A stretch of 64,000 nucleotides of DNA from Chitinolyticbacter albus (GTDB lineage: Bacteria > Pseudomonadota > Gammaproteobacteria > Burkholderiales > Chitinibacteraceae): the NCBI RefSeq assembly GCF_024437655.1, contig NZ_JANBVF010000004.1, positions 1 to 64,000 of the forward strand, in the 5' to 3' direction. Positions within the stretch are counted from its first letter, which is position 1, and every line of letters begins with the position of its first letter. The notes under the pieces are model-generated. The model did no database searches and was not told where the DNA came from. It was given only the letters and a program-made list of their open reading frames with translations. Below are positions 1-64,000 of the stretch, one piece after another. The position numbers and the translations under genes were made by a program.

Positions 1-88
1 GGCAACGGAACATCGCAACAGCATGCGCGAGCAACCGGCGGAATGAGCCAGTAGACACGCTGCAAACCCCCACCCCAAACAAGCTCCA

Positions 89-108
89 AGCCGCCCCAGA
101 GGGCGGCT
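89..108. terminator. hairpin, possible terminator
   Basis: A perfect 8-bp stem (positions 89-96 pair with 101-108) closes a 4-base loop. It lies 48 bases beyond the stop of the minus-strand acetyltransferase gene at 156. The T-run is poor on both strands, so terminator function is only likely. It could also serve a plus-strand gene that ends before the window. Confidence 0.45.
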
Positions 109-155
109 AGGTGTGATTCAGGCTCGTATTAAACTGTCTACGGCAACGCCGGAAA

Positions 156-629
156 TCAGTCCCAGAGCATGCCCGCATAAAGACCTGGATCCGAGTGTTC
201 GATCACCATCGCGCCCAGGGTGCGGCCATAGTATTCCATCGGACCAGCGGAGCCGATCACTGCATAGGCATAACCGTGGGCGCGCATGGCATGCAACGCC
301 ATCAACATCAATCCGGTGCCAATGCCCTGACCTCGCCCCGCTTCGTCCACGCCGGTCGGACCAAACAGGCCCTTGGCCGTGGTGTCGTAGCAGGCGAAAC
401 CCAGCAGTTGCCGTTCCCGCGTTGCGACAAAGACGGTGGGTGGAGCAAAACCGAAGCCCACTTCGCATTCACTCTGCCAGGTCGGACCGAACGTTCGTCC
501 GGCCCAATCGGCGATCAGGTGTTTCTCCGGCGCAAGTCCGCGGCGGATTTCTACTCCCTGCGCTTGCACCCTGGCCAGAGCCGGCTCCAGTGGCGGTAAG
601 TCATAGAGCCTGACCAGCATATCCGGCAT
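156..629 (-). CDS. GNAT family N-acetyltransferase
   Basis: A 157-residue protein of GNAT size, expected to transfer an acetyl group from acetyl-CoA to an unknown amine. The acetyl-CoA-binding motif A is clear around residues 95-110 (VDEAGRGQGIGTGLMLMAL, of the R/Q-x-x-G-x-G/A type). The preceding strand (LLGFACYD) and the C-terminal YYGRTLGA segment are also typical of the fold. The start is ATG at 629, with an AGAGG-like sequence upstream. It shares its strand with the rlmL-like gene but is separated from it by a hairpin, so it is probably its own unit. The substrate cannot be read from the sequence. Confidence 0.85.
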   Translation of the reverse strand: MPDMLVRLYDLPPLEPALARVQAQGVEIRRGLAPEKHLIADWAGRTFGPTWQSECEVGFGFAPPTVFVATRERQLLGFACYDTTAKGLFGPTGVDEAGRGQGIGTGLMLMALHAMRAHGYAYAVIGSAGPMEYYGRTLGAMVIEHSDPGLYAGMLWD

Positions 630-668
630 ATGGCGTGCCTCTTATTAGGTGAGGGATGGATAGGCAAA

Positions 669-686
669 GGGCGCCCGTAGGCGCCC
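669..686 (-). terminator. hairpin after the rlmL-like gene
   Basis: A 7-bp G/C stem (669-675 with 680-686) and a 4-base loop lie just after the minus-strand stop at 694. Read on the minus strand a short TTT follows. It probably ends the operon that begins at 7877. Confidence 0.6.
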
Positions 687-693
687 TCTTCGT

Positions 694-2010
694 TCAGCGA
701 TTCGATCCCGCCACGACCTGGAATTCGTACAAGCGGCATTCCAGCGCACCGTTGTAGAGCGGCAGGCGGCGGCTGGCCGAGAGCCGGATCAGTTTGGGCA
801 GCCGCAGATCACCGGTGAAAAAATAGGCGCGCCAGCCGGAGAAGCTGCGCTTGAGCGCGTCGCCCAGATGCGGATAGAAGTTGGCCAGCGCCTCCTGATC
901 TTCCAGCCGGACGCCATAGGGCGGGTTGGCAATCAGGCAACCGCTATCCGCCGGCGCCTCGGCATCGAGTACGTCAGCAAGCTTCAGCGTCACCAGCGAC
1001 TCCAGGCCGGCTGCACGCACATTGCTGCGCGCGGCATCGAGACTCATCGCGTCGCGATCACTGCCGACGATGGGATACGGCAAGCTGGTGAGTTCCTGCG
1101 CGCGCGCTTCGGCGCGGATCGCTTGCCAGACGTCTACCTGGAAGGGTGCAAGCTTTTCAAAGCCGAATGAACGATCGCGCCCTGGCGCGCGCTTGAGCGC
1201 AATCCCGGCTGCTTCGAGCACGAAGGTGCCGCTGCCACACATGGGATCGAGCAGCGCTTCCTGGCCATGCCAGCCGGCCAGCTGCAGCAGGCCGGCGGCG
1301 AGATTCTCGCGCAGCGGAGCATCGACGGTTTCGACGCGGTGACCGCGCTTGAACAGTGGCTCGCCCGAGGTATCCATATATAAAGTGGCCACCCGATCGG
1401 TCAGGAACAGATGCAGCCGCACGTCCGGCACGGCGGTATCGACGCTGGGGCGCTCGCCGGTGGCAGCGCGAAACACGTCGCAAACGGCATCCTTGATCTT
1501 AAGCGCGGCGAAATCGACGCTGCGCAGCGGGCTACGCTGGGCGGTTACGCTGACCTTGATCGTGCGATGCACGTCAAAGAGTTCCGACCAGGCGATGCGG
1601 CCCGCCATGCGAAAGAGATCGCTCTCGTTGCGGTAGGCGCGCTCGTCGAGCCGCCACAGGATGCGGCTGGCGATGCGCGAATGCAGGTTGGCCTTGTAGA
1701 CCAGCGACCAGTCGCCGCTGAACGCAACGCCGCCATCGACCACGCGCACGCCGCCGGCACCGATGGCGCCGAGTTCATCCGCCAAGAGCTGCTCAAGGCC
1801 GCGCGGGCTGGGGGCGAAGAATTGCTGGATACCACTGATCGACAGCGATCTAGGCTGCACCACTGGCGCGGCGGCCTTGGTTTCGCCGGTGCGTGGCTGC
1901 GGCGGGCGGATATGGCCGCGCGCACCGGGGCGCAATGGCGCCTTGCGGCCTTCTTCGCTCGCCGGGGTAGTGCTGCCGCGCTTGGACAGGCTGAGGGTTT
2001 TCTTGGTCAT
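694..2010 (-). CDS. rlmL: THUMP-domain 23S rRNA (guanine-N2)-methyltransferase, RlmL type
   Basis: A 438-residue SAM-dependent methyltransferase matching the first half of E. coli RlmL/RlmK. It is likely to make m2G at 23S rRNA position 2445. A basic, low-complexity N-terminal tail (about 1-60) is followed by a THUMP/FLD region that starts near FFAPSPRGLEQLL. A Rossmann domain follows, with motif I in LLDPMCGSGTFVLEAAG and the catalytic motif IV NPPYG near residue 355. The RlmK half is absent, as in many bacteria with separate proteins. Its ATG overlaps the stop of the yjbR gene (ATGA at 2010-2007), which implies translational coupling. The exact target base is inferred from the family. Confidence 0.88.
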   Translation of the reverse strand: MTKKTLSLSKRGSTTPASEEGRKAPLRPGARGHIRPPQPRTGETKAAAPVVQPRSLSISGIQQFFAPSPRGLEQLLADELGAIGAGGVRVVDGGVAFSGDWSLVYKANLHSRIASRILWRLDERAYRNESDLFRMAGRIAWSELFDVHRTIKVSVTAQRSPLRSVDFAALKIKDAVCDVFRAATGERPSVDTAVPDVRLHLFLTDRVATLYMDTSGEPLFKRGHRVETVDAPLRENLAAGLLQLAGWHGQEALLDPMCGSGTFVLEAAGIALKRAPGRDRSFGFEKLAPFQVDVWQAIRAEARAQELTSLPYPIVGSDRDAMSLDAARSNVRAAGLESLVTLKLADVLDAEAPADSGCLIANPPYGVRLEDQEALANFYPHLGDALKRSFSGWRAYFFTGDLRLPKLIRLSASRRLPLYNGALECRLYEFQVVAGSNR

Positions 2011-2375
2011 TGATCTTCTCGGGGAAATTCGGGCAGCCCGTTGCGCTGTCTGGCTGGCAATTTGGCACGCACCAGCCGGTAGGCATTGGTGAGCAACGCG
2101 GCGAGGGTCTCGTTATCGAGCACGCCGGCATGATCCAGCGCCACCCAGTGATGGCGCGCAAGGTAAGGCGCCGGCTCGATGCCGGGCAGATCGGTCAGCT
2201 CCAGGAAGCGGGCCGCATCGACCTTGAAGGCAATGCGGCCGCGAGTAAGACCGTGCAGGCTGAACATCTTGCCGCCGACCGACCAGACCTCGACGTCGCC
2301 CCATTTGATATCGCGGGTAGCGCCTGGTAGCGCGGCGCAAGTAGCGCGCCAGAAGGTCGGATCGGTGACAGTCAT
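2007..2375 (-). CDS. MmcQ/YjbR family protein
   Basis: A 122-residue protein of the MmcQ/YjbR (CyaY-like fold) family. It is recognised by the N-terminal LPGATRDIKWG segment, KMFSLHG, FKVDAARFLELTD and the C-terminal H-W-V-A-L-D followed by a helix with AYRLVRAKLP. Members are small proteins reported to bind DNA, and MmcQ was named for its mitomycin-resistance context, but no biochemical role is firmly known. A GGGAG sequence precedes the ATG. The gene begins 14 bases after the mksB stop and overlaps rlmL by 4 bases, so it is likely co-transcribed with the SMC genes. Whether it works with them is unknown. Confidence 0.85.
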   Translation of the reverse strand: MTVTDPTFWRATCAALPGATRDIKWGDVEVWSVGGKMFSLHGLTRGRIAFKVDAARFLELTDLPGIEPAPYLARHHWVALDHAGVLDNETLAALLTNAYRLVRAKLPARQRNGLPEFPREDQ

Positions 2376-2389
2376 GTTGTGCTCCCGGT

Positions 2390-5203
2390 TCAGGCCGGCT
2401 CGGTGGCGCGGATGCGCCGCCGCGTTTGCGCGATCAGCGGCGCCCAGGTTTCGCCAGGCTGTTTCTTGCGCGTGGTCAGCGTCAATTCGGACGGGCCATA
2501 GACATTGGTATTGTGCGTCAGCGGCGTGGTGATCAGGTACTGCGCCTGCGTCGCCTTGAGGAAGGCGCCGACCCGGTCGATGTTGAAGATGTCCAGGTGG
2601 GCGAACGGCTCGTCGATGAAGACGAAACCGGTGGGGTTCGATTCGTCCATCATCAGACCGATCAGCAGGATCAGCGATTTCATCACCTGCTGGCCACCTG
2701 ACGCCTCGCCATCGTTCAGCCCCATCATGCCCTTCTGATCGAAGTTGAAGCGGGCAGAAAGACCGGCCTGCGCCAGCGTCAGGTCGTCATTGTCGAGCTG
2801 CGGCAGATCGAGCTCGACCTCGATGCCGGCGAGCTCCCCCAGCCGCTTTACGTTGCGACCGTAGGCGCGCACGGTGGCCTTGAGCTTATTGATATAGGCC
2901 GCGCGCGCCTCGTCGGTCAGCTGATTGGTGCGATCAACTTCGTTGCGATGCAATTGGGTATCGCGCTCCAGCGCACCGTGGTCGCCAGCTAGCTTGTCGC
3001 GCCGCGCCACCACCATCGGGTCGGTTTCCCAATCGCCACCGGCCAGCCGGGCTTGTTCGTGCTCGACCATGTGCAGCACTTCGCGCGATCCGCCGTACTT
3101 GTCCTTCAGCTCGCGCAGCGCCGCTGCGGCGGAATAGTCCACCGGCAGTGCCGCCTTGGCGCCGCGCAATGCACGGATCTGCCGCGACTGCTCCTCGCGC
3201 TGGCGCGTGAGCTGATCGATCAGCGCGCCCACCTGGATATCGAGTCGGGTGCGTGCGTCCTTCAGTTTTTCGAAAGCGACGCGGCCTTCCTCGCGCGCAT
3301 TGCGGGTTTCGTCCCAGCCGACCTGGGCGGCGGCCAGCGCGGCGCCAGCTTCCTGCGCGCGACGTTCCTCTTCCGGCCAGCGCTCGGCGACAGCGGCGAA
3401 TTCGTCCTGCCGCGCAGCGAGCTGCACTACGGCCTGCATGCCCATCAGCGACTGGGTGAGCATCGACGCCTCGCGTTCCAGATCGCCCAGCCTTGCCTCA
3501 TCGGCCAGCAGTTGCTCGTTCAGCTCGCGCAATCGACGGCTTACTTCGGTCAGCCGCGAATGGCGCGCCGCCTCGCCAAAGGCGTAATCGCCGGGCTTGG
3601 CGGAGATATCGCGCGCGCCGCGGCGCTCCTTGTGATAACCGTCGCGGGTGATCCAGTCGCCATCGAGCTTCTGGCCATCGGCCACCGAGCGAGCGCGCTG
3701 GGTACGGCTCAAGAGGCCGACCAGCCAGCCCGGCGCGTCGGCCTTGAAATCAACGATCTCCAGAATGGAATTGGCCGGCGCGCGTGCCACAGTCTCGCGC
3801 TCGGGCACGATGAAGTGGCGGTATTTCAGTTCCTGGCCGATTTCCCAGGCGCGCTGCTTATCGCTGCTGCGATTGAGCAGGATGATATGGCGATACGGCG
3901 CCAGCAGCGCTTCGACCGCATCCTGCCAGCTGTTGTCGCGTACTTCGACGATCTCGGTCAGCAACTGATGGCCAATGCCGGCCTCGTCGAGCGCCGCGCG
4001 CATGCGCGACACGAAATCCGGATGTGGCGGGCGCCCCTGCTGCAGCGCGAACTGCGCCTCGGCCAAGCGCTGCCGCTCTTCCTTGGCCGCGCGGATTGCC
4101 TGCTTCAGTTCGCCTGCGGCGTCCTTCTTCCTGCCCAGCGTATCGTTCAGCGCCACCGCGTCGGCGCCATGCTCCAGCTCGGCCAGCTGGCGCAGCCGCT
4201 CGGCTTCCTTCAAGGTCTTTTCGCTGTCGCGCGCGGCATCACGCGCGTCCTGGAATACCTTGAATGCCTGGTCGTACTCCCGCCGCGCCGCTTCCTCATG
4301 CGTCAGCGCCTCGCGCTGCGCGGTCTCGGCCGCCCGGTAATCGACATCGATCAGGTCGAGCTCGTCCTGCTTTAGCTTGAGTGCGCGGCGGCTGCCCTTG
4401 AACTGGTTGACGTAGCCGCGCAGGCTGTCCCATTGCTCGACATAGCGCAGGGCAGGAACCACCTGCGCTTCCAGCCGGGTCACGTCGTCCTGCAGCGCGC
4501 GCCATTCCAGGTGGTTGTTGGCGCGCAACTTGAGGCGCTCGACATCGACCCCCAAGGTGGAGAGCTGCTGCTCCATCTTGCCGAGCTCACCCTCGGCTTC
4601 CTTCAGCCGCAACTTGGTCTCGGCATAGTGATCGAGCACCTGTTTGTCGCCGAACACCTGGAACACCAGATCGAGCAGCGCCTTGGGGCTGTACTCGCAC
4701 AGCTTGTCGGTATCGCCCTGCTCCAGCGCCAGCACCTCGGCGATCGCCGGCGTCAGCCCGGCCTGCTCCAGCCGGCGCTTGTATTCATTGACGCCGATCC
4801 AGGACAGCTGCGACTCGGTCTCGGCCGTGAGCGTGACGTTACCCTCAGCGATCGCGTACTGCCGCACCCAGTCGCCACCCTGCTTCTTAATCCGGCAGAA
4901 CAGCGTGACCTCGTCGCTGGTGGCCGGGAAGAACAGATAGGGGAACAAGCCGCCGCTATTGCGCCGCGGGTTGCTCGCCACGCCGCGCAGCCAGGCATAG
5001 TTCTCACGGTTGTTGCGCACATAGCGCTTGTAATCGCGCCGGCCCGAGCACTTGAGCGCCAAGAGCGTGCGCAGCGCATCGAGCAAGGTGGTCTTGCCCG
5101 AGCCATTGGGGCCGACGATGGTGACGATCTGGGCATCGAGCGGCACGCGCACGGCACGCCAGAAATCCCAGTGGATCATTTCGAGTTCGCGGATCTGAAA
5201 CAT
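2390..5203 (-). CDS. mksB: MksB/JetC-like SMC ATPase
   Basis: A 937-residue SMC-type ATPase, the motor of a MukBEF-like complex expected to load on DNA and extrude loops. Walker A GPNGSGKTT is at residues 31-39. Long coiled coils flank a central hinge-like region (about 430-545, ending ITRDGYHKERRGARDIS). The ABC signature SGGQQ is near 835 and Walker B GFVFIDEP near 860, followed by the D-loop HLD. The ATPase appears complete. Its ATG overlaps the stop of the mksE-like gene (TGATG at 5205-5201). The length fits MksB better than MukB (about 1,480). No TOPRIM nuclease gene of the JetD/MksG kind lies beside it. Confidence 0.85.
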   Translation of the reverse strand: MFQIRELEMIHWDFWRAVRVPLDAQIVTIVGPNGSGKTTLLDALRTLLALKCSGRRDYKRYVRNNRENYAWLRGVASNPRRNSGGLFPYLFFPATSDEVTLFCRIKKQGGDWVRQYAIAEGNVTLTAETESQLSWIGVNEYKRRLEQAGLTPAIAEVLALEQGDTDKLCEYSPKALLDLVFQVFGDKQVLDHYAETKLRLKEAEGELGKMEQQLSTLGVDVERLKLRANNHLEWRALQDDVTRLEAQVVPALRYVEQWDSLRGYVNQFKGSRRALKLKQDELDLIDVDYRAAETAQREALTHEEAARREYDQAFKVFQDARDAARDSEKTLKEAERLRQLAELEHGADAVALNDTLGRKKDAAGELKQAIRAAKEERQRLAEAQFALQQGRPPHPDFVSRMRAALDEAGIGHQLLTEIVEVRDNSWQDAVEALLAPYRHIILLNRSSDKQRAWEIGQELKYRHFIVPERETVARAPANSILEIVDFKADAPGWLVGLLSRTQRARSVADGQKLDGDWITRDGYHKERRGARDISAKPGDYAFGEAARHSRLTEVSRRLRELNEQLLADEARLGDLEREASMLTQSLMGMQAVVQLAARQDEFAAVAERWPEEERRAQEAGAALAAAQVGWDETRNAREEGRVAFEKLKDARTRLDIQVGALIDQLTRQREEQSRQIRALRGAKAALPVDYSAAAALRELKDKYGGSREVLHMVEHEQARLAGGDWETDPMVVARRDKLAGDHGALERDTQLHRNEVDRTNQLTDEARAAYINKLKATVRAYGRNVKRLGELAGIEVELDLPQLDNDDLTLAQAGLSARFNFDQKGMMGLNDGEASGGQQVMKSLILLIGLMMDESNPTGFVFIDEPFAHLDIFNIDRVGAFLKATQAQYLITTPLTHNTNVYGPSELTLTTRKKQPGETWAPLIAQTRRRIRATEPA

Positions 5204-5925
5204 CAGCCTTCCTCCCCACTCACCAGCTCGAGCGGCTCGGCGACAACATCGGCTTCATCGGTACGCACCTCCTCATCGGGCTCGACGGCGATCCGGGTAC
5301 CGGACAATTGCAACACCTCGCCCAGCGCGCCTTCGATGATGCGCGGTGCGAGCCTGGCGTAGTCGATCATCAGATCGAGCAGCGGCCCCTCATGGATCAT
5401 TTTGTTGCGGCGGAGCACGAAGCCGAGCTTGGCGAGCTGCCCGAGGTTCATCGAGAACCGCGCCTTGCCGCCGAGCTTCTTACCGAAATCGGCATAGACC
5501 GCGTCTTCCGGCACGCCGGGCGCCATTTCCTCGCCGTGGGTGATGGGTTTTTGCTCACCGAACATATCGGACTGAGTGTCGCCGGTGGTTTCGGCGCGGG
5601 CAATCTGGCGCTCGCGCTTCGGCAAAATGATCAACGCCCACAGCACCACCAAGAGCGCTATCGCATCGCGCGGCAGGCCCATGTTGTTGGAGAGCCAGTT
5701 TTCGCCCTCGCCGAACACCCAGTCTTCCATCTCGGGCTTGAGGCCAACGGCGATGTACTCGGCGTAGGGATTTTCCAGCAATTGCAGGCCGCACTCGGCG
5801 AGGCGGTGTTCCAGGCTTTCGCGGAACAGCTCGTCGATCAGCGCGCGTCGCGCCAGCGGATCGCGGCGGGGAATGAAGCGGTGCGCCAAAAGGCGGGCCA
5901 CCAGGATGTTGAGGGCTTGGTCCAT
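5203..5925 (-). CDS. mksE: MksE-like subunit of the SMC complex
   Basis: A 240-residue protein in the position and size class of MksE/JetB, the winged-helix dimer that binds the kleisin. A helical N-terminal part ends in an IALLVVLWALIILPKRERQ helix. A charged linker leads to a winged-helix-like segment (DFGKKLGGKARFSMNLGQL then LGFVLRRNKMIHEG, near residues 145-190) and an acidic tail. I start it at the ATG at 5925 because the 31 upstream in-frame codons are Cys/Arg/Ala-rich and overlap the preceding gene. The spacing to that gene is then 11 bases. Assignment rests mainly on context and fold-like features. Confidence 0.72.
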   Translation of the reverse strand: MDQALNILVARLLAHRFIPRRDPLARRALIDELFRESLEHRLAECGLQLLENPYAEYIAVGLKPEMEDWVFGEGENWLSNNMGLPRDAIALLVVLWALIILPKRERQIARAETTGDTQSDMFGEQKPITHGEEMAPGVPEDAVYADFGKKLGGKARFSMNLGQLAKLGFVLRRNKMIHEGPLLDLMIDYARLAPRIIEGALGEVLQLSGTRIAVEPDEEVRTDEADVVAEPLELVSGEEG

Positions 5926-5936
5926 GGATTCTGTTT

Positions 5937-6590
5937 TCAGCGTCGCAGCAATTGGGCAGCGTGGTTGGGTTGGCCGAGCAGCGCACGCGCAAGCTCTTCG
6001 CACAGCGCCGGCGTGCATTCGGCCGGGGTCAGTACAACGATGTCCTCGCGTAGATCATCCAGGTTGCGCACGGTGAGGCGGATATTCCCCTCGCCGTGCA
6101 GCGCCTCGAAACGCCAGCGCATGGGCAGGAAGGGCTCAACGGTGATCACGGCGCGCAGGAAACGCCCTTCAGGTGTGCGCTGCAGCTTTTCTTCCAGCCG
6201 ACAACCGAGGTTCCACAGCTTGTCCTTGAGGTAGTTAGCCTCGGACTGCGAACCGTAGCTGGCCTTGAGCGGCTGGGCCGCCAGCCAGACCACGGCAAAT
6301 TCCAGCGTATCGGCATGGTCGGCTTCGTCGACGCGCTTTTGCCGTAGATCGACCGCCACTTTGTCGAACTGTAGGTTTTCCCACTCACCCACACCCCAAA
6401 TGCGATAGCGATAAGGGTTAGCCGGGCGGATCACCTTGAGCTGTTCGGTCAACTCGTACAGGTAGTTGAAGACGTCGCGCAGGCTGGCATTGATATCAGC
6501 CAACCGCTGGGCACGCAGCGCACGCGCCTCTGCATCGTCAACCGCACGGTTCTGCGCCTGTTTTTTCAGTTCATCAAGCAAACTCATCAT
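5937..6590 (-). CDS. unrecognised protein inside the mks-like operon
   Basis: I do not recognise this 217-residue protein. The first 60 residues are predicted helical and charged (LLDELKKQAQNRAVDDAEAR). A mixed region follows, with PYRYRIWGVGEWENLQF, then a helix YLKDKLWNLGCRLEEKL, then strands such as FLRAVITVEPFLPMRWRFEAL. No TOPRIM, PLD, HNH or PD-(D/E)XK motif is visible. It sits 24 bases after the kleisin-like gene and 11 before the mksE-like gene, so co-expression is nearly certain. Its job could be a fourth structural subunit or an effector replacing the JetD nuclease. Two adjacent ATGs (6590, 6587) are possible starts. Confidence 0.8.
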   Translation of the reverse strand: MMSLLDELKKQAQNRAVDDAEARALRAQRLADINASLRDVFNYLYELTEQLKVIRPANPYRYRIWGVGEWENLQFDKVAVDLRQKRVDEADHADTLEFAVVWLAAQPLKASYGSQSEANYLKDKLWNLGCRLEEKLQRTPEGRFLRAVITVEPFLPMRWRFEALHGEGNIRLTVRNLDDLREDIVVLTPAECTPALCEELARALLGQPNHAAQLLRR

Positions 6591-6614
6591 GTATTCCTGG
6601 CCTTGGGCAAGGCG

Positions 6615-7877
6615 CTATTTTACTTTGCCCAACGGCTTTAGATGACCTCGTGTCAGCGTGGCGACATTAGGATGATCGAGCTCATCGATCGCATCCTCGG
6701 TCACCAGCGCCAGCGGCAATTTGACGAGATCGGCGACGATGCTGTGCTCCAGCGCGGCCTCGGCATCGCCGAGCAGCGACAGCAACGACAGCCTATAGGC
6801 GGTTTCGGGGTAGGTATCGGAGAGCACAGCCCGAGCCAGCGGCGCAGTGGTGTCGATGCCCTTGAGGAAGCCGTAGAGTTCCTCGGCCAGCAGCAGGCGC
6901 TCTGCCTCAACGGCGGAGACAGAAGCGGCGAGTTCCGAGGTGGGCAAGGCCGAGGCCGTTTCGTCGGCACGCTCGCGCTCGATCAGCTCGAACTCGGCGA
7001 CGTCGAGCAGGATGTCGGACACAACAAACGCCGGCTCCGGGTGAAAGGTGAGCAGATCGCGGCCAAGCGCGGCCAATTGTTCCTGCGAGCGGCCGCGCAG
7101 CCAGTCGGCGACATTGGTCGAAGTCAGGCCAGACTGCCCCAGGTGCACGCGCTGGGCAGCGAGTTCGGCCAGCCGGCGCTGGAACACCCCCGCCATGCGC
7201 AGCATGCGCCCCTGTGCCAGCGCGATCGCCTGCGCCACCTGATGCACCGCGTGGTCGGTCTCATCATCGGCCAACACGCCACGCATCACTTCGGTGCCCT
7301 TCTCGACCCAGCGCCAAACGCTTTCTAGCTTGGCGCGCGCGCTGCGGATCTGGAATTCCGATTGCGATTCCAGCGCATTCTCGAAATCGCCATGCAGCTC
7401 GTTGAGCCGCGCCAGCAGATGCTGCAGCGCCTCGGGCGCGATATTGCCGACGGCCTGGCCGGCGGCGACCTGGGCGGTGAGGTAACCAAGCTCGGCATCG
7501 CCATCGGCGAACTGCGTCAGCGTAGCGATGGCGGACAGCGCGACCCGGCCGGGTTCGGACAGCGAATACAAGGCGTTGTCGCTATCCCAGACCAGGAGCC
7601 CGTTGTCACGCAGGCGCTTGAGCACGGTGTCGCGCTTGATCGGGTTGATATAGCCGAAGTGGCTGTCGAGTTCCTGCGGGCTCCAGCGCGGCGCATCGGC
7701 GCGCGCGCCGATCTCGCGCAGCATCAAAAGGCGCACCAGCACTTCGTCCTCGCCGCCGCGAAAAAGTGTGATCAGCGCATCGAGATAGGGCTTGGCGCGC
7801 AACAGGCCGGCAAGCGGCCCCAGATCACGCGCCTCGAAGCCCGGCAGGAAGAATTCGGATAGGGTATCGGCGTGCAT
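6615..7877 (-). CDS. mksF: MksF/JetA-like kleisin subunit
   Basis: A 420-residue protein of kleisin type, first gene of the SMC operon. Residues 30-115 look like a winged helix (DEVLVRLLMLREIG, then a recognition-like KRDTVLKRLRDNGLLVW with a YSLSEPGRVALSAI wing). A long helical middle (about 130-330, with HGDFENALESQSEFQIRSARAKLESVWRWVEKG) resembles the helical bundle and neck-binding region of MukF/MksF. A C-terminal segment could form the cap-side domain. The start is ATG at 7877. It should bridge the SMC heads. Sequence identity in this family is low, so the name leans on operon order F-x-E-B. Confidence 0.72.
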   Translation of the reverse strand: MHADTLSEFFLPGFEARDLGPLAGLLRAKPYLDALITLFRGGEDEVLVRLLMLREIGARADAPRWSPQELDSHFGYINPIKRDTVLKRLRDNGLLVWDSDNALYSLSEPGRVALSAIATLTQFADGDAELGYLTAQVAAGQAVGNIAPEALQHLLARLNELHGDFENALESQSEFQIRSARAKLESVWRWVEKGTEVMRGVLADDETDHAVHQVAQAIALAQGRMLRMAGVFQRRLAELAAQRVHLGQSGLTSTNVADWLRGRSQEQLAALGRDLLTFHPEPAFVVSDILLDVAEFELIERERADETASALPTSELAASVSAVEAERLLLAEELYGFLKGIDTTAPLARAVLSDTYPETAYRLSLLSLLGDAEAALEHSIVADLVKLPLALVTEDAIDELDHPNVATLTRGHLKPLGKVK

Positions 7878-8087
7878 GGCAAGGCAGATTAGGGCCAGAA
7901 ACCCTTGTTGTCACGGCGGGGAAACAGCATGCGTTGCAGAGCCACCTCAGCGGCGTTTCCCACATCGGGCAGCATGGCCAGCCCAGCTATGGCGGGGCAG
8001 GCCGGGCGAGCGCAAAATGTAGGGCGCTGCGGCTACGAAGCCGGAAAACCAGCCCCGCACCACGGCGGGCAACACGGGCGTAGCCGC

Positions 8088-9239
8088 TCAGTTCTCGTCC
8101 GCGTCGAAGGCGTTGAGGGCGTCGGCCTCATCTTCGTCAAGCTTGGGCGAGGGTGGCAGCAAGGCCTCGGTTTCCCGCACCAATGCACGGGCAGCCTCAA
8201 GGTAATCCATGATGGCGTAGGTCAGCTCGCGGCAGCCCTCACCGGTCAAACCGGAGATGGTGAATACGCGCAGGAAATTGGGATCGAACACCGCCAGCGG
8301 ATCGGGCTGGCGCTCGGTGATGCCCATTGCGGCGAGGAAGGCGTCGATGCGCGCTGCGCGCTCCTCGTCCTCGACCATATCGAGCTTGTTCAGCACCAGC
8401 CAGCGCGGCTTGCGGTGCAAGGCGTCGTCGTACTTGCGCAGCTCGTCGACGATGGCACGTGCCTCGGCGACCGGATCAACCTCGGCATCGAACGGCGCGA
8501 GGTCAACGATATGCAGCAACAGGCCGGTGCGTTGCAAATGCTTGAGGAAGCGATGACCCAAGCCCGCGCCGTCGGCCGCGCCTTCGATCAAACCGGGAAT
8601 ATCGGCGACGACAAAGCTGCGGTTCTCATCGATGCGTACCACACCCAGGTTGGGATGCAGCGTGGTGAACGGGTAATCGGCGACCTTAGGGCGCGCGGCC
8701 GAGACCGCAGCGATAAAGGTCGACTTGCCGGCATTGGGCATGCCCAGGAGACCCACGTCGGCCAGCACCTTCAGCTCGAGCCGCAGATCGCGCCGCTCGC
8801 CTTCCTCGCCCGGCGTGGTCTGGCGCGGCGCACGGTTGACCGAGCTCTTGAAGTGGATATTGCCCCAGCCGCCCTTGCCCCCCTTGGCGAGGCAGATCCG
8901 CTCGCCGTCGCAGGTCAGATCGGCCACCACCTCGCCAGTTTCAGCGTCAGTGATCAAGGTGCCGACCGGGAAACGCAGCTCGACTTCATCACCGGCGGCA
9001 CCGTAGCAATCGGCGCCACGACCGGATTCGCCATCCTGCGCCTTGTATTTCTTGACGAAGCGATAATCAACCAGCGTGTTGATGTTCTGGTCAGCCACGG
9101 CCCAGACGCTGCCGCCCTTGCCGCCGTCGCCGCCGTCCGGGCCGCCGCGCGGCACGAATTTCTCGCGGCGCATGCTGGCCGAACCCTTGCCGCCCTTGCC
9201 GGCGATCACTTCGATTCTTGCTTCGTCAATGAATTTCAT
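8088..9239 (-). CDS. obgE: Obg GTPase (CgtA)
   Basis: A 383-residue Obg-family GTPase for late 50S ribosome assembly and stress signalling. The N-terminal Obg domain (1-158) carries glycine-rich repeats [24 protein letters not shown] and [10 protein letters not shown]. The G domain follows, with G1 [10 protein letters not shown]3 [10 protein letters not shown]4 NKLD and a late SGLTGEG. A short acidic tail ([17 protein letters not shown]) matches the gamma/beta type. ATG at 9239 is chosen because Obg proteins begin MKFIDEA; 31 upstream codons are excluded. It is third after rplU and rpmA, but a strong hairpin after rpmA suggests partial uncoupling. Confidence 0.97.
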
Positions 9240-9361
9240 AGGCCAGGCCCAGTCCTGCTGTGATTCGTGAGTGCCTGCGCGCCGGATGATCCGGTGCGGG
9301 CTTATGGTCGCGATGATACGCGCAAGACGCATGGCGACTGCATGTCACCCGTCCTGCAATG

Positions 9362-9389
9362 AAAAAAGCCCTATCGCAGGATAGGGCTT
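9362..9389 (-). terminator. Rho-independent terminator after rpmA
   Basis: On the minus strand a 9-bp stem (AGCCCTATC/GATAGGGCT) with a 4-base loop is followed directly by a run of six T. It stands 25 bases past the rpmA stop at 9414 and should end or attenuate rplU-rpmA transcription before obg. Confidence 0.85.
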
Positions 9390-9413
9390 CGCGAACCGGA
9401 AGAGAGGCTTGAG

Positions 9414-9686
9414 TTAAGCTTCTTCGCCGGTGTACGGCAGTACGATCACGGTACGACGCTTGGCAGCGCCCTTGATCGCGTACTTGACGTAGCCGTCGAC
9501 GAGGGCAAACAGGGTGTGATCCTTGCCGATGCCAACGTTATCGCCCGGGTGGAATTCGGTACCGCGCTGACGCACGATGATCGAACCTGCCGGAATCAGC
9601 TCGCCGCCGTAAACCTTGATGCCAAGACGCTTGGCTTGTGAGTCGCGGCCGTTACGGGAACTACCGCCAGCTTTTTTGTGTGCCAT
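9414..9686 (-). CDS. rpmA: 50S ribosomal protein L27
   Basis: A 90-residue L27, a basic protein whose N-terminal tail reaches the peptidyl transferase centre. The sequence begins [16 protein letters not shown], so the mature N-terminus is encoded directly and there is no cleaved N-terminal extension of the Firmicutes kind. [16 protein letters not shown] and the [10 protein letters not shown] end are diagnostic. It follows rplU by 20 bases and shares its promoter at 10088-10116. Length and order are standard. Confidence 0.98.
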
Positions 9687-9706
9687 GGTTGTAAGCTCCT
9701 CGCTGA

Positions 9707-10018
9707 TTACGCGTCGATCGAATCGATGCGAATTTCGGTGTAGTTCTGACGATGGCCTTGGTGACGCTGGTAGTGCTTACGACGACGCATCTTGAAGATG
9801 CGAACCTTGTCGTGACGACCCTGCGAAATCACCGTTGCCTTGATGGCCGCGCCGGCCACCAGCGGTGCACCGATCTTGACTGCGTCACCGTCTGCCACCA
9901 TCAATACTTCATTCAGTACGATCTGGCTGTCGATGTCTGCAGCAATCTGTTCTACTTTAAGTTTTTCGCCGACGGCAACTTTGTACTGCTTGCCACCGGT
10001 TTTTACGACTGCATACAT
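9707..10018 (-). CDS. rplU: 50S ribosomal protein L21
   Basis: A 103-residue L21 that binds 23S rRNA domain [15 protein letters not shown] opens it and the basic [21 protein letters not shown] end is characteristic. The ATG at 10018 with GGAG seven bases upstream replaces a longer in-frame reading that would run into the promoter. First gene of rplU-rpmA, with a leader of about 60 bases. Confidence 0.98.
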
Positions 10019-10039
10019 AACGAGCTCCAAAATTTGGAC

Positions 10040-10058
10040 TGTGCGCCCCATGCGCACA
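10040..10058 (-). promoter_or_regulatory. hairpin in the rplU leader
   Basis: A 7-bp stem (TGTGCGC with GCGCACA) and 5-base loop lies in the transcribed leader, 21 bases before the rplU start. A second, weaker stem (10061-10065 with 10076-10080) precedes it. The pair could be an autogenous control site for L21, as known for other ribosomal leaders. No consensus is recognised. Confidence 0.4.
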
Positions 10059-10087
10059 TATCCCGCCCTTGAGAACGGGAACCCGCG

Positions 10088-10116
10088 ACTATACGCGCAA
10101 GATGCTGCTGGGTCAA
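10088..10116 (-). promoter_or_regulatory. sigma-70 promoter of rplU-rpmA
   Basis: On the minus strand TTGACC (10116-10111) and TATAGT (10093-10088) are separated by exactly 17 bases, close to the sigma-70 consensus. Transcription would start near 10081, about 60 bases before the rplU ATG. Confidence 0.8.
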
Positions 10117-10233
10117 ACACTTAGCGCAACCCGTGCCGCAGAACCGCCCTGCCGTCACTGCGGCCTGCCTGCGAGAGTCCGCCGACTCGTGCTACCATCG
10201 CCCGTTTGTTTCCAGGCATAAGCGGGGTCGAGC

Positions 10234-11202
10234 GTGACGATGGATTTCGTCAAATCGGTCGTCGGAGCGGAGATGGTGGCAGTAGATGCACTGATCCGCG
10301 ACCGTTTGTATTCCGATGTGGTACTGGTGCGCCAGGTTGCCGAGTATATCGTCAGCTCCGGCGGCAAGCGCCTGCGCCCGGTCATCACCCTGCTCTCGGC
10401 CCGCGCACAGGGCTACGAGGGCGAACACCACCGCGAACTCGCCGCCGTGGTCGAATTCATCCACACCGCCACACTGCTGCACGACGACGTGGTCGACGAA
10501 TCCAGCCTGCGCCGGGGTCGCGATACCGCCAACGCGCTGTTCGGCAATGCCGCGAGCGTCCTCGTCGGCGATTTCCTCTACAGCCGCGCCTTCCAGATGA
10601 TGGTGAACTGCGGCTCGATGCGGGTGATGGAAGTGCTGGCCGACGCGACCAACATCATCGCGGAAGGCGAGGTGATGCAGCTGATGAATATCGGCAACGT
10701 CGACATCGACGAGGCCGGCTACCTGCATGTGATCCGCTACAAGACAGCCAAGCTGTTCGAGGCCGCCGCGCGCCTGGGTTCCATCCTCACCGGCGCCGGC
10801 ACCGAGCGCGAAACCGCCATGGCCGCCTATGGCATGCACCTGGGCACCGCCTTCCAGATCGTCGACGACGTGCTCGACTACACCGGCAAGCAGGACGAGA
10901 TCGGCAAGAGCCTGGGCGACGACTTGGCCGAAGGCAAGCCGACGCTGCCACTGATCTACACCATGCGACACGGCAGCGCCGACGATGCCGCCATCGTGCG
11001 CAATGCGCTGCAACACGCCCAGCGTGAGCACTTCGGTGCCGTGCTGGGGGCAGTGGAGCGCTGCGGCGCCCTCGACTACGCCATGGCCGTGGCCCGTCGC
11101 GAGGCCGACGCCGCGCGCGCCGAATTGGCCGGTCTGCCGGACAACCCGGCCACGCAGGCACTGGTCGCTCTTGCCGATCTGGCGGTGAATCGCAGCAGTT
11201 GA
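10234..11202 (+). CDS. ispB: octaprenyl diphosphate synthase (trans-polyprenyl synthase)
   Basis: A 322-residue trans-polyprenyl synthase that elongates farnesyl diphosphate with isopentenyl units to build the ubiquinone side chain. It shows GGKRLRP, the first Asp-rich motif LLHDDVVDES, the second motif IVDDVLDYT, and the GDDLAEGKPTLPLIY segment. Either GTG at 10234 or ATG at 10240 could be the start, and this does not affect the domain. The divergent pairing with rplU-rpmA-obg is typical of beta- and gammaproteobacteria. Chain length (C40) is inferred from the family. Confidence 0.95.
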   Translation: MTMDFVKSVVGAEMVAVDALIRDRLYSDVVLVRQVAEYIVSSGGKRLRPVITLLSARAQGYEGEHHRELAAVVEFIHTATLLHDDVVDESSLRRGRDTANALFGNAASVLVGDFLYSRAFQMMVNCGSMRVMEVLADATNIIAEGEVMQLMNIGNVDIDEAGYLHVIRYKTAKLFEAAARLGSILTGAGTERETAMAAYGMHLGTAFQIVDDVLDYTGKQDEIGKSLGDDLAEGKPTLPLIYTMRHGSADDAAIVRNALQHAQREHFGAVLGAVERCGALDYAMAVARREADAARAELAGLPDNPATQALVALADLAVNRSS

Positions 11203-11227
11203 CAGCTTGCAAAGAGGCGGGAATAAT
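11199..11227 (+). promoter_or_regulatory. promoter of tRNA-Pro
   Basis: A perfect TTGACA (11199-11204) is followed after 17 bases by AATAAT (11222-11227). The tRNA begins 17 bases downstream. The -35 element overlaps the ispB stop codon. Confidence 0.7.
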
Positions 11228-11243
11228 CGCGCTTCTTTGCAAG
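11206..11243. repeat. 10-bp inverted repeat across the tRNA promoter
   Basis: CTTGCAAAGA (11206-11215) and its exact complement TCTTTGCAAG (11234-11243) flank an 18-base spacer containing the -10 element. It may be an ispB transcript end or a binding site. No T-run follows. Confidence 0.6.
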
Positions 11244-11244
11244 T

Positions 11245-11321
11245 CGGGGTGTAGCTTAGCCTGGTAGAGCGCTACGTTCGGGACGTAGAGGCCGGAGGTT
11301 CGAATCCTCTCACCCCGACCA
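11245..11321 (+). tRNA. tRNA-Pro (anticodon CGG)
   Basis: A 77-base cloverleaf including encoded CCA. The acceptor stem is CGGGGTG/CACCCCG, the D-loop carries GG in AGCCTGGTAGA, and the anticodon arm CTACG-TTCGGGA-CGTAG gives anticodon CGG, reading proline codon CCG. The T-arm is GGAGG-TTCGAAT-CCTCT. It is alone, between ispB and a terminator. Confidence 0.98.
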
Positions 11322-11331
11322 AGATTCGAAG

Positions 11332-11361
11332 AAAAAAGCCGCACTGCTGTGCGGCTTTTTT
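11332..11361 (+). terminator. Rho-independent terminator of tRNA-Pro
   Basis: A 7-bp stem (GCCGCAC/GTGCGGC) with a 4-base loop is preceded by six A and followed by six T, 10 bases after the tRNA. The symmetry makes it usable in both directions. Confidence 0.9.
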
Positions 11362-11413
11362 CTTGTCTATCTATCCTGCATGGGCCGTTCAATCACCACA
11401 AGGAAACGCGCCC

Positions 11414-12766
11414 GTGCCGCATTACCCCATTCCGCCGCTCTCCCCCGAGGCCCTCGCCGCCTGCCAGGCGCGCATCGCCCAGATGCAGGACAAGACCGCT
11501 ACGCTGCAGCGCATCGATCCGGTGCTGCTTGATCTGTCGCTGCGCGAGCCCGTTGTTGGTATTCCGCTTGGTCATACCGTCACCAACAAGTACGAATTGC
11601 TGGATCTCGCCCGCCAGGTCGGCTTCACTGACATCCTGCTCGGCACGTTCGACGTGAGCCTGCCCAAGGTGCCACAGGTGGACGACGTGTTCGTGCAGCA
11701 GCTCAACGCAGCTGGCGCCGATCTCACTGGCTGTTTTGCCTTCGCCACCATCGGCAGCTTTGACGCGCAAGGCAACTTCCAGCCCGACATCAGCATGCAG
11801 AAGCTGGTGGACTACCGCATTCCCAACACCATCGTCGACATCGACGTTGCCAACGACGCCGTGCCGCCCACGCCGCAGGCGCGCCAGGCCTTCATCGATG
11901 CGCTGGTCGCCAGCATCCAGTGGATGGCGCAGAACATGCGCGGCGACCATGGCGGCGCACCGCGCATCTATATCAACTATCAGGACATGCCGGACGCGTT
12001 CTACCAGGACTGGCAATGGGTCGCGACCATCGCCGCCGTGCTGGCGCAGCAGCCGGTGGCCGCCGCTGCTTTCGAGGACGGGCGCGGCACCAGCTTCCCG
12101 TTCCAGATCGGCACCATGGCCGCCGTGGTGCGCGCCAACCTGCGGCCAGATCAGCGCCTCCTGGTACACATGCATGTGGGCTGTGGTATGGAAAACGCCA
12201 ACCTGATTGAGGCACTGCTTAACGGTGCCGATGGCGTGTGGGCTGGCTTTGCCCGCGAGGCCGCCACCATTGGCCATGCGCCCAGTTCCGAGTTGTTCGC
12301 CAACCTCGCGCGCATCGGCAATCCCAACATCGCCCGCCGCTACCGGCTCGACCGCTTGGTGCCCATCGTCCAGGCAATGACCCGGATCAACACCTTGCAG
12401 GCCGAGCCGGATGATTTCCCGGTGATCGGCAGCAACGCCTATCGCACCATGCTCAGCGTGTTCGAGCAGACCGGCGCCAACTGGATGGACCTGCCCGCTG
12501 CCGCCATCGGCGCCACGCCCGGCTGGCGTGTCACGCCGGTCGCCAGCGACATCCCGGTGATCCGCGGCCGGCTGATCGAATGTGGTGTGACCGAGCCGGT
12601 AAGCGACGCCACCCTCGTGCAGATGCGCACGCTGATGCGCGAGGACATGATCGCCGGGCTGCGCATCTGCTACGACGATCCGCCGCAACTGATCTCGCTG
12701 TATCAGCGGGCGCTGGCCGCTACGCCCGGCTGCGACACGGTCGAAGTGACTGTGCAGGCATCGTAA
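11414..12766 (+). CDS. divergent HMGL-like (pyruvate carboxyltransferase family) TIM-barrel protein
   Basis: A 450-residue protein, likely a TIM barrel of the HMG-CoA lyase/isopropylmalate synthase superfamily. LLDLSLREPVVGIPLGHT sits where family members have the metal-binding LRDG motif, and LLVHMHVGCGMENANLIEALL sits where they have HxHND. NGADGVWAGF fits the strand-8 segment that usually warns of substrate class. Both catalytic motifs are altered (E for D after R; H-M-H-V-G for HCHND), so activity is uncertain. I choose GTG at 11414, preceded by AAGGAAA, and exclude 17 upstream codons that overlap the tRNA terminator. It stands alone, and its pathway cannot be told from neighbours. Confidence 0.6.
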   Translation: MPHYPIPPLSPEALAACQARIAQMQDKTATLQRIDPVLLDLSLREPVVGIPLGHTVTNKYELLDLARQVGFTDILLGTFDVSLPKVPQVDDVFVQQLNAAGADLTGCFAFATIGSFDAQGNFQPDISMQKLVDYRIPNTIVDIDVANDAVPPTPQARQAFIDALVASIQWMAQNMRGDHGGAPRIYINYQDMPDAFYQDWQWVATIAAVLAQQPVAAAAFEDGRGTSFPFQIGTMAAVVRANLRPDQRLLVHMHVGCGMENANLIEALLNGADGVWAGFAREAATIGHAPSSELFANLARIGNPNIARRYRLDRLVPIVQAMTRINTLQAEPDDFPVIGSNAYRTMLSVFEQTGANWMDLPAAAIGATPGWRVTPVASDIPVIRGRLIECGVTEPVSDATLVQMRTLMREDMIAGLRICYDDPPQLISLYQRALAATPGCDTVEVTVQAS

Positions 12767-12784
12767 CAACCCAACCTTGCCCAA

Positions 12785-12830
12785 CCCCGTCATGCTGGCT
12801 GCCGTGATCAGTTCGGCCAGCATGACGGGG
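12785..12830. repeat. 15-bp perfect inverted repeat, possible terminator
   Basis: CCCCGTCATGCTGGC (12785-12799) and its exact complement (12816-12830) enclose a 16-base loop, 18 bases after the stop of the HMGL-like gene. There is no T-run, so a Rho-independent terminator is doubtful. A REP-like or mRNA-stabilising hairpin is possible. Confidence 0.65.
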
Positions 12831-13007
12831 CGGCCTGTCGGTTTGCAGGCGCGGCCCGGCACTGGCCGCTCCCGGCACGCCCGTCGTGATGACGCCGTCG
12901 CTGTGGGGATTTCATCTTTTTGCAACATGGCGTCCACACAATCTGTGTCCACCTGAGCCACCAGGGCCCAGACCCGATACCACCAGAATCGTCTTTAGGG
13001 GACACCG

Positions 13008-13346
13008 ATGACCACCACCATTTCGCGCCTGGGCCTGATCGCTGCCCTTGTTGGCTCGCTGCTCGCAATTGGCTGCGCCAGTGCGCCGGAACAGAAGCCG
13101 GCCGCACCGGCCGTCACCGAAAAGCCGGCCGAACTGAAGGACGAAGCGCTGGCCGCCGCCGTGCAGGCCGCGCTCAATGCCGATGCCGAACTCGCGCCCT
13201 TCGGCCTCAAGGTCAGCGGCAAGGGCAAGGACGTGACCATCGAAGGCGCGACCGACACCGGTGAGCAAATGGCCAAGGCCGGGCTGATCGCCGAAAAGGT
13301 GAAGGGCGTGCAATACGTGTTCAACAACATCATGCCGAAGAACTGA
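13008..13346 (+). CDS. BON-domain lipoprotein
   Basis: A 112-residue envelope lipoprotein. The signal peptide (1-22) ends in the lipobox LAIG-C, the Cys being about residue 23. A Pro/Ala-rich linker leads to one BON domain (about 45-110): AVQAALNADAELAPFGLKVSGKGKDVTI, then an alternating AGLIAEKVKGVQYVFNNI helix-strand end. BON domains bind phospholipid in OsmY/DolP-type proteins, so a role in outer-membrane maintenance is likely. Its ATG at 13008 follows an AGGGG sequence. It has its own terminator. Confidence 0.85.
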   Translation: MTTTISRLGLIAALVGSLLAIGCASAPEQKPAAPAVTEKPAELKDEALAAAVQAALNADAELAPFGLKVSGKGKDVTIEGATDTGEQMAKAGLIAEKVKGVQYVFNNIMPKN

Positions 13347-13372
13347 TCCCACCCGCGGCAGTTCGCAACAAT

Positions 13373-13400
13373 GAAAACGGCGCCTCGCGGCGCCGTTTTC
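13373..13400 (+). terminator. Rho-independent terminator after the BON lipoprotein
   Basis: A perfect 12-bp stem (GAAAACGGCGCC/GGCGCCGTTTTC) with a 4-base TCGC loop. The T-run lies in the stem end. It may act in both directions. Confidence 0.85.
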
Positions 13401-13424
13401 ATGCAATTCCCATCAGAACCACCG

Positions 13425-13537
13425 GCGTCACTCACAAAACCCCGCGTAGCGGTGCTGGCAAGGCGCGCGAAACGCAGACAGTACAAACTGTACGGCCAGT
13501 GAGTGCAACGATGCCAGCAGGGTTTTGTGAGTGACGC
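13425..13537. repeat. dispersed repeat with 18-bp terminal inverted repeats, copy 1
   Basis: A 113-bp element bounded by perfect 18-bp inverted repeats (13425-13442 and 13520-13537; the inner end reads ACAAAACCC). Read on the minus strand it contains CGTTGCACTCACT, GCCGTAC, CTGTCTGCGTTTCGCGC and TTGCCAG in order. The same blocks in the same order occur at 50707-50816. It ends one base before the ndh stop codon region. No open frame is apparent, so it is a MITE-like or structured non-coding repeat. Confidence 0.85.
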
Positions 13538-13538
13538 A

Positions 13539-14846
13539 TCAATGCAGCTTGATCGCCGGCCGTGCAACCCGGCGCAGCTTGTCGCCCATCCATAACAGGA
13601 TGGTGAGCGGCCAGCCGTGCACCGCCGCCTGATGGATACGATAGAGCGAGGCGTAGATCAGTTTGGCGCCGCGTCCTTCCACGTAGTAGTTGCGCTTGGG
13701 GCCGACGATGGCAGCGAGGCTGCCGACGGCAGTGTGCTTGCCGAGCGACACCATGATCCCCTGCGGCTTGAATACGAAAGGCACCACTTCCCGGCCCGCC
13801 AGCTTGTCAGCGAGCGCACCGGCCAGCCATTCGGCCTCCTGGTGCGCCACCTGCGCGGTGGCGGCCAGCGGCCTGCCCCCCTCGCCATCCGGTGCCTCGC
13901 TACAGTCGCCGATGGCAAAGATGGCCGGATCGGTCAGCGTCTGCAGCGTGGTCGTCACCTTGATCTGGTTGCCGCGATTCACCTCCAGCCCCAACTCGGC
14001 CAGCCAGGGCGAGGCCTTCACCCCGGCCGCCCATACCGCGATGTCGATCGCCAGTTGCGTGCCGTCGGCCAGCATCACCACGCCGGGCTCGACTGCCTCG
14101 ACGCGCCGGTGCGTGAAAACCTGGATGCCGCGCTTTTCCAGCTCGGCCGTGGCGTAGTCCGCCAAGGTTGACGGCGCAGCGGCGAGGATGCGCTCGCCGG
14201 CTTCGATCAGCGTGATTTCCAGCCGATCTGGCGTGAAATTGGCACCGTAGTGATGCATCTCGCAGATAGTGTGGTGGATCTCGGCCGACAGCTCCACGCC
14301 GGTAGGGCCGGCGCCGATGATGGCGATGCGCAAGGGCACAGTCGACGCATGCGCACTGGCGGCAAAGGTCAGCGCCAGGATGCGCTTTCTGAGCTTTTCC
14401 GCATCCTGCGGGTTGTTGAGGAACATGCAGTGCTCGGCAACACCGGGCGTGCCGAAGTCATTGGCAACGGCGCCAACGGCGATCACCAGCGTGTCGTAGG
14501 CCAATTCACGCGCGGCCGACATCACCGTGCCTTCGTCATCGCGCACTTCGGCGAGATGGACGCTTCTGGCCGCGCGATCGAGCCCCGTCATAAAGCCATA
14601 TTCGAAGCGATAGCCGTTGCGCCACGCGTGGGCGAAGTAGTTCACCTCGTCCTCGCCGCTGTTGAGCGCGCCGGTCGCCACCTCGTGCAAGAGCGGCTTC
14701 CAGATATGGGTGGGCGAGGCGTCGACCAGGATGACCTCAGCCTGCCGGCCCCGGCCAACGGTACGGCCCAGGCGGGTGGCGAGCTCGATCCCGCCGGCGC
14801 CCCCGCCGACGATGACGATGCGATGCGGTATGACTGCTGCGTTCAT
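13539..14846 (-). CDS. ndh: type II NADH dehydrogenase (NDH-2)
   Basis: A 435-residue FAD flavoprotein that oxidises NADH and reduces quinone at the inner membrane without pumping protons. The FAD motif VIVGGGAGGIELATRLG (residues 10-26) and NADH motif IAIIGAGPTGVELSAEIH (about 170) are intact. IFAIGDCSEAPD marks the second FAD contact. A C-terminal amphipathic/hydrophobic part (YRIHQAAVHGWPLTILLWMGD) is the usual membrane anchor. The ATG at 14846 is taken because the fold starts a few residues later; 49 Ala/Cys-rich upstream codons are dropped. Monocistronic, with the repeat element at its 3' end. Confidence 0.93.
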   Translation of the reverse strand: MNAAVIPHRIVIVGGGAGGIELATRLGRTVGRGRQAEVILVDASPTHIWKPLLHEVATGALNSGEDEVNYFAHAWRNGYRFEYGFMTGLDRAARSVHLAEVRDDEGTVMSAARELAYDTLVIAVGAVANDFGTPGVAEHCMFLNNPQDAEKLRKRILALTFAASAHASTVPLRIAIIGAGPTGVELSAEIHHTICEMHHYGANFTPDRLEITLIEAGERILAAAPSTLADYATAELEKRGIQVFTHRRVEAVEPGVVMLADGTQLAIDIAVWAAGVKASPWLAELGLEVNRGNQIKVTTTLQTLTDPAIFAIGDCSEAPDGEGGRPLAATAQVAHQEAEWLAGALADKLAGREVVPFVFKPQGIMVSLGKHTAVGSLAAIVGPKRNYYVEGRGAKLIYASLYRIHQAAVHGWPLTILLWMGDKLRRVARPAIKLH

Positions 14847-15057
14847 GCTTATGCTCCAGTGTGTTGTTCGTTCCCGCAGAGCTGGCGGGGTGGCACCTGC
14901 GGCTGCGCTCAGCGCGCAAGCCGGGCCACAATCACACGCAGCATGACGCAGAAAGGCAGCGGTCGTAACGGCAATTGTTACCGCCGGCCCCACTGTTTCG
15001 CCGCCGGGCAGAGCTGATCATCCCAATGCCGGCCAAGGTCATACGCGTGGCGGGCAG

Positions 15058-15999
15058 CTAGTCGAAGCGTGCTTCGCGCTCGCTGGCAAAGGCCACGGCG
15101 AGGCCACCGGTGCCGATATTGACCGCTGCGGTGGTGCTCATCTCGGACAGATTGAGGCTCACGCCATGCGCGGCGCAGACCTCGACCAGCCGGCCCCATC
15201 CCGCCATGTCGCGTACGCGCACCGGGTCGCCGCAGTAACTGACGCAGACAGTGGGCGCGATCAGGCCCCGCTCGACGTGCTCGCACGCGGTATCGAACAG
15301 CTTCTGCACACCGGCCTCGAAGCCGCGAATGCGGCCCACGGGCTCCGTGGTGCCGTGAAAACCCCGGATGATGGGCTTGATATCGAGCGCACTGCCCAAC
15401 AGGTAGGAGGCGAAGCCCACGCTCTTGTCGCCCTTGCGCCGCGCCTGGTTGCGCAGCTGGTTCAGGTTCTCAGGGATCAGGAAGGCCTGGGTGACCTGCT
15501 GCAGCACTTCGATGTGGCGGATGATATCGAGCGTCGAGCGCTCCTCGCGGATCAAGCGCGCCACCTCGGCCACGATCAGCCCCTGTCCGGAGAACAGGCT
15601 GTTGCTGTCGAATACCCGCAATGAAAACGGCCCGGCGACGCCGGCTGCGGCGCGGATGGGCTTGTAACTGTTCAGGATGCCGAGCGAGGCCTGCGTCGCG
15701 TTTTCGTTGATCTTGCTGCGGCTCGCCATCACCGTCACGCAGAACACGTAGTCGAACTCGACCACCAGTTTGTCGAGGAACAGCGCGCGGATCTCGTCGA
15801 CCGACAGCGGCGCGGAGGTGTAGTTGCCGTCGCCCCGGCTCACACGCTCATAGAATGCCAGCGTCGCTTGTGGGTTGCGGTTGTCGATAAAATGTTCGTC
15901 GTCACCATGGATGGTGATGGGCAGGATCACGATGCCCTGCTCGTCGAGCAGGGCACGCGGTAGATCGCAGCAGGAATCGGTGACGATGCCAATGCGCAC
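15058..15999 (-). CDS. DegV family protein
   Basis: A 313-residue protein with the DegV signature start VRIGIVTDSCCDLPRALLDEQGI followed by VLPITIHGDDEHFID. DegV/FakB proteins bind a fatty acid in a two-domain cleft. In Firmicutes they present it to a fatty acid kinase, but no FakA gene is nearby here, so the role is open. The TSAPLS segment (about residue 53) matches the TSQPS loop that contacts the carboxylate. The start is GTG at 15999, with GGAG six bases upstream, instead of an ATG 50 codons earlier. The C-terminal half is longer than in typical 280-residue DegV. Confidence 0.82.
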   Translation of the reverse strand: MRIGIVTDSCCDLPRALLDEQGIVILPITIHGDDEHFIDNRNPQATLAFYERVSRGDGNYTSAPLSVDEIRALFLDKLVVEFDYVFCVTVMASRSKINENATQASLGILNSYKPIRAAAGVAGPFSLRVFDSNSLFSGQGLIVAEVARLIREERSTLDIIRHIEVLQQVTQAFLIPENLNQLRNQARRKGDKSVGFASYLLGSALDIKPIIRGFHGTTEPVGRIRGFEAGVQKLFDTACEHVERGLIAPTVCVSYCGDPVRVRDMAGWGRLVEVCAAHGVSLNLSEMSTTAAVNIGTGGLAVAFASEREARFD

Positions 16000-16149
16000 A
16001 GTATTCTCCGGGGGCTTGTTCTGGAACCGCCGGTCTGCGCCGGACGGACATGGCAGCATCATTAAAATGCGCCGCATTCTGGTGCAATCCGGAGAAACCT
16101 GACACCCCGGTTTGAAACGATTGTTTCGATGCGGTCCGACGAGCGGCAT

Positions 16150-17454
16150 TCAATCGTTATGCGCCACCAGCGCGCGCCGCATCCGCCGCAAGCCCCACGC
16201 CACCACGAGCGCCACCAGCGGGATGGCAAGCGCCGTGACGAGCTCCGCGTTCACATGCACCCCCGCGCTCTTGAGCCCCTTGGCGCCATATCCGACGAGG
16301 CCCACCGCATAGTAGGTGATCGCGGCCACCGACAGCCCTTCCACCGTTTCCTGCAAGCGCAGTTGCAGTCGGGCACGCTTGTCCATCGACGCCAGCAACA
16401 GCTGGTTCTGCCGCTCGTGGGTGATCTCGACCCGGGTGCGCAGCAACGACGAGGCGCGCGCCACCCGCGTGGCCAGCACGCGCTGGCGCCGCGCCACCGA
16501 TTCGCAGGTATCCATGGCCGGCGACAGCCGCCGCTCGACGAACTCGAAGAAGGGCTGCACGCCCTGGATGCGCAGCTCACGCAGCTCGACGACGCGGCGT
16601 TGCACGATTTCGTAGTAGGCGTGGGCCGCGGAGAAGCGAAAGTCGGTCTTGGAAAGCGCGCTCTCGATACGGGCCGCCAGCTGCGTCAGCCGGTTCAGTA
16701 GCGCCGGCTCGTCCTCCTCACGCGCGTTCGACATCGCGCTGGTCAGCTCGGCCAGTTCATGATCGGCGTCGGACAACTCGGGCGAGATGCTCTTGGCCAG
16801 CGGCAGCGCCAGAAAAGCCAGCATGCGGTAGGTGTCGAGCTCGAACAGGCGTTGCAGCATACGGCCCGCCTGGCGGGCACCCATCCCCGCGTTGCCGAGC
16901 ACGTAGCGCGTATAGCCGTCGGCATGGATACGAAAATCGGTATAGGCCACGCCGGCACCCTCGCCGATGCGTGCGCCGATCAGCTCGTACCCTTCGAAAT
17001 ACTGTTCGGAGATCGCATCGATACCGCCGGGCAGGTCCAGCTCCGGTAACAGCCAGGCATGGGCCGCGTGCAGCACATTGCCCGGCAATTGCACCAGCCA
17101 GTCCGCCGGTAGCATCGCAAGCGCTGTCTGCGCGAAGGCTGCCTCGGCCCCCAGCTCGGCAATCACCGTCAGCGACGAAAACTCGGTGTGCCGCGCCCAC
17201 TTGATGCGCACGCCGCCCACGGTCGCCGACCAATGCAGGCAGCCGGCCGGCGGCGGCGGCGCGCCCCCCCAGGCGCAGAGTTCGCCAATCAGCCACAGCT
17301 CCTGCTCGTGACTGGTATTGCGGTGCAGATAGGCGAGGTAGCTGGCGCGGGCCGGCGTGGCCAGCGGCTCGTACGGGCGAGCATGGGCCTCGTCGTTCAG
17401 TTGTCGGCGCTGCGGATGGTCATTGGGCCGGGGAAGGGCAAGGGGCGCGTTCAT
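16150..17454 (-). CDS. DUF3422 family membrane protein
   Basis: A 434-residue protein of DUF3422, a proteobacterial family of unknown function. The N-terminal LNDEAHARPYEPLATPARASYLAYL block, with ExHARP, is the family hallmark. The middle is helical (LQRLFELDTYRMLAFLALPLA; ALSKTDFRFSAAHAYYEIVQRR). Two C-terminal membrane segments follow (about 365-390 and 400-425), giving a cytoplasmic bulk with a hairpin anchor like that of CorA-type or MCU-like proteins; that resemblance is only structural guesswork. The ATG at 17454 with GGAGAG upstream replaces a frame 58 codons longer. No operon partner. Confidence 0.88.
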   Translation of the reverse strand: MNAPLALPRPNDHPQRRQLNDEAHARPYEPLATPARASYLAYLHRNTSHEQELWLIGELCAWGGAPPPPAGCLHWSATVGGVRIKWARHTEFSSLTVIAELGAEAAFAQTALAMLPADWLVQLPGNVLHAAHAWLLPELDLPGGIDAISEQYFEGYELIGARIGEGAGVAYTDFRIHADGYTRYVLGNAGMGARQAGRMLQRLFELDTYRMLAFLALPLAKSISPELSDADHELAELTSAMSNAREEDEPALLNRLTQLAARIESALSKTDFRFSAAHAYYEIVQRRVVELRELRIQGVQPFFEFVERRLSPAMDTCESVARRQRVLATRVARASSLLRTRVEITHERQNQLLLASMDKRARLQLRLQETVEGLSVAAITYYAVGLVGYGAKGLKSAGVHVNAELVTALAIPLVALVVAWGLRRMRRALVAHND

Positions 17455-17643
17455 CGGGGTCTCTCCTGGCTGGAACGAGACCATCATAAAACGTCGCAAG
17501 GAATTTTGTGCACTGCACAATCGCAACACTGCCCGTTGGCAATGCACCAAAATGGCGCAATAGACCCATCGTGTCAGGTCGGCGCAAAGCTCAAGGCGTG
17601 CGGCCTTGATGCTGCACGTCGCGCGCATCGCGCGGCCTGCTCG

Positions 17644-19576
<1,933 letters not shown>

Positions 19577-19628
19577 AGCCGGCCTCCGTGGCTCGGCCGC
19601 TCAAGGTAGCCGCCGGCCGGGCTCGACG

Positions 19629-20048
19629 TCAGGCCAATGTTTTCAGCAAGGCGCCAACCAGAATGGCCAGCACCACTGCGGCAACTGCAATAACCACGAA
19701 CTGAAAGGCAAGCGCCGCGCCACCCAACGCAGCGGCGCCGCCGCAAGCCCTTGCCGGCTCATTGCGCACAAAACCGAGCACCGCCAAAACCAGTGCCGCA
19801 GCACCAAGCACTGAACCTAGCAACATGAGGGTGCGATCCAGGTCCCACGGCGAAGCCGGTACCGTGGGCGCTGCCTTACCACCCAGGGTGGCCACTACCA
19901 CGTCGCGGATTGCGACCGTCTTGGCCGCCACCACGGCTTCGAGCGAGGGTGTTGGGGAGAACGGCCCGGCCCAGAAATGAATGACCGCCAGCAGCAGTGC
20001 GCAAGCGCCGAGCATCATACCGACTGAACTGAGTTTGACTCCCTGCAT
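19629..20048 (-). CDS. putative inner-membrane protein
   Basis: A 139-residue protein with four predicted membrane spans: near residues 8-28 (VGMMLGACALLLAVIHFWAG), 75-95 (LMLLGSVLGAAALVLAVLGFV), and two adjacent at the end (GGAAALGGAALAFQFVVIAV and VVLAILVGAL). Between spans 1 and 2 lies a 45-residue soluble loop rich in Ala/Val. I place the start at ATG 20048, which has GGAAAG six bases upstream, instead of the TTG 12 codons earlier. I do not recognise a family with confidence. It resembles small YidI-like proteins. It follows the glycine-zipper lipoprotein gene by 47 bases and may be co-transcribed. Confidence 0.65.
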   Translation of the reverse strand: MQGVKLSSVGMMLGACALLLAVIHFWAGPFSPTPSLEAVVAAKTVAIRDVVVATLGGKAAPTVPASPWDLDRTLMLLGSVLGAAALVLAVLGFVRNEPARACGGAAALGGAALAFQFVVIAVAAVVLAILVGALLKTLA

Positions 20049-20095
20049 CGATATCTTTCCGCTCACGCCTGAATTCAAAACCAAAGGAACACCGC

Positions 20096-20608
20096 TCAGA
20101 ACGAATAGTTCGCCGGCGTCGCCGACGTGCCTTTCTGGTAGCCGCCAGTAGCCGGTACCACGCGCGTGGTCTGGCCGTCCGAAATCACGTCGACGCGCTG
20201 GTTGGGTATGATGGGCTGGTCGGCTTCCTGCACCACCACCATGCGCTGGCCGTTGTCGAGCGTCAGCGAGATTTCCAGCGCCTGCTTGCTCATCACGTTC
20301 TCTTCGATCACGTTGCCCAAGAGGCCGCCGAGGATGGAGCCGAGAATCCCGCTGACGATCTGGCCGGAGCCGCCGCCGATATTCCGGCCCGCCGCGATGC
20401 CGCCGATCACGCCGCCAGCCATCGCGCCGATGCCGGTGGAGTTTTCCATCCGGACTTCGCGCACCTGATCGACCACGCCGCTTTGCACGGTGGCGGCCGC
20501 GCGCATCTGATCACGCGTGTAGACATTGGCCGAATCGCTGGTGGCGCAACCGCCCAGTGCCAGGACGACGGCAGCGATGCCCACCGCGCACAACCGATTG
20601 ATTTTCAT
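20096..20608 (-). CDS. glycine-zipper outer-membrane lipoprotein (SlyB/Pcp-like)
   Basis: A 170-residue lipoprotein. The lipobox ALGG-C puts the modified Cys near residue 21. A glycine-zipper segment (about 60-100: GIGAMAGGVIGGIAAGRNIGGG and GILGSILGGLLGN) forms the two-helix membrane hairpin of the SlyB/RcsF-partner class. The C-terminal half is beta-rich, with LEISLTLDNGQRMVVVQEAD. The ATG at 20608 has GGAG 10 bases upstream, and ten upstream codons are dropped. Family members act in outer-membrane stress compartments; the specific role here is unknown. Confidence 0.85.
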   Translation of the reverse strand: MKINRLCAVGIAAVVLALGGCATSDSANVYTRDQMRAAATVQSGVVDQVREVRMENSTGIGAMAGGVIGGIAAGRNIGGGSGQIVSGILGSILGGLLGNVIEENVMSKQALEISLTLDNGQRMVVVQEADQPIIPNQRVDVISDGQTTRVVPATGGYQKGTSATPANYSF

Positions 20609-20674
20609 CGCGTTACTCTCCGCTTTCATACCACGCATTCTACGTCCGGTGGCGGGTGACGTCCGTGCGGCAGC

Positions 20675-21268
20675 TCACAAAACACCCGACTCGCGGCGGC
20701 GGAACCAGCCGGTGAGCGACAGCCTCTCGCGCGTGGCCGGTAGCACTTCATGCTCGAAGCGGTCGGATAAAAAGGTGACCAGCGTACCACCGACCGGCAA
20801 CACATCGTGCGGCCCCTCTTCGGTATAGATACGCAGCTGGCCGCCGTGCTCCTCGCGCCAATCGGGGTTGAGATAGAGCACGATGGTGACGACCCGGGTG
20901 TCCTCGCCACGATGCTGGTCCAGATGGCGCTTGTAGAAGGTGCCGGCCGGGTAGGCCGCCAGATGGCATTCGAGCCGGGCGAGGCCCAGATAGAGCGAGC
21001 GGTTGAGCTCGTCCTGCAGCGCGCCGAGCCGGGCAAGCACGGACGCGGCAGCAGGATCGTCGTCATCCAGCCACAGCACATCGTCGCCACGGATGGCGGC
21101 GTTCACCGTGTGGCCGTCGGCCCGGCCCACGCCGGCGCGGGCAAAGCGCTCGCGTCGGGCACGGCAAACGGCGGCGAGCCGCTCGGTCTCGTCGCGGCCC
21201 AGAAAATCCGGCAGCACGGCCAGGCCATGCTCCGCCAGCGCGTCAGCGACGCAGGCGTATCCAGTCAC
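20675..21268 (-). CDS. 2OG-Fe(II) oxygenase
   Basis: A 197-residue double-stranded beta-helix dioxygenase. The iron facial triad is HxD in RHLDQHRG (about residue 118-120) and the distal His in FEHEVLPATRERLSLTGWF. The Arg of RLSLTGW binds 2-oxoglutarate. YLNPDWREEHGGQLRIY is the strand region typical of prolyl-4-hydroxylase-like enzymes (compare PKHD-type YbiX and EgtD-unrelated hydroxylases). The start is GTG at 21268, with GGAG seven bases upstream, so it overlaps the end of the Gcr-type gene by 26 bases and is likely co-translated. The substrate is unknown; a protein side chain is most plausible. Confidence 0.82.
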   Translation of the reverse strand: MTGYACVADALAEHGLAVLPDFLGRDETERLAAVCRARRERFARAGVGRADGHTVNAAIRGDDVLWLDDDDPAAASVLARLGALQDELNRSLYLGLARLECHLAAYPAGTFYKRHLDQHRGEDTRVVTIVLYLNPDWREEHGGQLRIYTEEGPHDVLPVGGTLVTFLSDRFEHEVLPATRERLSLTGWFRRRESGVL

Positions 21269-23315
21269 GCGCGGTCTCCGCAAGATCGATATCGGGCTGC
21301 GCGCGCGCGGCGGCGGGCAGCGCCGGTTGCTCGCGTGGCGGCAGCAGGAAGTCGCCCGGCCGGGCGATGAAGTGGCGCAGTATGCGGCCAAGCAAGGGAC
21401 GGGTGGCACGGAAGTTGAGCTTGCGCGAGCGCAGCGCCACCCATAGCGCGAGGCCGAAACTGACTGCGAGGTTGGTCAGGCCGATCAGGCCGATACCCAA
21501 CAACGAGATCAGCAGCACGCGCAGCGGCAGCTGGAAATCGAGCGCAACGGCGGCGTACGCGAGATTGGCCGAGGCGAAGGTGATGTGGCGGATATCGACG
21601 GGCAGGCCCAGCAGCACGCCGATGGTGCCGATGGTGCCCAGCATCATGCCGAAGTAGAAGTTACCCGCCAGCGCGCCCAGGTTGTGCTCGATATAGCCGG
21701 CAATGCGCCGCGTGCGGTTCTCGCCAACGATCCGGTTCAGCCAAGGCAACGCGGCGATGCGCTGCGGGATCTGGTTGTAGATCGCCTTGTTGTCGTAGTA
21801 GCCCGAGATCAGGCCGGCGAGAAACAGGCAGACGCCGGCAATGCCGGCATGGAACAGCGCGAGGCTGGCGATCGGCGAGAGGTCGTGCAGCAGCACCTGC
21901 CCCTTGGCGGCATCGACCGGCGCGCTGCCGGATGTATAGAGCCACAGCCAGGCAATGCCGAGCGCCACCGGCATGGCGACGATCACGTTGCCGAAGATGG
22001 CCACGAACTGCGTGCGCAGCACCTTGACGATCAGCGCCGCCAGCTCGTCCAGATCCAGCTGCTTCTTGCCGCCCTTGGTGGTCTGCTGGTGAATGGACGC
22101 GGCGATCTTGGCCGCCGTCATCGCCGGCTGCTTGGTGGCAATGGTGAAGTGCAGTACGTGGATCAGCATGAAGCCGAGCGCGTAGTTAAGGCCGAACGCC
22201 AGCGCCTCGACCAGCAAGGGCAGATGCATCTTGGAGGTGAGCAGCTTGAGCAGCGCCATAAAGCCGACGATAAAGCCCGCGCCGGCGGCGGATTTGAGCA
22301 TCTCCATCCACTCGCGGCGGTTCTCGGCGATGTAGTGCTCGCCGGTGCGGCTGGCGTGATCGGTCACCTGCAGCGCCAACAGTTCGGTGTTCTCGGAAAA
22401 CACGTCGCGGATGCTATGGCGGCGGTTTTCGGCCCGCACCAGGCCCATCATGGTGGCGAGCAACCGCTCGGCGCGCTGGTCGCGGTCAGTGTCCGGGTCG
22501 ACCAGGTCGAGCAGCATGCGTATGCGCTCGATATGCTGACGAACGCGGACCAGGTGATAGGTGAGGCTGACCGACACGCCCTGGCGCGCGGCGCTTTTGC
22601 GCACCTTGGCGATCTGCGCCTCGCACTGATCGAGCAGCACCAGGATCTGCGCGTCGTCGTCCTGGGGCAGCGTCTTGTCGACGAGCGCGGCGCGGTAGCG
22701 CTCGATATACGCCTGGGTCTCGACGTTCTGGTGCACGAAGGGCGATTCGAATCGGCGCACGTCGGGCAGGTTGTGCACGATCTCCGGCTCGAGCCCGATT
22801 GCCGCCAGCCGCGCCGACAGGATCTGGATCGCCTCCAGCATCTGCAGCCGGGTGCGCTCGATGCTGTCGTTGTCGGTTTCTTCCTCGAAATGCAGCGCGC
22901 GGCCCAGATCGAACCACTGTTCGCGCGGCACGCCTTCCAGCCACTCGTAGTCGTCGCTGCGGCTGAACAGCTCGGCAAGGCGATCCTTGAGCGAGGCCGG
23001 ATTGCGCACCGGCGGCAACAGGCGCATGCCGATGCGGTTGCGCAGCGTGGAGAAGAAGGTTTCGTTCGAGAGCAGGCCCGTTTCGGTATAGAGCGGCACC
23101 TGCCAGCTCCCGGCGAGCAAATGCAGCAAGGTCGCGCGCAAGGCGGCGCGGTAATCAGGGTGCTGCTCCAGCAGATAGCACAGCGCCTGCACGTTGTTGA
23201 TGGCGGCGCGCTGGTCGGCGGCCTTGCGCGGGCGCAACTCGGCCACGAGCTGCGCCAAGAGTTCGAACGCGCCGTCGGGCGCGATCTGTTTCAGTTTTGC
23301 GAGTATCGCCTGCAT
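21243..23315 (-). CDS. Gcr-type 'site-specific recombinase' family membrane protein
   Basis: A 690-residue protein of the PF10136 family, named after gonococcal Gcr. The N-terminal 340 residues are helical and soluble (LLEQHPDYRAALRATLLHLLA; FSRSDDYEWLEGVPREQWFDLG). The C-terminal half carries about eight membrane spans (for example AGFIVGFMALLKLL, ALAFGLNYALGFMLIHVLHF, FGNVIVAMPVALGIAWLWLY, FYFGMMLGTIGTIGVLLGLP). No catalytic Ser/Tyr recombinase motif is visible, so the recombinase name is doubtful and a membrane role is more likely. It opens a unit with the 2OG oxygenase downstream. Confidence 0.85.
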   Translation of the reverse strand: MQAILAKLKQIAPDGAFELLAQLVAELRPRKAADQRAAINNVQALCYLLEQHPDYRAALRATLLHLLAGSWQVPLYTETGLLSNETFFSTLRNRIGMRLLPPVRNPASLKDRLAELFSRSDDYEWLEGVPREQWFDLGRALHFEEETDNDSIERTRLQMLEAIQILSARLAAIGLEPEIVHNLPDVRRFESPFVHQNVETQAYIERYRAALVDKTLPQDDDAQILVLLDQCEAQIAKVRKSAARQGVSVSLTYHLVRVRQHIERIRMLLDLVDPDTDRDQRAERLLATMMGLVRAENRRHSIRDVFSENTELLALQVTDHASRTGEHYIAENRREWMEMLKSAAGAGFIVGFMALLKLLTSKMHLPLLVEALAFGLNYALGFMLIHVLHFTIATKQPAMTAAKIAASIHQQTTKGGKKQLDLDELAALIVKVLRTQFVAIFGNVIVAMPVALGIAWLWLYTSGSAPVDAAKGQVLLHDLSPIASLALFHAGIAGVCLFLAGLISGYYDNKAIYNQIPQRIAALPWLNRIVGENRTRRIAGYIEHNLGALAGNFYFGMMLGTIGTIGVLLGLPVDIRHITFASANLAYAAVALDFQLPLRVLLISLLGIGLIGLTNLAVSFGLALWVALRSRKLNFRATRPLLGRILRHFIARPGDFLLPPREQPALPAAARAQPDIDLAETARDWIRLRR

Positions 23316-23325
23316 GGGTGTCCTG

Positions 23326-24180
23326 TCAGGTCACTGCCACCACCTGGTCCAGCGCGCCCTGCGCAGCGGCCAGGTAGCCATCGCCGAACAGGTTGAGGTG
23401 ATTCAGGAGGTGGTAGAGCTGGTACAGCGCACGTCGGCGCGGATAGCCTGGATCAAGGGGCCAGGCTGCGTCGTAGGCAGCGCGAAAGCGGGGGCCGAAG
23501 CCGCCGAACAGTTCACTCATTGCCAGATCGGTTTCCCGGTCGCCGAAGTAGCACGCCGGATCGAACAGCACGGGTGCGCCATCGGTGAGGAAACCGACGT
23601 TACCGGACCATAAATCGCCATGCAAGCAGGAAGGCAGCGGCGTATAGCCGGTAAAAAGCACGGGGAACCGCTCGAGCAAACTCGTGGTATCGCGCAAGAC
23701 ATGGCCATTGCGGGCCGCCAGCGCCAGCTGTGGCAACAGGCGCTGTTCGCGCCAGAAGGCTATCCAGTCGTCGCACCAGGCGTTGCTTTGCGGCGTGCTA
23801 CCTATGGTGTTGTCGATATCCCAGCCATGGCGCGGGCGCGTGATGCGGTGCAGCCCGGCCAGCATGTTCCCGAGCGCGGCGTCGTCGCCACGCGGCTGCA
23901 GATCCAGCCACTCCAGCACCAGGAAGGCATGCTCGCCCGCCACGCCATGGCAGATGGGCCGTGGCACGCGCGCGCCCTCGGCCAGCTGCAGCAATCCCTG
24001 CGCCTCGGCCTCGAACATGGGCAGCCGTCGCGCCTGGTTCAACTTGACGAAGAAGGGGCCGGCATCGCTTTCCACCCGGCACGCGCGGTTGATGCTGCCC
24101 CCGCCCACGCTACGCGGCGTGGCCAGGGTGACTGGAAGCTGGAGCGAGGCGGAAATGGCGGCGGCGATGGCGTTCCACAT
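23326..24180 (-). CDS. fructosamine kinase family protein
   Basis: A 284-residue kinase of the fructosamine-3-kinase/ketosamine-3-kinase family, which phosphorylates sugar adducts on protein amines so that they fall off. The N-terminal SVGGGSINRACRVESDAGPFFVKLN holds the nucleotide loop and Lys. The catalytic loop is CLHGDLWSGNVGF (H-G-D-L-x-x-x-N) and the metal loop is LFDPACYFGDRETDLAMSELFGGF, both complete. The ATG is at 24180. It stops 10 bases before the Gcr-type gene begins, so the three genes at 20675-24180 may be one operon. Confidence 0.9.
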   Translation of the reverse strand: MWNAIAAAISASLQLPVTLATPRSVGGGSINRACRVESDAGPFFVKLNQARRLPMFEAEAQGLLQLAEGARVPRPICHGVAGEHAFLVLEWLDLQPRGDDAALGNMLAGLHRITRPRHGWDIDNTIGSTPQSNAWCDDWIAFWREQRLLPQLALAARNGHVLRDTTSLLERFPVLFTGYTPLPSCLHGDLWSGNVGFLTDGAPVLFDPACYFGDRETDLAMSELFGGFGPRFRAAYDAAWPLDPGYPRRRALYQLYHLLNHLNLFGDGYLAAAQGALDQVVAVT

Positions 24181-24266
24181 GGCAGATTCCGGGCAGGGCG
24201 ACGCTGCAGTGTAGCGCGCGCAATCGCCTTGCCTAGGACACCCTGCCAGCGTGAACGTCGGATGCA

Positions 24267-24302
24267 GCGAGGGCGAAGCAGGTGGCCCGGCTCCGCCCTC
24301 GC
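24267..24302 (-). terminator. hairpin after exbD, possible terminator
   Basis: A 9-bp stem (GCGAGGGCG/CGCCCTCGC, 24267-24275 and 24294-24302) with an 18-base loop lies 51 bases after the exbD stop. There is no T-run, so it is a modest candidate. Confidence 0.4.
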
Positions 24303-24353
24303 GTACTCGTGTGGATACAGCGCAGCCAACGAAACCCTGGTTGTCAGCCGCTG

Positions 24354-24770
<417 letters not shown>

Positions 24771-24771
24771 C

Positions 24772-25503
24772 TCAGCGGCCTCCGGCTACGACGTTCAGCG
24801 TCGGCGCCGGCGACGAAACAGTACCGACCCGCGCACCGGTGATGAAGTAGGCGTGCAGGTCGTGGGCGAAGCGGTTGAGCTGGGCCAGCACCGATTTATT
24901 GCCGCGCGCCAGCGCGTTGTAGCCGAGCACCGCCGGAATCGCGACCGCCAGGCCGAAGGCGGTCATGATCAGCGCCTCGCCCACGGGGCCCGCCACCTTG
25001 TCGATGCTGGCCTGCCCCGAAACGCCGATGCTGACGAGCGCGTGATAAATGCCCCACACAGTACCAAAAAGGCCCACGAACGGCGCGGTCGAGCCGACCG
25101 AGGCGAGGATGGACAGCCCCGACTGCATCTGCTGCACCGCGTCGTCGATGGCGCGGCGCAGGTTGCTGGTGACCCAGTCGCTGACGTTGAGTGCGCCGTG
25201 CAGGTCCGACTTGTTGTGCGCATGGTGCGCCACCGCTTCCGCGCCTTCCTCGGCCAGGTTGCGGAACGGGTTGTCGGTCTTGGTTTCACCGAGCACCGCA
25301 AGGCCAGCAGCGAAATCGCGCTGGTGCCAGAAATCGTGGCTGGCCGCGCGGGCCTGGCGCTTCAGGTTCATCAACCGCCACGCCTTCATCAGGATCACGC
25401 ACCACGAGGCAACCGACATGATGAGCAGCAGCACGGCCACGCCGCGCGTGACGAAGTCGCCCTGCGCCCAGAGCGCGGCGATGCCGTAGGGATTGTGTTC
25501 CAT
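24772..25503 (-). CDS. exbB: ExbB family proton channel protein
   Basis: A 243-residue ExbB with three spans: residues 15-40 (FVTRGVAVLLLIMSVASWCVILM) and the paired PFVGLFGTVWGIYHALVSIG (about 130-150) and GEALIMTAFGLAVAIPAVLGYN (about 175-195). GTVWGI and the Thr/Ala of TAFGLAVAIPAV line the channel that converts proton motive force for TonB-dependent transport. The ATG at 25503 has GGAG upstream in AAGGAGTTGTACCC. A possible Fur site lies upstream, which fits iron control. Confidence 0.92.
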   Translation of the reverse strand: MEHNPYGIAALWAQGDFVTRGVAVLLLIMSVASWCVILMKAWRLMNLKRQARAASHDFWHQRDFAAGLAVLGETKTDNPFRNLAEEGAEAVAHHAHNKSDLHGALNVSDWVTSNLRRAIDDAVQQMQSGLSILASVGSTAPFVGLFGTVWGIYHALVSIGVSGQASIDKVAGPVGEALIMTAFGLAVAIPAVLGYNALARGNKSVLAQLNRFAHDLHAYFITGARVGTVSSPAPTLNVVAGGR

Positions 25504-25565
25504 GGGTACAACTCCTTGATGCGTAAAGCGGCGCGACCGAGAGGCGCGAAGACCGGCAGTTTAAC

Positions 25566-25584
25566 GCGAACAATTCTCAACTTC
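25566..25584 (-). promoter_or_regulatory. possible Fur box upstream of exbBD
   Basis: The 19 bases GAAGTTGAGAATTGTTCGC on the minus strand contain a GAGAATTGTTC core similar to Fur boxes (GATAATGATAATCATTATC type, with the GAGAAT half). The site lies 63-81 bases before the exbB ATG, the usual promoter position. The match is partial. Confidence 0.35.
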
Positions 25585-25620
25585 AACGTAAGCAGTCCGG
25601 ACACGCCGTTGCGTCACGCC

Positions 25621-25886
25621 GGACTCAGCAGGCTGGTCGCCTCCGTCACCCGGCCATACTGGCCGAAATCCGCGCGAAGTGTTGCGGCGGCTGGCCTTCA
25701 TCCGCGTAGCCCAGCGGGTCGGTGTCGCGCTGGCCGACCTCGCCCAGCTTACCCGCCTGCGTGACGAGCTCGACGACTGCATTAGCTGCGGCTGCTATCG
25801 ATCACCTCCGGCTGCACAATCCCTACGACGAGCTCGCCACCCTCGGCCCCAGGCCAAGCCGACTGTGGGTGGGCAAGGCGGAATGA
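25621..25886 (+). pseudogene. decayed soxR (MerR-family redox regulator)
   Basis: Fragments of SoxR can be read in order but in changing frames. SRLVASV is near 25627, NPREVLRRLAFIRVAQRVGVALADL runs at about 25668-25740, and after a loss of about 40 residues TRLRDELDDCISCGC (about 25750-25793) holds three cysteines of the [2Fe-2S] site. Then, one frame over, comes LHNPYDELATLGP ending at a stop at 25886. The DNA-binding N-terminus is missing. At least two frameshifts and one internal deletion make it non-functional. The C-x-x-C-G-C motif plus NP-x-D make the SoxR identity fairly safe. Confidence 0.7.
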
Positions 25887-25985
25887 TGGGCAAATGACAC
25901 GCGGTTACCGGCAGACACACAAGGCATCTTGTCCGCTATGGGGCTGCACCCGGACACTCGGCCATCTTCCTTGGCGAACACCACC

Positions 25986-26606
25986 ATGCCGCTTTCTTGC
26001 CGTCACATCTGCCTGCTGCTGACCTTGCTGCTGATCTCCGGCTGCGGTCGAGCGGACATGTCGGTGGAACGCAGCAACTACATCCTGGCGCACGACCATG
26101 CGTGGCTGGAGCTGACGGTCGACGCGCCCATTCAGGGCAAAGCAGACTGCATGATGGTCATCGCGATCAATGACGAACCTTTCCTGAGCGAGCCGCTTTT
26201 CACGACCGGCAGGCCATTGCGGATCAAGACTGGCTTTCTGTTCGCGATTCCCGTCGGGCCGACCCAGATCGATGCGCAACTGCGCGGCTGTGCCGATCAC
26301 TTCGCCAGCCTGGAGCTCGAAGTCACCAAGGACACGCTGCTGCGCCTGCGCGCCGACGACAAGTCGCTGGTCAAAGAAGGCGAGGAAAACTACGTCCGCG
26401 AAACGCTCGAAGGCGTGGCCGAACGCCTGGAGCAGCTGCATCAGACTCACGCCAAGGATCGCCAGGCCCTCGAACGGCAGCTCGCCTCCCAATCCCGCCT
26501 GCTGCTCGGCGGCTTCGTCGCGGTGCTATTGATCATGGCTATTGCACTGTTGCTATGGTGGCGCGGCAATCGCCGCAACACGGGTCAACCGGCGGGTAGC
26601 GTCTAA
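25986..26606 (+). CDS. hypothetical lipoprotein with C-terminal membrane span
   Basis: A 206-residue protein I do not recognise. The signal peptide (LLLTLLLISGC) ends in a lipobox with Cys near residue 20. The middle (about 25-130) looks like a beta domain, with LELTVDAPIQGKADCMMVIAIN and FLFAIPVGPTQIDAQLRGCADH, so it may form an intramolecular disulfide. A charged helix follows (VRETLEGVAERLEQLHQTHAKDRQALERQL), and then a span LLLGGFVAVLLIMAIALLLWW with a basic tail. I choose ATG 25986; 19 upstream codons have no signal character. It overlaps the convergent WYL regulator by 4 bases. Confidence 0.7.
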   Translation: MPLSCRHICLLLTLLLISGCGRADMSVERSNYILAHDHAWLELTVDAPIQGKADCMMVIAINDEPFLSEPLFTTGRPLRIKTGFLFAIPVGPTQIDAQLRGCADHFASLELEVTKDTLLRLRADDKSLVKEGEENYVRETLEGVAERLEQLHQTHAKDRQALERQLASQSRLLLGGFVAVLLIMAIALLLWWRGNRRNTGQPAGSV

Positions 26607-27565
26607 CCCGGCAGTTCGACGCCAGGCACTGCCCGCAACAGCCGCGCGGCACACTCGCGGATCTCTTCGTTCAGCGCATCCGGCGTGCGTACCGAGAATT
26701 CGAACGGCAGCGCGGCAAGCTGGCGGGCGAACCAGCGCAGGCTGTCGGTGCTGGTCTGCAGACGCACGCCATCGTACTGCTGCGTCAGCGCGCCGACATG
26801 GCCGCCGAGTTCGGACAATGCGGCGGCGAGGTCCGTGTGCAGCAGGATATCCACCGGGTGGGCACGCTGCATGTCGGTGAAGCTCTGCTGCAGGTAGCGC
26901 GCGGCATCAAAATCAGCCGGGCGCAGGAACGAGGCCGGCAACGGTCGGGCCTCGTGGATACGATCGAGCCGGAAGGTGCGCAGGTCGCGCCGCAGGTGAC
27001 AATGCCCACACAGGTACCAGCGGCCACGCCGGTAGACGAGGCCATAGGGATCGACGTCGCGTTCGGTCGCCTCGCCGCCCTCGGCCTGGTAGAGCAGCCG
27101 CACCCGCTGCTGCGCATGGGCGGCGGTGGCAAGCGCGACCAGCGCCGCGCCGCCTTCCGGGCTGGCGGGCGCCAGATCGAGCGTGGCGCGTTCCGTCAGC
27201 GCACGCAGCCGGGGCTTGAGCGCCGTGGGCATCACCCGCTCCAGCTTGGCCTGCGCACTCTCGAGCGCCGGGCCGGCATCGGCAAGGCCCAGCCCGCGGG
27301 CAGCGGCGAGGCCCAGCGAGATCGCCAGCGTCTCCTCGTCGGTGAACATCATCGGCGGCAACTTGAAGCCGGCGACCAGCTTGTAGCCGCCGTAGCGGCC
27401 ACGCTCGGCGATCACCGGAACGCCAATCTCTTCCAGCGCGGCGATGTAACGGCGCAGCGTGCGCCCGTCCACCTCAAGCCGCAGCGCCAGTTCCCGCCCC
27501 GACAGCTGGCCGTGGGTCTGCAGCAGCTCCAGGACCGCCAGCACCCGCGTTGCCGGTTTGGACAT
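26603..27565 (-). CDS. YafY/WYL-domain transcriptional regulator
   Basis: A 320-residue regulator. An HTH_11 winged helix at residues 1-60 (TRVLAVLELLQTHGQLSGRELA then a recognition helix VDGRTLRRYIAALEE) precedes GYKLVAGFKLPPMMFTDEETLAISLGL, a standard linker. The WYL domain (about 150-230) contains RDVDPYGLVYRRGRWYLCGHCHLR and the FRLDRI strand; it usually senses a nucleic acid or small ligand. Tyr replaces Trp in part of the WYL triad. The gene is divergent from a GST gene across a 114-base gap with an imperfect palindrome, so it probably controls that gene. Confidence 0.88.
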   Translation of the reverse strand: MSKPATRVLAVLELLQTHGQLSGRELALRLEVDGRTLRRYIAALEEIGVPVIAERGRYGGYKLVAGFKLPPMMFTDEETLAISLGLAAARGLGLADAGPALESAQAKLERVMPTALKPRLRALTERATLDLAPASPEGGAALVALATAAHAQQRVRLLYQAEGGEATERDVDPYGLVYRRGRWYLCGHCHLRRDLRTFRLDRIHEARPLPASFLRPADFDAARYLQQSFTDMQRAHPVDILLHTDLAAALSELGGHVGALTQQYDGVRLQTSTDSLRWFARQLAALPFEFSVRTPDALNEEIRECAARLLRAVPGVELPG

Positions 27566-27584
27566 CTCGCATTCACCGTTTCGT

Positions 27585-27607
27585 ATTAGGTCGGAATATA
27601 TCCTATT
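27585..27607. promoter_or_regulatory. imperfect palindrome between the WYL regulator and GST
   Basis: ATTAGG (27585-27590) and CCTATT (27602-27607) form imperfect half-sites around an A/T-rich centre, TCGGAATATAT. The position between two divergent starts suits an operator or overlapping promoters. Confidence 0.4.
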
Positions 27608-27679
27608 TGGGTTTTATCGTGGCGTCATGGTGGGGCAGCACCCTGCCCCGTCGCGTATTCCTACACCAGGAGATCCAAA

Positions 27680-28417
27680 ATGCATCCCGTACCCGTACTG
27701 TTCTATGGCGTGCCGCAAGGTTGCTCGTTCGGTTCCATCGTCGCGCTGGAGTGGCTGGGCCAGCCCTACCGGCTATGCCGGATCGAGATGCTGGATCACC
27801 CCTGGCCCGCGGCCTACGCCGCGATCAACCCGCTGAACCAGACCCCCGCGTTGCTGCTGGAAGAAGGCGAGGCACTGAGTGAAAGCCTGGCCATCCTGCT
27901 CAACATCGGCACGCGCGGCATTGCCCGTGGGCTGGGCTTCTACCAGGGCACGCCCGAAGCGGACCGGCTGAACGAGGTGCTGGCCTACCTCAACAGCGAT
28001 TTCTTCGCCGCCTTCGGCCCGCTGTGGGCCGCTTACGAAATGCAGGATGCGGACGAGGCTACGCGCGCCGTGCTGCAGCGGATCGGCAATGCCGGTGTGG
28101 CCAAGGCGCTGGCCCATGTCGAGGCCCTACTGGGCCGCCGGCCATGGCTGGCGGGCGCACAGCGCACGGTGGCCGATGCCTACTTCGCCGGCGTGGCGCG
28201 CTGGGCCGAGTACTTCCCGCAGTTCGATCTGGCGCTGGATTACCCCAACCTGCGGCACCATCTGGACCGGCTGCGCGCCGATCCTGCGGTGCAATTTGCG
28301 ATGGCGATCGAGGCGGGTGAGCCCGCGACCAGCAGCGGCCGCTGCTTAGGCCACGTGATGCTGGATGCGCTGCATGAGCAGCGGGCCCGGCTTGGGCGCG
28401 AAGGCGTTCCCGCCTGA
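27680..28417 (+). CDS. glutathione S-transferase family protein
   Basis: A 245-residue protein with a thioredoxin-like N-terminal domain (PVLFYGVPQGCSFGSIVALEWLGQPYRLCRIEM, with a Cys-Ser at residues 13-14 in the usual glutathione-activating place). LNQTPALLLEEGEALSESLAIL follows, the cis-Pro and Glu-Ser pair that hold glutathione. The C-terminal helical domain runs from about residue 95. AYFAGVARWAEYFPQFDLALDYPNLRHHLDRL is a typical end. An AGGAG sequence precedes the ATG. The divergent WYL regulator suggests induction by an unknown electrophile. Confidence 0.88.
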   Translation: MHPVPVLFYGVPQGCSFGSIVALEWLGQPYRLCRIEMLDHPWPAAYAAINPLNQTPALLLEEGEALSESLAILLNIGTRGIARGLGFYQGTPEADRLNEVLAYLNSDFFAAFGPLWAAYEMQDADEATRAVLQRIGNAGVAKALAHVEALLGRRPWLAGAQRTVADAYFAGVARWAEYFPQFDLALDYPNLRHHLDRLRADPAVQFAMAIEAGEPATSSGRCLGHVMLDALHEQRARLGREGVPA

Positions 28418-28544
28418 GCGCGTCGACGAATCACGCCGCGACCGGGTGCGCGCCACCCGGGCCAGCGCCCGGACGCGGCACAACGTATCGACGGCAATGC
28501 GGGCGGATCGACGCAATCTGGCGCCGATCAAGTACCATGCCCGC

Positions 28545-29222
28545 ATGTGGACGCTGAACCCGCTGCGATCTCCCGCAGCCGACGTTGCGCTGTGGCGGCT
28601 CGATCTCGATCATGCCACGCCGTGGCATATCGATTATCTGCAGGACTTATCCGACGACGAAGCGACGCGCGCGCTGCGCTACGTACGCCCGGCGGACCGC
28701 TTGCGCTTTGTCGCCACCCGCCTCAGTCTGCGGCGCCTGCTGGGCGAACGGCTGGACCGCGCGCCGCGCGTGGTGGCCTTCGAGCAAGGCCCACACGGCA
28801 AGCCCGCACTGGCGCGTAGCGGACTGCAGTTCAACGTATCGCACACTGGCAACCATGCGCTGATCGCGATCTCGACCGGCTTGCCGGTCGGCGTCGACAT
28901 CGAGCAGATCAAGCCCGCGCGCGACACCATCTCCCTTGCCGACAAGATCTACGCCCGCGCCGAGCAGGCTTGGCTCAAGGCGCAGCACGACGAAGTGGCC
29001 GGCTTTTACACCGTGTGGTCATGCAAGGAAGCCGTGCTCAAGGCATGGGGCTGCGGCATCGCCGGGCATATGGCGCGGCTCTCGGTTGTGCCTGAGAACG
29101 ACGGGCAGGTCACGCTGACCTTCGACGAGACGCCGCAGCTTGATACCCATGCCTGGCTGCTGCCGGTGCCGGAAGGCTATAGCGCCGCGCTGGCTTGCGG
29201 GCCTGCGCGCAGCCCGTTCTGA
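28545..29222 (+). CDS. 4'-phosphopantetheinyl transferase (Sfp/AcpT type)
   Basis: A 225-residue enzyme that moves phosphopantetheine from CoA to a carrier protein serine. The three family motifs are present: FNVSHTGNHALIAI (about 95-108), VGVDIEQIKP (about 115-124; Asp and Glu bind Mg) and FYTVWSCKEAVLKAWGCGI (about 155-173; K-E catalytic). The 225-residue length puts it in the two-domain Sfp type, which tends to serve nonribosomal peptide, polyketide or general carriers. No such synthase is in the window. ATG 28545 is taken from the start of the alignable region. Confidence 0.9.
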   Translation: MWTLNPLRSPAADVALWRLDLDHATPWHIDYLQDLSDDEATRALRYVRPADRLRFVATRLSLRRLLGERLDRAPRVVAFEQGPHGKPALARSGLQFNVSHTGNHALIAISTGLPVGVDIEQIKPARDTISLADKIYARAEQAWLKAQHDEVAGFYTVWSCKEAVLKAWGCGIAGHMARLSVVPENDGQVTLTFDETPQLDTHAWLLPVPEGYSAALACGPARSPF

Positions 29223-29223
29223 G

Positions 29224-29760
29224 TTAGTACGCCACGTCGGTCCGCGCGAGACGAGCAGCCAGCTCGGCCAACGCGGCGGCAGGCTCAGGAGCGTGGAACA
29301 CACCTTTTGCCGCCTGCCACAGCATCAGGTTGAGCGGCGCGCCAAAGTCTTCGACATGCCAGCCATCCCGGTCGACCGCCCGGCCTGCGTGGTCACAGCC
29401 GTGGCTCGCCCGATCGACCATCTGGGTTCCAACCGTGGCATCGGGTAGCCACAGCCAGACCGGCTTGCCCAGCGCATGCGCATAGCCGATCTCGAACGCA
29501 GTACCCGAATCGGGCTCGCTCGCCGAGCGGAATGCGCGCGCATCGGCCAGCACCAGATCGGCCTCACGGATCAGCGCGCAGTTGGCGGCAAAGATCCACT
29601 GCCGTTGCGCCGCTGCATCGAGGCCGTGCGGCACCGCGTTGTCGAGCGGGAATAGCCCCGTGAAGCCGTGCTCGACGCAGCCGGCCTTGAGCGCCTCGCC
29701 CCAGGCCAGCGCATCGGGGCGGAACACGCCGGGGCCGGCGAGATAGATGGCAAACGACAT
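29224..29760 (-). CDS. nucleoside 2-deoxyribosyltransferase
   Basis: A 178-residue protein of the NDT family, which exchanges bases on deoxyribonucleosides for nucleotide salvage. The opening MSFAIYLAGPGVFRPDA gives the G-P loop. LVLADARAFRSASEPDSGTAFEIGYAHALGKPVW contains the D-S-G-T-x-x-E-x-G signature with the nucleophilic Glu (about residue 85). ATG 29760 is chosen because the beta strand starts at once, and ten upstream codons are dropped. Its stop lies directly after the end of the phosphopantetheinyl transferase gene (convergent, with one base between). Confidence 0.88.
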   Translation of the reverse strand: MSFAIYLAGPGVFRPDALAWGEALKAGCVEHGFTGLFPLDNAVPHGLDAAAQRQWIFAANCALIREADLVLADARAFRSASEPDSGTAFEIGYAHALGKPVWLWLPDATVGTQMVDRASHGCDHAGRAVDRDGWHVEDFGAPLNLMLWQAAKGVFHAPEPAAALAELAARLARTDVAY

Positions 29761-29830
29761 GGCCCAGCTCCGCGATAAGACATCGGACACTATAACGCGG
29801 GCAACACGACTGCCGCGCAGCCCTGTTCGG

Positions 29831-30724
29831 TCAGCCCGACATGCCTGGTGCCAGCGCCGCGTCGAACTCGCCCAGCTTGCGCTCGAACCAGGCTTCGTCG
29901 CGCCAACCCACCAGCATGGCGTGTTTCACGTCGTCCCACAGGCTGAACAGCCAGCGCCGCTGCGGCCAGCCGGGCGCGCATGGGCTCTGGGCCAGATAGC
30001 GGTTCAGCAGGTCGAGCTGCGGCGCCGCGTCGGGCAAATGAAAGAGGTCGAGCTCGCGATGGCTGTAGCGCGCCTGCGCCGGATCGATCACGCCGGTGAG
30101 ATGGCCGCTGACCGGGTCAGCGAGAAAGTTCCAGGCGTGGCAATCGTCGTGGATGAACACCGGCGCCTCGCCCGCCAGTGGGGCGATCAGCGCTGGCGCC
30201 AGCTCACCGGTGGCCAGGATGCGGGCGCGGGTCGCATCGCTGAAGCCATCGGCACCGGCCAGCCATGCGGAGAGTCGCGTGAGATCGGCGTGGTAGCAGC
30301 TGGCGAAATCGACATGGCGACCACCCTGCTGGTCTTCGAACGCATCGCCCGCCTGCGCATGCCAGTGCAGCAGCACGTCGACGATGGCCTCGCCCAGCGG
30401 GCCGGCGTATTCATGCGCCACTTCGCCCGAGGGCACGCCGTCGACCCAGGTCTGCACCAGCGTCTGCATGGATGCGTCGAGCTCGATGGCGATCAGTTCC
30501 GGCACCGCCACCTGCGACGGGCTATTGAGCCGCAGCCGCTTGAGCGACAACGCCTCGCGCGCCGCCATGCCCTGCTGACGGAAGCACTTCACCGTGCGTA
30601 GCCGGCCATCGGGCAGGCGCATCCGGTATACCTGGGCGTAGAAACCCTCGTAGGTGGCGTCGAGCTCCGCCGCCCCACCGAACCAGCGCGGCGCCTGTGC
30701 CGCGATCCACGCTTGCGTATCCAT
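29831..30724 (-). CDS. aminoglycoside phosphotransferase (APH)-fold kinase
   Basis: A 297-residue kinase-like protein. The N-lobe has FYAQVYRMRLPDGRLRTVKCF with the ATP-binding Lys. The catalytic loop reads VFIHDDCHAWNFL (H-x-D-x-x-x-x-N) and the metal loop is VIDPAQARYSHRELDL (D-P in place of D-x-G). The set is functional-looking. APH-fold enzymes phosphorylate antibiotics, homoserine, choline or sugars, so the substrate is open, and an antibiotic-resistance role should not be assumed. The ATG at 30724 has a GGGGAGAGG sequence upstream, and 34 earlier codons are dropped. Confidence 0.85.
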   Translation of the reverse strand: MDTQAWIAAQAPRWFGGAAELDATYEGFYAQVYRMRLPDGRLRTVKCFRQQGMAAREALSLKRLRLNSPSQVAVPELIAIELDASMQTLVQTWVDGVPSGEVAHEYAGPLGEAIVDVLLHWHAQAGDAFEDQQGGRHVDFASCYHADLTRLSAWLAGADGFSDATRARILATGELAPALIAPLAGEAPVFIHDDCHAWNFLADPVSGHLTGVIDPAQARYSHRELDLFHLPDAAPQLDLLNRYLAQSPCAPGWPQRRWLFSLWDDVKHAMLVGWRDEAWFERKLGEFDAALAPGMSG

Positions 30725-30857
30725 AGCCCCTCTCCCCTGATGGCGCTGTGCTGGGCCTTGCGTGACAAGGTAGCTGGGCGGAAGGGCGTTGCCTACCACG
30801 GAAGAATCGGTGAACAACAAAGGCAAAACAGAACACCGCTTCCCGCAGGCTAAGGAA

Positions 30858-31202
30858 TCACGAGATCGCGCCCGACCTCTTCCCGAGTTCTATCAGTCCC
30901 CAGCCATACCAGAAGTACAATTTTTCCCCACTTCCTGCGCCCTCGGGGTTATCCCAATAGCTCCAGCGAGCCACGATCAGGAAAGGGGCGATGGGCAGCA
31001 ACGCGCTCTCGCTTGAGTGGGGAACATGAATCGCCAACGGCATGCCTTCAACCCAGTGGGTTGGCTCTTCCCCCAGCGCCACCTCGTCCGCGCTCAACAA
31101 CCGCACTCGAGGCTTTTCGTGGCGACAGTTGTGAACGCTGGCTGTGCCAAACACGGCGGTCAGCACATAGGCAACAAGCATCAAACAGAGGAAGGTGCGC
31201 AT
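30858..31202 (-). CDS. hypothetical exported protein
   Basis: A 114-residue protein with a clear N-terminal signal sequence (FLCLMLVAYVLTAVFGTASV) and a hydrophobic segment, SALLPIAPFLIVARWSYW, with aromatic-rich YFWYGWGLI near the end. Base composition is visibly less G+C-rich than the flanks (near-balanced third positions), so it may be recently acquired. No strong ribosome binding site precedes the ATG at 31202. I do not recognise it. It may be real but weakly expressed, or a remnant. Confidence 0.5.
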   Translation of the reverse strand: MRTFLCLMLVAYVLTAVFGTASVHNCRHEKPRVRLLSADEVALGEEPTHWVEGMPLAIHVPHSSESALLPIAPFLIVARWSYWDNPEGAGSGEKLYFWYGWGLIELGKRSGAIS

Positions 31203-31318
31203 GATTCGGCGGGTATCTGGTAACGCGATGCATCAGGATATGTGCGCCCAGCCCCGATTTCATCTCCAGAGCCCGATGTAGCTCCGGGTGTTGCGCCGAT
31301 ACCCGTCTGCGCCGCACC

Positions 31319-32799
31319 TTACGCCGGTACGGTACGGCTACGGGCCCACGCCCGCAGCTCGTCCAGCTCCTCGGCGCGCAGTACCGATAGCGGCTTGGTC
31401 GCAGCCAGCGTGGCCAGCAATGTGGGCTGGTCCAGCGATCGCTCGGCCGCGTGCGCTTCGAGCAAGGCGGACCGGACCGAGGCCTCGATCTCGGCGCCGG
31501 AATATCCATCGCTGCCCTGGGCCAGCGCGAGCAGGTCGAAGCGATCGAGCGGCTGCTTGCGCTTCGAAAGATGCACGCGGAAGATCGCCGCGCGCGCCGG
31601 GCCATCGGGCAGATCGACGAAGAACAGCTCGTCGAAGCGGCCCTTGCGCATCAGCTCGGGCGGCAAGGCGCGCACGTCGTTGGCGGTGGCGACCAGAAAC
31701 ACCGGCGCCGGGCGCTCGTTCAGCCAGGTGAGCAGCGTGCCGAGCACGCGGCGCGATACGCCGCCATCGGTACCACCGTCGGCATCGGAAGCCAGGCCCT
31801 TCTCGATCTCGTCCACCCACAGCACGCACGGCGCCATGGTTTCGGCCGTGGCCAGCGCCTGGCGCAGATTGCGCTCGGTCTCGCCGAAGAACTTGTTGAA
31901 CAGCGTACCCATGTCCAGCCGCAGCAAGGGCACGCCCCAGCTGCCGGCCACGGCCTTGGCGGCAAAGCTCTTGCCGGCGCCCTGCACACCGAGCAGCAGC
32001 ATGCCGCGCGGCGCCTCGACGCTGGCTTCGGCGTCGGCCTGGATAAAGGCCCGGCGACGCAGCGACAGCCATTGCTTGAGGTTGGTCAGCCCGCCCACCT
32101 CGTCGAGCCGGGCAGCGGGGAACTCGAAACCGAGGATGTCGCTACCGAGGCTGGCCTGCTTCTGCTTGAGCACCTGAGTGAGATCGTCACGGGTGATCTG
32201 GCCGTCGTCGCGCATGGCCTGGCGCACCAGCCGCCGCGCCAGCGGCAGCGGCGTGCCGGTCAGGTACTGGATCAGCAGCTGGTACGCCGCTTCGTCGGCC
32301 CGCAGCGTCTCGCCGCTGTCGCGCTTGTGGCGGGCGGCTTCGTCCTTCACGATCTGCTGGATCTCGCTGCGGGTCGAGCCGGGTATTTCCAGCCGCGCCG
32401 CCTGCGCCGCAAGCTCGCCGGGCAGGTTGAGTTCGGGGGCGATCAGCACGATGGCGCGATCGGCGCGGTGATGCTCCTGCACCACTTCGCGCAGTCGGCG
32501 CAGCGTGACCGGGTCGTCCAGATACGGATGCGGGTCGAGCAGCACGAACAGGCCGTTCTGCGGGCTGGCGTCGATATGCTTGAGCGCGTCGTCGAGCGAC
32601 TGCGTGTTGTATTCGGCCTTGTGCTCGGGCGGCCGGCAGAGCCCATCGGCGGCGCTCCAGGCGAAACACGGCACCCGGTCCAGCTGGCAGAAGCGCTGCA
32701 CCTGCTCGAAAGCCGCAACCTCGTCGTGCGTTTCGATCAGGATCAGCGGGTAGCGGCACTCCCACAGCAACCTCAGCTGGCTGACGACATCGCGCTGGC

Positions 32800-32803
<4 letters not shown>
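31319..32803 (-). CDS. AAA+ ATPase, Ycf46-like
   Basis: A 494-residue AAA+ ATPase of the type related to cyanobacterial/plastid Ycf46. The N-terminal 230 residues form a degenerate first ATPase-like domain (LLWECRYPLILIETHDEVAAFEQV; LFVLLDPHPYLDDP). A helical linker follows, then an active AAA+ core with Walker A GVQGAGKS (about 273), Walker B VLWVDEIEKG (about 330), sensor 1 VATANDV and second-region ARG in LMRKGRFDELFFVDLP. The start is GTG at 32803, which shares GTGA with the parE stop, so translation is coupled. Its substrate is unknown. Confidence 0.88.
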
Positions 32804-34773
<1,970 letters not shown>

Positions 34774-34923
34774 TGGCTCGGGAACGTGTTGCGGATATAG
34801 CGCAGCAGTCTAGCAAAAGCCGGCCATGCCCGGCCATGTAACCATCGGTGAAGCACCGGGAACCCTCCGCTATCCCGTGCGGTCTGCCTATCTACATGGG
34901 GCGATACAAGAAGGGGAGCATCA

Positions 34924-35277
34924 ATGAACAAGCTTGCCAGCCTGATCGGCTTTGACAACATCGCAGCGGTCATCGACGACTTCATCCACGCAGCGGCCCG
35001 GCATCCGCGACTGGCTGCGTGGCTGTCCCGCGCTTCCGACCTGAGACCCTATCGCCAACGGCTGATCGCCTTCTGGACCGCCGCGCTCGACGGCGAGAGC
35101 TATCGCCTGGACCGCCCCGCCAGCCAGTTGCCAGCGTTGATCGACGACATCGATCGCCAACGCTGGCACTCCATCGAAACCTTGCTCCACCACGCGATCG
35201 ATCGCCACGTGCCGGGCCATCTGGCCCAGCACTGGCATCGGCGGGTCGATCAGCTCGGCGAAACCGTACCGGTCTGA
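34924..35277 (+). CDS. hypothetical protein, group III truncated-globin-like
   Basis: A 117-residue, almost all-helical protein. FIHAAARHPRLAAWL, then LRPYRQRLIAFWTAALDGESYRLDRP, then IDRQRWHSIETLLHHAIDRHV and a C-terminal AQHWHRRVDQLGE follow the helix order of group III truncated haemoglobins (FYxRVRxDPxLxPVF ... FWxxxLxGxxxYxGxP ... HFxRWLxLF). The proximal haem His position appears to be Arg (RQRW in place of xxHF), so haem binding is doubtful. AGGGGAGC precedes the ATG. It converges with the NmrA-type gene and overlaps it by 28 bases. The family call is tentative. Confidence 0.6.
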   Translation: MNKLASLIGFDNIAAVIDDFIHAAARHPRLAAWLSRASDLRPYRQRLIAFWTAALDGESYRLDRPASQLPALIDDIDRQRWHSIETLLHHAIDRHVPGHLAQHWHRRVDQLGETVPV

Positions 35278-36179
35278 GCGGCTTCCTGCTGCACGGTCGC
35301 ATACGTTGTAAACAAGCCCGGCAGCGCATCCTGCAGCGTGGTCGGGGTGGTAGTGGCTGCACTGCGGCCTTGCAGCGTATGAATCAGCCCGCTGTTGAAG
35401 GCCTCGACCAGTTCTACGCATAGCGCCGCCACATCGGCGGCGAGGCCGGCTTCACGCAACCCCGCCGAGAGCTCGGCCGTCCCGACCTGCTGGTAGCGCA
35501 AATCGGGGCGGTTAGCATGCGCGGCAATTAACGCGGTCACTTCCACGAAATCGAGATCGCGCGGCCCCAGCAGCTCGCGGATCTGCCGGCCCTGCCAGTC
35601 TGGATCGCGCAAGGCGGCGATGGCTGCGTCGGCAATATCGTGCGTCGACAGCATGGGCAGCTTGATGTCGGGGGCTACGCCGTCGGCGTGCACGCCGCTT
35701 GCCAGCATGGCAGGCAGCGCGGGGCCGAAGTTCTCGAAGAAATGGCTGGCGCGCAGCAACAGCAGATCGACGCCGGCGAGCTCGCCCAACCGCGCTTCAT
35801 GCGCATGCAGGCTGCGTATCATGCCGGTGGCACCGGCCTGGTCCGCGCCCACGCTGGTGAGCTGCACCACCCTGCCCACCCCCGCCTCGGCGATGGCCTG
35901 CACCATGGCCCTACTCTGGCGCTCCTGGCTGGCCAGATAGCCCGGCTGGCTCACATCATAGGGTAGCAACGCATAGACCGCGTCCACGCCCTGCCAGGCA
36001 CGCGCCAGATACGTAACGTCGTCAACTTCACCCACCGCGATCTGCGCACCCCTGCGCTGCAGCGCGACGAGCCGTTGCGCATCGCGCCCCAGAGCAACGA
36101 CATCGATGCCGGCCTGCAACAGGTCCTGGGCGATACGGGAACCGGTGCGACCGCTCGCACCCATGACTGCAATCTTCAT
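35250..36179 (-). CDS. NmrA-like NAD(P)-binding oxidoreductase
   Basis: A 309-residue atypical short-chain dehydrogenase. The Rossmann motif MKIAVMGASGRTGSRIAQDLLQAG (G-x-x-G-x-x-G) opens the protein. VGEVDDVTYLARAWQGVDAVYALLP and VVQLTSVGADQAGATG follow, as in NmrA/QOR2-like NAD(P)H sensors and quinone reductases; the Ser-Tyr-Lys triad of classical SDRs is not seen. An AAGGAG sequence stands before ATG 36179. It is divergent from an AraC regulator across two operator-like repeats, so it is very probably that regulator's target. Confidence 0.87.
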   Translation of the reverse strand: MKIAVMGASGRTGSRIAQDLLQAGIDVVALGRDAQRLVALQRRGAQIAVGEVDDVTYLARAWQGVDAVYALLPYDVSQPGYLASQERQSRAMVQAIAEAGVGRVVQLTSVGADQAGATGMIRSLHAHEARLGELAGVDLLLLRASHFFENFGPALPAMLASGVHADGVAPDIKLPMLSTHDIADAAIAALRDPDWQGRQIRELLGPRDLDFVEVTALIAAHANRPDLRYQQVGTAELSAGLREAGLAADVAALCVELVEAFNSGLIHTLQGRSAATTTPTTLQDALPGLFTTYATVQQEAAQTGTVSPS

Positions 36180-36202
36180 TTCGGCACTCCTTGTGCGGAT
36201 GG

Positions 36203-36223
36203 TTCGTCCACTATCCGCTGGAG
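36203..36223. promoter_or_regulatory. operator-like site A (NmrA/AraC intergenic)
   Basis: TTCGTCCA, a short spacer and GCTGGA give an imperfect inverted repeat that resembles site B at 36266-36287. It starts 24 bases upstream of the NmrA-type ATG, where a bound regulator would cover that gene's promoter. Confidence 0.5.
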
Positions 36224-36265
36224 TATTGGGATGATCCATGATGGCAAGTCGCTGCTTTATGCTTA

Positions 36266-36287
36266 TTCGTCCAAATCGCTTGGACGA
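36266..36287. promoter_or_regulatory. operator-like site B (NmrA/AraC intergenic)
   Basis: TCGTCCAA (36267-36274) and its exact complement TTGGACGA (36280-36287) are separated by 5 bases, and TTCGTCCA repeats site A. It ends 26 bases before the AraC-type ATG, consistent with autoregulation. Confidence 0.55.
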
Positions 36288-36313
36288 TGGCACGACGCGC
36301 CTAAACTGCAGTC

Positions 36314-37258
36314 ATGAATCCAGACGATGCATGGCTCTTTGTCGATCCACTGGCCGAGGCACTGCACTTCCTGCGCATGAACGGCCTGATCTACTGCCGC
36401 TCGGAGCTGACCGCACCGTGGGGTGTGGCATTGCCACCGCTGCCCGACTGCCTGATGTTCCACTTCGTGGCGAGCGGCAGCGGCTGGCTGCATGCCCCGG
36501 GCCGAGCACCGGAACCCTTGCGTACGGGGGATTTCGTGCTGTTGCCCCATGGCCACGGCCATACGCTGACCAGCGCGCCTGGTGTGGCAACCACCAATCT
36601 GTTCGAGCTCGATCGTACGCTGCTCTCACCCCGGTTTGAGGTGCTGCGCCACGGTGACGGCGGGGATGCAACGCAGGTGATCTGCGGCGCAGTGCATTTC
36701 GATGATCCTGCCGCGCACCGGCTGGTGGCGCTGCTGCCGCCGGTGCTACGGCTGGATGGCACCACTCAGCGCCAGCCCTGGTTGCACGACCTGTTGCGCT
36801 TCATGGCGGCCGAAGCACAGACGCTGCAACCCGGCGGCGACACGGTGATCGCCCGCCTGGCCGATGTACTGGTGATCCAGGCCATCCGCGCGTGGATGGC
36901 CAGCGACCCGGCGGCGCGGCAAGGCTGGCTGGGCGCATTGCAAGACAGGCAGATCGGCCGGGCGATCGCGCTGATGCACCGCGATCCGGGCCAGGCGTGG
37001 ACGCTCGCTACACTCGCCGGCCAGATCGGCATGTCGCGCTCCGCCTTCGCCGCACGCTTCACCCAGCTGGTCGGCCAACCCGCGATGCAATACCTCGCCG
37101 ACTGGCGCATGCACGTGGCGCTCGCGAGCCTGAAGCGCAAGGCCGAGCCCATCGCCAGCCTGGCGCTGCGTATGGGCTATCAATCAGAGGCGGCCTTCAG
37201 CCGCGCGTTCAAACGGGTGATCGGCGTCTCGCCGGGGACCATCCCGCCCGAGCGTTAG
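36314..37258 (+). CDS. AraC family transcriptional regulator
   Basis: A 314-residue regulator with an N-terminal cupin (AraC_binding type: LMFHFVASGSGWLHAPG ... GDFVLLPHGHGHTL) and a C-terminal pair of helix-turn-helices (about 210-310). The second is LASLKRKAEPIASLALRMGYQSEAAFSRAFKRVIGVSPG, the AraC hallmark. The cupin suggests sensing of a small reactive or aromatic compound. It is divergent from the NmrA-type oxidoreductase gene; pairs of this kind commonly control oxidoreductases. ATG 36314 is well placed after the operator region. Confidence 0.93.
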   Translation: MNPDDAWLFVDPLAEALHFLRMNGLIYCRSELTAPWGVALPPLPDCLMFHFVASGSGWLHAPGRAPEPLRTGDFVLLPHGHGHTLTSAPGVATTNLFELDRTLLSPRFEVLRHGDGGDATQVICGAVHFDDPAAHRLVALLPPVLRLDGTTQRQPWLHDLLRFMAAEAQTLQPGGDTVIARLADVLVIQAIRAWMASDPAARQGWLGALQDRQIGRAIALMHRDPGQAWTLATLAGQIGMSRSAFAARFTQLVGQPAMQYLADWRMHVALASLKRKAEPIASLALRMGYQSEAAFSRAFKRVIGVSPGTIPPER

Positions 37259-37260
37259 GG

Positions 37261-38751
37261 CTACAAGGCGCGGCGGTACTGAATGGCTTCGGCCACGTGC
37301 GGCGCGCCAACCTGCCCGGCACCGGCGAGATCGGCAATGGTGCGCGCCACCTTGAGCACACGGTGGTAAGCCCGTGCCGACAGGCCTAGCCGGGTCAACG
37401 CGGTACTCAGCAAGGCAAGACCGCCCTCGTCCGGTGCGCAATGTGCATCGATCAGCCCGGCCTCCAACGCGGCGTTGGCCTGGCCCTGCCGGCACTGCTG
37501 CCGATCACGGGCCCGACATACCCGCTCGCGCACCGCGGTGCTCGATTCGCCATCGGCGCCGCCGGTCAGCGCCGTATCCGGCAGCGCCGGCACCTCGACC
37601 AGTAGGTCGACGCGATCGAGCAGCGGGCCAGAGAGCTTGCCGCGATAACGCGCCACCTGGTCCGGCGTGCAGCGGCAAGCCTTGCGCGGGTGCCCCAGGT
37701 AACCGCAGGGGCATGGGTTCATTGCCGCGATCAACTGGAAGCGCGCCGGAAAATCGGCGGCATGCGCAGCGCGGCTGATCTGGATCTGGCCATTTTCCAG
37801 CGGCTCGCGCAGCATCTCCAACACCTTGCGATCAAACTCGGGCAGTTCATCCAGAAATAAAACACCGTTGTGGGCCATCGATACCTCGCCTGGCTGCGGC
37901 ACGCTGCCACCACCAACCAGCGCCACAGCGGAAGCCGAGTGATGCGGCGAACGAAATGGGCGCGCGCCAAATTGCGTCAGCGTGAAACCGCTGCGTCCCA
38001 GCGACTGGATTGCCGCGCTTTCCAGCGCTTCATCGGTCTGCATCGGCGGCAACAGGCCGGGCAAACGCTTGGCCAGCATGCTCTTGCCGGTACCGGGCGG
38101 GCCAATCAGCAACACGCTATGGGCGCCTGCCGCCGCGATCTCCAGTGCGCGCTTGGCCTGGGCCTGCCCCCGTACGTCGGCCAGATCGGGATAGCTGGCT
38201 GACACGGATGCGGGTGGGACGCTGACTGCGGTTAGCATCTCGCCTGCCGCAAAATGCTTACAAATTTCGAGCAGATGTTGTGCGGCATAAACGGTAGCTT
38301 GCGGAATCAACGCGGCCTCGCTGGCACTGGCTTGTGGCAAGACCAGCGCGTGGCCGGCCAGACTGGCGGCGCGAGCCAGCGCGATACCGCCGCGCACCGG
38401 ACGCAGATCACCGGCCAGACCCAGTTCTCCGGCGAATTCGTACTGATCGAGCTGGTCGGCGGGAAGCTGGCCACTAGCAACGAGGATGCCAATGGCAATT
38501 GCCAAGTCGTACACGCCCGACGACTTGGGCAGATCGGCCGGCGCCAGGTTGACGGTGATGCGGCGGGCAGGGAAATCGAAACCGGAAACGGCGAGCGCCG
38601 CGCGCACGCGCTCCCGGCTTTCCCTGACTTCGGTGTCAGGCAAGCCGACGAGGTTGAATGCAGGTAGGCCATTGGCCAAATGGACCTCGACCACGACGGG
38701 GTGGGCGTTGAGGCCGAGCAAGGCACGACTGTGGATGATGGCGAGGGACAT
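37261..38751 (-). CDS. comM: YifB/ComM family Mg-chelatase-like AAA+ ATPase
   Basis: A 496-residue hexameric helicase that in Vibrio drives branch migration during natural transformation. The N-terminal Lon-protease-like domain contains VGLPDTEVRESRERVRAAL and LPKSSGVYDLAIAIGIL. The AAA+ core has Walker A GPPGTGKSMLAKRL (about 218) and Walker B VLFLDELPEF (about 300). A Cys cluster, NPCPCGYLGHPRKACRCTP (four Cys), is a putative zinc site usual in this family. RALKVARTIADLAG stands near the end. It abuts the AraC gene (convergent). ATG 38751. Confidence 0.94.
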   Translation of the reverse strand: MSLAIIHSRALLGLNAHPVVVEVHLANGLPAFNLVGLPDTEVRESRERVRAALAVSGFDFPARRITVNLAPADLPKSSGVYDLAIAIGILVASGQLPADQLDQYEFAGELGLAGDLRPVRGGIALARAASLAGHALVLPQASASEAALIPQATVYAAQHLLEICKHFAAGEMLTAVSVPPASVSASYPDLADVRGQAQAKRALEIAAAGAHSVLLIGPPGTGKSMLAKRLPGLLPPMQTDEALESAAIQSLGRSGFTLTQFGARPFRSPHHSASAVALVGGGSVPQPGEVSMAHNGVLFLDELPEFDRKVLEMLREPLENGQIQISRAAHAADFPARFQLIAAMNPCPCGYLGHPRKACRCTPDQVARYRGKLSGPLLDRVDLLVEVPALPDTALTGGADGESSTAVRERVCRARDRQQCRQGQANAALEAGLIDAHCAPDEGGLALLSTALTRLGLSARAYHRVLKVARTIADLAGAGQVGAPHVAEAIQYRRAL

Positions 38752-38840
38752 GCAACGGTCAGGGAGGCCCTGCTTGGCAAAGTCAGACTTTGTTTATAGT
38801 GTAGGCAGTGCTTTCAACATAACGATACAGCGAGCGCAGG

Positions 38841-39878
38841 GTGAATCCAGCGACCGAGCCGGACTTGTTGCCGGATTTCCGCAATATGGGCGTAGTGCTG
38901 CGCGTGCTGGTATTCGCCCATCTGGCGCTGTTTGTCTATTCGCTGATCGGGCTTTCCAACTGGTCGCTGTGGGCGTCCCGTTTCTCCGACAACGTACTCT
39001 GGCTGGAATTCTCGCTGTTGCCAGCGCTGCTGCTGCTTGGGCTTGCCACGCCTTTGCTCGCGCGCCTGCCCTACAACTGGGGCGCAGCAGCGGTCTGCTT
39101 CATCGCCATCCTGGGGGGCAGCATAGGCCGGGCCATCGTGCTGCCAGTGGAAGGCGGCGGCCCGACGCTGTTGGCCGGGGCACTGGCCATCCTGGCGATC
39201 ACGCTTACACTGCTGGGCTACTTTCGCCTGCGCCAGCGCTCGCTATCGCCTCGGTTGTCGGAAGCACGGCTGGCCGCGCTGCAATCACGCATCCGTCCGC
39301 ATTTCTTCTTCAACAGCCTCAATGCCGTACTGTCGCTAATCCGCTACGAGCCGATGAAGGCCGAGCAGATGCTGGAAGACCTGGCCGACTTGTTCCGCGT
39401 GCTGATGAAGGACAACCGGCAATTGGCGCGGCTCGATCGCGAAGTCGACCTGACTCAGCGCTATCTGAATGTCGAGGCGGTGCGCCTCGGGGCGCGGCTG
39501 CGAGTGGACTGGCATATCGACAATATGCCGGGCGACGCCGCGGTACCGCCGTTGATGTTGCAGCCACTTGTCGAAAATGCCATCTATCATGGCATCGAGC
39601 CGGCACTGGAACCGGCACCGATCCAGGTCAATATTTTCCGGATCCGGGATCAACTTCACCTGGATGTGCGCAATCCGCTGCCGCCGGTGGACGCGGTCCG
39701 GCAGCATCAGGGAAATGGCATCGCGCTCGAGAATATCCGCGAGCGCCTGCTCTTGCATTTCGACGCCGAAGCCAACCTCACGACGCAAGCCGTGAACGGC
39801 TATTATCAAGTACACATTGTGGTCCCTTATCGGGAGATTGCTCATGACGACGCCATTGCGCCTTTTTCTGGTCGATGA
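38841..39878 (+). CDS. AlgZ/FimS-type sensor histidine kinase (LytS family)
   Basis: A 345-residue membrane kinase. Four spans occupy residues 15-135 (VVLRVLVFAHLALFVYSLIG to ALAILAITLTLLGYF). The His-kinase domain of the LytS/AlgZ type follows, with LQSRIRPHFFFNSLNAVLSLIR (phospho-His region) and LMLQPLVENAIYHGIEP (N-box). A G-box-like GNGIALENIRERLLL lies before the end. The GTG at 38841 keeps the N-terminal LLPDFRN that AlgZ proteins share. It overlaps the response regulator gene by 35 bases. The system likely controls surface functions such as type IV pili or exopolysaccharide, by analogy. Confidence 0.88.
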   Translation: MNPATEPDLLPDFRNMGVVLRVLVFAHLALFVYSLIGLSNWSLWASRFSDNVLWLEFSLLPALLLLGLATPLLARLPYNWGAAAVCFIAILGGSIGRAIVLPVEGGGPTLLAGALAILAITLTLLGYFRLRQRSLSPRLSEARLAALQSRIRPHFFFNSLNAVLSLIRYEPMKAEQMLEDLADLFRVLMKDNRQLARLDREVDLTQRYLNVEAVRLGARLRVDWHIDNMPGDAAVPPLMLQPLVENAIYHGIEPALEPAPIQVNIFRIRDQLHLDVRNPLPPVDAVRQHQGNGIALENIRERLLLHFDAEANLTTQAVNGYYQVHIVVPYREIAHDDAIAPFSGR

Positions 39879-40599
39879 CGAGTTGCCGGCGCTGCGCCGC
39901 CTGGAAGATGTATTGAACGATTGTGCCGCCGAAATTCCGCTGGAAATCGTCGGCACTGCCACCAACGGGGTTTCCGCGCTGGCCCAGCTGGCCGAGGCCG
40001 ATGCCGATGCCGCCATCATCGACATCCAGATGCCGCAAATGAGCGGGATTGAACTGGCGCGCGAGCTACAGGGTCTGTCACAACCGCCGGCGGTGATTTT
40101 CGCCACGGCCTTCGAGGAATATGGCGTCGCCGCCTTCGAAGTGCGCGCGATCGACTACCTGCTCAAGCCCATCCGCCGCGAGCGCCTGCTCGACGCACTC
40201 AACCGCGTGCGCGAACAGCGCGAGGCCAAGAGCATGGCCGAGCCGTCGTCGACCGCTCGCAGTCATTTCAGCGTGACCGAACGCGGCCGCCTGCACCTGA
40301 TCCCGGTGGCCGAGGCGCGTTATTTGAAGGCCGAGCAGAAATACATCACGCTGCGTACCCGCGAGCGCGAATACCTGCTGGAGGATTCGCTGACCCGGCT
40401 GGAAGAGGAATTCGGCAGCCGCTTCGTGCGGATACATCGCAATTGCCTGGTCGCGCGCGATTCCCTGATCGGCTTCGAGAAGGTGCCCTCCAACGGCGGT
40501 GAAACGCACTGGGTGGCCGTGCTGCGCGATGTGCCGGACCGCCTCGCTGTCAGCCGCCGGCAACAACACGTGATCAAGGATTTCAAGAAGAATGGATGA
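39844..40599 (+). CDS. AlgR-type LytTR response regulator
   Basis: A 251-residue regulator. The receiver domain (1-120) has the acidic pair DDE (about 11-13), phospho-acceptor Asp in AAIIDIQMPQMSG (about 58) and the conserved Lys in YLLKPIRRERLLDAL. The C-terminal LytTR DNA-binding domain runs from about 145 (VTERGRLHLIPVAEARYLKAEQKYITLR ... FVRIHRNCLVARDSL). It is translationally coupled to the kinase upstream. ATG 39844 is preceded by GGGAG. AlgR orthologues in pseudomonads act with AlgZ on twitching and virulence; targets here are unknown. Confidence 0.92.
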   Translation: MTTPLRLFLVDDELPALRRLEDVLNDCAAEIPLEIVGTATNGVSALAQLAEADADAAIIDIQMPQMSGIELARELQGLSQPPAVIFATAFEEYGVAAFEVRAIDYLLKPIRRERLLDALNRVREQREAKSMAEPSSTARSHFSVTERGRLHLIPVAEARYLKAEQKYITLRTREREYLLEDSLTRLEEEFGSRFVRIHRNCLVARDSLIGFEKVPSNGGETHWVAVLRDVPDRLAVSRRQQHVIKDFKKNG

Positions 40600-41002
40600 G
40601 TTCAGCATTACAACGCCATCGTTGCTGTTTCCGGCGATTTCGTTGCTGATGCTCGCCTATACCAACCGTTTCCTTGCACTTTCCACCATCATCCGCCAGC
40701 TGTACGACGCCCATAATCACGAGCCGCATGTGAACAACCTGCGCCAGCTGGGTAACCTGCGGCGGCGGGTGGCGCTGATCCGCGGCATGCAGGCGTTCGG
40801 CATCGGCAGCTTGCTGTGTTGCCTGATCTCCATGGTGCTGATGGCCATCCATCAAACGCTTGGGGCGCAGTTGCTGTTCGGTGGCAGCCTGCTGTTGATG
40901 GTCGCCTCGCTGATACTATGCCTGGGCGAGATCCTGATCTCCGATTCGGCGCTCAACATCCTGCTGAGCGATATCGAATCGGAGCTGCACAAGCTCGAAT
41001 GA
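40592..41002 (+). CDS. DUF2721 family membrane protein
   Basis: A 136-residue protein with three spans (about 8-28 LLFPAISLLMLAYTNRFLAL; 68-90 GMQAFGIGSLLCCLISMVLMA; 97-118 LLFGGSLLLMVASLILCLG). The charged loop VNNLRQLGNLRRRVALIRG is the DUF2721 hallmark. The function of the family is unknown. It overlaps the response regulator by 8 bases and ends at a bidirectional terminator, so it is the third gene of the two-component operon and may be linked to that sensing. Confidence 0.88.
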   Translation: MDEFSITTPSLLFPAISLLMLAYTNRFLALSTIIRQLYDAHNHEPHVNNLRQLGNLRRRVALIRGMQAFGIGSLLCCLISMVLMAIHQTLGAQLLFGGSLLLMVASLILCLGEILISDSALNILLSDIESELHKLE

Positions 41003-41015
41003 GCGCTTGCAGCCC

Positions 41016-41048
41016 AATAAAAAACGCCCGCGAAGGGCGTTTTTTATT
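41016..41048. terminator. bidirectional Rho-independent terminator
   Basis: AATAAAAAACGCCC and its exact complement GGGCGTTTTTTATT enclose a 5-base GCGAA loop between convergent operons. T-runs occur on both strands, so both the DUF2721 and dgkA transcripts can end here. Confidence 0.92.
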
Positions 41049-41059
41049 GGCGCTCTGAA

Positions 41060-41431
41060 TCAGCCGAGAACGGCCAATCCCCACATCAGCGTGAGGTTCA
41101 GCAGGCAGACCAGTTGTGCCGCGCTGCCGAGATCCTTGGCCCGCTTGGCCAGGTGGTGCTTTTCCAGCGACGTATGATCCACTGCCGCCTCGATGGCCGA
41201 ATTGAGCAACTCGACGATGACGGTCAGCAGATGGCTCGCGATCACCGCCACGCGTGCCCAGCCTGGCAGAGCAACGATAAAGGCGAGCGGCACGCCAACA
41301 CAGGCCAGCAGCGATACCTGGCGGAACGCGGCCTCGTTGTCCCAGCCGGCCTTGAGGCCATCGAGGGAGTAGCCCAACGCATTGATCACGCGCTGCACGC
41401 CGGTCTTGCCCTTGAACGGACTCTCGGACAC
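41060..41431 (-). CDS. dgkA: diacylglycerol kinase
   Basis: A 123-residue trimeric membrane kinase that recycles diacylglycerol from osmoregulated glucan synthesis to phosphatidate. The catalytic segment VIVELLNSAIEAAVDHTSLEKHHLAKRAKDLGSAAQL (about 72-108), with E-x-x-N-T/S-A-I-E and KD-x-GSAA, is complete. Three spans are present. I start it at GTG 41431, with GAGG nine bases upstream, one base after the stop of the BPSS1780-type gene. A TTG 6 codons upstream is less likely. Confidence 0.95.
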   Translation of the reverse strand: MSESPFKGKTGVQRVINALGYSLDGLKAGWDNEAAFRQVSLLACVGVPLAFIVALPGWARVAVIASHLLTVIVELLNSAIEAAVDHTSLEKHHLAKRAKDLGSAAQLVCLLNLTLMWGLAVLG

Positions 41432-41432
41432 G

Positions 41433-42188
41433 TCAGTTTTCCTCGCCAAAGATGTCGATGAAGCTGGTGTAGCTCACTAGCGCTGCATATGGCATCAGCA
41501 CAAGCAGCACCAACCCAAAAGTCAGCGACACCAGCACTAGTACCGGTATACAGAGCACTGCAAGTAACGAAAATGGCAGGATGTTTCTGCAACACGCCAA
41601 TACGCTCAGCTTCATCGCATCCATCGCCTTGACGCCGCGGAGAACAACCAGCATTGGTGCATACATGAACGCACTATTCACCAGCTGCATCACCAGGCCG
41701 CAAGCCAGCACGACCGCGAGCAGACCGGCAGCGAATTCGGGGGTTTTGATGAGCTCAGGGGTCAACTGTCCCTTTGCAATCATCAGCAGATAGGGGCTGC
41801 CAATTGCGACAGTGATGGCTAGCAAAATGAACAAGGTACAGATGGAGACTGCCAAGATAAGCACCGCGGTCAGCAGCAGCTCTCCGAAATTGCGCTTGAA
41901 CCCAGAAAACAGTCCGCCAAGTTCAAGTTTCTCGCCACGTCGAGCAGCGTCGATCGATGTAATCAATCCAGCAAACAACACTACATTCAGTATTGAAGAT
42001 GCCATCCCTAACAGTGGAATGACCATACAAAACAAAACCAGCAAGAACATCAGCCAAAACATCGTGGCCCAAGTCAAGCCATGCACTACGAAAAGCGACC
42101 ACGCATCGTTCAACCAGCGCATACAGCCCGTAAGATTGATCCGTCGCGGCTCAAGCGACATATCGATGACCGCATCAAGGTCTTGCAT
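41433..42188 (-). CDS. BPSS1780-type membrane protein
   Basis: A 251-residue protein with about six spans (for example FVVHGLTWATMFWLMFLLVLF, LLTAVLILAVSICTLFILLAIT, FAAGLLAVVLACGLVMQLV, FSLLAVLCIPVLVLVSLTFGLVLLVL). The paired-repeat layout, with the A-M-D-A-M-K-L-S motif and a final TSFIDIFG, is that of the BPSS1780/DUF2189-like family, function unknown. ATG 42188. The base composition is lower in G+C than its neighbours and rare codons occur, which could mean transfer or membrane-protein bias. It is coupled to dgkA (one base between). Confidence 0.8.
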   Translation of the reverse strand: MQDLDAVIDMSLEPRRINLTGCMRWLNDAWSLFVVHGLTWATMFWLMFLLVLFCMVIPLLGMASSILNVVLFAGLITSIDAARRGEKLELGGLFSGFKRNFGELLLTAVLILAVSICTLFILLAITVAIGSPYLLMIAKGQLTPELIKTPEFAAGLLAVVLACGLVMQLVNSAFMYAPMLVVLRGVKAMDAMKLSVLACCRNILPFSLLAVLCIPVLVLVSLTFGLVLLVLMPYAALVSYTSFIDIFGEEN

Positions 42189-42284
42189 CAGCCTGCTCCG
42201 CGTATAAGAGCCGCTATCGTAGGGATGGGACGAGGTCGCTGACAAGCGTTGCAGTATTGGCGATGCGCATGAAGCGCGCATGAC

Positions 42285-42308
42285 AAGGGCGGCCCGTGGG
42301 CCGCCCTT
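42285..42308 (-). terminator. strong hairpin after ackA
   Basis: An 11-bp perfect stem (AAGGGCGGCCC/GGGCCGCCCTT) with a minimal loop stands 16 bases past the ackA stop. Only TT follows on the minus strand, but the stem is very stable. Confidence 0.7.
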
Positions 42309-42324
42309 GCGCTTGATGCCACGA

Positions 42325-43524
42325 TCATTGCGCCAGACAATGCAGCGCGTGGCGCGCGATCATAAGCTCTTCGTTGGTCGGGATCACGTAGACGCTGATG
42401 CGGCTCTCCGGCAGTGACACCCGGCGCGGGCTGCCACTACGCTCGGCGTTGGCCGTCTCGTCGAGCTCCAGGCCCAGCCAGCGCAGCTGGCGGCAGACAT
42501 CGCGCCGCGTCAGCGCGTCGTTCTCGCCGATGCCGGCAGTGAATACCAGTGCATCGAACCCTTGCAGCGCGGTCGCGAGCGACGCCGCTTCACGGGCGAT
42601 CTTGCTGACGAAATAGTCGATGGCAAAGTGCGCACGCGCATCGTCGCTGCCGCGCAACTCGCGCATGTCACTCGACAAGCCAGACATCCCCAACAGGCCG
42701 GACTGCTTGTACAAGAGGTCCTCAATGGCCTTGGCATCGAGCTTGAGATGGTTGAGGAAGTGCAGCACCACGCCGGCGTCGATCGAACCGCTGCGCGTGC
42801 CCATGGGCAGGCCTTCCAGCGCAGTGAAGCCCATGGTCGAGGCGACGCTCTGGCACGCCGACAGCGCCGCCATCGACGAGCCGTTGCCCAGGTGGGCGAC
42901 CACGGTGCGCCCTTCCGCGGCACGGGTGTCGATAGCGGGCAACACGCTGGCGATGTATTCGTAGGAAAGGCCATGGAAACCATAACGGCGTATGCCTTCG
43001 GCTTCCGAGAGCTGGTGCGGCAAGGCGTAGAGCTGGTTCACATCCGGCTGCGTGGTGTGGAAGGCGGTATCGAAACACACCACCTGCGGCACCTCGGGCA
43101 GCAGCTCGGCCAGGATGCGGATCGGCGTGATGTTGTGCGGTTCATGTAGCGGCGCCAGCGGCACCAGCTTTTCCAATTCGGCGATCAGCTCCGTTGTGAC
43201 CCGTTCCGGATGCGAGAAGCGCCGGCCACCATGGACCACGCGATGGCCGATCACTGCCAGCGTGCGCCCAGCGGTGTGCTCGCGCAGCCAGGCGAGGATA
43301 TGGCGCAGCGCGCTGTCGTGGCTCTTGGGCTGGTTAGCTGGCAGCCCCTCGTCGGCTAGCTTGGCCTCGCTCGCATCCTTGGCCGAGAAACGCGGCTCGG
43401 TGTAGATGCCTTCGACCTGGCCCTTGTAGAGCAGGGCAGGATCGGCCTCGCCCTGATCGAACAGCGAGAACTTGATGCTGGACGAGCCGGCATTGATGAC
43501 GAGAATCAGCTGTTGTTCAGGCAT
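42325..43524 (-). CDS. ackA: acetate kinase
   Basis: A 399-residue enzyme interconverting acetyl phosphate plus ADP with acetate plus ATP. The signatures are VINAGSSSIKFSLF (residues 8-21), FDTAFHTTQP (about 145), RRYGFHGLSYEY (about 170) and VAHLGNGSSM (about 200), and HRVVHGGRRFSHP holds the substrate Arg/His. It overlaps the upstream pta by 8 bases, which ensures equal expression. ATG 43524. The pair gives ATP from acetyl-CoA, or acetate activation when reversed. Confidence 0.97.
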   Translation of the reverse strand: MPEQQLILVINAGSSSIKFSLFDQGEADPALLYKGQVEGIYTEPRFSAKDASEAKLADEGLPANQPKSHDSALRHILAWLREHTAGRTLAVIGHRVVHGGRRFSHPERVTTELIAELEKLVPLAPLHEPHNITPIRILAELLPEVPQVVCFDTAFHTTQPDVNQLYALPHQLSEAEGIRRYGFHGLSYEYIASVLPAIDTRAAEGRTVVAHLGNGSSMAALSACQSVASTMGFTALEGLPMGTRSGSIDAGVVLHFLNHLKLDAKAIEDLLYKQSGLLGMSGLSSDMRELRGSDDARAHFAIDYFVSKIAREAASLATALQGFDALVFTAGIGENDALTRRDVCRQLRWLGLELDETANAERSGSPRRVSLPESRISVYVIPTNEELMIARHALHCLAQ

Positions 43525-44875
43525 GAGGGACTCCCTTGCGGCCGGCGTGCGCCACCAGCACCATCACGGCGGCCGAAGCCATCCGTGTCTTCACGTCGTC
43601 GGCGCGACTGGTCAGCACGATGGGCACGCGCGCGCCGAGCACGATGCCGGCCGAATCGGCACCGGCGAAGTAGCTCATCTGCTTGGCCAGCATATTGCCG
43701 GCCTCGATATCGGGCACCACCAGGATGTCGGCCTGGCCCGCGACCGGCGACTTGATGCCCTTGGTCTTGGCAGCGGACATCGAGATCGCGTTGTCGAACG
43801 CCAGCGGGCCGTCGAGGATCCCGCCAGTGATCTGGCCGCGATCGGCCATCTTGCACAGCAGCGCCGCATCGAGCGTCGACGGCATCTTGTCGTACACCGT
43901 TTCCACCGCCGACAGGATGGCGACCTTGGGCTCGGCGATGCCGAGGATGTGCGCCAGGTTGATCGCGTTCTGCGTGATGTCGACCTTGCCAGCCAGATCG
44001 GGCGCGATATTGATCGCGGCATCGGTCACCAGCAGGGGGCGGCCATAGGCGGGCACGTCCATTACGAACACGTGCGACACCCGCTTGCCACTCCTGAGGC
44101 CCGTGGTCGAGCTCATCGCGGCGCGCATCATCTCATCGGTGTGCAGGCTGCCCTTCATCAGCGCCTCGGCCTCGCCGTTGCGGCACAGCGCCACCGCCTT
44201 ATGGGCGGCGTCGTGGCTATGCTCGGCGTCGACGATGCGTATGCCGGTGAGATCGGCGCCCTCGGCGTGCGCCAGTGCTTCGATCTTGGTGCGCGGGCCA
44301 ACCAGGATGGGAATGATCAGACCGGCCTTGGCCGCTTCCAGCGCGCCCACCAGCGAATCGTGATCGCAGGGGTGGACCACGGCGGTCGGCACCGGCGGCA
44401 GATCGTCCGCCTTGGCGCGCAGCGCGGCGAACACATAGTGCTGGCGCAAGGTGAGCTGCGGCGGGTCGTCGAAACGGTTGAGCCGTTTCTCGGTGGGCGG
44501 AACCACCACGATGGGACCGGAAGCAATCTGCTCGCCCGTCTGGTTGGTGCAAACGCACTGCACCACCACCTGCTTGGAGACCTCATGCTTTTCGGTGACT
44601 TCGAGCACGATGGTCAGCTCGTCGCCCTCGCGGATCCAGCCGTGTGATTTCAGCTCGTGCCCGGCGAGTATGGAACCATTGCCGGGAAAAAAATTGACGG
44701 TGGTCGACGAGAACAGCGGGAAAGCGCCGATGGCGGGCACGCTGCACAGCTCGCCCTCCCCGCGCGAACCGGCGATCATGCCGAACAGCGTGACGTCATT
44801 CGTCTTCATCGTGTGCTTGCGCTCGTAGCGCATGCCGGGACGGATGTCGTCGAACAGGATGTTTTCGTGGGCCAT
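43517..44875 (-). CDS. pta: bifunctional MaoC-like dehydratase/phosphate acetyltransferase
   Basis: A 452-residue fusion. Residues 1-140 form a MaoC-type hotdog domain (VTLFGMIAGSRGEGELCSVPAIGAF; the usual hydratase dyad D-x(4)-H is not clear in the segment, so activity is uncertain). Residues 150-452 are the Pta/Ptb domain: LKAGLIIP-like AAKAGLIIPILVGPRTKI, GEAEALMKGSLHTDEMMRA, VFVMDVPAYGRPLLVTDAAINIAPD and GADSAGIVLGARVPIVLTSRADD. It transfers acetyl from CoA to phosphate. ATG 44875 with AGGAG upstream; 31 earlier codons are dropped. The operon is pta-ackA. Confidence 0.92.
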   Translation of the reverse strand: MAHENILFDDIRPGMRYERKHTMKTNDVTLFGMIAGSRGEGELCSVPAIGAFPLFSSTTVNFFPGNGSILAGHELKSHGWIREGDELTIVLEVTEKHEVSKQVVVQCVCTNQTGEQIASGPIVVVPPTEKRLNRFDDPPQLTLRQHYVFAALRAKADDLPPVPTAVVHPCDHDSLVGALEAAKAGLIIPILVGPRTKIEALAHAEGADLTGIRIVDAEHSHDAAHKAVALCRNGEAEALMKGSLHTDEMMRAAMSSTTGLRSGKRVSHVFVMDVPAYGRPLLVTDAAINIAPDLAGKVDITQNAINLAHILGIAEPKVAILSAVETVYDKMPSTLDAALLCKMADRGQITGGILDGPLAFDNAISMSAAKTKGIKSPVAGQADILVVPDIEAGNMLAKQMSYFAGADSAGIVLGARVPIVLTSRADDVKTRMASAAVMVLVAHAGRKGVPHA

Positions 44876-45055
44876 GTATGCTCCTGCAGGATCACCTGAG
44901 TTGGGCTGTGGATCATCGTAGGCACACGGATATTGCGCCGTAATGTTAATTCCACACCTCAGCATCATAGTTCGCGATGCCGCTATGCATCTTGGTTCAG
45001 ATCAAGGGCACGGCCAGGGCTGGTGCGCCAGCGGCACTCGTGGAATAGTCACACC

Positions 45056-45523
45056 ATGCCCCAGACCACCACCCACCTGATCTGCGCACCCGCGCTCCGC
45101 TGCCCGGCCACGGTGACCGCCCTCCATGCCCAGCCCGGCCATTGGGTGCATGGCGATGCCCCCCTTGTCAGCCTGGACGCGGACGGCGCGCCAGTCGTTG
45201 TCCACGCCCCTGCCGCCGGCACCGTGGCCAGTTTCGTTGTCAGCGTCAACGATACGGTCGACAGCGATGAACTGCTGCTGATGATGGAAATCGAGGAGGA
45301 GGACTCCGACTGGCTGGCGCTGATCGACGGATTGCCACCGGCATGCGCCGTGACGCCGACGGCATCCTCCCCGCAAACGGGCGACATCCTGCAAGTCACC
45401 CGCGCAGCCGCTGCCTTGGCGGCGAGGCTGGGGGTCGATCTCTCGCAGGTCAATCCGGAAGCCGGCGGCCTGATCAACGAAGCGGTAGTGGAACGCTGGG
45501 TACGCCAGGCGTTGGGGCGTTAG
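45056..45523 (+). CDS. orphan lipoyl-like plus E3-binding-domain protein
   Basis: A 155-residue protein. Residues 1-85 align with a lipoyl/biotinyl domain: ALHAQPGHWVHGDAPLVSLDADG and then VVVHAPAAGTVASFVVSVNDTVDSDELLLMMEIE. The acceptor turn, normally D-K-A or M-K-M, is LDADG-AP, so there is no Lys to modify. A linker leads to a peripheral subunit-binding domain (about 115-155: TRAAAALAARLGVDLSQVNPEAGGLINEAVVERWV). No E2 catalytic domain follows, and no E1 or E3 gene is near. It may scaffold a 2-oxoacid dehydrogenase or bind another protein. Confidence 0.72.
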   Translation: MPQTTTHLICAPALRCPATVTALHAQPGHWVHGDAPLVSLDADGAPVVVHAPAAGTVASFVVSVNDTVDSDELLLMMEIEEEDSDWLALIDGLPPACAVTPTASSPQTGDILQVTRAAAALAARLGVDLSQVNPEAGGLINEAVVERWVRQALGR

Positions 45524-45529
45524 GGCGCG

Positions 45530-46570
45530 CTAGCGCCCTCCCAGCCGCGCCAGCAGATGACGTCGTGCGGCGGAATTGAACAGCGCCACACCGATCAAGG
45601 CGACCAGCGAGCCGAGCATCACGTCATTCAGCCGCTCCCGCAGCAGGGCAGCCCCTGCGGCAGCACCCCCGGGCTGCAACGCGATATCGAACAGCAGCAG
45701 GATAAAGGCGGTCAGCGCGGCGCTGTGCAGCCACATATTGTGCACCATGGCCAGCGGCCGGTAGAACGCGAGCAGCAACACCCAGAGCAGCAGCATAGCC
45801 GGATGCGGAGTTAGGTGCGCCAGCAGCCAGGCGCCCGCCACACCGACCAGCGTGCCGAACGCGGTCTGGAACAAACGGCGCAGGCTGTCCGGCCCGTCCG
45901 GACGGATGGCGAACACCGTCGCCGCGGCCACCCAGGCTGGCCTCACGGAATGCAGATCGAGCGCCAGCCACAATGCCGCGCAGCAGGTCACGGCATAGCC
46001 TAACGCGTGACGCCAACCGGCCGTTCTGCCACGGGCGATCTGTTTCACGCTATTGGCGAGCCCAGGATGCTGGCGCGGCAGCGCGCGCGGCCACAGCAGG
46101 CTGTCGATGCCGACCGCAACGAGGCCTGCCGTGACGCCGACGCCGGCAAACGCCAACGCCACGGCGGGTGGCGCCGGTACGAAGGCGTAGATCAGCAACG
46201 CCAGCAGGGCAAAGCGAAAGATCGCCTCCAGCGCGGCGCCACTGCCGTCGGCCCAGCCGGTACCGAATGCCAGCAGCGCGAGCAACAGGAACAGCCAGGG
46301 CGAATCTCCCCCCACCCAATGGCCCAGCACGGCAGCCCCCAGGATCAGCGCCAGCCCGGCCGCCTGCGTCCACAGCCGGTGGCGCAGCGTGCCGCCGAAA
46401 TCGAGAAAGCTGGCATAGAGTCCGCCGATGCCACCCAGCAACACACCCCAGGGCTGCCCCAGCAGCATGGCCGCGACCGCAGGAATGGCCACGGCGACCG
46501 CCGCGCACATCCCCTTGCGCCAGGGCAGCGGCGCATTGCGCAGGGCAAGCAGATGCAGCGGCAGGCGCAT
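45530..46570 (-). CDS. FUSC family inner-membrane protein
   Basis: A 346-residue membrane protein with two bundles of about five spans each (for example AVAVAIPAVAAMLLGQPWGVLLGGIGGLYA and LILGAAVLGHWVGG first; VRPAWVAAATVFAIRPDGPDSLRRLFQTAFGTLVGVAGAWL second). The last block is the FUSC signature, with a conserved R-x-x-x-T-x-x-G-x-x-x-G. FUSC proteins export aromatic acids or amphiphiles in AaeB-type pumps, but the large cytoplasmic domain of AaeB is absent. ATG 46570. It converges with the lipoyl gene and is downstream of aroG on the same strand, beyond a hairpin. Confidence 0.85.
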   Translation of the reverse strand: MRLPLHLLALRNAPLPWRKGMCAAVAVAIPAVAAMLLGQPWGVLLGGIGGLYASFLDFGGTLRHRLWTQAAGLALILGAAVLGHWVGGDSPWLFLLLALLAFGTGWADGSGAALEAIFRFALLALLIYAFVPAPPAVALAFAGVGVTAGLVAVGIDSLLWPRALPRQHPGLANSVKQIARGRTAGWRHALGYAVTCCAALWLALDLHSVRPAWVAAATVFAIRPDGPDSLRRLFQTAFGTLVGVAGAWLLAHLTPHPAMLLLWVLLLAFYRPLAMVHNMWLHSAALTAFILLLFDIALQPGGAAAGAALLRERLNDVMLGSLVALIGVALFNSAARRHLLARLGGR

Positions 46571-46640
46571 GGCGGGTTCCGGCAGGACGATGCCCCAGCA
46601 TAGCGAGCCCGCGCCTGGCGCGGCAACGCCACAAACGACA

Positions 46641-46661
46641 ACGCCCCGCAACGCGGGGCGT
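46641..46661 (-). terminator. terminator after aroG
   Basis: A perfect 9-bp stem (ACGCCCCGC/GCGGGGCGT) with a 3-base loop lies 20 bases past the aroG stop. On the minus strand it is followed by TGTCGTTT, a moderately T-rich tail. Confidence 0.75.
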
Positions 46662-46680
46662 TCGGGCGGCGCCGCAGCGA

Positions 46681-47760
46681 TCAGGCGGTCACGCTTGCCA
46701 GTCGGCTGAATGCGCGGCGCTCGGCCACCGCGTTGGCCAAATCAGCCACCAGCTGTTCCGTCGCTTCCCAGCCGATGCACGCGTCGGTGATCGACTGGCC
46801 ATAGCAGGCGGCCTGATCGCCGACCAGCTCCTGGCGACCTTCGACCAGGTGCGATTCGATCATCACGCCAAACAGGCCATCATTGCCAGCCGAAACCTGG
46901 GCGCAGACGTCGTTGCAGACCTCCACTTGGCGGCGGTAGTCCTTGCGGCTGTTGGCATGGCTGAAATCGACCATCACCTTCTGCGGCAGGCCGGAGGCGG
47001 CCAGATCCGCCTGCGCTGCGCGCACGTGGTTGGCATCGTAGTTCGGTTCCTTGCCGCCGCGCAGGATGACGTGGCAATCCGGATTGCCGGCAGTGGACAC
47101 GATGGCCGAGTGGCCGTACTTGGTCACCGACAGGAAATGGTGCGAACGACCGGCGGCATGGATCGCATCGATGGCGATTTTGAGGTTGCCGTCGGTGCCA
47201 TTCTTGAAGCCGACCGGACACGACAGGCCGGAGGACAGTTCGCGGTGCACCTGCGATTCGGTGGTGCGCGCGCCGATGGCGCCCCAGCTCATCAGGTCGG
47301 CCACATACTGCGGCGTGATCATGTCAAGGAACTCGCCCGCCGTTGGCAAGGCCATGTCGTTCAGGTCGAGCAACAATTTGCGAGCGATGCGCAGGCCGTC
47401 GTTGATATTGAAGCTGCCGTTCAGGTACGGATCGTTGATCAGCCCCTTCCAGCCCACCGTGGTGCGCGGCTTCTCGAAATACACGCGCATCACGATCTCG
47501 AGCCGATCCTTGTACTGCTCGCGCAGCACCTTGAGCTTGCGACCGTATTCGAGCGCGGCATCGATATCGTGGATGGAACACGGGCCGACGATCACCAGCA
47601 GGCGGTCATCCTGGTTGTTCAGGATGCGATGGATGGCCTGCCGGGTTTCAAACGCAGTGGCCGACGCCGTCTCGGTGACAGGATATTTCTCGAGCAGCGC
47701 GATCGGGGGCAGCAGCTCCTTGATCTCGCGGATGCGTACGTCGTCGGTCTGGTATTGCAT
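46681..47760 (-). CDS. aroG: 3-deoxy-7-phosphoheptulonate (DAHP) synthase
   Basis: A 359-residue type I-alpha DAHP synthase that joins phosphoenolpyruvate and erythrose 4-phosphate, the first step of the shikimate pathway. VIVGPCSIHD (metal Cys, about residue 60), MRVYFEKPRTTVGWKG, PTAGEFLD, GARTTESQVHRELSSGLSCPVGFKNGTDG and VMVDFSHANSRKD are all intact. The feedback specificity (Phe, Tyr or Trp) is not readable. ATG 47760 is taken from the family start MQYQTDDVRI. Monocistronic. Confidence 0.97.
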   Translation of the reverse strand: MQYQTDDVRIREIKELLPPIALLEKYPVTETASATAFETRQAIHRILNNQDDRLLVIVGPCSIHDIDAALEYGRKLKVLREQYKDRLEIVMRVYFEKPRTTVGWKGLINDPYLNGSFNINDGLRIARKLLLDLNDMALPTAGEFLDMITPQYVADLMSWGAIGARTTESQVHRELSSGLSCPVGFKNGTDGNLKIAIDAIHAAGRSHHFLSVTKYGHSAIVSTAGNPDCHVILRGGKEPNYDANHVRAAQADLAASGLPQKVMVDFSHANSRKDYRRQVEVCNDVCAQVSAGNDGLFGVMIESHLVEGRQELVGDQAACYGQSITDACIGWEATEQLVADLANAVAERRAFSRLASVTA

Positions 47761-47854
47761 AAGCGGTCCTGGCAGCACGGCGACAGCACCTGTGAAGTGA
47801 CAGGCTATCGTATGTCGCAATGCATTAAATTTTGGCGAAGGGCTAGATTAGCGC

Positions 47855-48277
47855 CTAACGACAGTCCGCGCAAATGCCTTTGACCGTGATTTCAACGGCT
47901 TCGGCGGCGAATCCGGAGGGCAGGGTGACCGGCAGATCGGCGCTCACATCCTCCAGGCAATAGAAATGCCCGCAGACATGGCAGTGGAAGTGGGCGTGGC
48001 GGTGCGGTGCCGGCGCCACCGAGAAACGCCAGACGCGATCGTCGCCCGCCAGCTTGTGCGCAAGGCCCACCTCGGTCAGCCATTCGAGCACGCGATAGAC
48101 GGTGACGCGGTCGGCGTCATCCTCCAGTACCGCGAGGACATCCTGATGCGACAAGGGGCGCTGCGCATCGAGCAGCACCTGCAACACCTTGACCCGCCAC
48201 GGGGTGATGCGCGCACCGGACCGGGCGACCAGCGCGCGCGCATTGCGCTCCGCGTCGTCCGGCGTACGCGCGGGCAT
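47855..48277 (-). CDS. Fur family regulator, Zur-like
   Basis: A 140-residue Fur-family repressor. The winged helix holds ARITPWRVKVLQVLLDAQRPLSHQDVLAVL and the recognition helix ADRVTVYRVLEWLTEVGLAHKL. The metal-sensing part has HRHAHFHCHVCGHFYCLEDV (the structural zinc C-x-x-C) and a C-terminal ICADC pair. Two C-x-x-C pairs and the divergent linker suit Zur better than Fur. ATG 48277 lies two bases past the dksA stop, so it is the second gene of a dksA operon and zinc control of that unit is plausible. Confidence 0.8.
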   Translation of the reverse strand: MPARTPDDAERNARALVARSGARITPWRVKVLQVLLDAQRPLSHQDVLAVLEDDADRVTVYRVLEWLTEVGLAHKLAGDDRVWRFSVAPAPHRHAHFHCHVCGHFYCLEDVSADLPVTLPSGFAAEAVEITVKGICADCR

Positions 48278-48279
48278 GG

Positions 48280-48696
48280 TCAATCCGCGTACTGGCGCTT
48301 CATGCGCTCGCGGCGTTCCTGCGCTTCCAGCGATAGCGATGCGGTCGGGCGAGCCACGAGGCGCGCGAGGCCGATTGGCTCGCCGGTATCCTCGCAATAG
48401 CCGTAAGAACCGTCGTCAATCTTGCGCACGGTGGAATCGATTTTCAGCAAAAGCTTGCGCTCGCGATCGCGGGTGCGCAGCTCCAGCGCGTACTCTTCCT
48501 CGAGCGTGGCGCGATCAGCCGGATCGGGCGTGGCTTCCTGCTCCTGCAGATGCTGGCTGGTCTGGTTGGCGTTGGCCAGCAGCTCGGCCTTCATCTGCAA
48601 TAGCCTTTCCCTGAAGAACGCCAGGTGGTCGGCGTTCATGTAATCCTCTTCCGAACCGTTCCAGGCGAGGATGTCTTGTTCCGTGAGTTTGGCCAT
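48280..48696 (-). CDS. dksA: RNA polymerase-binding factor DksA (cysteine-poor type)
   Basis: A 138-residue DksA that enters the RNA polymerase secondary channel and, with ppGpp, retunes rRNA and amino-acid promoters. The coiled coil (about 35-110) keeps the tip motif PDPADRATLEEE. The globular end reads YGYCEDTGEPIGLARLVARPTASLSLEAQERRE. Of the four zinc cysteines of the E. coli protein only the first remains (the others are T, S and A), as in zinc-independent DksA2-like proteins. ATG 48696. It is followed after two bases by the Zur-like gene. Confidence 0.95.
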   Translation of the reverse strand: MAKLTEQDILAWNGSEEDYMNADHLAFFRERLLQMKAELLANANQTSQHLQEQEATPDPADRATLEEEYALELRTRDRERKLLLKIDSTVRKIDDGSYGYCEDTGEPIGLARLVARPTASLSLEAQERRERMKRQYAD

Positions 48697-48821
48697 CGTT
48701 GTGCTCGCTTCTCAGAACTACGGGCGGGAGCTTACAGGCGCTCACCCGCCAAATGGGCAAGGAGCTTAATCAGTTAGTGTACGCCGCGCAATACGCACGA
48801 ACACTGCTGCCACACTCCCGC

Positions 48822-49124
48822 CTACTGCGCCAACACCCAGCGCACAATGGTACGCAGGTCCTGATCACCAATCTGTTGTGCCGGCATCGGAATCTGGCCC
48901 CAGACACCGCCGCCGCCTTGCTTGATCTTGGCCATCAGCTTCGCTTCGATACCCTTCTGGCCACGGTATTTCTTGGCAATTTCCTTGTACGCCGGACCGA
49001 CGATCTTGTGATCAACGGCATGACAGGCCAGGCAGTTGTACTTGGCTGCCACCTTGGCGCCATCCTCGGCGGCGAAGCTACAGCACGCGGCAAAGGCAAA
49101 CATGAGGGCAACGATCAGACGCAT
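48822..49124 (-). CDS. class I cytochrome c (c551/c552 type)
   Basis: A 100-residue periplasmic electron carrier. A signal peptide (1-19, ending CSFA-AED) precedes a mature part with haem motif CLACH (31-35), the KIVGPAYKEIAKKY segment and axial Met in IPMPAQ (about residue 80). This is the pattern of cytochrome c551/c552, which feed terminal oxidases or nitrite reductase. No oxidase gene is near. ATG 49124. It is divergent from the TonB-like gene across 182 bases. Confidence 0.94.
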   Translation of the reverse strand: MRLIVALMFAFAACCSFAAEDGAKVAAKYNCLACHAVDHKIVGPAYKEIAKKYRGQKGIEAKLMAKIKQGGGGVWGQIPMPAQQIGDQDLRTIVRWVLAQ

Positions 49125-49306
49125 GGAACGCTTCTCTTACAGTGGGCTATAGCGCAGTTTATGCAAGCCCCCCACCCAAGGCAAACGGCAATCCCGGCCG
49201 CGCATCCCGTGCCGCACGACGACTACGCACCCCACCACGCAGCCGGCCCCTGGCCCTATGCTACACTCGGCCGATTCTAGAAACCGGCTTCGCTTACGGA
49301 AAGACA

Positions 49307-50167
49307 ATGGATCGCGCGCAACGTTTCATGGCCTCGGCAGTGCTCCTGTCCATGCTGCTGCATGCCGCACCGATTCTCGGCATCCGTTTTGTCATGCCCG
49401 ACCCCAAGACGCTGTTTTCCAGCCAGCCGCTGGAAGTGGTGCTGGTCAACCAGCGCACCGAAAGCGCGCCGACCAAGGCCGATGTCGAAGCCCAGGCCAA
49501 TCTGGATGGCGGTGGCAATACCGACGCCGAAAACCGCCGGGTGAAGAGCCCCCTGCCGGTGCAATCGCAGGAGGCCTCGGTCGAACTCGAGCGCACCCAA
49601 CGCAAGCAGAAGCAGCTGGAGCAGGAAGCGCAACAGCTGATGACCAAGCTCGATCGCCGCGACGCCACGCTGCCCGCGTCGCAAAAGAGCGACAAGCCGG
49701 CCGATTCGCAGGACGGGCTCGACCAGGAAGACCTGCGCCAGCAGGCACACGAGCTCTCGGGCTCCGCCGCGCAGATCAGCAAGCGCTGGGAGCAGTACCA
49801 GACCCGGCCGCGCAAGACCTTCATCGGCGCCCGCTCGCGCGAATACCGCTTCGCCCGCTATGTCGAGGACTGGCGAATGAAGGTGGAGCGACTCGGCAAC
49901 CTCTCCTACCCGACCGACAAGTACGGGCAGAAGCTCTACGGCCGGTTGTTGCTCAATATCGAGATCGACGCCAACGGCAATCTCGTCGTCGCCGAAGTCG
50001 GCCGCTCGTCCGGCAATGCCGAGCTCGATGCCGCTGCGCTCGCCATCGTCAAGCGGGCCGCGCCGTTCGGCCCGTTCCCGCCGGAAATCCGCAAGGACAC
50101 CGACATCATCGGCATCAGCCGCACCTGGACCTTCGCCAAGGGCGATTCGGTGATCGGGGACGATTGA
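49307..50167 (+). CDS. TonB-like energy transducer
   Basis: A 286-residue protein with an N-terminal anchor ([20 protein letters not shown], residues 7-26). A charged, Gln-rich coiled-coil linker (about 95-170, [24 protein letters not shown]) follows. The TonB C-terminal domain spans about 195-280 ([23 protein letters not shown] ... [25 protein letters not shown]). The usual Pro-Lys linker is replaced by coiled coil, as in TolA. ATG 49307 has GGAAAG upstream. Its stop overlaps ruvC (TGATG). No ExbBD is adjacent, though exbBD lies at 24354-25503. Confidence 0.85.
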
Positions 50168-50688
50168 TGCGCGTGCTCGGCATCGACCCGGGCTCGCGCG
50201 TCGCCGGTTTCGGCGTCATCGACGTGGTCGGCCAGAACCGGCACTACGTCGCTTCCGGCTGCATCAAGACCCCCACCAACGGCACGCTGCCCGAGCGGGT
50301 GAAGGCCTTGCTCGATGGTATCGCCCAGGTGGTCACCACCTACCAGCCCGACATCGCCGCGGTCGAGATCGTGTTCGTCAACGTCAACCCGCAGTCGACG
50401 CTGCTGCTGGGGCAGGCGCGCGGCGCCATCGTCGCCGGCCTCGTTACCGCCAACCTGCCGATCGCCGAATACACGGCGCTGCAGGTGAAGCAGGCGGTGG
50501 TCGGCAATGGCCATGCCGACAAGGATCAGGTCGGCCATATGGTGCAGCGGCTCTTGCGGCTTTCCGGCATACCGCAGGCCGATGCGGCCGATGCGCTCGC
50601 GGTGGCACTGACGCACGCCCAGCACCAGGGCGGCGCGATCAAGCAGCTTGGCGGCGGCCTGACCATCCGTCGTGGTCGCCTGGGCTAG
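50167..50688 (+). CDS. ruvC: Holliday junction endonuclease RuvC
   Basis: A 173-residue resolvase that cuts Holliday junctions symmetrically in the RuvABC complex. The catalytic acids are Asp7 in [12 protein letters not shown], Glu in [15 protein letters not shown] (about 67), and two Asp in [16 protein letters not shown] (about 139 and 142). [11 protein letters not shown] is the conserved core helix. ATG 50167 overlaps the TonB-like stop by one base. A dispersed repeat follows at once, then ruvA beyond one small gene. Confidence 0.97.
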
Positions 50689-50706
50689 GCGCAGTTGCAC
50701 CTTCGA

Positions 50707-50816
50707 GGGGCTAACAAAACCCTTCTGGCTACGTTGCACTCACTTGCCGTACGCCTTGTAACTGTCTGCGTTTCGCGCTTCTTGCCAGAGCCGCTGCGCT
50801 GGGTTTTGTTCGCCCC
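50707..50816. repeat. dispersed repeat with terminal inverted repeats, copy 2
   Basis: A 110-bp element with 16-bp terminal inverted repeats and one mismatch (50707-50722 and 50801-50816, sharing ACAAAACCC with copy 1). Outer bases CGCAGTT (50690-50696) and AACTGCG (50824-50830) also pair. Read on the plus strand it has CGTTGCACTCACTTGCCGTAC, then CTGTCTGCGTTTCGCGC, then TTGCCAG, the same order as the minus strand of 13425-13537. The copies are thus oppositely oriented. It lies between ruvC and the zinc-ribbon gene. Confidence 0.85.
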
Positions 50817-50879
50817 ACTAAGGAACTGCGGTTGCTGGCCGCCGTCTGATCGTTTTCGCAACCCGCTACGAGGTAGAAC

Positions 50880-51185
50880 ATGGATTGTCCCGTCTGCAAG
50901 ACCACACAATTGGTGATGAGCGAGCGCGCAGGCGTCGAGATCGACTACTGCCCGCAATGCCGCGGTGTCTGGCTCGATCGGGGTGAACTCGACAAGATCA
51001 TCGAGCGCGCAGCGCGCGAGATGGCCCCGTCGCCCCAGCAAGCGCAGCCCGCCGCGGCGCCGGCCTACCAACAACCGCAGCAACCGCAACAATTCCAGCA
51101 GCCGCAGCAATACCATGGCGATCACTACCAGAAAGGCCACAAGCCTTATCGCAAGAAGAGCTTCCTCGAAGAACTGTTCGACTGA
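50880..51185 (+). CDS. TFIIB-type zinc-ribbon protein
   Basis: A 101-residue protein. The N-terminal zf-TFIIB domain has two C-x-x-C pairs (MDCPVCKTTQLV and IDYCPQCRGVWLDRGELDKII), the standard DUF/zf-TFIIB form. A Gln/Pro-rich low-complexity stretch (about 55-80: QQPQQPQQFQQPQQY) and a basic end KPYRKKSFLEELFD follow. Such proteins are widespread and their role is unknown. A GAGG element precedes the ATG. It sits within the ruv region. Confidence 0.88.
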   Translation: MDCPVCKTTQLVMSERAGVEIDYCPQCRGVWLDRGELDKIIERAAREMAPSPQQAQPAAAPAYQQPQQPQQFQQPQQYHGDHYQKGHKPYRKKSFLEELFD

Positions 51186-51322
51186 GGCTGCGGTAAAAGG
51201 GCTCGTCGCGGGCGTCGCCTGAGCGCGCCCGCCCCTGTTCAATCGCGCGATCGCGCCGCTGCCTGGCGGCGCGATTTGCCATCCGCCGTATACTGGTGCC
51301 TTTCCCCACCCAGGTTCCGCCC

Positions 51323-51925
51323 ATGATCGGTCACCTCGCCGGCAAGCTGCTGGAAAAACAACCACCGCAGATCGTGCTCGACGTGCATGGCGTCGGCTAC
51401 GAGCTCGATGTGCCGATGAGCACCTTCTACGTGCTGCCTGCACTGGGCGCCGACGCGCAGCTCTATACCCACATGGTGGTGCGCGAGGATGCGCAGCTGC
51501 TGTATGGCTTCGCCACGCGCGCCGAGCGCGACCTGTTCCGCCATTTGATCAAGATCACCGGTATCGGCGCCAAGATCGCGCTCGCCATCCTGTCCGGCCT
51601 GTCCAGCGACGAGCTGGCGCTGGCCATCGCCAGCGAAGACGTGGCACGCCTGTCCAAGGTGCCCGGCATCGGCAAGAAGACCGCCGAGCGGCTGGTGCTG
51701 GAACTGAAAGGCAAGCTTGGCAGCCTGCCGACTTCCGCTGCCGTCGCCGCCAAGGTCAGCGGTCCGCTGTTCGCCGCGGACGACGCTACGAGCGACGTCC
51801 AGCACGCGCTCTTGGCGCTGGGCTACAACGAGCGCGAAGCCGCCGCCGCGATCAAGGCGCTGCCGGTGGATGTGAGCGTCAACGACGGCATCCGGCTGGC
51901 GCTGAAGAGCCTGGCCAAGGTCTAG
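51323..51925 (+). CDS. ruvA: Holliday junction helicase subunit RuvA
   Basis: A 200-residue RuvA, the tetramer that holds the junction for the RuvB motors. The start [28 protein letters not shown] is the OB-fold. Two helix-hairpin-helix motifs follow ([17 protein letters not shown] and [19 protein letters not shown], about 70-135). The C-terminal domain III ([22 protein letters not shown]) contacts RuvB. ATG 51323; nine upstream codons are dropped. Confidence 0.97.
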
Positions 51926-51960
51926 CGCCGGCCCGCCCTACCAGATAGAGGAGTGGATCG

Positions 51961-52710
51961 ATGTCCAATGTCGCAGTGCTGATCGACGCCGACAATGTGT
52001 CGCCTAACTGGATCGAGCAGGTGCTCAAGGAAGCGGGCACGCTCGGCACGCTGGCGCTCAAGCGCGTGTATGGCGACTTCAGTCGCCACGAGAAATCGTG
52101 GCGCGAGCTGTGTGCCCGCTTCGCCATCCACCCGGTGCAGCAGTTTCCCAATACCAAGGGCAAGAACGCGTCCGACATCGCCATGGTGATCGACGCCATG
52201 GACCTGCTGCACTCGCAGCGCTACACCAGCTTCTGCCTCGTCTCCAGCGATAGCGATTTCAGCCGGCTCGCGACGAGGTTGCGCGAGGATGGCGTGCAGG
52301 TATGGGGCTTTGGCGAACAGAAGACACCGGAAGCGTTCGTGAAGGCGTGCAGCAAGTTCGTCTACGTCGAAATCCTGCAGCCGTCCGCGACCGAGGAAAG
52401 CGACGCCGCGAGCGAGGCGGGTGGCGAGCAGGAAAACCGCCAGTTGCTGCCGGTCGATCGCAAACTGAAGCGCCTGCTGTCCGATGCGATCGCGCAGATT
52501 TCGGATGACGACGGCTGGACCAACCTCGGCAGCCTCGGCAGCCTGCTGGTACAGGTTCGCCCCGATTTCGATGCACGCAACTACGGCTATTCCAAGCTTT
52601 CCAGCCTGATCAAGGCGTCCAGCTGGTTCGAGCTGCAAAGCGCCGGCGCCAACGGTGGCCGCTCGCCGCTGGTGCGGCTCAAGCCCAAGGCCAGGACCAG
52701 CAAGGCTTGA
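51961..52710 (+). CDS. NYN-domain plus LOTUS (OST-HTH) protein, LabA/DUF88 type
   Basis: A 249-residue protein. The NYN (PIN-like) domain at 1-145 has the acidic residues of an RNase site in LIDADNVSP, NASDIAMVIDAMDLL and SSDSDFSRLATRL. After an acidic linker, the LOTUS/OST-HTH domain (about 165-240) reads LKRLLSDAIAQISDDDGWTNLGSLGSLL ... YGYSKLSSLIKAS. LOTUS domains bind RNA (G-quadruplex in some reports). It is likely a nuclease acting on RNA. AGGAG precedes ATG 51961. It lies between ruvA and the PAP2 gene, overlapping the latter by 4 bases. Confidence 0.92.
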   Translation: MSNVAVLIDADNVSPNWIEQVLKEAGTLGTLALKRVYGDFSRHEKSWRELCARFAIHPVQQFPNTKGKNASDIAMVIDAMDLLHSQRYTSFCLVSSDSDFSRLATRLREDGVQVWGFGEQKTPEAFVKACSKFVYVEILQPSATEESDAASEAGGEQENRQLLPVDRKLKRLLSDAIAQISDDDGWTNLGSLGSLLVQVRPDFDARNYGYSKLSSLIKASSWFELQSAGANGGRSPLVRLKPKARTSKA

Positions 52711-53299
52711 GGCTGGCGACACCGATCGCGGGCTTCGCCGCGCTGGCCTATGCGCTGTTGGCCGCCAGCCTGTCCGCGCCTTGGCTCAGCCGGCTCGATG
52801 CCGCCGCTTTCGCCCTGCTCTACGACGCGCGACCGGCCTGGGTGCAACTGGCGGTGATGCTGGGCTGGTGCGGCAGTCTGGCCGGTACGCTGACCGTTTC
52901 CACCTTGCTCGGCCTTGCGCTGCGCCGGCTCGGCCGCGCGGCATGGCCGGGCCTGCCGCTGTTCCTGGCCTGCGTGTGGGGCGTGAACTGGCTGCTCAAG
53001 TCCGCCACCGCCCGGCCCCGCCCCGGGCTTGAAGCGCTGATGGCAACGCATAGCTCGTCCTTTCCCAGCGGCCATGCGATGGGCGCCGCGGCGCTGGGCC
53101 TGGCTGCGGCCTGGCTGATGTCCCAGCGCTGGCCGTCGCGACAGGCGCTGTGGTGGCCGTTGGGCGTGATCTGGCTGCTATCCGGCGGCCTCGCCCGCGT
53201 AGTGCTGGGCGTGCATCATTTCTCCGATATCATGGCCGGGTACATGGCGGCCGTGGTGCTGGTCGCCGGCTTTCACTCCCTTGCCGGCCGTTTTTCCCG

Positions 53300-53303
<4 letters not shown>
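52707..53303 (+). CDS. PAP2 family phosphatase
   Basis: A 198-residue membrane phosphatase, likely acting on undecaprenyl pyrophosphate or phosphatidate. The three PAP2 motifs are [10 protein letters not shown] (about 95-104), FPSGHAMG (about 118-125) and [15 protein letters not shown] (about 163-177), all with the catalytic His/Arg. About five spans are seen. The start is TTG at 52707, embedded in the preceding stop (TTGA), which is rare but supported by the context. Its stop overlaps the ruvB ATG (ATGA). Confidence 0.9.
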
Positions 53304-54346
<1,043 letters not shown>

Positions 54347-54461
54347 GTCGGGGGGGTGACGCCTTAAGCTGCAGGCGCCACGGGTTTACGGCATTATTTC
54401 GTGTCATCGTAAGGCCGGTGTGCTGTAAAAACAGCCGGAAACTGAATACAGGGAGAACAGG

Positions 54462-55145
54462 GTGGACGTTGCAATCGGCGCACAAGACATGTCGATACTG
54501 ACGCTGGTGCTGGAAGCCAGCTTCGTCGTGCAACTGGTCATGGGCATCCTTGCCCTGCTGTCGCTGCTGTCGTGGTGGCACATTTTCAGCAAGTTCTTCA
54601 CGCTGAAATCGGCGCTCCGCCGCACCGACGAGTTCGAGGACCGCTTCTGGGGCGGCACGGATCTGGCTGCGCTGTACGACAATACCCGGCGCAACAACAA
54701 CATCGGGCTGGAGAAGATCTTCGTCGCCGGCTTCACCGAATTCCAGAAGCTGCGCCAGCGCGGCGGCATGGAGCTGTCGGACATCATGGACGGCACCCGC
54801 CGCGCCATGCGCGCCGCTACGCAGCGCGAGGTCGATTTCCTCGACAAGCACACGGCTTTCCTCGCCTCGGTCGGTTCGGTCTCGCCCTATATCGGCCTGT
54901 TTGGCACCGTCTGGGGCATCATGCATGCCTTCCGCGGCCTGGCGAACGTGGGCCAGGCGACGCTTGCCACCGTCGCGCCCGGCATTGCCGAAGCGCTCGT
55001 CGCCACCGCGATTGGCCTCTTTGCCGCGATTCCGGCGACCGTGGCGTACAACCGCTTCGCGCACGATGTCGATGGCCTCGCCAACCGCTTCGATGCGTTC
55101 TCCGAGGAATTCCTCAACATCCTGCAGCGGCAGGCCGCGAAGTAA
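54462..55145 (+). CDS. tolQ: Tol-Pal proton channel protein TolQ
   Basis: A 227-residue inner-membrane channel. Three spans are seen (about 12-38 LTLVLEASFVVQLVMGILALLSLLSWW; 130-155 VGSVSPYIGLFGTVWGIMHAF; 170-195 GIAEALVATAIGLFAAIPATVAYN). The G-T-V-W-G-I and A-T-A-I-G-L-x-A-A-I-P segments line the channel. TolQR power TolA to draw the outer membrane in at division. The start is GTG 54462 with a GGGAGA element. There is no ybgC thioesterase gene before it, which often opens this operon. Confidence 0.97.
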   Translation: MDVAIGAQDMSILTLVLEASFVVQLVMGILALLSLLSWWHIFSKFFTLKSALRRTDEFEDRFWGGTDLAALYDNTRRNNNIGLEKIFVAGFTEFQKLRQRGGMELSDIMDGTRRAMRAATQREVDFLDKHTAFLASVGSVSPYIGLFGTVWGIMHAFRGLANVGQATLATVAPGIAEALVATAIGLFAAIPATVAYNRFAHDVDGLANRFDAFSEEFLNILQRQAAK

Positions 55146-55155
55146 GGGGAACGCC

Positions 55156-55581
55156 ATGGCCGGACACCGCCGCCCCCGTCGCGCAATGAACGACATCAAT
55201 GTCGTGCCCTACATCGATGTGATGCTGGTGCTGCTCGTCATCTTCATGGTGACCGCGCCGATGATGCAGCAAGGGACGATCAACCTGCCCTCGGTGGGCG
55301 CCACCACCGACCGCGAACTTGCCGCCAAGCCCTTGCGCGTCGAGATCGACGGCAGCGGCCAGCTCAAGCTGATCGTCGACGGCGCCAGCAGCGCCGCCGC
55401 CGACAATACCGCGCTGGTTGCCGCCATCCAGGGCCAGCTCGCTGCCACGCCGGATCGGCCGGTGGTGATCGCCGCCGACAAGGACGTGAAGTACGAAGTG
55501 GTGATGCAGACCATGGACGCCCTGCGCCGTGCCCAGGTGCCGCGCGTGGGTCTCCTGGTGGAGCAGAAGCCGGGACAATGA
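55156..55581 (+). CDS. tolR: Tol-Pal protein TolR
   Basis: A 141-residue single-span protein. MNDINVVPYIDVMLVLLVIFMVT (about 11-33) holds the proton-relay Asp near residue 20. The periplasmic domain ends KDVKYEVVMQTMDALRRAQVPRVGLL, as in the TolR fold that binds peptidoglycan. ATG 55156 with GGGGA upstream, 10 bases after tolQ. The stop overlaps tolA (ATGA). Confidence 0.96.
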   Translation: MAGHRRPRRAMNDINVVPYIDVMLVLLVIFMVTAPMMQQGTINLPSVGATTDRELAAKPLRVEIDGSGQLKLIVDGASSAAADNTALVAAIQGQLAATPDRPVVIAADKDVKYEVVMQTMDALRRAQVPRVGLLVEQKPGQ

Positions 55582-56384
55582 GCCCCCGACTCCAGCTCCA
55601 AGCGCGCGAGGCGCACCAGGGACTGAGCTTCGCGCTCGCCATCGTCGTGCACCTGCTGTTCGGCGCCTTCCTGCTGATCTCGGTGCAATGGCAGACCCAG
55701 AAGCCCGAGCCGGTGGTGGTCGAGCTATGGGGGCCGCCGCCAGCGGCGCCCGCCCAGCAGCGCGATGCGAAGCCGGAAAAGGTGCGGCCGGAACCGCCGC
55801 GTCTGCCACAGCCCGAGGTCAAGGATCCGGACATCGCCACCGAACGCGTCAAGCCCAAGCCGACGCCGGTCAAGCCCACGCCCACAAAAGCGCCCAAGGC
55901 CACGCCGACGCCGAAGCCTGCGCCGACGCAACCGCCCAAGGCCAAACCGACGCCCAAGCCCAAGAGCGAGATGGACGATGCACTGTCGATGGACAACCTG
56001 CTCAAGCCCGGCGCCAAGCCGCAGCCGGGCGGCAAGGCCGGCGGCCAGGGCAGCAATCCGGATGCACCGGCGGGAAGCACCGGGCGGGGCAGCAGCGCTT
56101 CCGGGCTGGAGAGCTACGCCGGCCGTGTGCGCGACCTGATCCGTTCCCGCCTGATCTACGACGACACGAGCGCCGGGAACCCGAACGCGGTCTACAAGAT
56201 CAGTCTGTTGCCCAGCGGAGAAATCCAGAGTGCGACGCTGGTGCGCTCCTCGGGCGACGCCGCCTATAACGAGGCCACGTATCGCGCCATCATGGCGCTG
56301 GGCCAGTTCCCGCCGCTACCGTCGAACAAGCCGTTCACCGGCGGCGAGCGTGAATGGACGATTACCTTTCGCCTGCGCGACTGA
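55578..56384 (+). CDS. tolA: TolA with a proline-rich periplasmic arm
   Basis: A 268-residue TolA. One N-terminal span (FALAIVVHLLFGAFLLISVQWQ, about 16-37). The periplasmic arm (about 50-150) is a Pro/Lys/Thr repeat region (KPKPTPVKPTPTKAPKATPT and on), like TonB, and not the long Ala/Lys helix of enteric TolA. The C-terminal domain (about 175-268) starts SYAGRVRDLIRSRLIY and ends GEREWTITFRLRD. It binds TolB and Pal. It overlaps tolR by 4 bases. Confidence 0.92.
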   Translation: MSPRLQLQAREAHQGLSFALAIVVHLLFGAFLLISVQWQTQKPEPVVVELWGPPPAAPAQQRDAKPEKVRPEPPRLPQPEVKDPDIATERVKPKPTPVKPTPTKAPKATPTPKPAPTQPPKAKPTPKPKSEMDDALSMDNLLKPGAKPQPGGKAGGQGSNPDAPAGSTGRGSSASGLESYAGRVRDLIRSRLIYDDTSAGNPNAVYKISLLPSGEIQSATLVRSSGDAAYNEATYRAIMALGQFPPLPSNKPFTGGEREWTITFRLRD

Positions 56385-56411
56385 CGCGGCGGAAATGACC
56401 AGGAGAAACGC

Positions 56412-57683
56412 GTGCTGAGAGCCCTGCTGAAATGGACGATGGCGAGCCTGCTGCTCGCCGCCACCGCCCGCGCCGACATGACCATCGAAGTGGTCGGCGT
56501 CGGCGCCAATCAGTATCCGATCGCCGTCGCACCATTCCAGAACGAGGTGAGCCAGTCGCAACCGATCAGCACCGTGATCAGCGACGATCTGGCGCGCAGC
56601 GGCCTGTTCAAAGTGATCGGCGCCGGCAATCTCTCCCCCGTGCCCTATACCGACGCGCAGGTGCCGCATGGCGAGTTGACCACGCGCGGCGCACAGCACG
56701 CCGTGGTCGGCCAGGTCACGCCGGCAGGCGACGGCACGCTGGCGGTGAAGTTCTGGCTGGTTGATCTGGCGACCAAGCAGACGCTGATCGCCCACGAGAA
56801 ACGCGCCAAGCCCACCCAGCTGCGTCGCGTGGCGCACCAGATCGCCGACATGATCTACGAGAAGATCGCCGGCGAGCCCGGTGCCTTTTCCAGCCGCATC
56901 GCCTACGTGGTCAAGACCGGTACGCGCTACCAGCTGCAGGTAGCCGACGCCGATGGTTATGGTGCGCAGACCCTCGTCGCATCGAACGAACCCATCATGT
57001 CGCCCAAGTGGTCGCCCGAAGGCGGGCGCCTGGCCTATGTGTCGTTCGAGGCCAAGAAGCCCATCGTCTACGTGCAGGAGCTCGCCGCCGGCAAGCGCTG
57101 GCAGGCGGCCGCGTTCAAGGGCAGCAACTCGGCGCCCGCCTGGTCGCCGGATGGCCAGACGCTGGCCGTGGTGCTGACGCGTGATGGCGGCAGCCAGATC
57201 TTCACCGTGCCGGTCGCGGGCGGCACGCCACGCCGGCTGACCACCACCGGTGAAATCAATACCGAGCCCTACTACACGCCGGACGGTGGCAGCATCCTGT
57301 TTACGTCCGATCGCGGCGGCAGCCCGCAAATCTACAAGATGCCAGCCGCTGGCGGCGCGGCCGAACGCATCTCCTTCAGCGGGGGTTACAACGCCTCGCC
57401 CAAGCTGTCGCGCGACGGCAAGACGCTCACTTACATCACCCGCGACGGCGGCTACCGCGTGGCGGTGATGGATATGGCCAGCCGCCAGGTTCAGGTGCTG
57501 ACCGATACCCATCTCGACGATTCGCCAACCTTCGCGCCCAACGGCCGCATGATCCTGTACGAAACGGATATCGGCGGTCGCGGCACGCTGGCCGCCGTCT
57601 CGCGCGATGGCCGGGTCAAGCAGCGGCTGCGCGCGCAGGCCGGTGACGTACGCCAGCCGGCGTGGGGCCCCATGGTCCGTTAA
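56412..57683 (+). CDS. tolB: Tol-Pal periplasmic protein TolB
   Basis: A 423-residue protein with a signal peptide (MASLLLAATARA, cleavage near residue 22). An N-terminal alpha/beta domain (PIAVAPFQNEVSQSQPISTVISDDLARSGLF) is followed by a six-bladed propeller with PD40 repeats: SPKWSPEGGRLAYVSF, APAWSPDGQTLAVVLT, EPYYTPDGGSILFTSD, SPKLSRDGKTLTYIT and SPTFAPNGRMILYET. It shuttles between Pal and TolA. The start is GTG 56412 with AGGAG upstream. Confidence 0.97.
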   Translation: MLRALLKWTMASLLLAATARADMTIEVVGVGANQYPIAVAPFQNEVSQSQPISTVISDDLARSGLFKVIGAGNLSPVPYTDAQVPHGELTTRGAQHAVVGQVTPAGDGTLAVKFWLVDLATKQTLIAHEKRAKPTQLRRVAHQIADMIYEKIAGEPGAFSSRIAYVVKTGTRYQLQVADADGYGAQTLVASNEPIMSPKWSPEGGRLAYVSFEAKKPIVYVQELAAGKRWQAAAFKGSNSAPAWSPDGQTLAVVLTRDGGSQIFTVPVAGGTPRRLTTTGEINTEPYYTPDGGSILFTSDRGGSPQIYKMPAAGGAAERISFSGGYNASPKLSRDGKTLTYITRDGGYRVAVMDMASRQVQVLTDTHLDDSPTFAPNGRMILYETDIGGRGTLAAVSRDGRVKQRLRAQAGDVRQPAWGPMVR

Positions 57684-57833
57684 GCGGGGGCGAATGGCAT
57701 GTCAGCATGCCGCCCGGACCTGTAAGCTCCGCCAGCTATATTGAGGCTTTCGCAAGTTCAGGCCGGACAGGAATCCAGCCATGCGCACGGCGAGCGCCGT
57801 GCAGGCAATCACGATGACGTAGGAGCAAATACC

Positions 57834-58373
57834 ATGAAGAAGATAGCACTCAGCCTGATGATGACCGCCCTGCTCGCCGCATGCTCGAGCACGCCCAAGA
57901 CCGATGGCAGCGGCCAGACCCAGGCACCGGTCACCAACGGCACCGTCATTTCGGGTGCCGGCGGCGACGGCACCAGCGGCAACGATCTTGCGCAAAAGGG
58001 CTACAACCCGCTGACCGACCCGAACAATCCGCTATCGCAGCGCCGCGTCTATTTCGATTACGACTCCTTCGTCGTCAAGCAGGATTTCACCCCGCTGGTC
58101 GAAACCCATTCCAAGTACCTGCTCGACAACAAGAGTGCGCGCGTCATCGTCCAGGGCCATACCGACAACCGCGGTACCGCCGAATACAACCTGGCGCTGG
58201 GCCAGAAGCGCGCCGACGCCGTGAAGAAGCTGATGAACGCCTACGGTGTGCAGGATGCCCAGATCGAGACGGTGAGCTTCGGCGAGGAAAAACCGCTGGA
58301 GCAGGGCGATACCGAAGAGGCGTGGGAACGCAACCGTCGCGCCGAGATCGTCTACCCCGGCGAGCAGCAGTAA
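57834..58373 (+). CDS. pal: peptidoglycan-associated lipoprotein Pal
   Basis: A 179-residue outer-membrane lipoprotein. The lipobox LLAA-C puts the modified Cys at residue 16. A flexible linker (18-60) leads to the OmpA-like domain (about 65-179): VYFDYDSFVVKQDF, HSKYLLDNKSARVIVQGHTDNRGTAEYNLALG and NRRAEIVYPG. The Asp and Arg of HTDNRGT and the later R bind diaminopimelate. ATG 57834 with AGGAG upstream; 31 upstream codons are dropped. Confidence 0.97.
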   Translation: MKKIALSLMMTALLAACSSTPKTDGSGQTQAPVTNGTVISGAGGDGTSGNDLAQKGYNPLTDPNNPLSQRRVYFDYDSFVVKQDFTPLVETHSKYLLDNKSARVIVQGHTDNRGTAEYNLALGQKRADAVKKLMNAYGVQDAQIETVSFGEEKPLEQGDTEEAWERNRRAEIVYPGEQQ

Positions 58374-58563
58374 GAACCTGTTCAATGTCATTTCACCGCA
58401 GCGTTCGGGGCAGTGCCTGCAGCGATCCCGACGGGCCGGCGCTGTGGCGAAAAGGCGTTGAACAGGCTCTCGGCCGCGTCGCGACGCTTGCCCCGCGCGA
58501 CGCGCCCTCTTAGTCTTGCGGCGACGGCCTTGCCGTCGCCGCTTTCACGAACGGAACCCGCCC

Positions 58564-59295
58564 ATGAAACAGCCGCAACTCAGACTGCTTGCACTCGCCA
58601 CCGCGCTCGCCCTTAGCATGCCGGCCCATGCCTTCCTGTCCGATAGTCAGGCCCGCGAGGACATCGCAACGCTGCAGACCCAGGTGAAGCAGCAACAGGA
58701 CAAGCTGACCCAGCTGGAAGCCGCGTCGCGCCGCATTGTCGATCTGACCAACCAGATCGAGGCGCTGAAGCAGGAGATCGCCAACCTGCGCGGTCAGGTC
58801 GAGGTGCTGCAGTACAACGCGCAGGCGACCGAGAAGCGGCAGAAGGATCTGTATGTCGACCTCGACAACCGGGTACGCGCGATCGAGGAAGCCGCGGTGC
58901 AGCAGGCCCAGGCACAACAGGCCGCCAACACCCAGTCGCTCGATGCGGCCATTGCGCTGTCGCGCAACGGCAAGCACAAGGAGGCAGTGCCGGCACTGAA
59001 GCGCTTCCTCACGCAGAACCCGGGCAGCGACAAGGCCCCCGAAGCGATGTACTGGCTGGGCACCAGCCAGACCGCGCTCAAGGACTACAAGGGCGCGGCC
59101 GCCTCGTACAGCGAGGTGGTGAACGTCGCACCCAATGATCCGGTGGCGCCCGACGCGCTGTTCGGCCTGGCGGTCGTTTCCAACGCCAAGGGCGACAAGA
59201 AGGGCGCGCGCGGCTACCTGCTGCAGCTGATCGAGAAGTATCCGGATTCGGACAAGGCCGAAGCGGCCAAGAAGGCGCTGATCGCCGTCGATTGA
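58564..59295 (+). CDS. cpoB: Tol-Pal accessory protein CpoB (YbgF)
   Basis: A 243-residue periplasmic protein that couples Tol energy with peptidoglycan synthesis by PBP1B. A signal peptide (1-20, SMPAHA) is followed by a trimerising coiled coil (about 28-110: TLQTQVKQQQDKLTQLEAAS and ALKQEIANLRGQVEVLQYN). A TPR domain (about 130-243: AIALSRNGKHKEAVPALKRFL, AMYWLGTSQTALKDYKGAAASY, ALFGLAVVSNAKGDKKGARGYL) ends the protein. ATG 58564. A gap of 190 bases separates it from pal. Confidence 0.94.
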   Translation: MKQPQLRLLALATALALSMPAHAFLSDSQAREDIATLQTQVKQQQDKLTQLEAASRRIVDLTNQIEALKQEIANLRGQVEVLQYNAQATEKRQKDLYVDLDNRVRAIEEAAVQQAQAQQAANTQSLDAAIALSRNGKHKEAVPALKRFLTQNPGSDKAPEAMYWLGTSQTALKDYKGAAASYSEVVNVAPNDPVAPDALFGLAVVSNAKGDKKGARGYLLQLIEKYPDSDKAEAAKKALIAVD

Positions 59296-59442
59296 TCGCA
59301 GCGGCAAGCCGCTGATTCGGCGAGACTTTTTTCGCCACCCGGCTTACAATACGCATCGGCCGTACCGCAGGCGATTTCCTGCAAGGGCGGCCGTTGTGTT
59401 TTCCACCGTCCGTCGGGCTGTCTACCCGGCAAGGAGCTTCCC

Positions 59443-60090
59443 ATGCGCGTCGACAGCCTGCGCATCACCGAGATTTTCCATTCGCTGCAAGGCGAGACCA
59501 GCCGCATCGGCCTGCCGACCGTGTTCGTGCGCCTCACCGGCTGCCCACTGCGCTGCACCTGGTGCGATTCCGCTTACGCCTTCACCGGCGGCGAAACGAT
59601 GACGCTCGATGCCATCGTCGAGCGCGTCGCGGGCTTTGGCGCCCGCCATGTCTGCGTCACTGGCGGCGAGCCGCTGGCGCAAAAACCCGTGCATGCACTG
59701 ATGACCCGCTTGTGCGACGCCGGGTACAGCGTCAGCCTGGAAACCAGCGGCGCGCTGCCGGTGGACGAAGTCGATCCGCGCGTGTCGCGCATCGTCGACC
59801 TCAAGGCCCCCGGCTCGGGCGAAGTCGCCAGGAACCTGTGGTCCAACCTCGATGTGCTCACGCGCAATGACGAAATCAAGTTCGTGCTGGCCGATCGCGG
59901 CGACTACGACTGGGCGCGCCAGGTAATCGCCGAGCGTGGCCTCGCCGATATCGCGCCAGTGCTGTTCTCGCCGGTGTGGGAGACGCTGCCGCCGGCCCGG
60001 CTCGCCGAATGGGTGGTGGCGGACAAACTGCCGGTGCGCATGCAGGTGCAGTTGCACAAGATCCTGTGGGGCGAGAAACCCGGCGTATAA
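59443..60090 (+). CDS. queE: 7-carboxy-7-deazaguanine synthase QueE
   Basis: A 215-residue radical SAM enzyme that turns carboxytetrahydropterin into 7-carboxy-7-deazaguanine for queuosine tRNA modification. SLQGETSRIGLPTVFVRLTGC leads to the cluster motif CPLRCTWCDSAYAF (C-x3-C-x2-C, about 28-35). VCVTGGEPLAQK is the SAM-binding GGEP motif. ATG 59443 with AAGGAG upstream. queC follows, with a small frame between. Confidence 0.95.
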   Translation: MRVDSLRITEIFHSLQGETSRIGLPTVFVRLTGCPLRCTWCDSAYAFTGGETMTLDAIVERVAGFGARHVCVTGGEPLAQKPVHALMTRLCDAGYSVSLETSGALPVDEVDPRVSRIVDLKAPGSGEVARNLWSNLDVLTRNDEIKFVLADRGDYDWARQVIAERGLADIAPVLFSPVWETLPPARLAEWVVADKLPVRMQVQLHKILWGEKPGV

Positions 60091-60163
60091 GCATGTCGGC
60101 ACCGAAGCCCGGCAAGTGCCGGGCCTGCGCCTAAACTGGCTTATCCCGCTCCGCCTGCCCACC

Positions 60164-60352
60164 ATGCCGCTCAAATGCCTGTTGGTCCGTTTCCGCGATC
60201 AGCCCGAGCGCACCCGCGCCACGCGGGTGCTGTGGGGCGGCGGCGCCGTGATCGCCCGCTTCTTCCGGACCCCTCTCTATCACCCCCTCGCCGAGCCCGC
60301 GCTCAAGGCCCTGGTGCCCGCGCCTGCGGCGCTGGTCAGCGACAAGGACTAA
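60164..60352 (+). CDS. small hypothetical protein between queE and queC
   Basis: A 62-residue frame with ATG at 60164 and stop two bases before the queC ATG. It is basic at the start ([21 protein letters not shown]), then [17 protein letters not shown] and an Ala/Pro-rich end. I do not recognise it. The compact fit between two queuosine genes supports a real small gene; high G+C makes such frames common by chance. No strong ribosome binding site is visible. Confidence 0.35.
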
Positions 60353-60354
60353 CC

Positions 60355-61053
60355 ATGACCACAGCCAAACCCGCCATCATCCTGCTCTCGGGCGGGCTCG
60401 ATTCAGCTACCTGCCTCGCCTTGGCGCGCGGCGCCGGTTTCGCGCCGTACGCGCTGTCGTTCGACTATGGCCAGCGCCACAACGCTGAACTCAAGGCCGC
60501 CGCCCGCGTCGCCGCCGCGCTCGGCGCCGTCGAGCACCGTATCGCGCGCATCGATCTCGCCGCTTTTGGTGGATCGGCGCTGACCGACGCCAGCATCGAC
60601 GTGCCTGTGGATGGCGTGGTCGACGGCGAGATTCCCGTCACCTACGTGCCGGCGCGCAACACCATCCTGCTCTCCTACGCGTTGGCCTGGGCCGAGGTGC
60701 TGAAGGCCGACGACATCTACATCGGTGTGAACGCGGTCGACTACTCCGGCTACCCGGACTGCCGGCCCGAATACATCGCCGCCTTCCAGGCCATGGCCCG
60801 CCTTGCGACCAAAGTCGGCGTCGAGGGCTCGCCCCTGACCATCCACACCCCGCTGATCCAGCTTTCCAAAGCCGAGATCGTGCAGACCGGCACCCAGCTT
60901 GGTGTCGACTACGGCCTCACCGTGAGTTGCTACCAGGCCGACGACGACGGTCGCGCCTGCGGCGCTTGCGACGCGTGCCGGCTGCGCCGCGCCGGCTTCG
61001 AGGCTGCCGGCGTGCCTGATCCGACGCGTTATCGGGCCGTTTCCCGCACGTAA
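60355..61053 (+). CDS. queC: 7-cyano-7-deazaguanine synthase QueC
   Basis: A 232-residue PP-loop enzyme that converts 7-carboxy-7-deazaguanine to preQ0 with ATP and ammonia. PP-loop [15 protein letters not shown] (about 10-24), [34 protein letters not shown] and [15 protein letters not shown] are diagnostic. Zinc cysteines are at SCYQ and in [14 protein letters not shown] 60355. It ends inside the convergent serine hydrolase gene (25-base overlap). Confidence 0.96.
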
Positions 61054-62294
61054 TCGCGCGTCGCGCCATCAGGTGCGATCACGCGCAGCCAGCCGTCACG
61101 ATGCAGCTCCAGCCGTTCGTCGAAGGCGTCGGCCCGCCAGTACTGGACCAATCCGTTATCTGCATGGGGGCGGATGCGGTAACGGCACGGTGCGCCGTAA
61201 TCACGTGCCCTATCCAGCCAACCACGCTCGGCATCGAGTTGCACTTGCGTACCCGCGCCATCCCGGTAGCGATCGCTAGCCCAAGGAGCGGTCGCGGCGA
61301 TGGCGGGCGGATAAGCCGGCCGGGTTTCACCGAGTGCCAGCCCCAGCACGCGGCGGGCCGTGGCCAGTGCCGGGGTTGAGGCGGTGTTGAACAGCACGAC
61401 GGCACAGGTACGGCGCGCCGGTAGTCCGAGCAGCATGGCGGTATAGCCGTTCACGTCCCCCATGTGGCCAACACTGCGCCAGCGCTGCCCGTCGACGACG
61501 AGCTCATCCAGCCACCAGCCACAACCGAAGTCGCCCGTCGGCCCTGCCATCATCAGTGCCGTGTGTTGTGCATCGAGCACTGCGCCTTCGTTCAATGCCA
61601 GCCACCAGCGCGCCAGATCGCCGGCCGAGGCGGCAAGATCGTAGGCTCCGAAGGCGACACTGGGATCGAGCGATAACGCGTGGGGTCGCCCCGCCAGCAA
61701 CTGGTGCCCGCGGTTTGTCGCGGTTGCCATTGCTCCGGTTTGTGATAGCCCCAGCGGCCGCCAGAACAGCGCGTCGAGCAAGGCGTGGAAAGGCTGATCG
61801 CTCACCCGCTCGGCCACGCGAGCCAACGCCAGGTAGCCGGTGTTGCTGTAGTGCGATGCGTCGCCTGGCTCGGCCAGCAGCGGCGCAGCCGCCACCCGCC
61901 GGATCAGCACTTCCGGCGCCTGCGGCGTCTGCATCAGTGTCGGCCAGTAGTCCGGCAGCGCGGTGTGGTTGCCCAGCCCGCTGCGGTGGCGCAACAGCTG
62001 GTGCAGCGTGATCCGCGGATCGAGCCCGCACTCGGGCAGGTAGCGGGTGACCGGGTCGGCGAGATCCAGCTGGCCCTGCTGCGCCAGGGTGAGGATGGCG
62101 GCGGCGGTAAAGCTCTTGCTGAGCGAGCCGACGCGAAAGCGGCTATCGATCCCGTTACGCGCCGTGCCCTGGCTATCGGCCAACCCGAACGCGCGCTGTG
62201 CCAACGGCGCGCCGTCGGCGAACACGGCGATCACGCCATGCAGTTCGGCGTGCGCGGCAAGTTGGTCTAGGTAGGTATCGAGGGCGGCGGTCAT
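61029..62294 (-). CDS. serine hydrolase, class C beta-lactamase/DD-peptidase fold
   Basis: A 421-residue protein of the beta-lactamase-like serine hydrolase family (EstB, AmpC-related, DD-peptidase). The nucleophile is in [16 protein letters not shown] (S-x-x-K, about residue 57). The Tyr motif is [13 protein letters not shown] (Y-x-N, about 142) and the third motif HMGDVNG (H-x-G, about 265). The C-terminal quarter is a small beta domain. No signal peptide is evident, so a cytoplasmic esterase or peptidase is likely. ATG 62294 is used; GTG at 62318 is an alternative. The substrate is unknown. Confidence 0.88.
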
Positions 62295-62645
62295 GGCACG
62301 AGCGGGCAAAACCGCCACGCTGCCTCACCGCGATCGGCGTGGCAACTGCCCGGCCTGCCCTGCGGCTTGACCTCGCCAGCTGCAATGGGGGTCGTCCAGG
62401 CCGCGCGCACCAATCAGCGATTCGTGATTGCTGGCGTTTCGGACAAGTCCGAGCGTCACATTTACCAACTGTGCCGACTACGACAGGTGGACTAGATGCT
62501 TACCGAATGGACCATCGCTTACCATTCGTACCGATATATGCCACAGTCATTTGCTCAGCCATGGCCGGCAACGCCTTCCCTTGCTAACTTGTCGTCGCGC
62601 CGTGCACCGTATGCGGCGCGACTAGACCAATACGAGGAGCAGGAG
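62295..62645. other. 351-bp intergenic region upstream of the chitin-binding protein
   Basis: No convincing gene is seen. The half near the plus-strand gene is less G+C-rich than the genome and holds a CGGAC-AA-GTCCG hairpin near 62439-62450. The region must contain divergent promoters for the hydrolase and the chitin-binding protein. A GAGGAGCAGGAG sequence just before 62646 is the ribosome binding site. Confidence 0.5.
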
Positions 62646-63824
62646 ATGAAACAGATATTTGTTGGCTTGGCAGCCATGCTGCTGACTACGGGCGCGATGG
62701 CCGCGGCCCCAGCATGGCAGGTAGATGCCGTTTACAACGCTGGCGCGGTTGTCAGTCACGCGGGCCAGACCTATACGGCGAAATGGTGGACACAAAACGA
62801 AGTGCCCGGCGCGGCATGGGGAGCGTGGGCGCTGGTGCCAGTGGCTGGCGAAGACGCGGTCTGGCAAGCCACGGTGGCATACGTCAAAGGCCAGCAAGTC
62901 GTACATGGCACAAACCGTTATGAGGCCAAGTGGTGGACTCAGGGCGAGGAGCCAGGCAGCAACGAATGGGGCGCCTGGACCTTGCTGGGGCCGGTGACGA
63001 AGACCGATCTGCCGTTGACTGGCGTACGCTGGCAACTTGGCCAGAATGCCAGCCACACCACCGCATTGAACTGGTACAGCGACCTGTTGCACCCTGTGCC
63101 CGGCGGGCCGTTTCCATCCGCACTGATTCCCGGCACCGACACCGGCACCGATCATTGGGAAGTCTGGGCCGGCGGGCAGCTGGTTTATCGCAGTGAGGCC
63201 ATCAGCCGCAACCGCCAGGCTTACCCCTGTGACCCCGTTTATGATCCCCGAACCGGACAGAGCCGGGGTTGCGAAAACCCGCCCTTGCTGCAAGACGCCG
63301 TATTGGGTCGAGGCACGCTATACCTGGGAGCCGGCCTCAGCACGCTGACGCTGCGGCTGTGCGATGGCCCGACCCAGCAGTGCTATGTGTCTGCGCCATT
63401 CAACTGGCAGGTGGACGTGGCACCGGTGGTACCGCTGCCGCCACCCAAGCCAGCATTCACCGTGGTGCTGAGCAAGAACCAATGGGGTCAAACCGAGGCC
63501 AGCACCGAGTATCGAACTCCGTTGATTTCCGATCCGCGCGCGCTGGCAACCGGCATAAAGGTGGTCCGTCTTGGCCCACCCGAGCAGGGGGTGCTGTGGG
63601 GCAATGCGAAGACCCTGATCGAAACGCAGGGCTGCCCGCCTGGGCCGAACGGTGAGGCAGTAGCAGAGTGCTACTACCAGCGCGAACGCAATCCGGATAC
63701 CGATCTACCGATTACACCATTCATCGTGAGTGAACCGGGCAGCTACCGCTTGCTGCTGTGTAATCGCGAGGATGGCGATCAATGCACGGCAAGTGACCCT
63801 ATCCACATTGCGCCTCTGCCCTAG
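62646..63824 (+). CDS. secreted protein with two CBM5/12 chitin-binding modules and a duplicated Cys module
   Basis: A 392-residue exported protein. A signal peptide (1-20, ending AMAA) precedes two CBM5/12-type modules (about 21-65 and 70-115), each with the A-x-x-x-Y-x-x-G-x-x-V ... Y-x-A-K-W-W-T-Q-x-E-x-P-G ... W-G-A-W pattern. The rest has no catalytic domain I know. It looks like two related modules (about 120-265 and 275-392). Each has a C-rich loop (CDPVYDPRTGQSRGCENP; CPPGPNGEAVAEC) and ends in L-x-L-C then Q-C-x-x-S (LRLCDGPTQQCYVS; LLLCNREDGDQCTAS). Likely a chitin-surface adhesin or auxiliary protein. ATG 62646. Confidence 0.82.
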   Translation: MKQIFVGLAAMLLTTGAMAAAPAWQVDAVYNAGAVVSHAGQTYTAKWWTQNEVPGAAWGAWALVPVAGEDAVWQATVAYVKGQQVVHGTNRYEAKWWTQGEEPGSNEWGAWTLLGPVTKTDLPLTGVRWQLGQNASHTTALNWYSDLLHPVPGGPFPSALIPGTDTGTDHWEVWAGGQLVYRSEAISRNRQAYPCDPVYDPRTGQSRGCENPPLLQDAVLGRGTLYLGAGLSTLTLRLCDGPTQQCYVSAPFNWQVDVAPVVPLPPPKPAFTVVLSKNQWGQTEASTEYRTPLISDPRALATGIKVVRLGPPEQGVLWGNAKTLIETQGCPPGPNGEAVAECYYQRERNPDTDLPITPFIVSEPGSYRLLLCNREDGDQCTASDPIHIAPLP

Positions 63825-63832
63825 CGCGATCC

Positions 63833-63858
63833 GGCCGCCGTGGTTTCCAGCGGCGGCC
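63833..63858 (+). terminator. hairpin after the chitin-binding protein gene
   Basis: An 8-bp stem GGCCGCCG/CGGCGGCC with a 10-base loop that can pair further (TGG with CCA), nine bases past the stop. No clear T-run, so termination is probable but not certain. Confidence 0.6.
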
Positions 63859-63945
63859 AGACACGCAACACCAGGGATCGGCACGGCAAGTTAACCAATC
63901 GGAACAACTGCCGTTGCCGCATCGGAAGCCGGTGCGGTCAGTGCA

Positions 63946-64000
63946 TCAGCCCAGCAGTTCCGCCCGCCGTCCGGTCAACAGGTAATCGATCAGCTCGCGC
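63946..64000 (-). CDS. C-terminal end of an unidentified protein (partial)
   Basis: A minus-strand frame enters from the right edge and stops at 63946-63948. The visible 17 residues, ARELIDYLLTGRRAELL and then G, form an amphipathic helix. Too little is present to name the protein. It would be convergent with the chitin-binding protein gene, with the hairpin between them. Confidence 0.4.
   Translation of the reverse strand, partial: RELIDYLLTGRRAELLG

Follow-up and report, generated by a model that had tools for sequence, protein, structure and literature searches.

A dispersed hairpin repeat in Chitinolyticbacter albus: a probable Correia-type miniature transposon with a candidate IS5-family partner

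Two copies of the element in the window

The window, a 64,000-nucleotide stretch of Chitinolyticbacter albus DNA, carries two copies of a short element with terminal inverted repeats, both without the insert described below. Copy A (13425-13537, minus strand) has the perfect 18-bp ends that the earlier note had claimed for it, the left repeat (13520-13537) reading GCGTCACTCACAAAACCC on the minus strand and the right one (13425-13442, plus strand) matching it throughout. Inside these ends, the plus-strand arms GCCAGCA (13513-13519) and TGCTGGC (13453-13459) pair in a middle stem (helices 2-3), and the core closes in a terminal hairpin of GTAC, loop and GTAC (13481-13493; helix 6). Copy B (50707-50816, plus strand) lies in the opposite orientation, with a 16-bp left arm (50707-50722) reading GGGGCTAACAAAACCC and a right arm (50801-50816, minus strand) that has 1 mismatch to it. 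The claim that the core recurs there holds (BLASTN of copy A against copy B, E = 1.3e-24), and the sequence blocks named for the core are common to both copies, in the same order when aligned. A covariance model, R1, matches copy A at 13421-13541 (133.2 bits) and copy B at 50701-50822 (119.2 bits); the MAFFT alignment behind it comprises 37 copies, taken from the own genome and from relatives outside the Neisseria family. Both copies fold more stably than 200 of 200 shuffled sequences on either strand (z = -3.7 to -6.8).

Copy A starts 1 base past the TGA stop (13539-13541) of a minus-strand open reading frame (ORF; 13539-14993) with pyridine-nucleotide-disulphide oxidoreductase domains, which is convergent with a BON-domain ORF. 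Between the latter and copy A stands a GC-rich perfect palindrome, AAAACGGCGCC..GGCGCCGTTTT (13374-13399), likely a transcription terminator. Copy B lies 18 bases downstream of a RuvC-domain ORF (49258-50688).

An Rfam search of the window brought a tRNA alone to its gathering score and placed no family on the element; a further match at 13353-13409 was at chance level and outside the element. The family, described as new-looking, is not isolated, being a branch of a superfamily that includes the Correia elements of Neisseria. No match to the element was found in a phage collection. The viral-classed IMG/VR contig UViG_2568526002_000003 holds several exact ends (L155, L156, L158), two paired copies among them.

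Copies, hosts, and insertion sites

R1 gave 37 matches at E <= 0.01 in the own genome (3.92 Mb), 23 of them below 1e-6, which bears out the proposal of a dispersed family with terminal inverted repeats. BLASTN with copy A recovered other copies there at E-values down to 4e-29, with 47 places at E <= 10 of which the weaker ones are fragments or chance. The unit is about 111 bp long, with the terminal inverted repeat consensus GAGCCGCTAACAAAACCC around a conserved imperfect-hairpin core; short, devoid of a transposase ORF, bounded by inverted ends and dispersed in many copies, it has the makeup of a MITE. Neither of the two outcomes held beforehand to be fatal, a genome with no more copies or assignment to a known Rfam or REP family, occurred. 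The earlier note had weighed a MITE, a REP-like element and a structured RNA as alternatives; MITE and structured hairpin are both favored here and are not alternatives, and the REP-like reading is unsupported. Although a REP or REPIN element moved by a RAYT would likewise be a small palindromic intergenic repeat, the long terminal repeats, the target duplications and the length of about 111 bp make it highly improbable. No REP-type tag was seen in the arms.

An exact pattern search found matches in Andreprevotia lacus and Andreprevotia sp., which belong to the host family, Chitinibacteraceae. By BLASTN at E <= 0.001, the element was present in 24 of 61 genomes, so that the check on own and related genomes proposed earlier was positive in both. 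R1 at E <= 0.01 matched 120 of 399 genomes sampled from the order (65 of 159 genera), a lower bound because of strict filters and few candidates scored, although its E-values are per genome and rough and some of the weakest matches are chance; among the matches listed, a hand count puts 86 genomes at 1e-6 or better. Of 369 genomes sampled from the class, 13 match R1 at E <= 1e-4; three belong to the same order and 10 lie outside it (E = 7e-13 to 9e-5). Five loci from outside the order were inspected; two (L425, L426) have the same core with quite different ends and three (L427-L429) have only the architecture in common, hinting at a still wider superfamily. Named records with the element include Eleftheria terrae, Cupriavidus metallidurans and Neisseria gonorrhoeae.

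For counts at the level of copies, 237 candidate rows (32 + 104 + 75 alignment rows and 26 own loci) were reduced to 183 by removing duplicates, antisense readings of a place already represented and any copy that came within 11 bases of the end of its locus. The set comprises 33 own copies, 63 others from the host family (group f1), 67 from other non-Neisseria families and 20 from the Neisseria family (f44); the relatives in it are the best-scoring among the matches listed and are biased to well-conserved copies. An extra insert brings 15 of the 33 own copies to lengths of 152-190 bp. The insert (e.g., in L012, L016, L018, L019 and L022) is about 34 bp, reads ACCGAAGGRAGTCCGG...CCTTTCAGGRC and occupies one fixed core position; it is degenerate in two copies and is present in some as two tandem units. 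Hairpin expansions recur, since other f1 copies (L191 and L193 in G013, L197 in G015, L185 in G008) have different short inserts elsewhere in the stems, e.g., GGCGCCGAGCC and GGACCCTAAAGGGCC. In copy L109 (G235), the loop is enlarged by tandem units of the GTACTACC type.

The target-site duplication suggested as a check was found. Identical 3-mers flank 54 of the 163 non-Neisseria copies (27 TAA, 22 TTA, 2 TGA, 2 TTG and 1 CCG), against a mean of 19.2 and a maximum of 33 in 10,000 permutations of partners. They are frequent in some groups (f32, 7/7; f21, 14/21; f27, 9/14; f25, 4/8; f51, 2/8; f49, 1/1) and scarce in others (own genome, 6/33; other f1, 11/63; f31, 0/4; f20, 0/4). Sliding the register by 1 base left 38-39 identical and larger slides 3-15, counts that reflect composition common to the bases beside the site. 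In the 3-mer register tested, f44 had 0 of 20 identical, with palindromic flanks in 17.

Many copies abut a stop codon. On 66 of the 366 sides of the 183 copies, a frame of 100 or more open codons ends in a stop whose first base is exactly the first base of the target, over a background mean of 1.8 per position between -60 and -1. These 66 are 45 TAA, 13 TGA and 8 TAG, the last of which is not TNA. Position +1 has 18 stops, 14 of them TAG formed by TTA and the first G of the element, and 20 fall at position +10, where TAA is usually part of the arm itself. Taking positions 0 and +1 together, 81 of the 183 copies abut a stop, with 2 of 20 in f44. By crude gene calls, which missed the full RuvC-domain ORF, 17 of the 86 harmless TWA sites in the window (20%) were at stops, compared with 17 of the 33 own copies. 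Target preference and selection against insertion within genes may explain much of the coincidence, and an additional preference for stops is possible. Landing on a stop codon is a simple route to a near-harmless transposon. Of 154 copies, 61 turn their left end to the stop of the gene, 12 their right end and 3 both ends (P = 5e-9, assuming independent copies).

Complementary arms and the folded strand

The claim that the ends co-vary as pairs was upheld in the 37-copy MAFFT alignment, in which 91.6% of cells pair against 79.7% when shuffled, and compensatory changes are present, with 21 of 29 pairs changed on both sides against 11.6 when shuffled (helices 1, 2, 4 and 5); the alignment was not structure-fitted, and the pairs were chosen on the same alignment, which favors them. 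Structures slid along it pair at only 28-43%, and on none of five measures of co-variation is the observed value reached in 500 shuffles. Of 18 positions, 2.12 differ between the two arms of one copy and 2.8 between arm and consensus, and exchanging arms between copies of a group raises the former to 3.90 (minimum, 3.56 in 1,000 exchanges), as counted in 154 of the 163 copies after 9 with more than 6 mismatches were dropped.

The mismatches that remain are asymmetric. Read in the element sense, they comprise 144 A.C, 47 G.T and 136 others, and an A.C excess in that sense means G.U on the minus strand. The excess appears in eight of nine groups, with f32 tied, and on whichever side the gene lies; the lone f49 copy has 2 G.T and no A.C. 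Counted as distinct events by genome position, A.C outnumbers G.T by 110 to 41, the excess being present in 24 genomes, reversed in 3 and tied in 2. At unpaired core positions, no asymmetry of this kind is seen (G to A, 0.092; C to T, 0.083).

Outer arms that vary between copies and yet match within a copy (2.1 of 18, against 3.9 permuted) would also arise by template-switch correction of imperfect palindromes in replication, with no structural selection. We regard this as unlikely, as the inner helices 4 and 5 co-vary too and symmetric correction would not give the excess of A.C over G.T.

Folded singly, 124 of the 183 copies are more stable as the minus strand and 58 as the plus strand (summed by hand). 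For the A2, f1, f51, f27 and f44 sets, it is the minus strand whose consensus folds better; in f25, f21 and f32, the two strands are equal or the plus strand has a slight advantage. Central pairs have G.U on the plus strand, which counts against a constraint on the minus strand, as does the shared ancestry of the copies. On balance, the structure is likely kept on the minus strand. Selection on readthrough mRNA would predict more G.U than A.C in the transcribed sense; this candidate was rejected, the test having come out against it with 28 G.U and 56 A.C.

Selection on structure or mobility had been offered as the reason for the conservation, and signs of both are seen. The hairpin could be primarily a functional noncoding RNA or 3'-end element at gene ends whose mobile ancestry is incidental, a reading in keeping with the both-side changes in helices 1, 2, 4 and 5, the core consensus (54-94% alike between family groups), the bias of left over right ends at stops and gonococcal transcriptome sequencing, which in a passage of PMC5039591 supports transcription at 91 of 96 places with a Correia element (CREE) near predicted noncoding RNAs. 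Target duplications, ends in common with insertion sequences (ISs) and a patchy distribution speak against it, and we hold it doubtful, if a serious contender.

A candidate IS5-family partner and the Correia elements

Insertion sequences with the ends of the element were sought by an end pattern that excluded MITE interiors, in 61 genomes and then in a wider version over 20 genomes. The 61-genome search gave four matches in three genomes, of which three coincide with known MITE copies and the fourth (G024) is the end of an IS. The 20-genome search gave two inward end pairs, 865-866 bp apart, in two genomes; the other 12 stretches around end matches held MITE-sized pairs or lone ends. Both ISs have two open frames in different registers, TTA on both sides and ends that match 16 or 17 of the 17 bases GAGCCGCTAACAAAACC. 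Their frames match PF13340 and PF01609 (DUF4096 and DDE_Tnp_1; PF01609, E = 1.6e-18), and against the IS5-family model NF033580, ORF B scores 138.5 bits (cut-off, 110) and ORF A 108, just under, placing the partner, with its DDE transposase, in the IS5 family. The repeat has, besides its target-site duplication, ends common to an autonomous element, as MITEs do.

A protein search blind to the ends gave 16 matches at E <= 1e-25 in 12 of the 399 genomes, including the G278 copy already known from its ends. Ten have an end that is of the TAACAAAACC type or varies from it slightly; in five of these it is present at both sides, with 16-18 of 18 bases matching between ends, and in one more as the variant CTAACACCACC; of the other six, one has a different perfect end, GAGGCGGTTTCAAAAAG, and five are fragments or yielded no end. 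Closely similar ends, GAGCGGCTAACAAAACC and GAGTCGCTAACAAAACT, also bound a named IS5 of Cupriavidus taiwanensis, which is flanked by TAA on either side.

That no transposase lies near the repeat, as noted earlier, extends to the own genome, where no matching IS was found at E <= 1e-15, in an 84-contig draft assembly from which repeats can drop out. Among 37 host-family genomes, the IS occurs in G024 only, plus a fragment. Co-occurrence was insignificant (MITEs in 5 of 12 IS genomes and 115 of 387 others; Fisher P = 0.36, assuming the same 399 genomes in the covariance and protein searches), which is compatible with a transient IS but lends no support. In Neisseria, there were 33 IS5-like matches in 5 of 8 genomes, and none of the 13 of 30 loci scanned had the Correia repeat (<= 2 mismatches in 13); the three elements compared have ends reading GAGACCTTTGCAAAAT, unlike Correia ends.

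The insignificant co-occurrence leaves room for another transposase, e.g., of the IS630 type, as the mover, with the likeness of the ends due to convergence or capture by the IS, and an excerpt of PMC2817692 derives Correia elements from IS630. The three-base TNA duplication and the agreement at either end with IS copies of different families, in 16-17 of the 17 terminal bases, make this quite improbable.

Most probably, the repeat belongs to a Correia-type superfamily of MITEs, which are non-autonomous DNA transposons, and is putatively moved in trans by an IS5-family transposase and afterwards constrained as a folded strand. An IS5-family DDE transposase would recognize the ends of the element, supplied in trans by insertion sequences of about 865 bp that come and go, and would insert it into TWA or TNA with duplication of three bases. 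Insertion at a gene's end could leave the stop codon and the protein intact and so be tolerated, since TNA includes TAA and TGA, and TTA followed by the element's first G gives TAG. An inserted copy would then be constrained as a folded single strand, probably minus-strand RNA, keeping the arms complementary while their sequence drifts. Against this explanation, the own genome has no such IS, IS and MITE share about 17 terminal bases and no evident interior, and Neisseria elements are described with TA duplications and other ends, the IS5-like elements examined there also ending differently. The element belongs to a real and widespread MITE superfamily with a structured core and a plausible mover in the IS5 family.

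The superfamily extends into Neisseria. R1, with no f44 sequence in the model, matches 8 of 8 Neisseria-family genomes (best E = 1.2e-13). In four of them (G079, G291, G374 and G400), 14 of 14 loci inspected have the repeat TATAGTGGATTAA and the core GCGTTGCC..CTTGCCGTAC..GTACTGTCTGCGGC; the other four have TATAGT ends with a different continuation in 12 of 14 loci and are variants. A named N. gonorrhoeae record aligns with copy A at 85% over 52 bp in BLASTN (E = 2e-3) and carries the same element as the f44 loci. The neisserial uptake sequence is contained in 19 of the 28 f44 loci. Correia elements are described in a passage of PMC2649163 by their core ends, end types AACAAAAA or AAATTTAAA and forms of 104-108 and 153-157 bp, features by which the loci of the four genomes are identified as Correia elements. 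Passages of two papers, e.g., PMC5039591, term Correia elements Neisseria-only, and those of the published work consulted report that they change expression of neisserial genes and disrupt some, and give the mover as a guess or undetermined; one proposal, in an excerpt of PMC3898611, is IS1106 of the IS5 family. A literature search, mostly of open-access text, returned no Correia-type sequence outside Neisseria among the matches listed; a passage of PMC4853749 describes a Thiomargarita MITE of similar structure and divergent sequence. With Correia homologues across the order and a full-size IS that has the same target as these homologues and nearly identical ends, the question of the mover becomes experimentally direct in harmless bacteria.

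Cores and ends have discordant histories. In family consensus rows from structure-fitted alignments, some from groups of only four copies, f51 and f31 are 86% alike in the core and 47% in the ends, f1 and f27 are 72% and 97% alike, and f44 and the other groups are 54-71% and 25-45% alike. A Cupriavidus copy and an IS402-like element have a second end type, GTTTCAAAA, in common: the Cupriavidus metallidurans copy (L392) has ends GAAGCCGTTTCAAAATG, near the end GAGGCGGTTTCAAAAAG of the IS in L383, for which plasmid relatives carry an IS402-family annotation, and the two are possibly a second IS/MITE pair. Together with the discordance, this end type suggests that cores change ends. We tentatively propose, while thinking it rather less than probable, a modular superfamily in which a conserved hairpin core, selected perhaps as minus-strand RNA, is refitted in each lineage with the ends of an active IS5-type element, with Correia as the Neisseria branch. 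The alternative is an ancient element whose ends drift along with each transposase.

Judged by sequence, the superfamily includes the Correia elements, and the window repeat is a sister group of them. The likeness to Correia elements (CREE, NEMIS) lies in the homologous core GCGTTGC..CTTGCCGTAC..GTACTGTCTGCG..CGCCTTG (covariance E = 1e-13), the overall hairpin, the existence of short and long forms in both and a subterminal AACAAAA block, as in one published Correia end type. The differences lie in the ends, which are 25-45% alike between the f44 consensus and other groups in a model-fitted alignment, the 26-bp Correia repeat (TATAGTGGATTAA...) not being that of the window ends (13 of 29 end positions alike between f44 and own); in a 3-bp TNA duplication in non-Neisseria copies against the TA reported for Neisseria; in a long form that arises from another insert at another place; and in hosts outside Neisseria, the window host belonging to the family of Andreprevotia. 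As it fails two defining Correia features (ends and TA duplication) and differs in host range, the repeat is classed as a sister group of the Correia elements and not among them. Compared by description and not by sequence, ERIC, RUP and other small bacterial MITEs are alike in size class, inverted ends and stable hairpins, whereas an excerpt of PMC2229807 tabulates them with TA at the termini. The IS5-family ISs (NF033580; IS402-like for the second end type) are alike in 16-17 of 17 terminal bases and the TWA duplication and differ in being about 865 bp long with a DDE transposase and in an interior with no similarity seen to the repeat.
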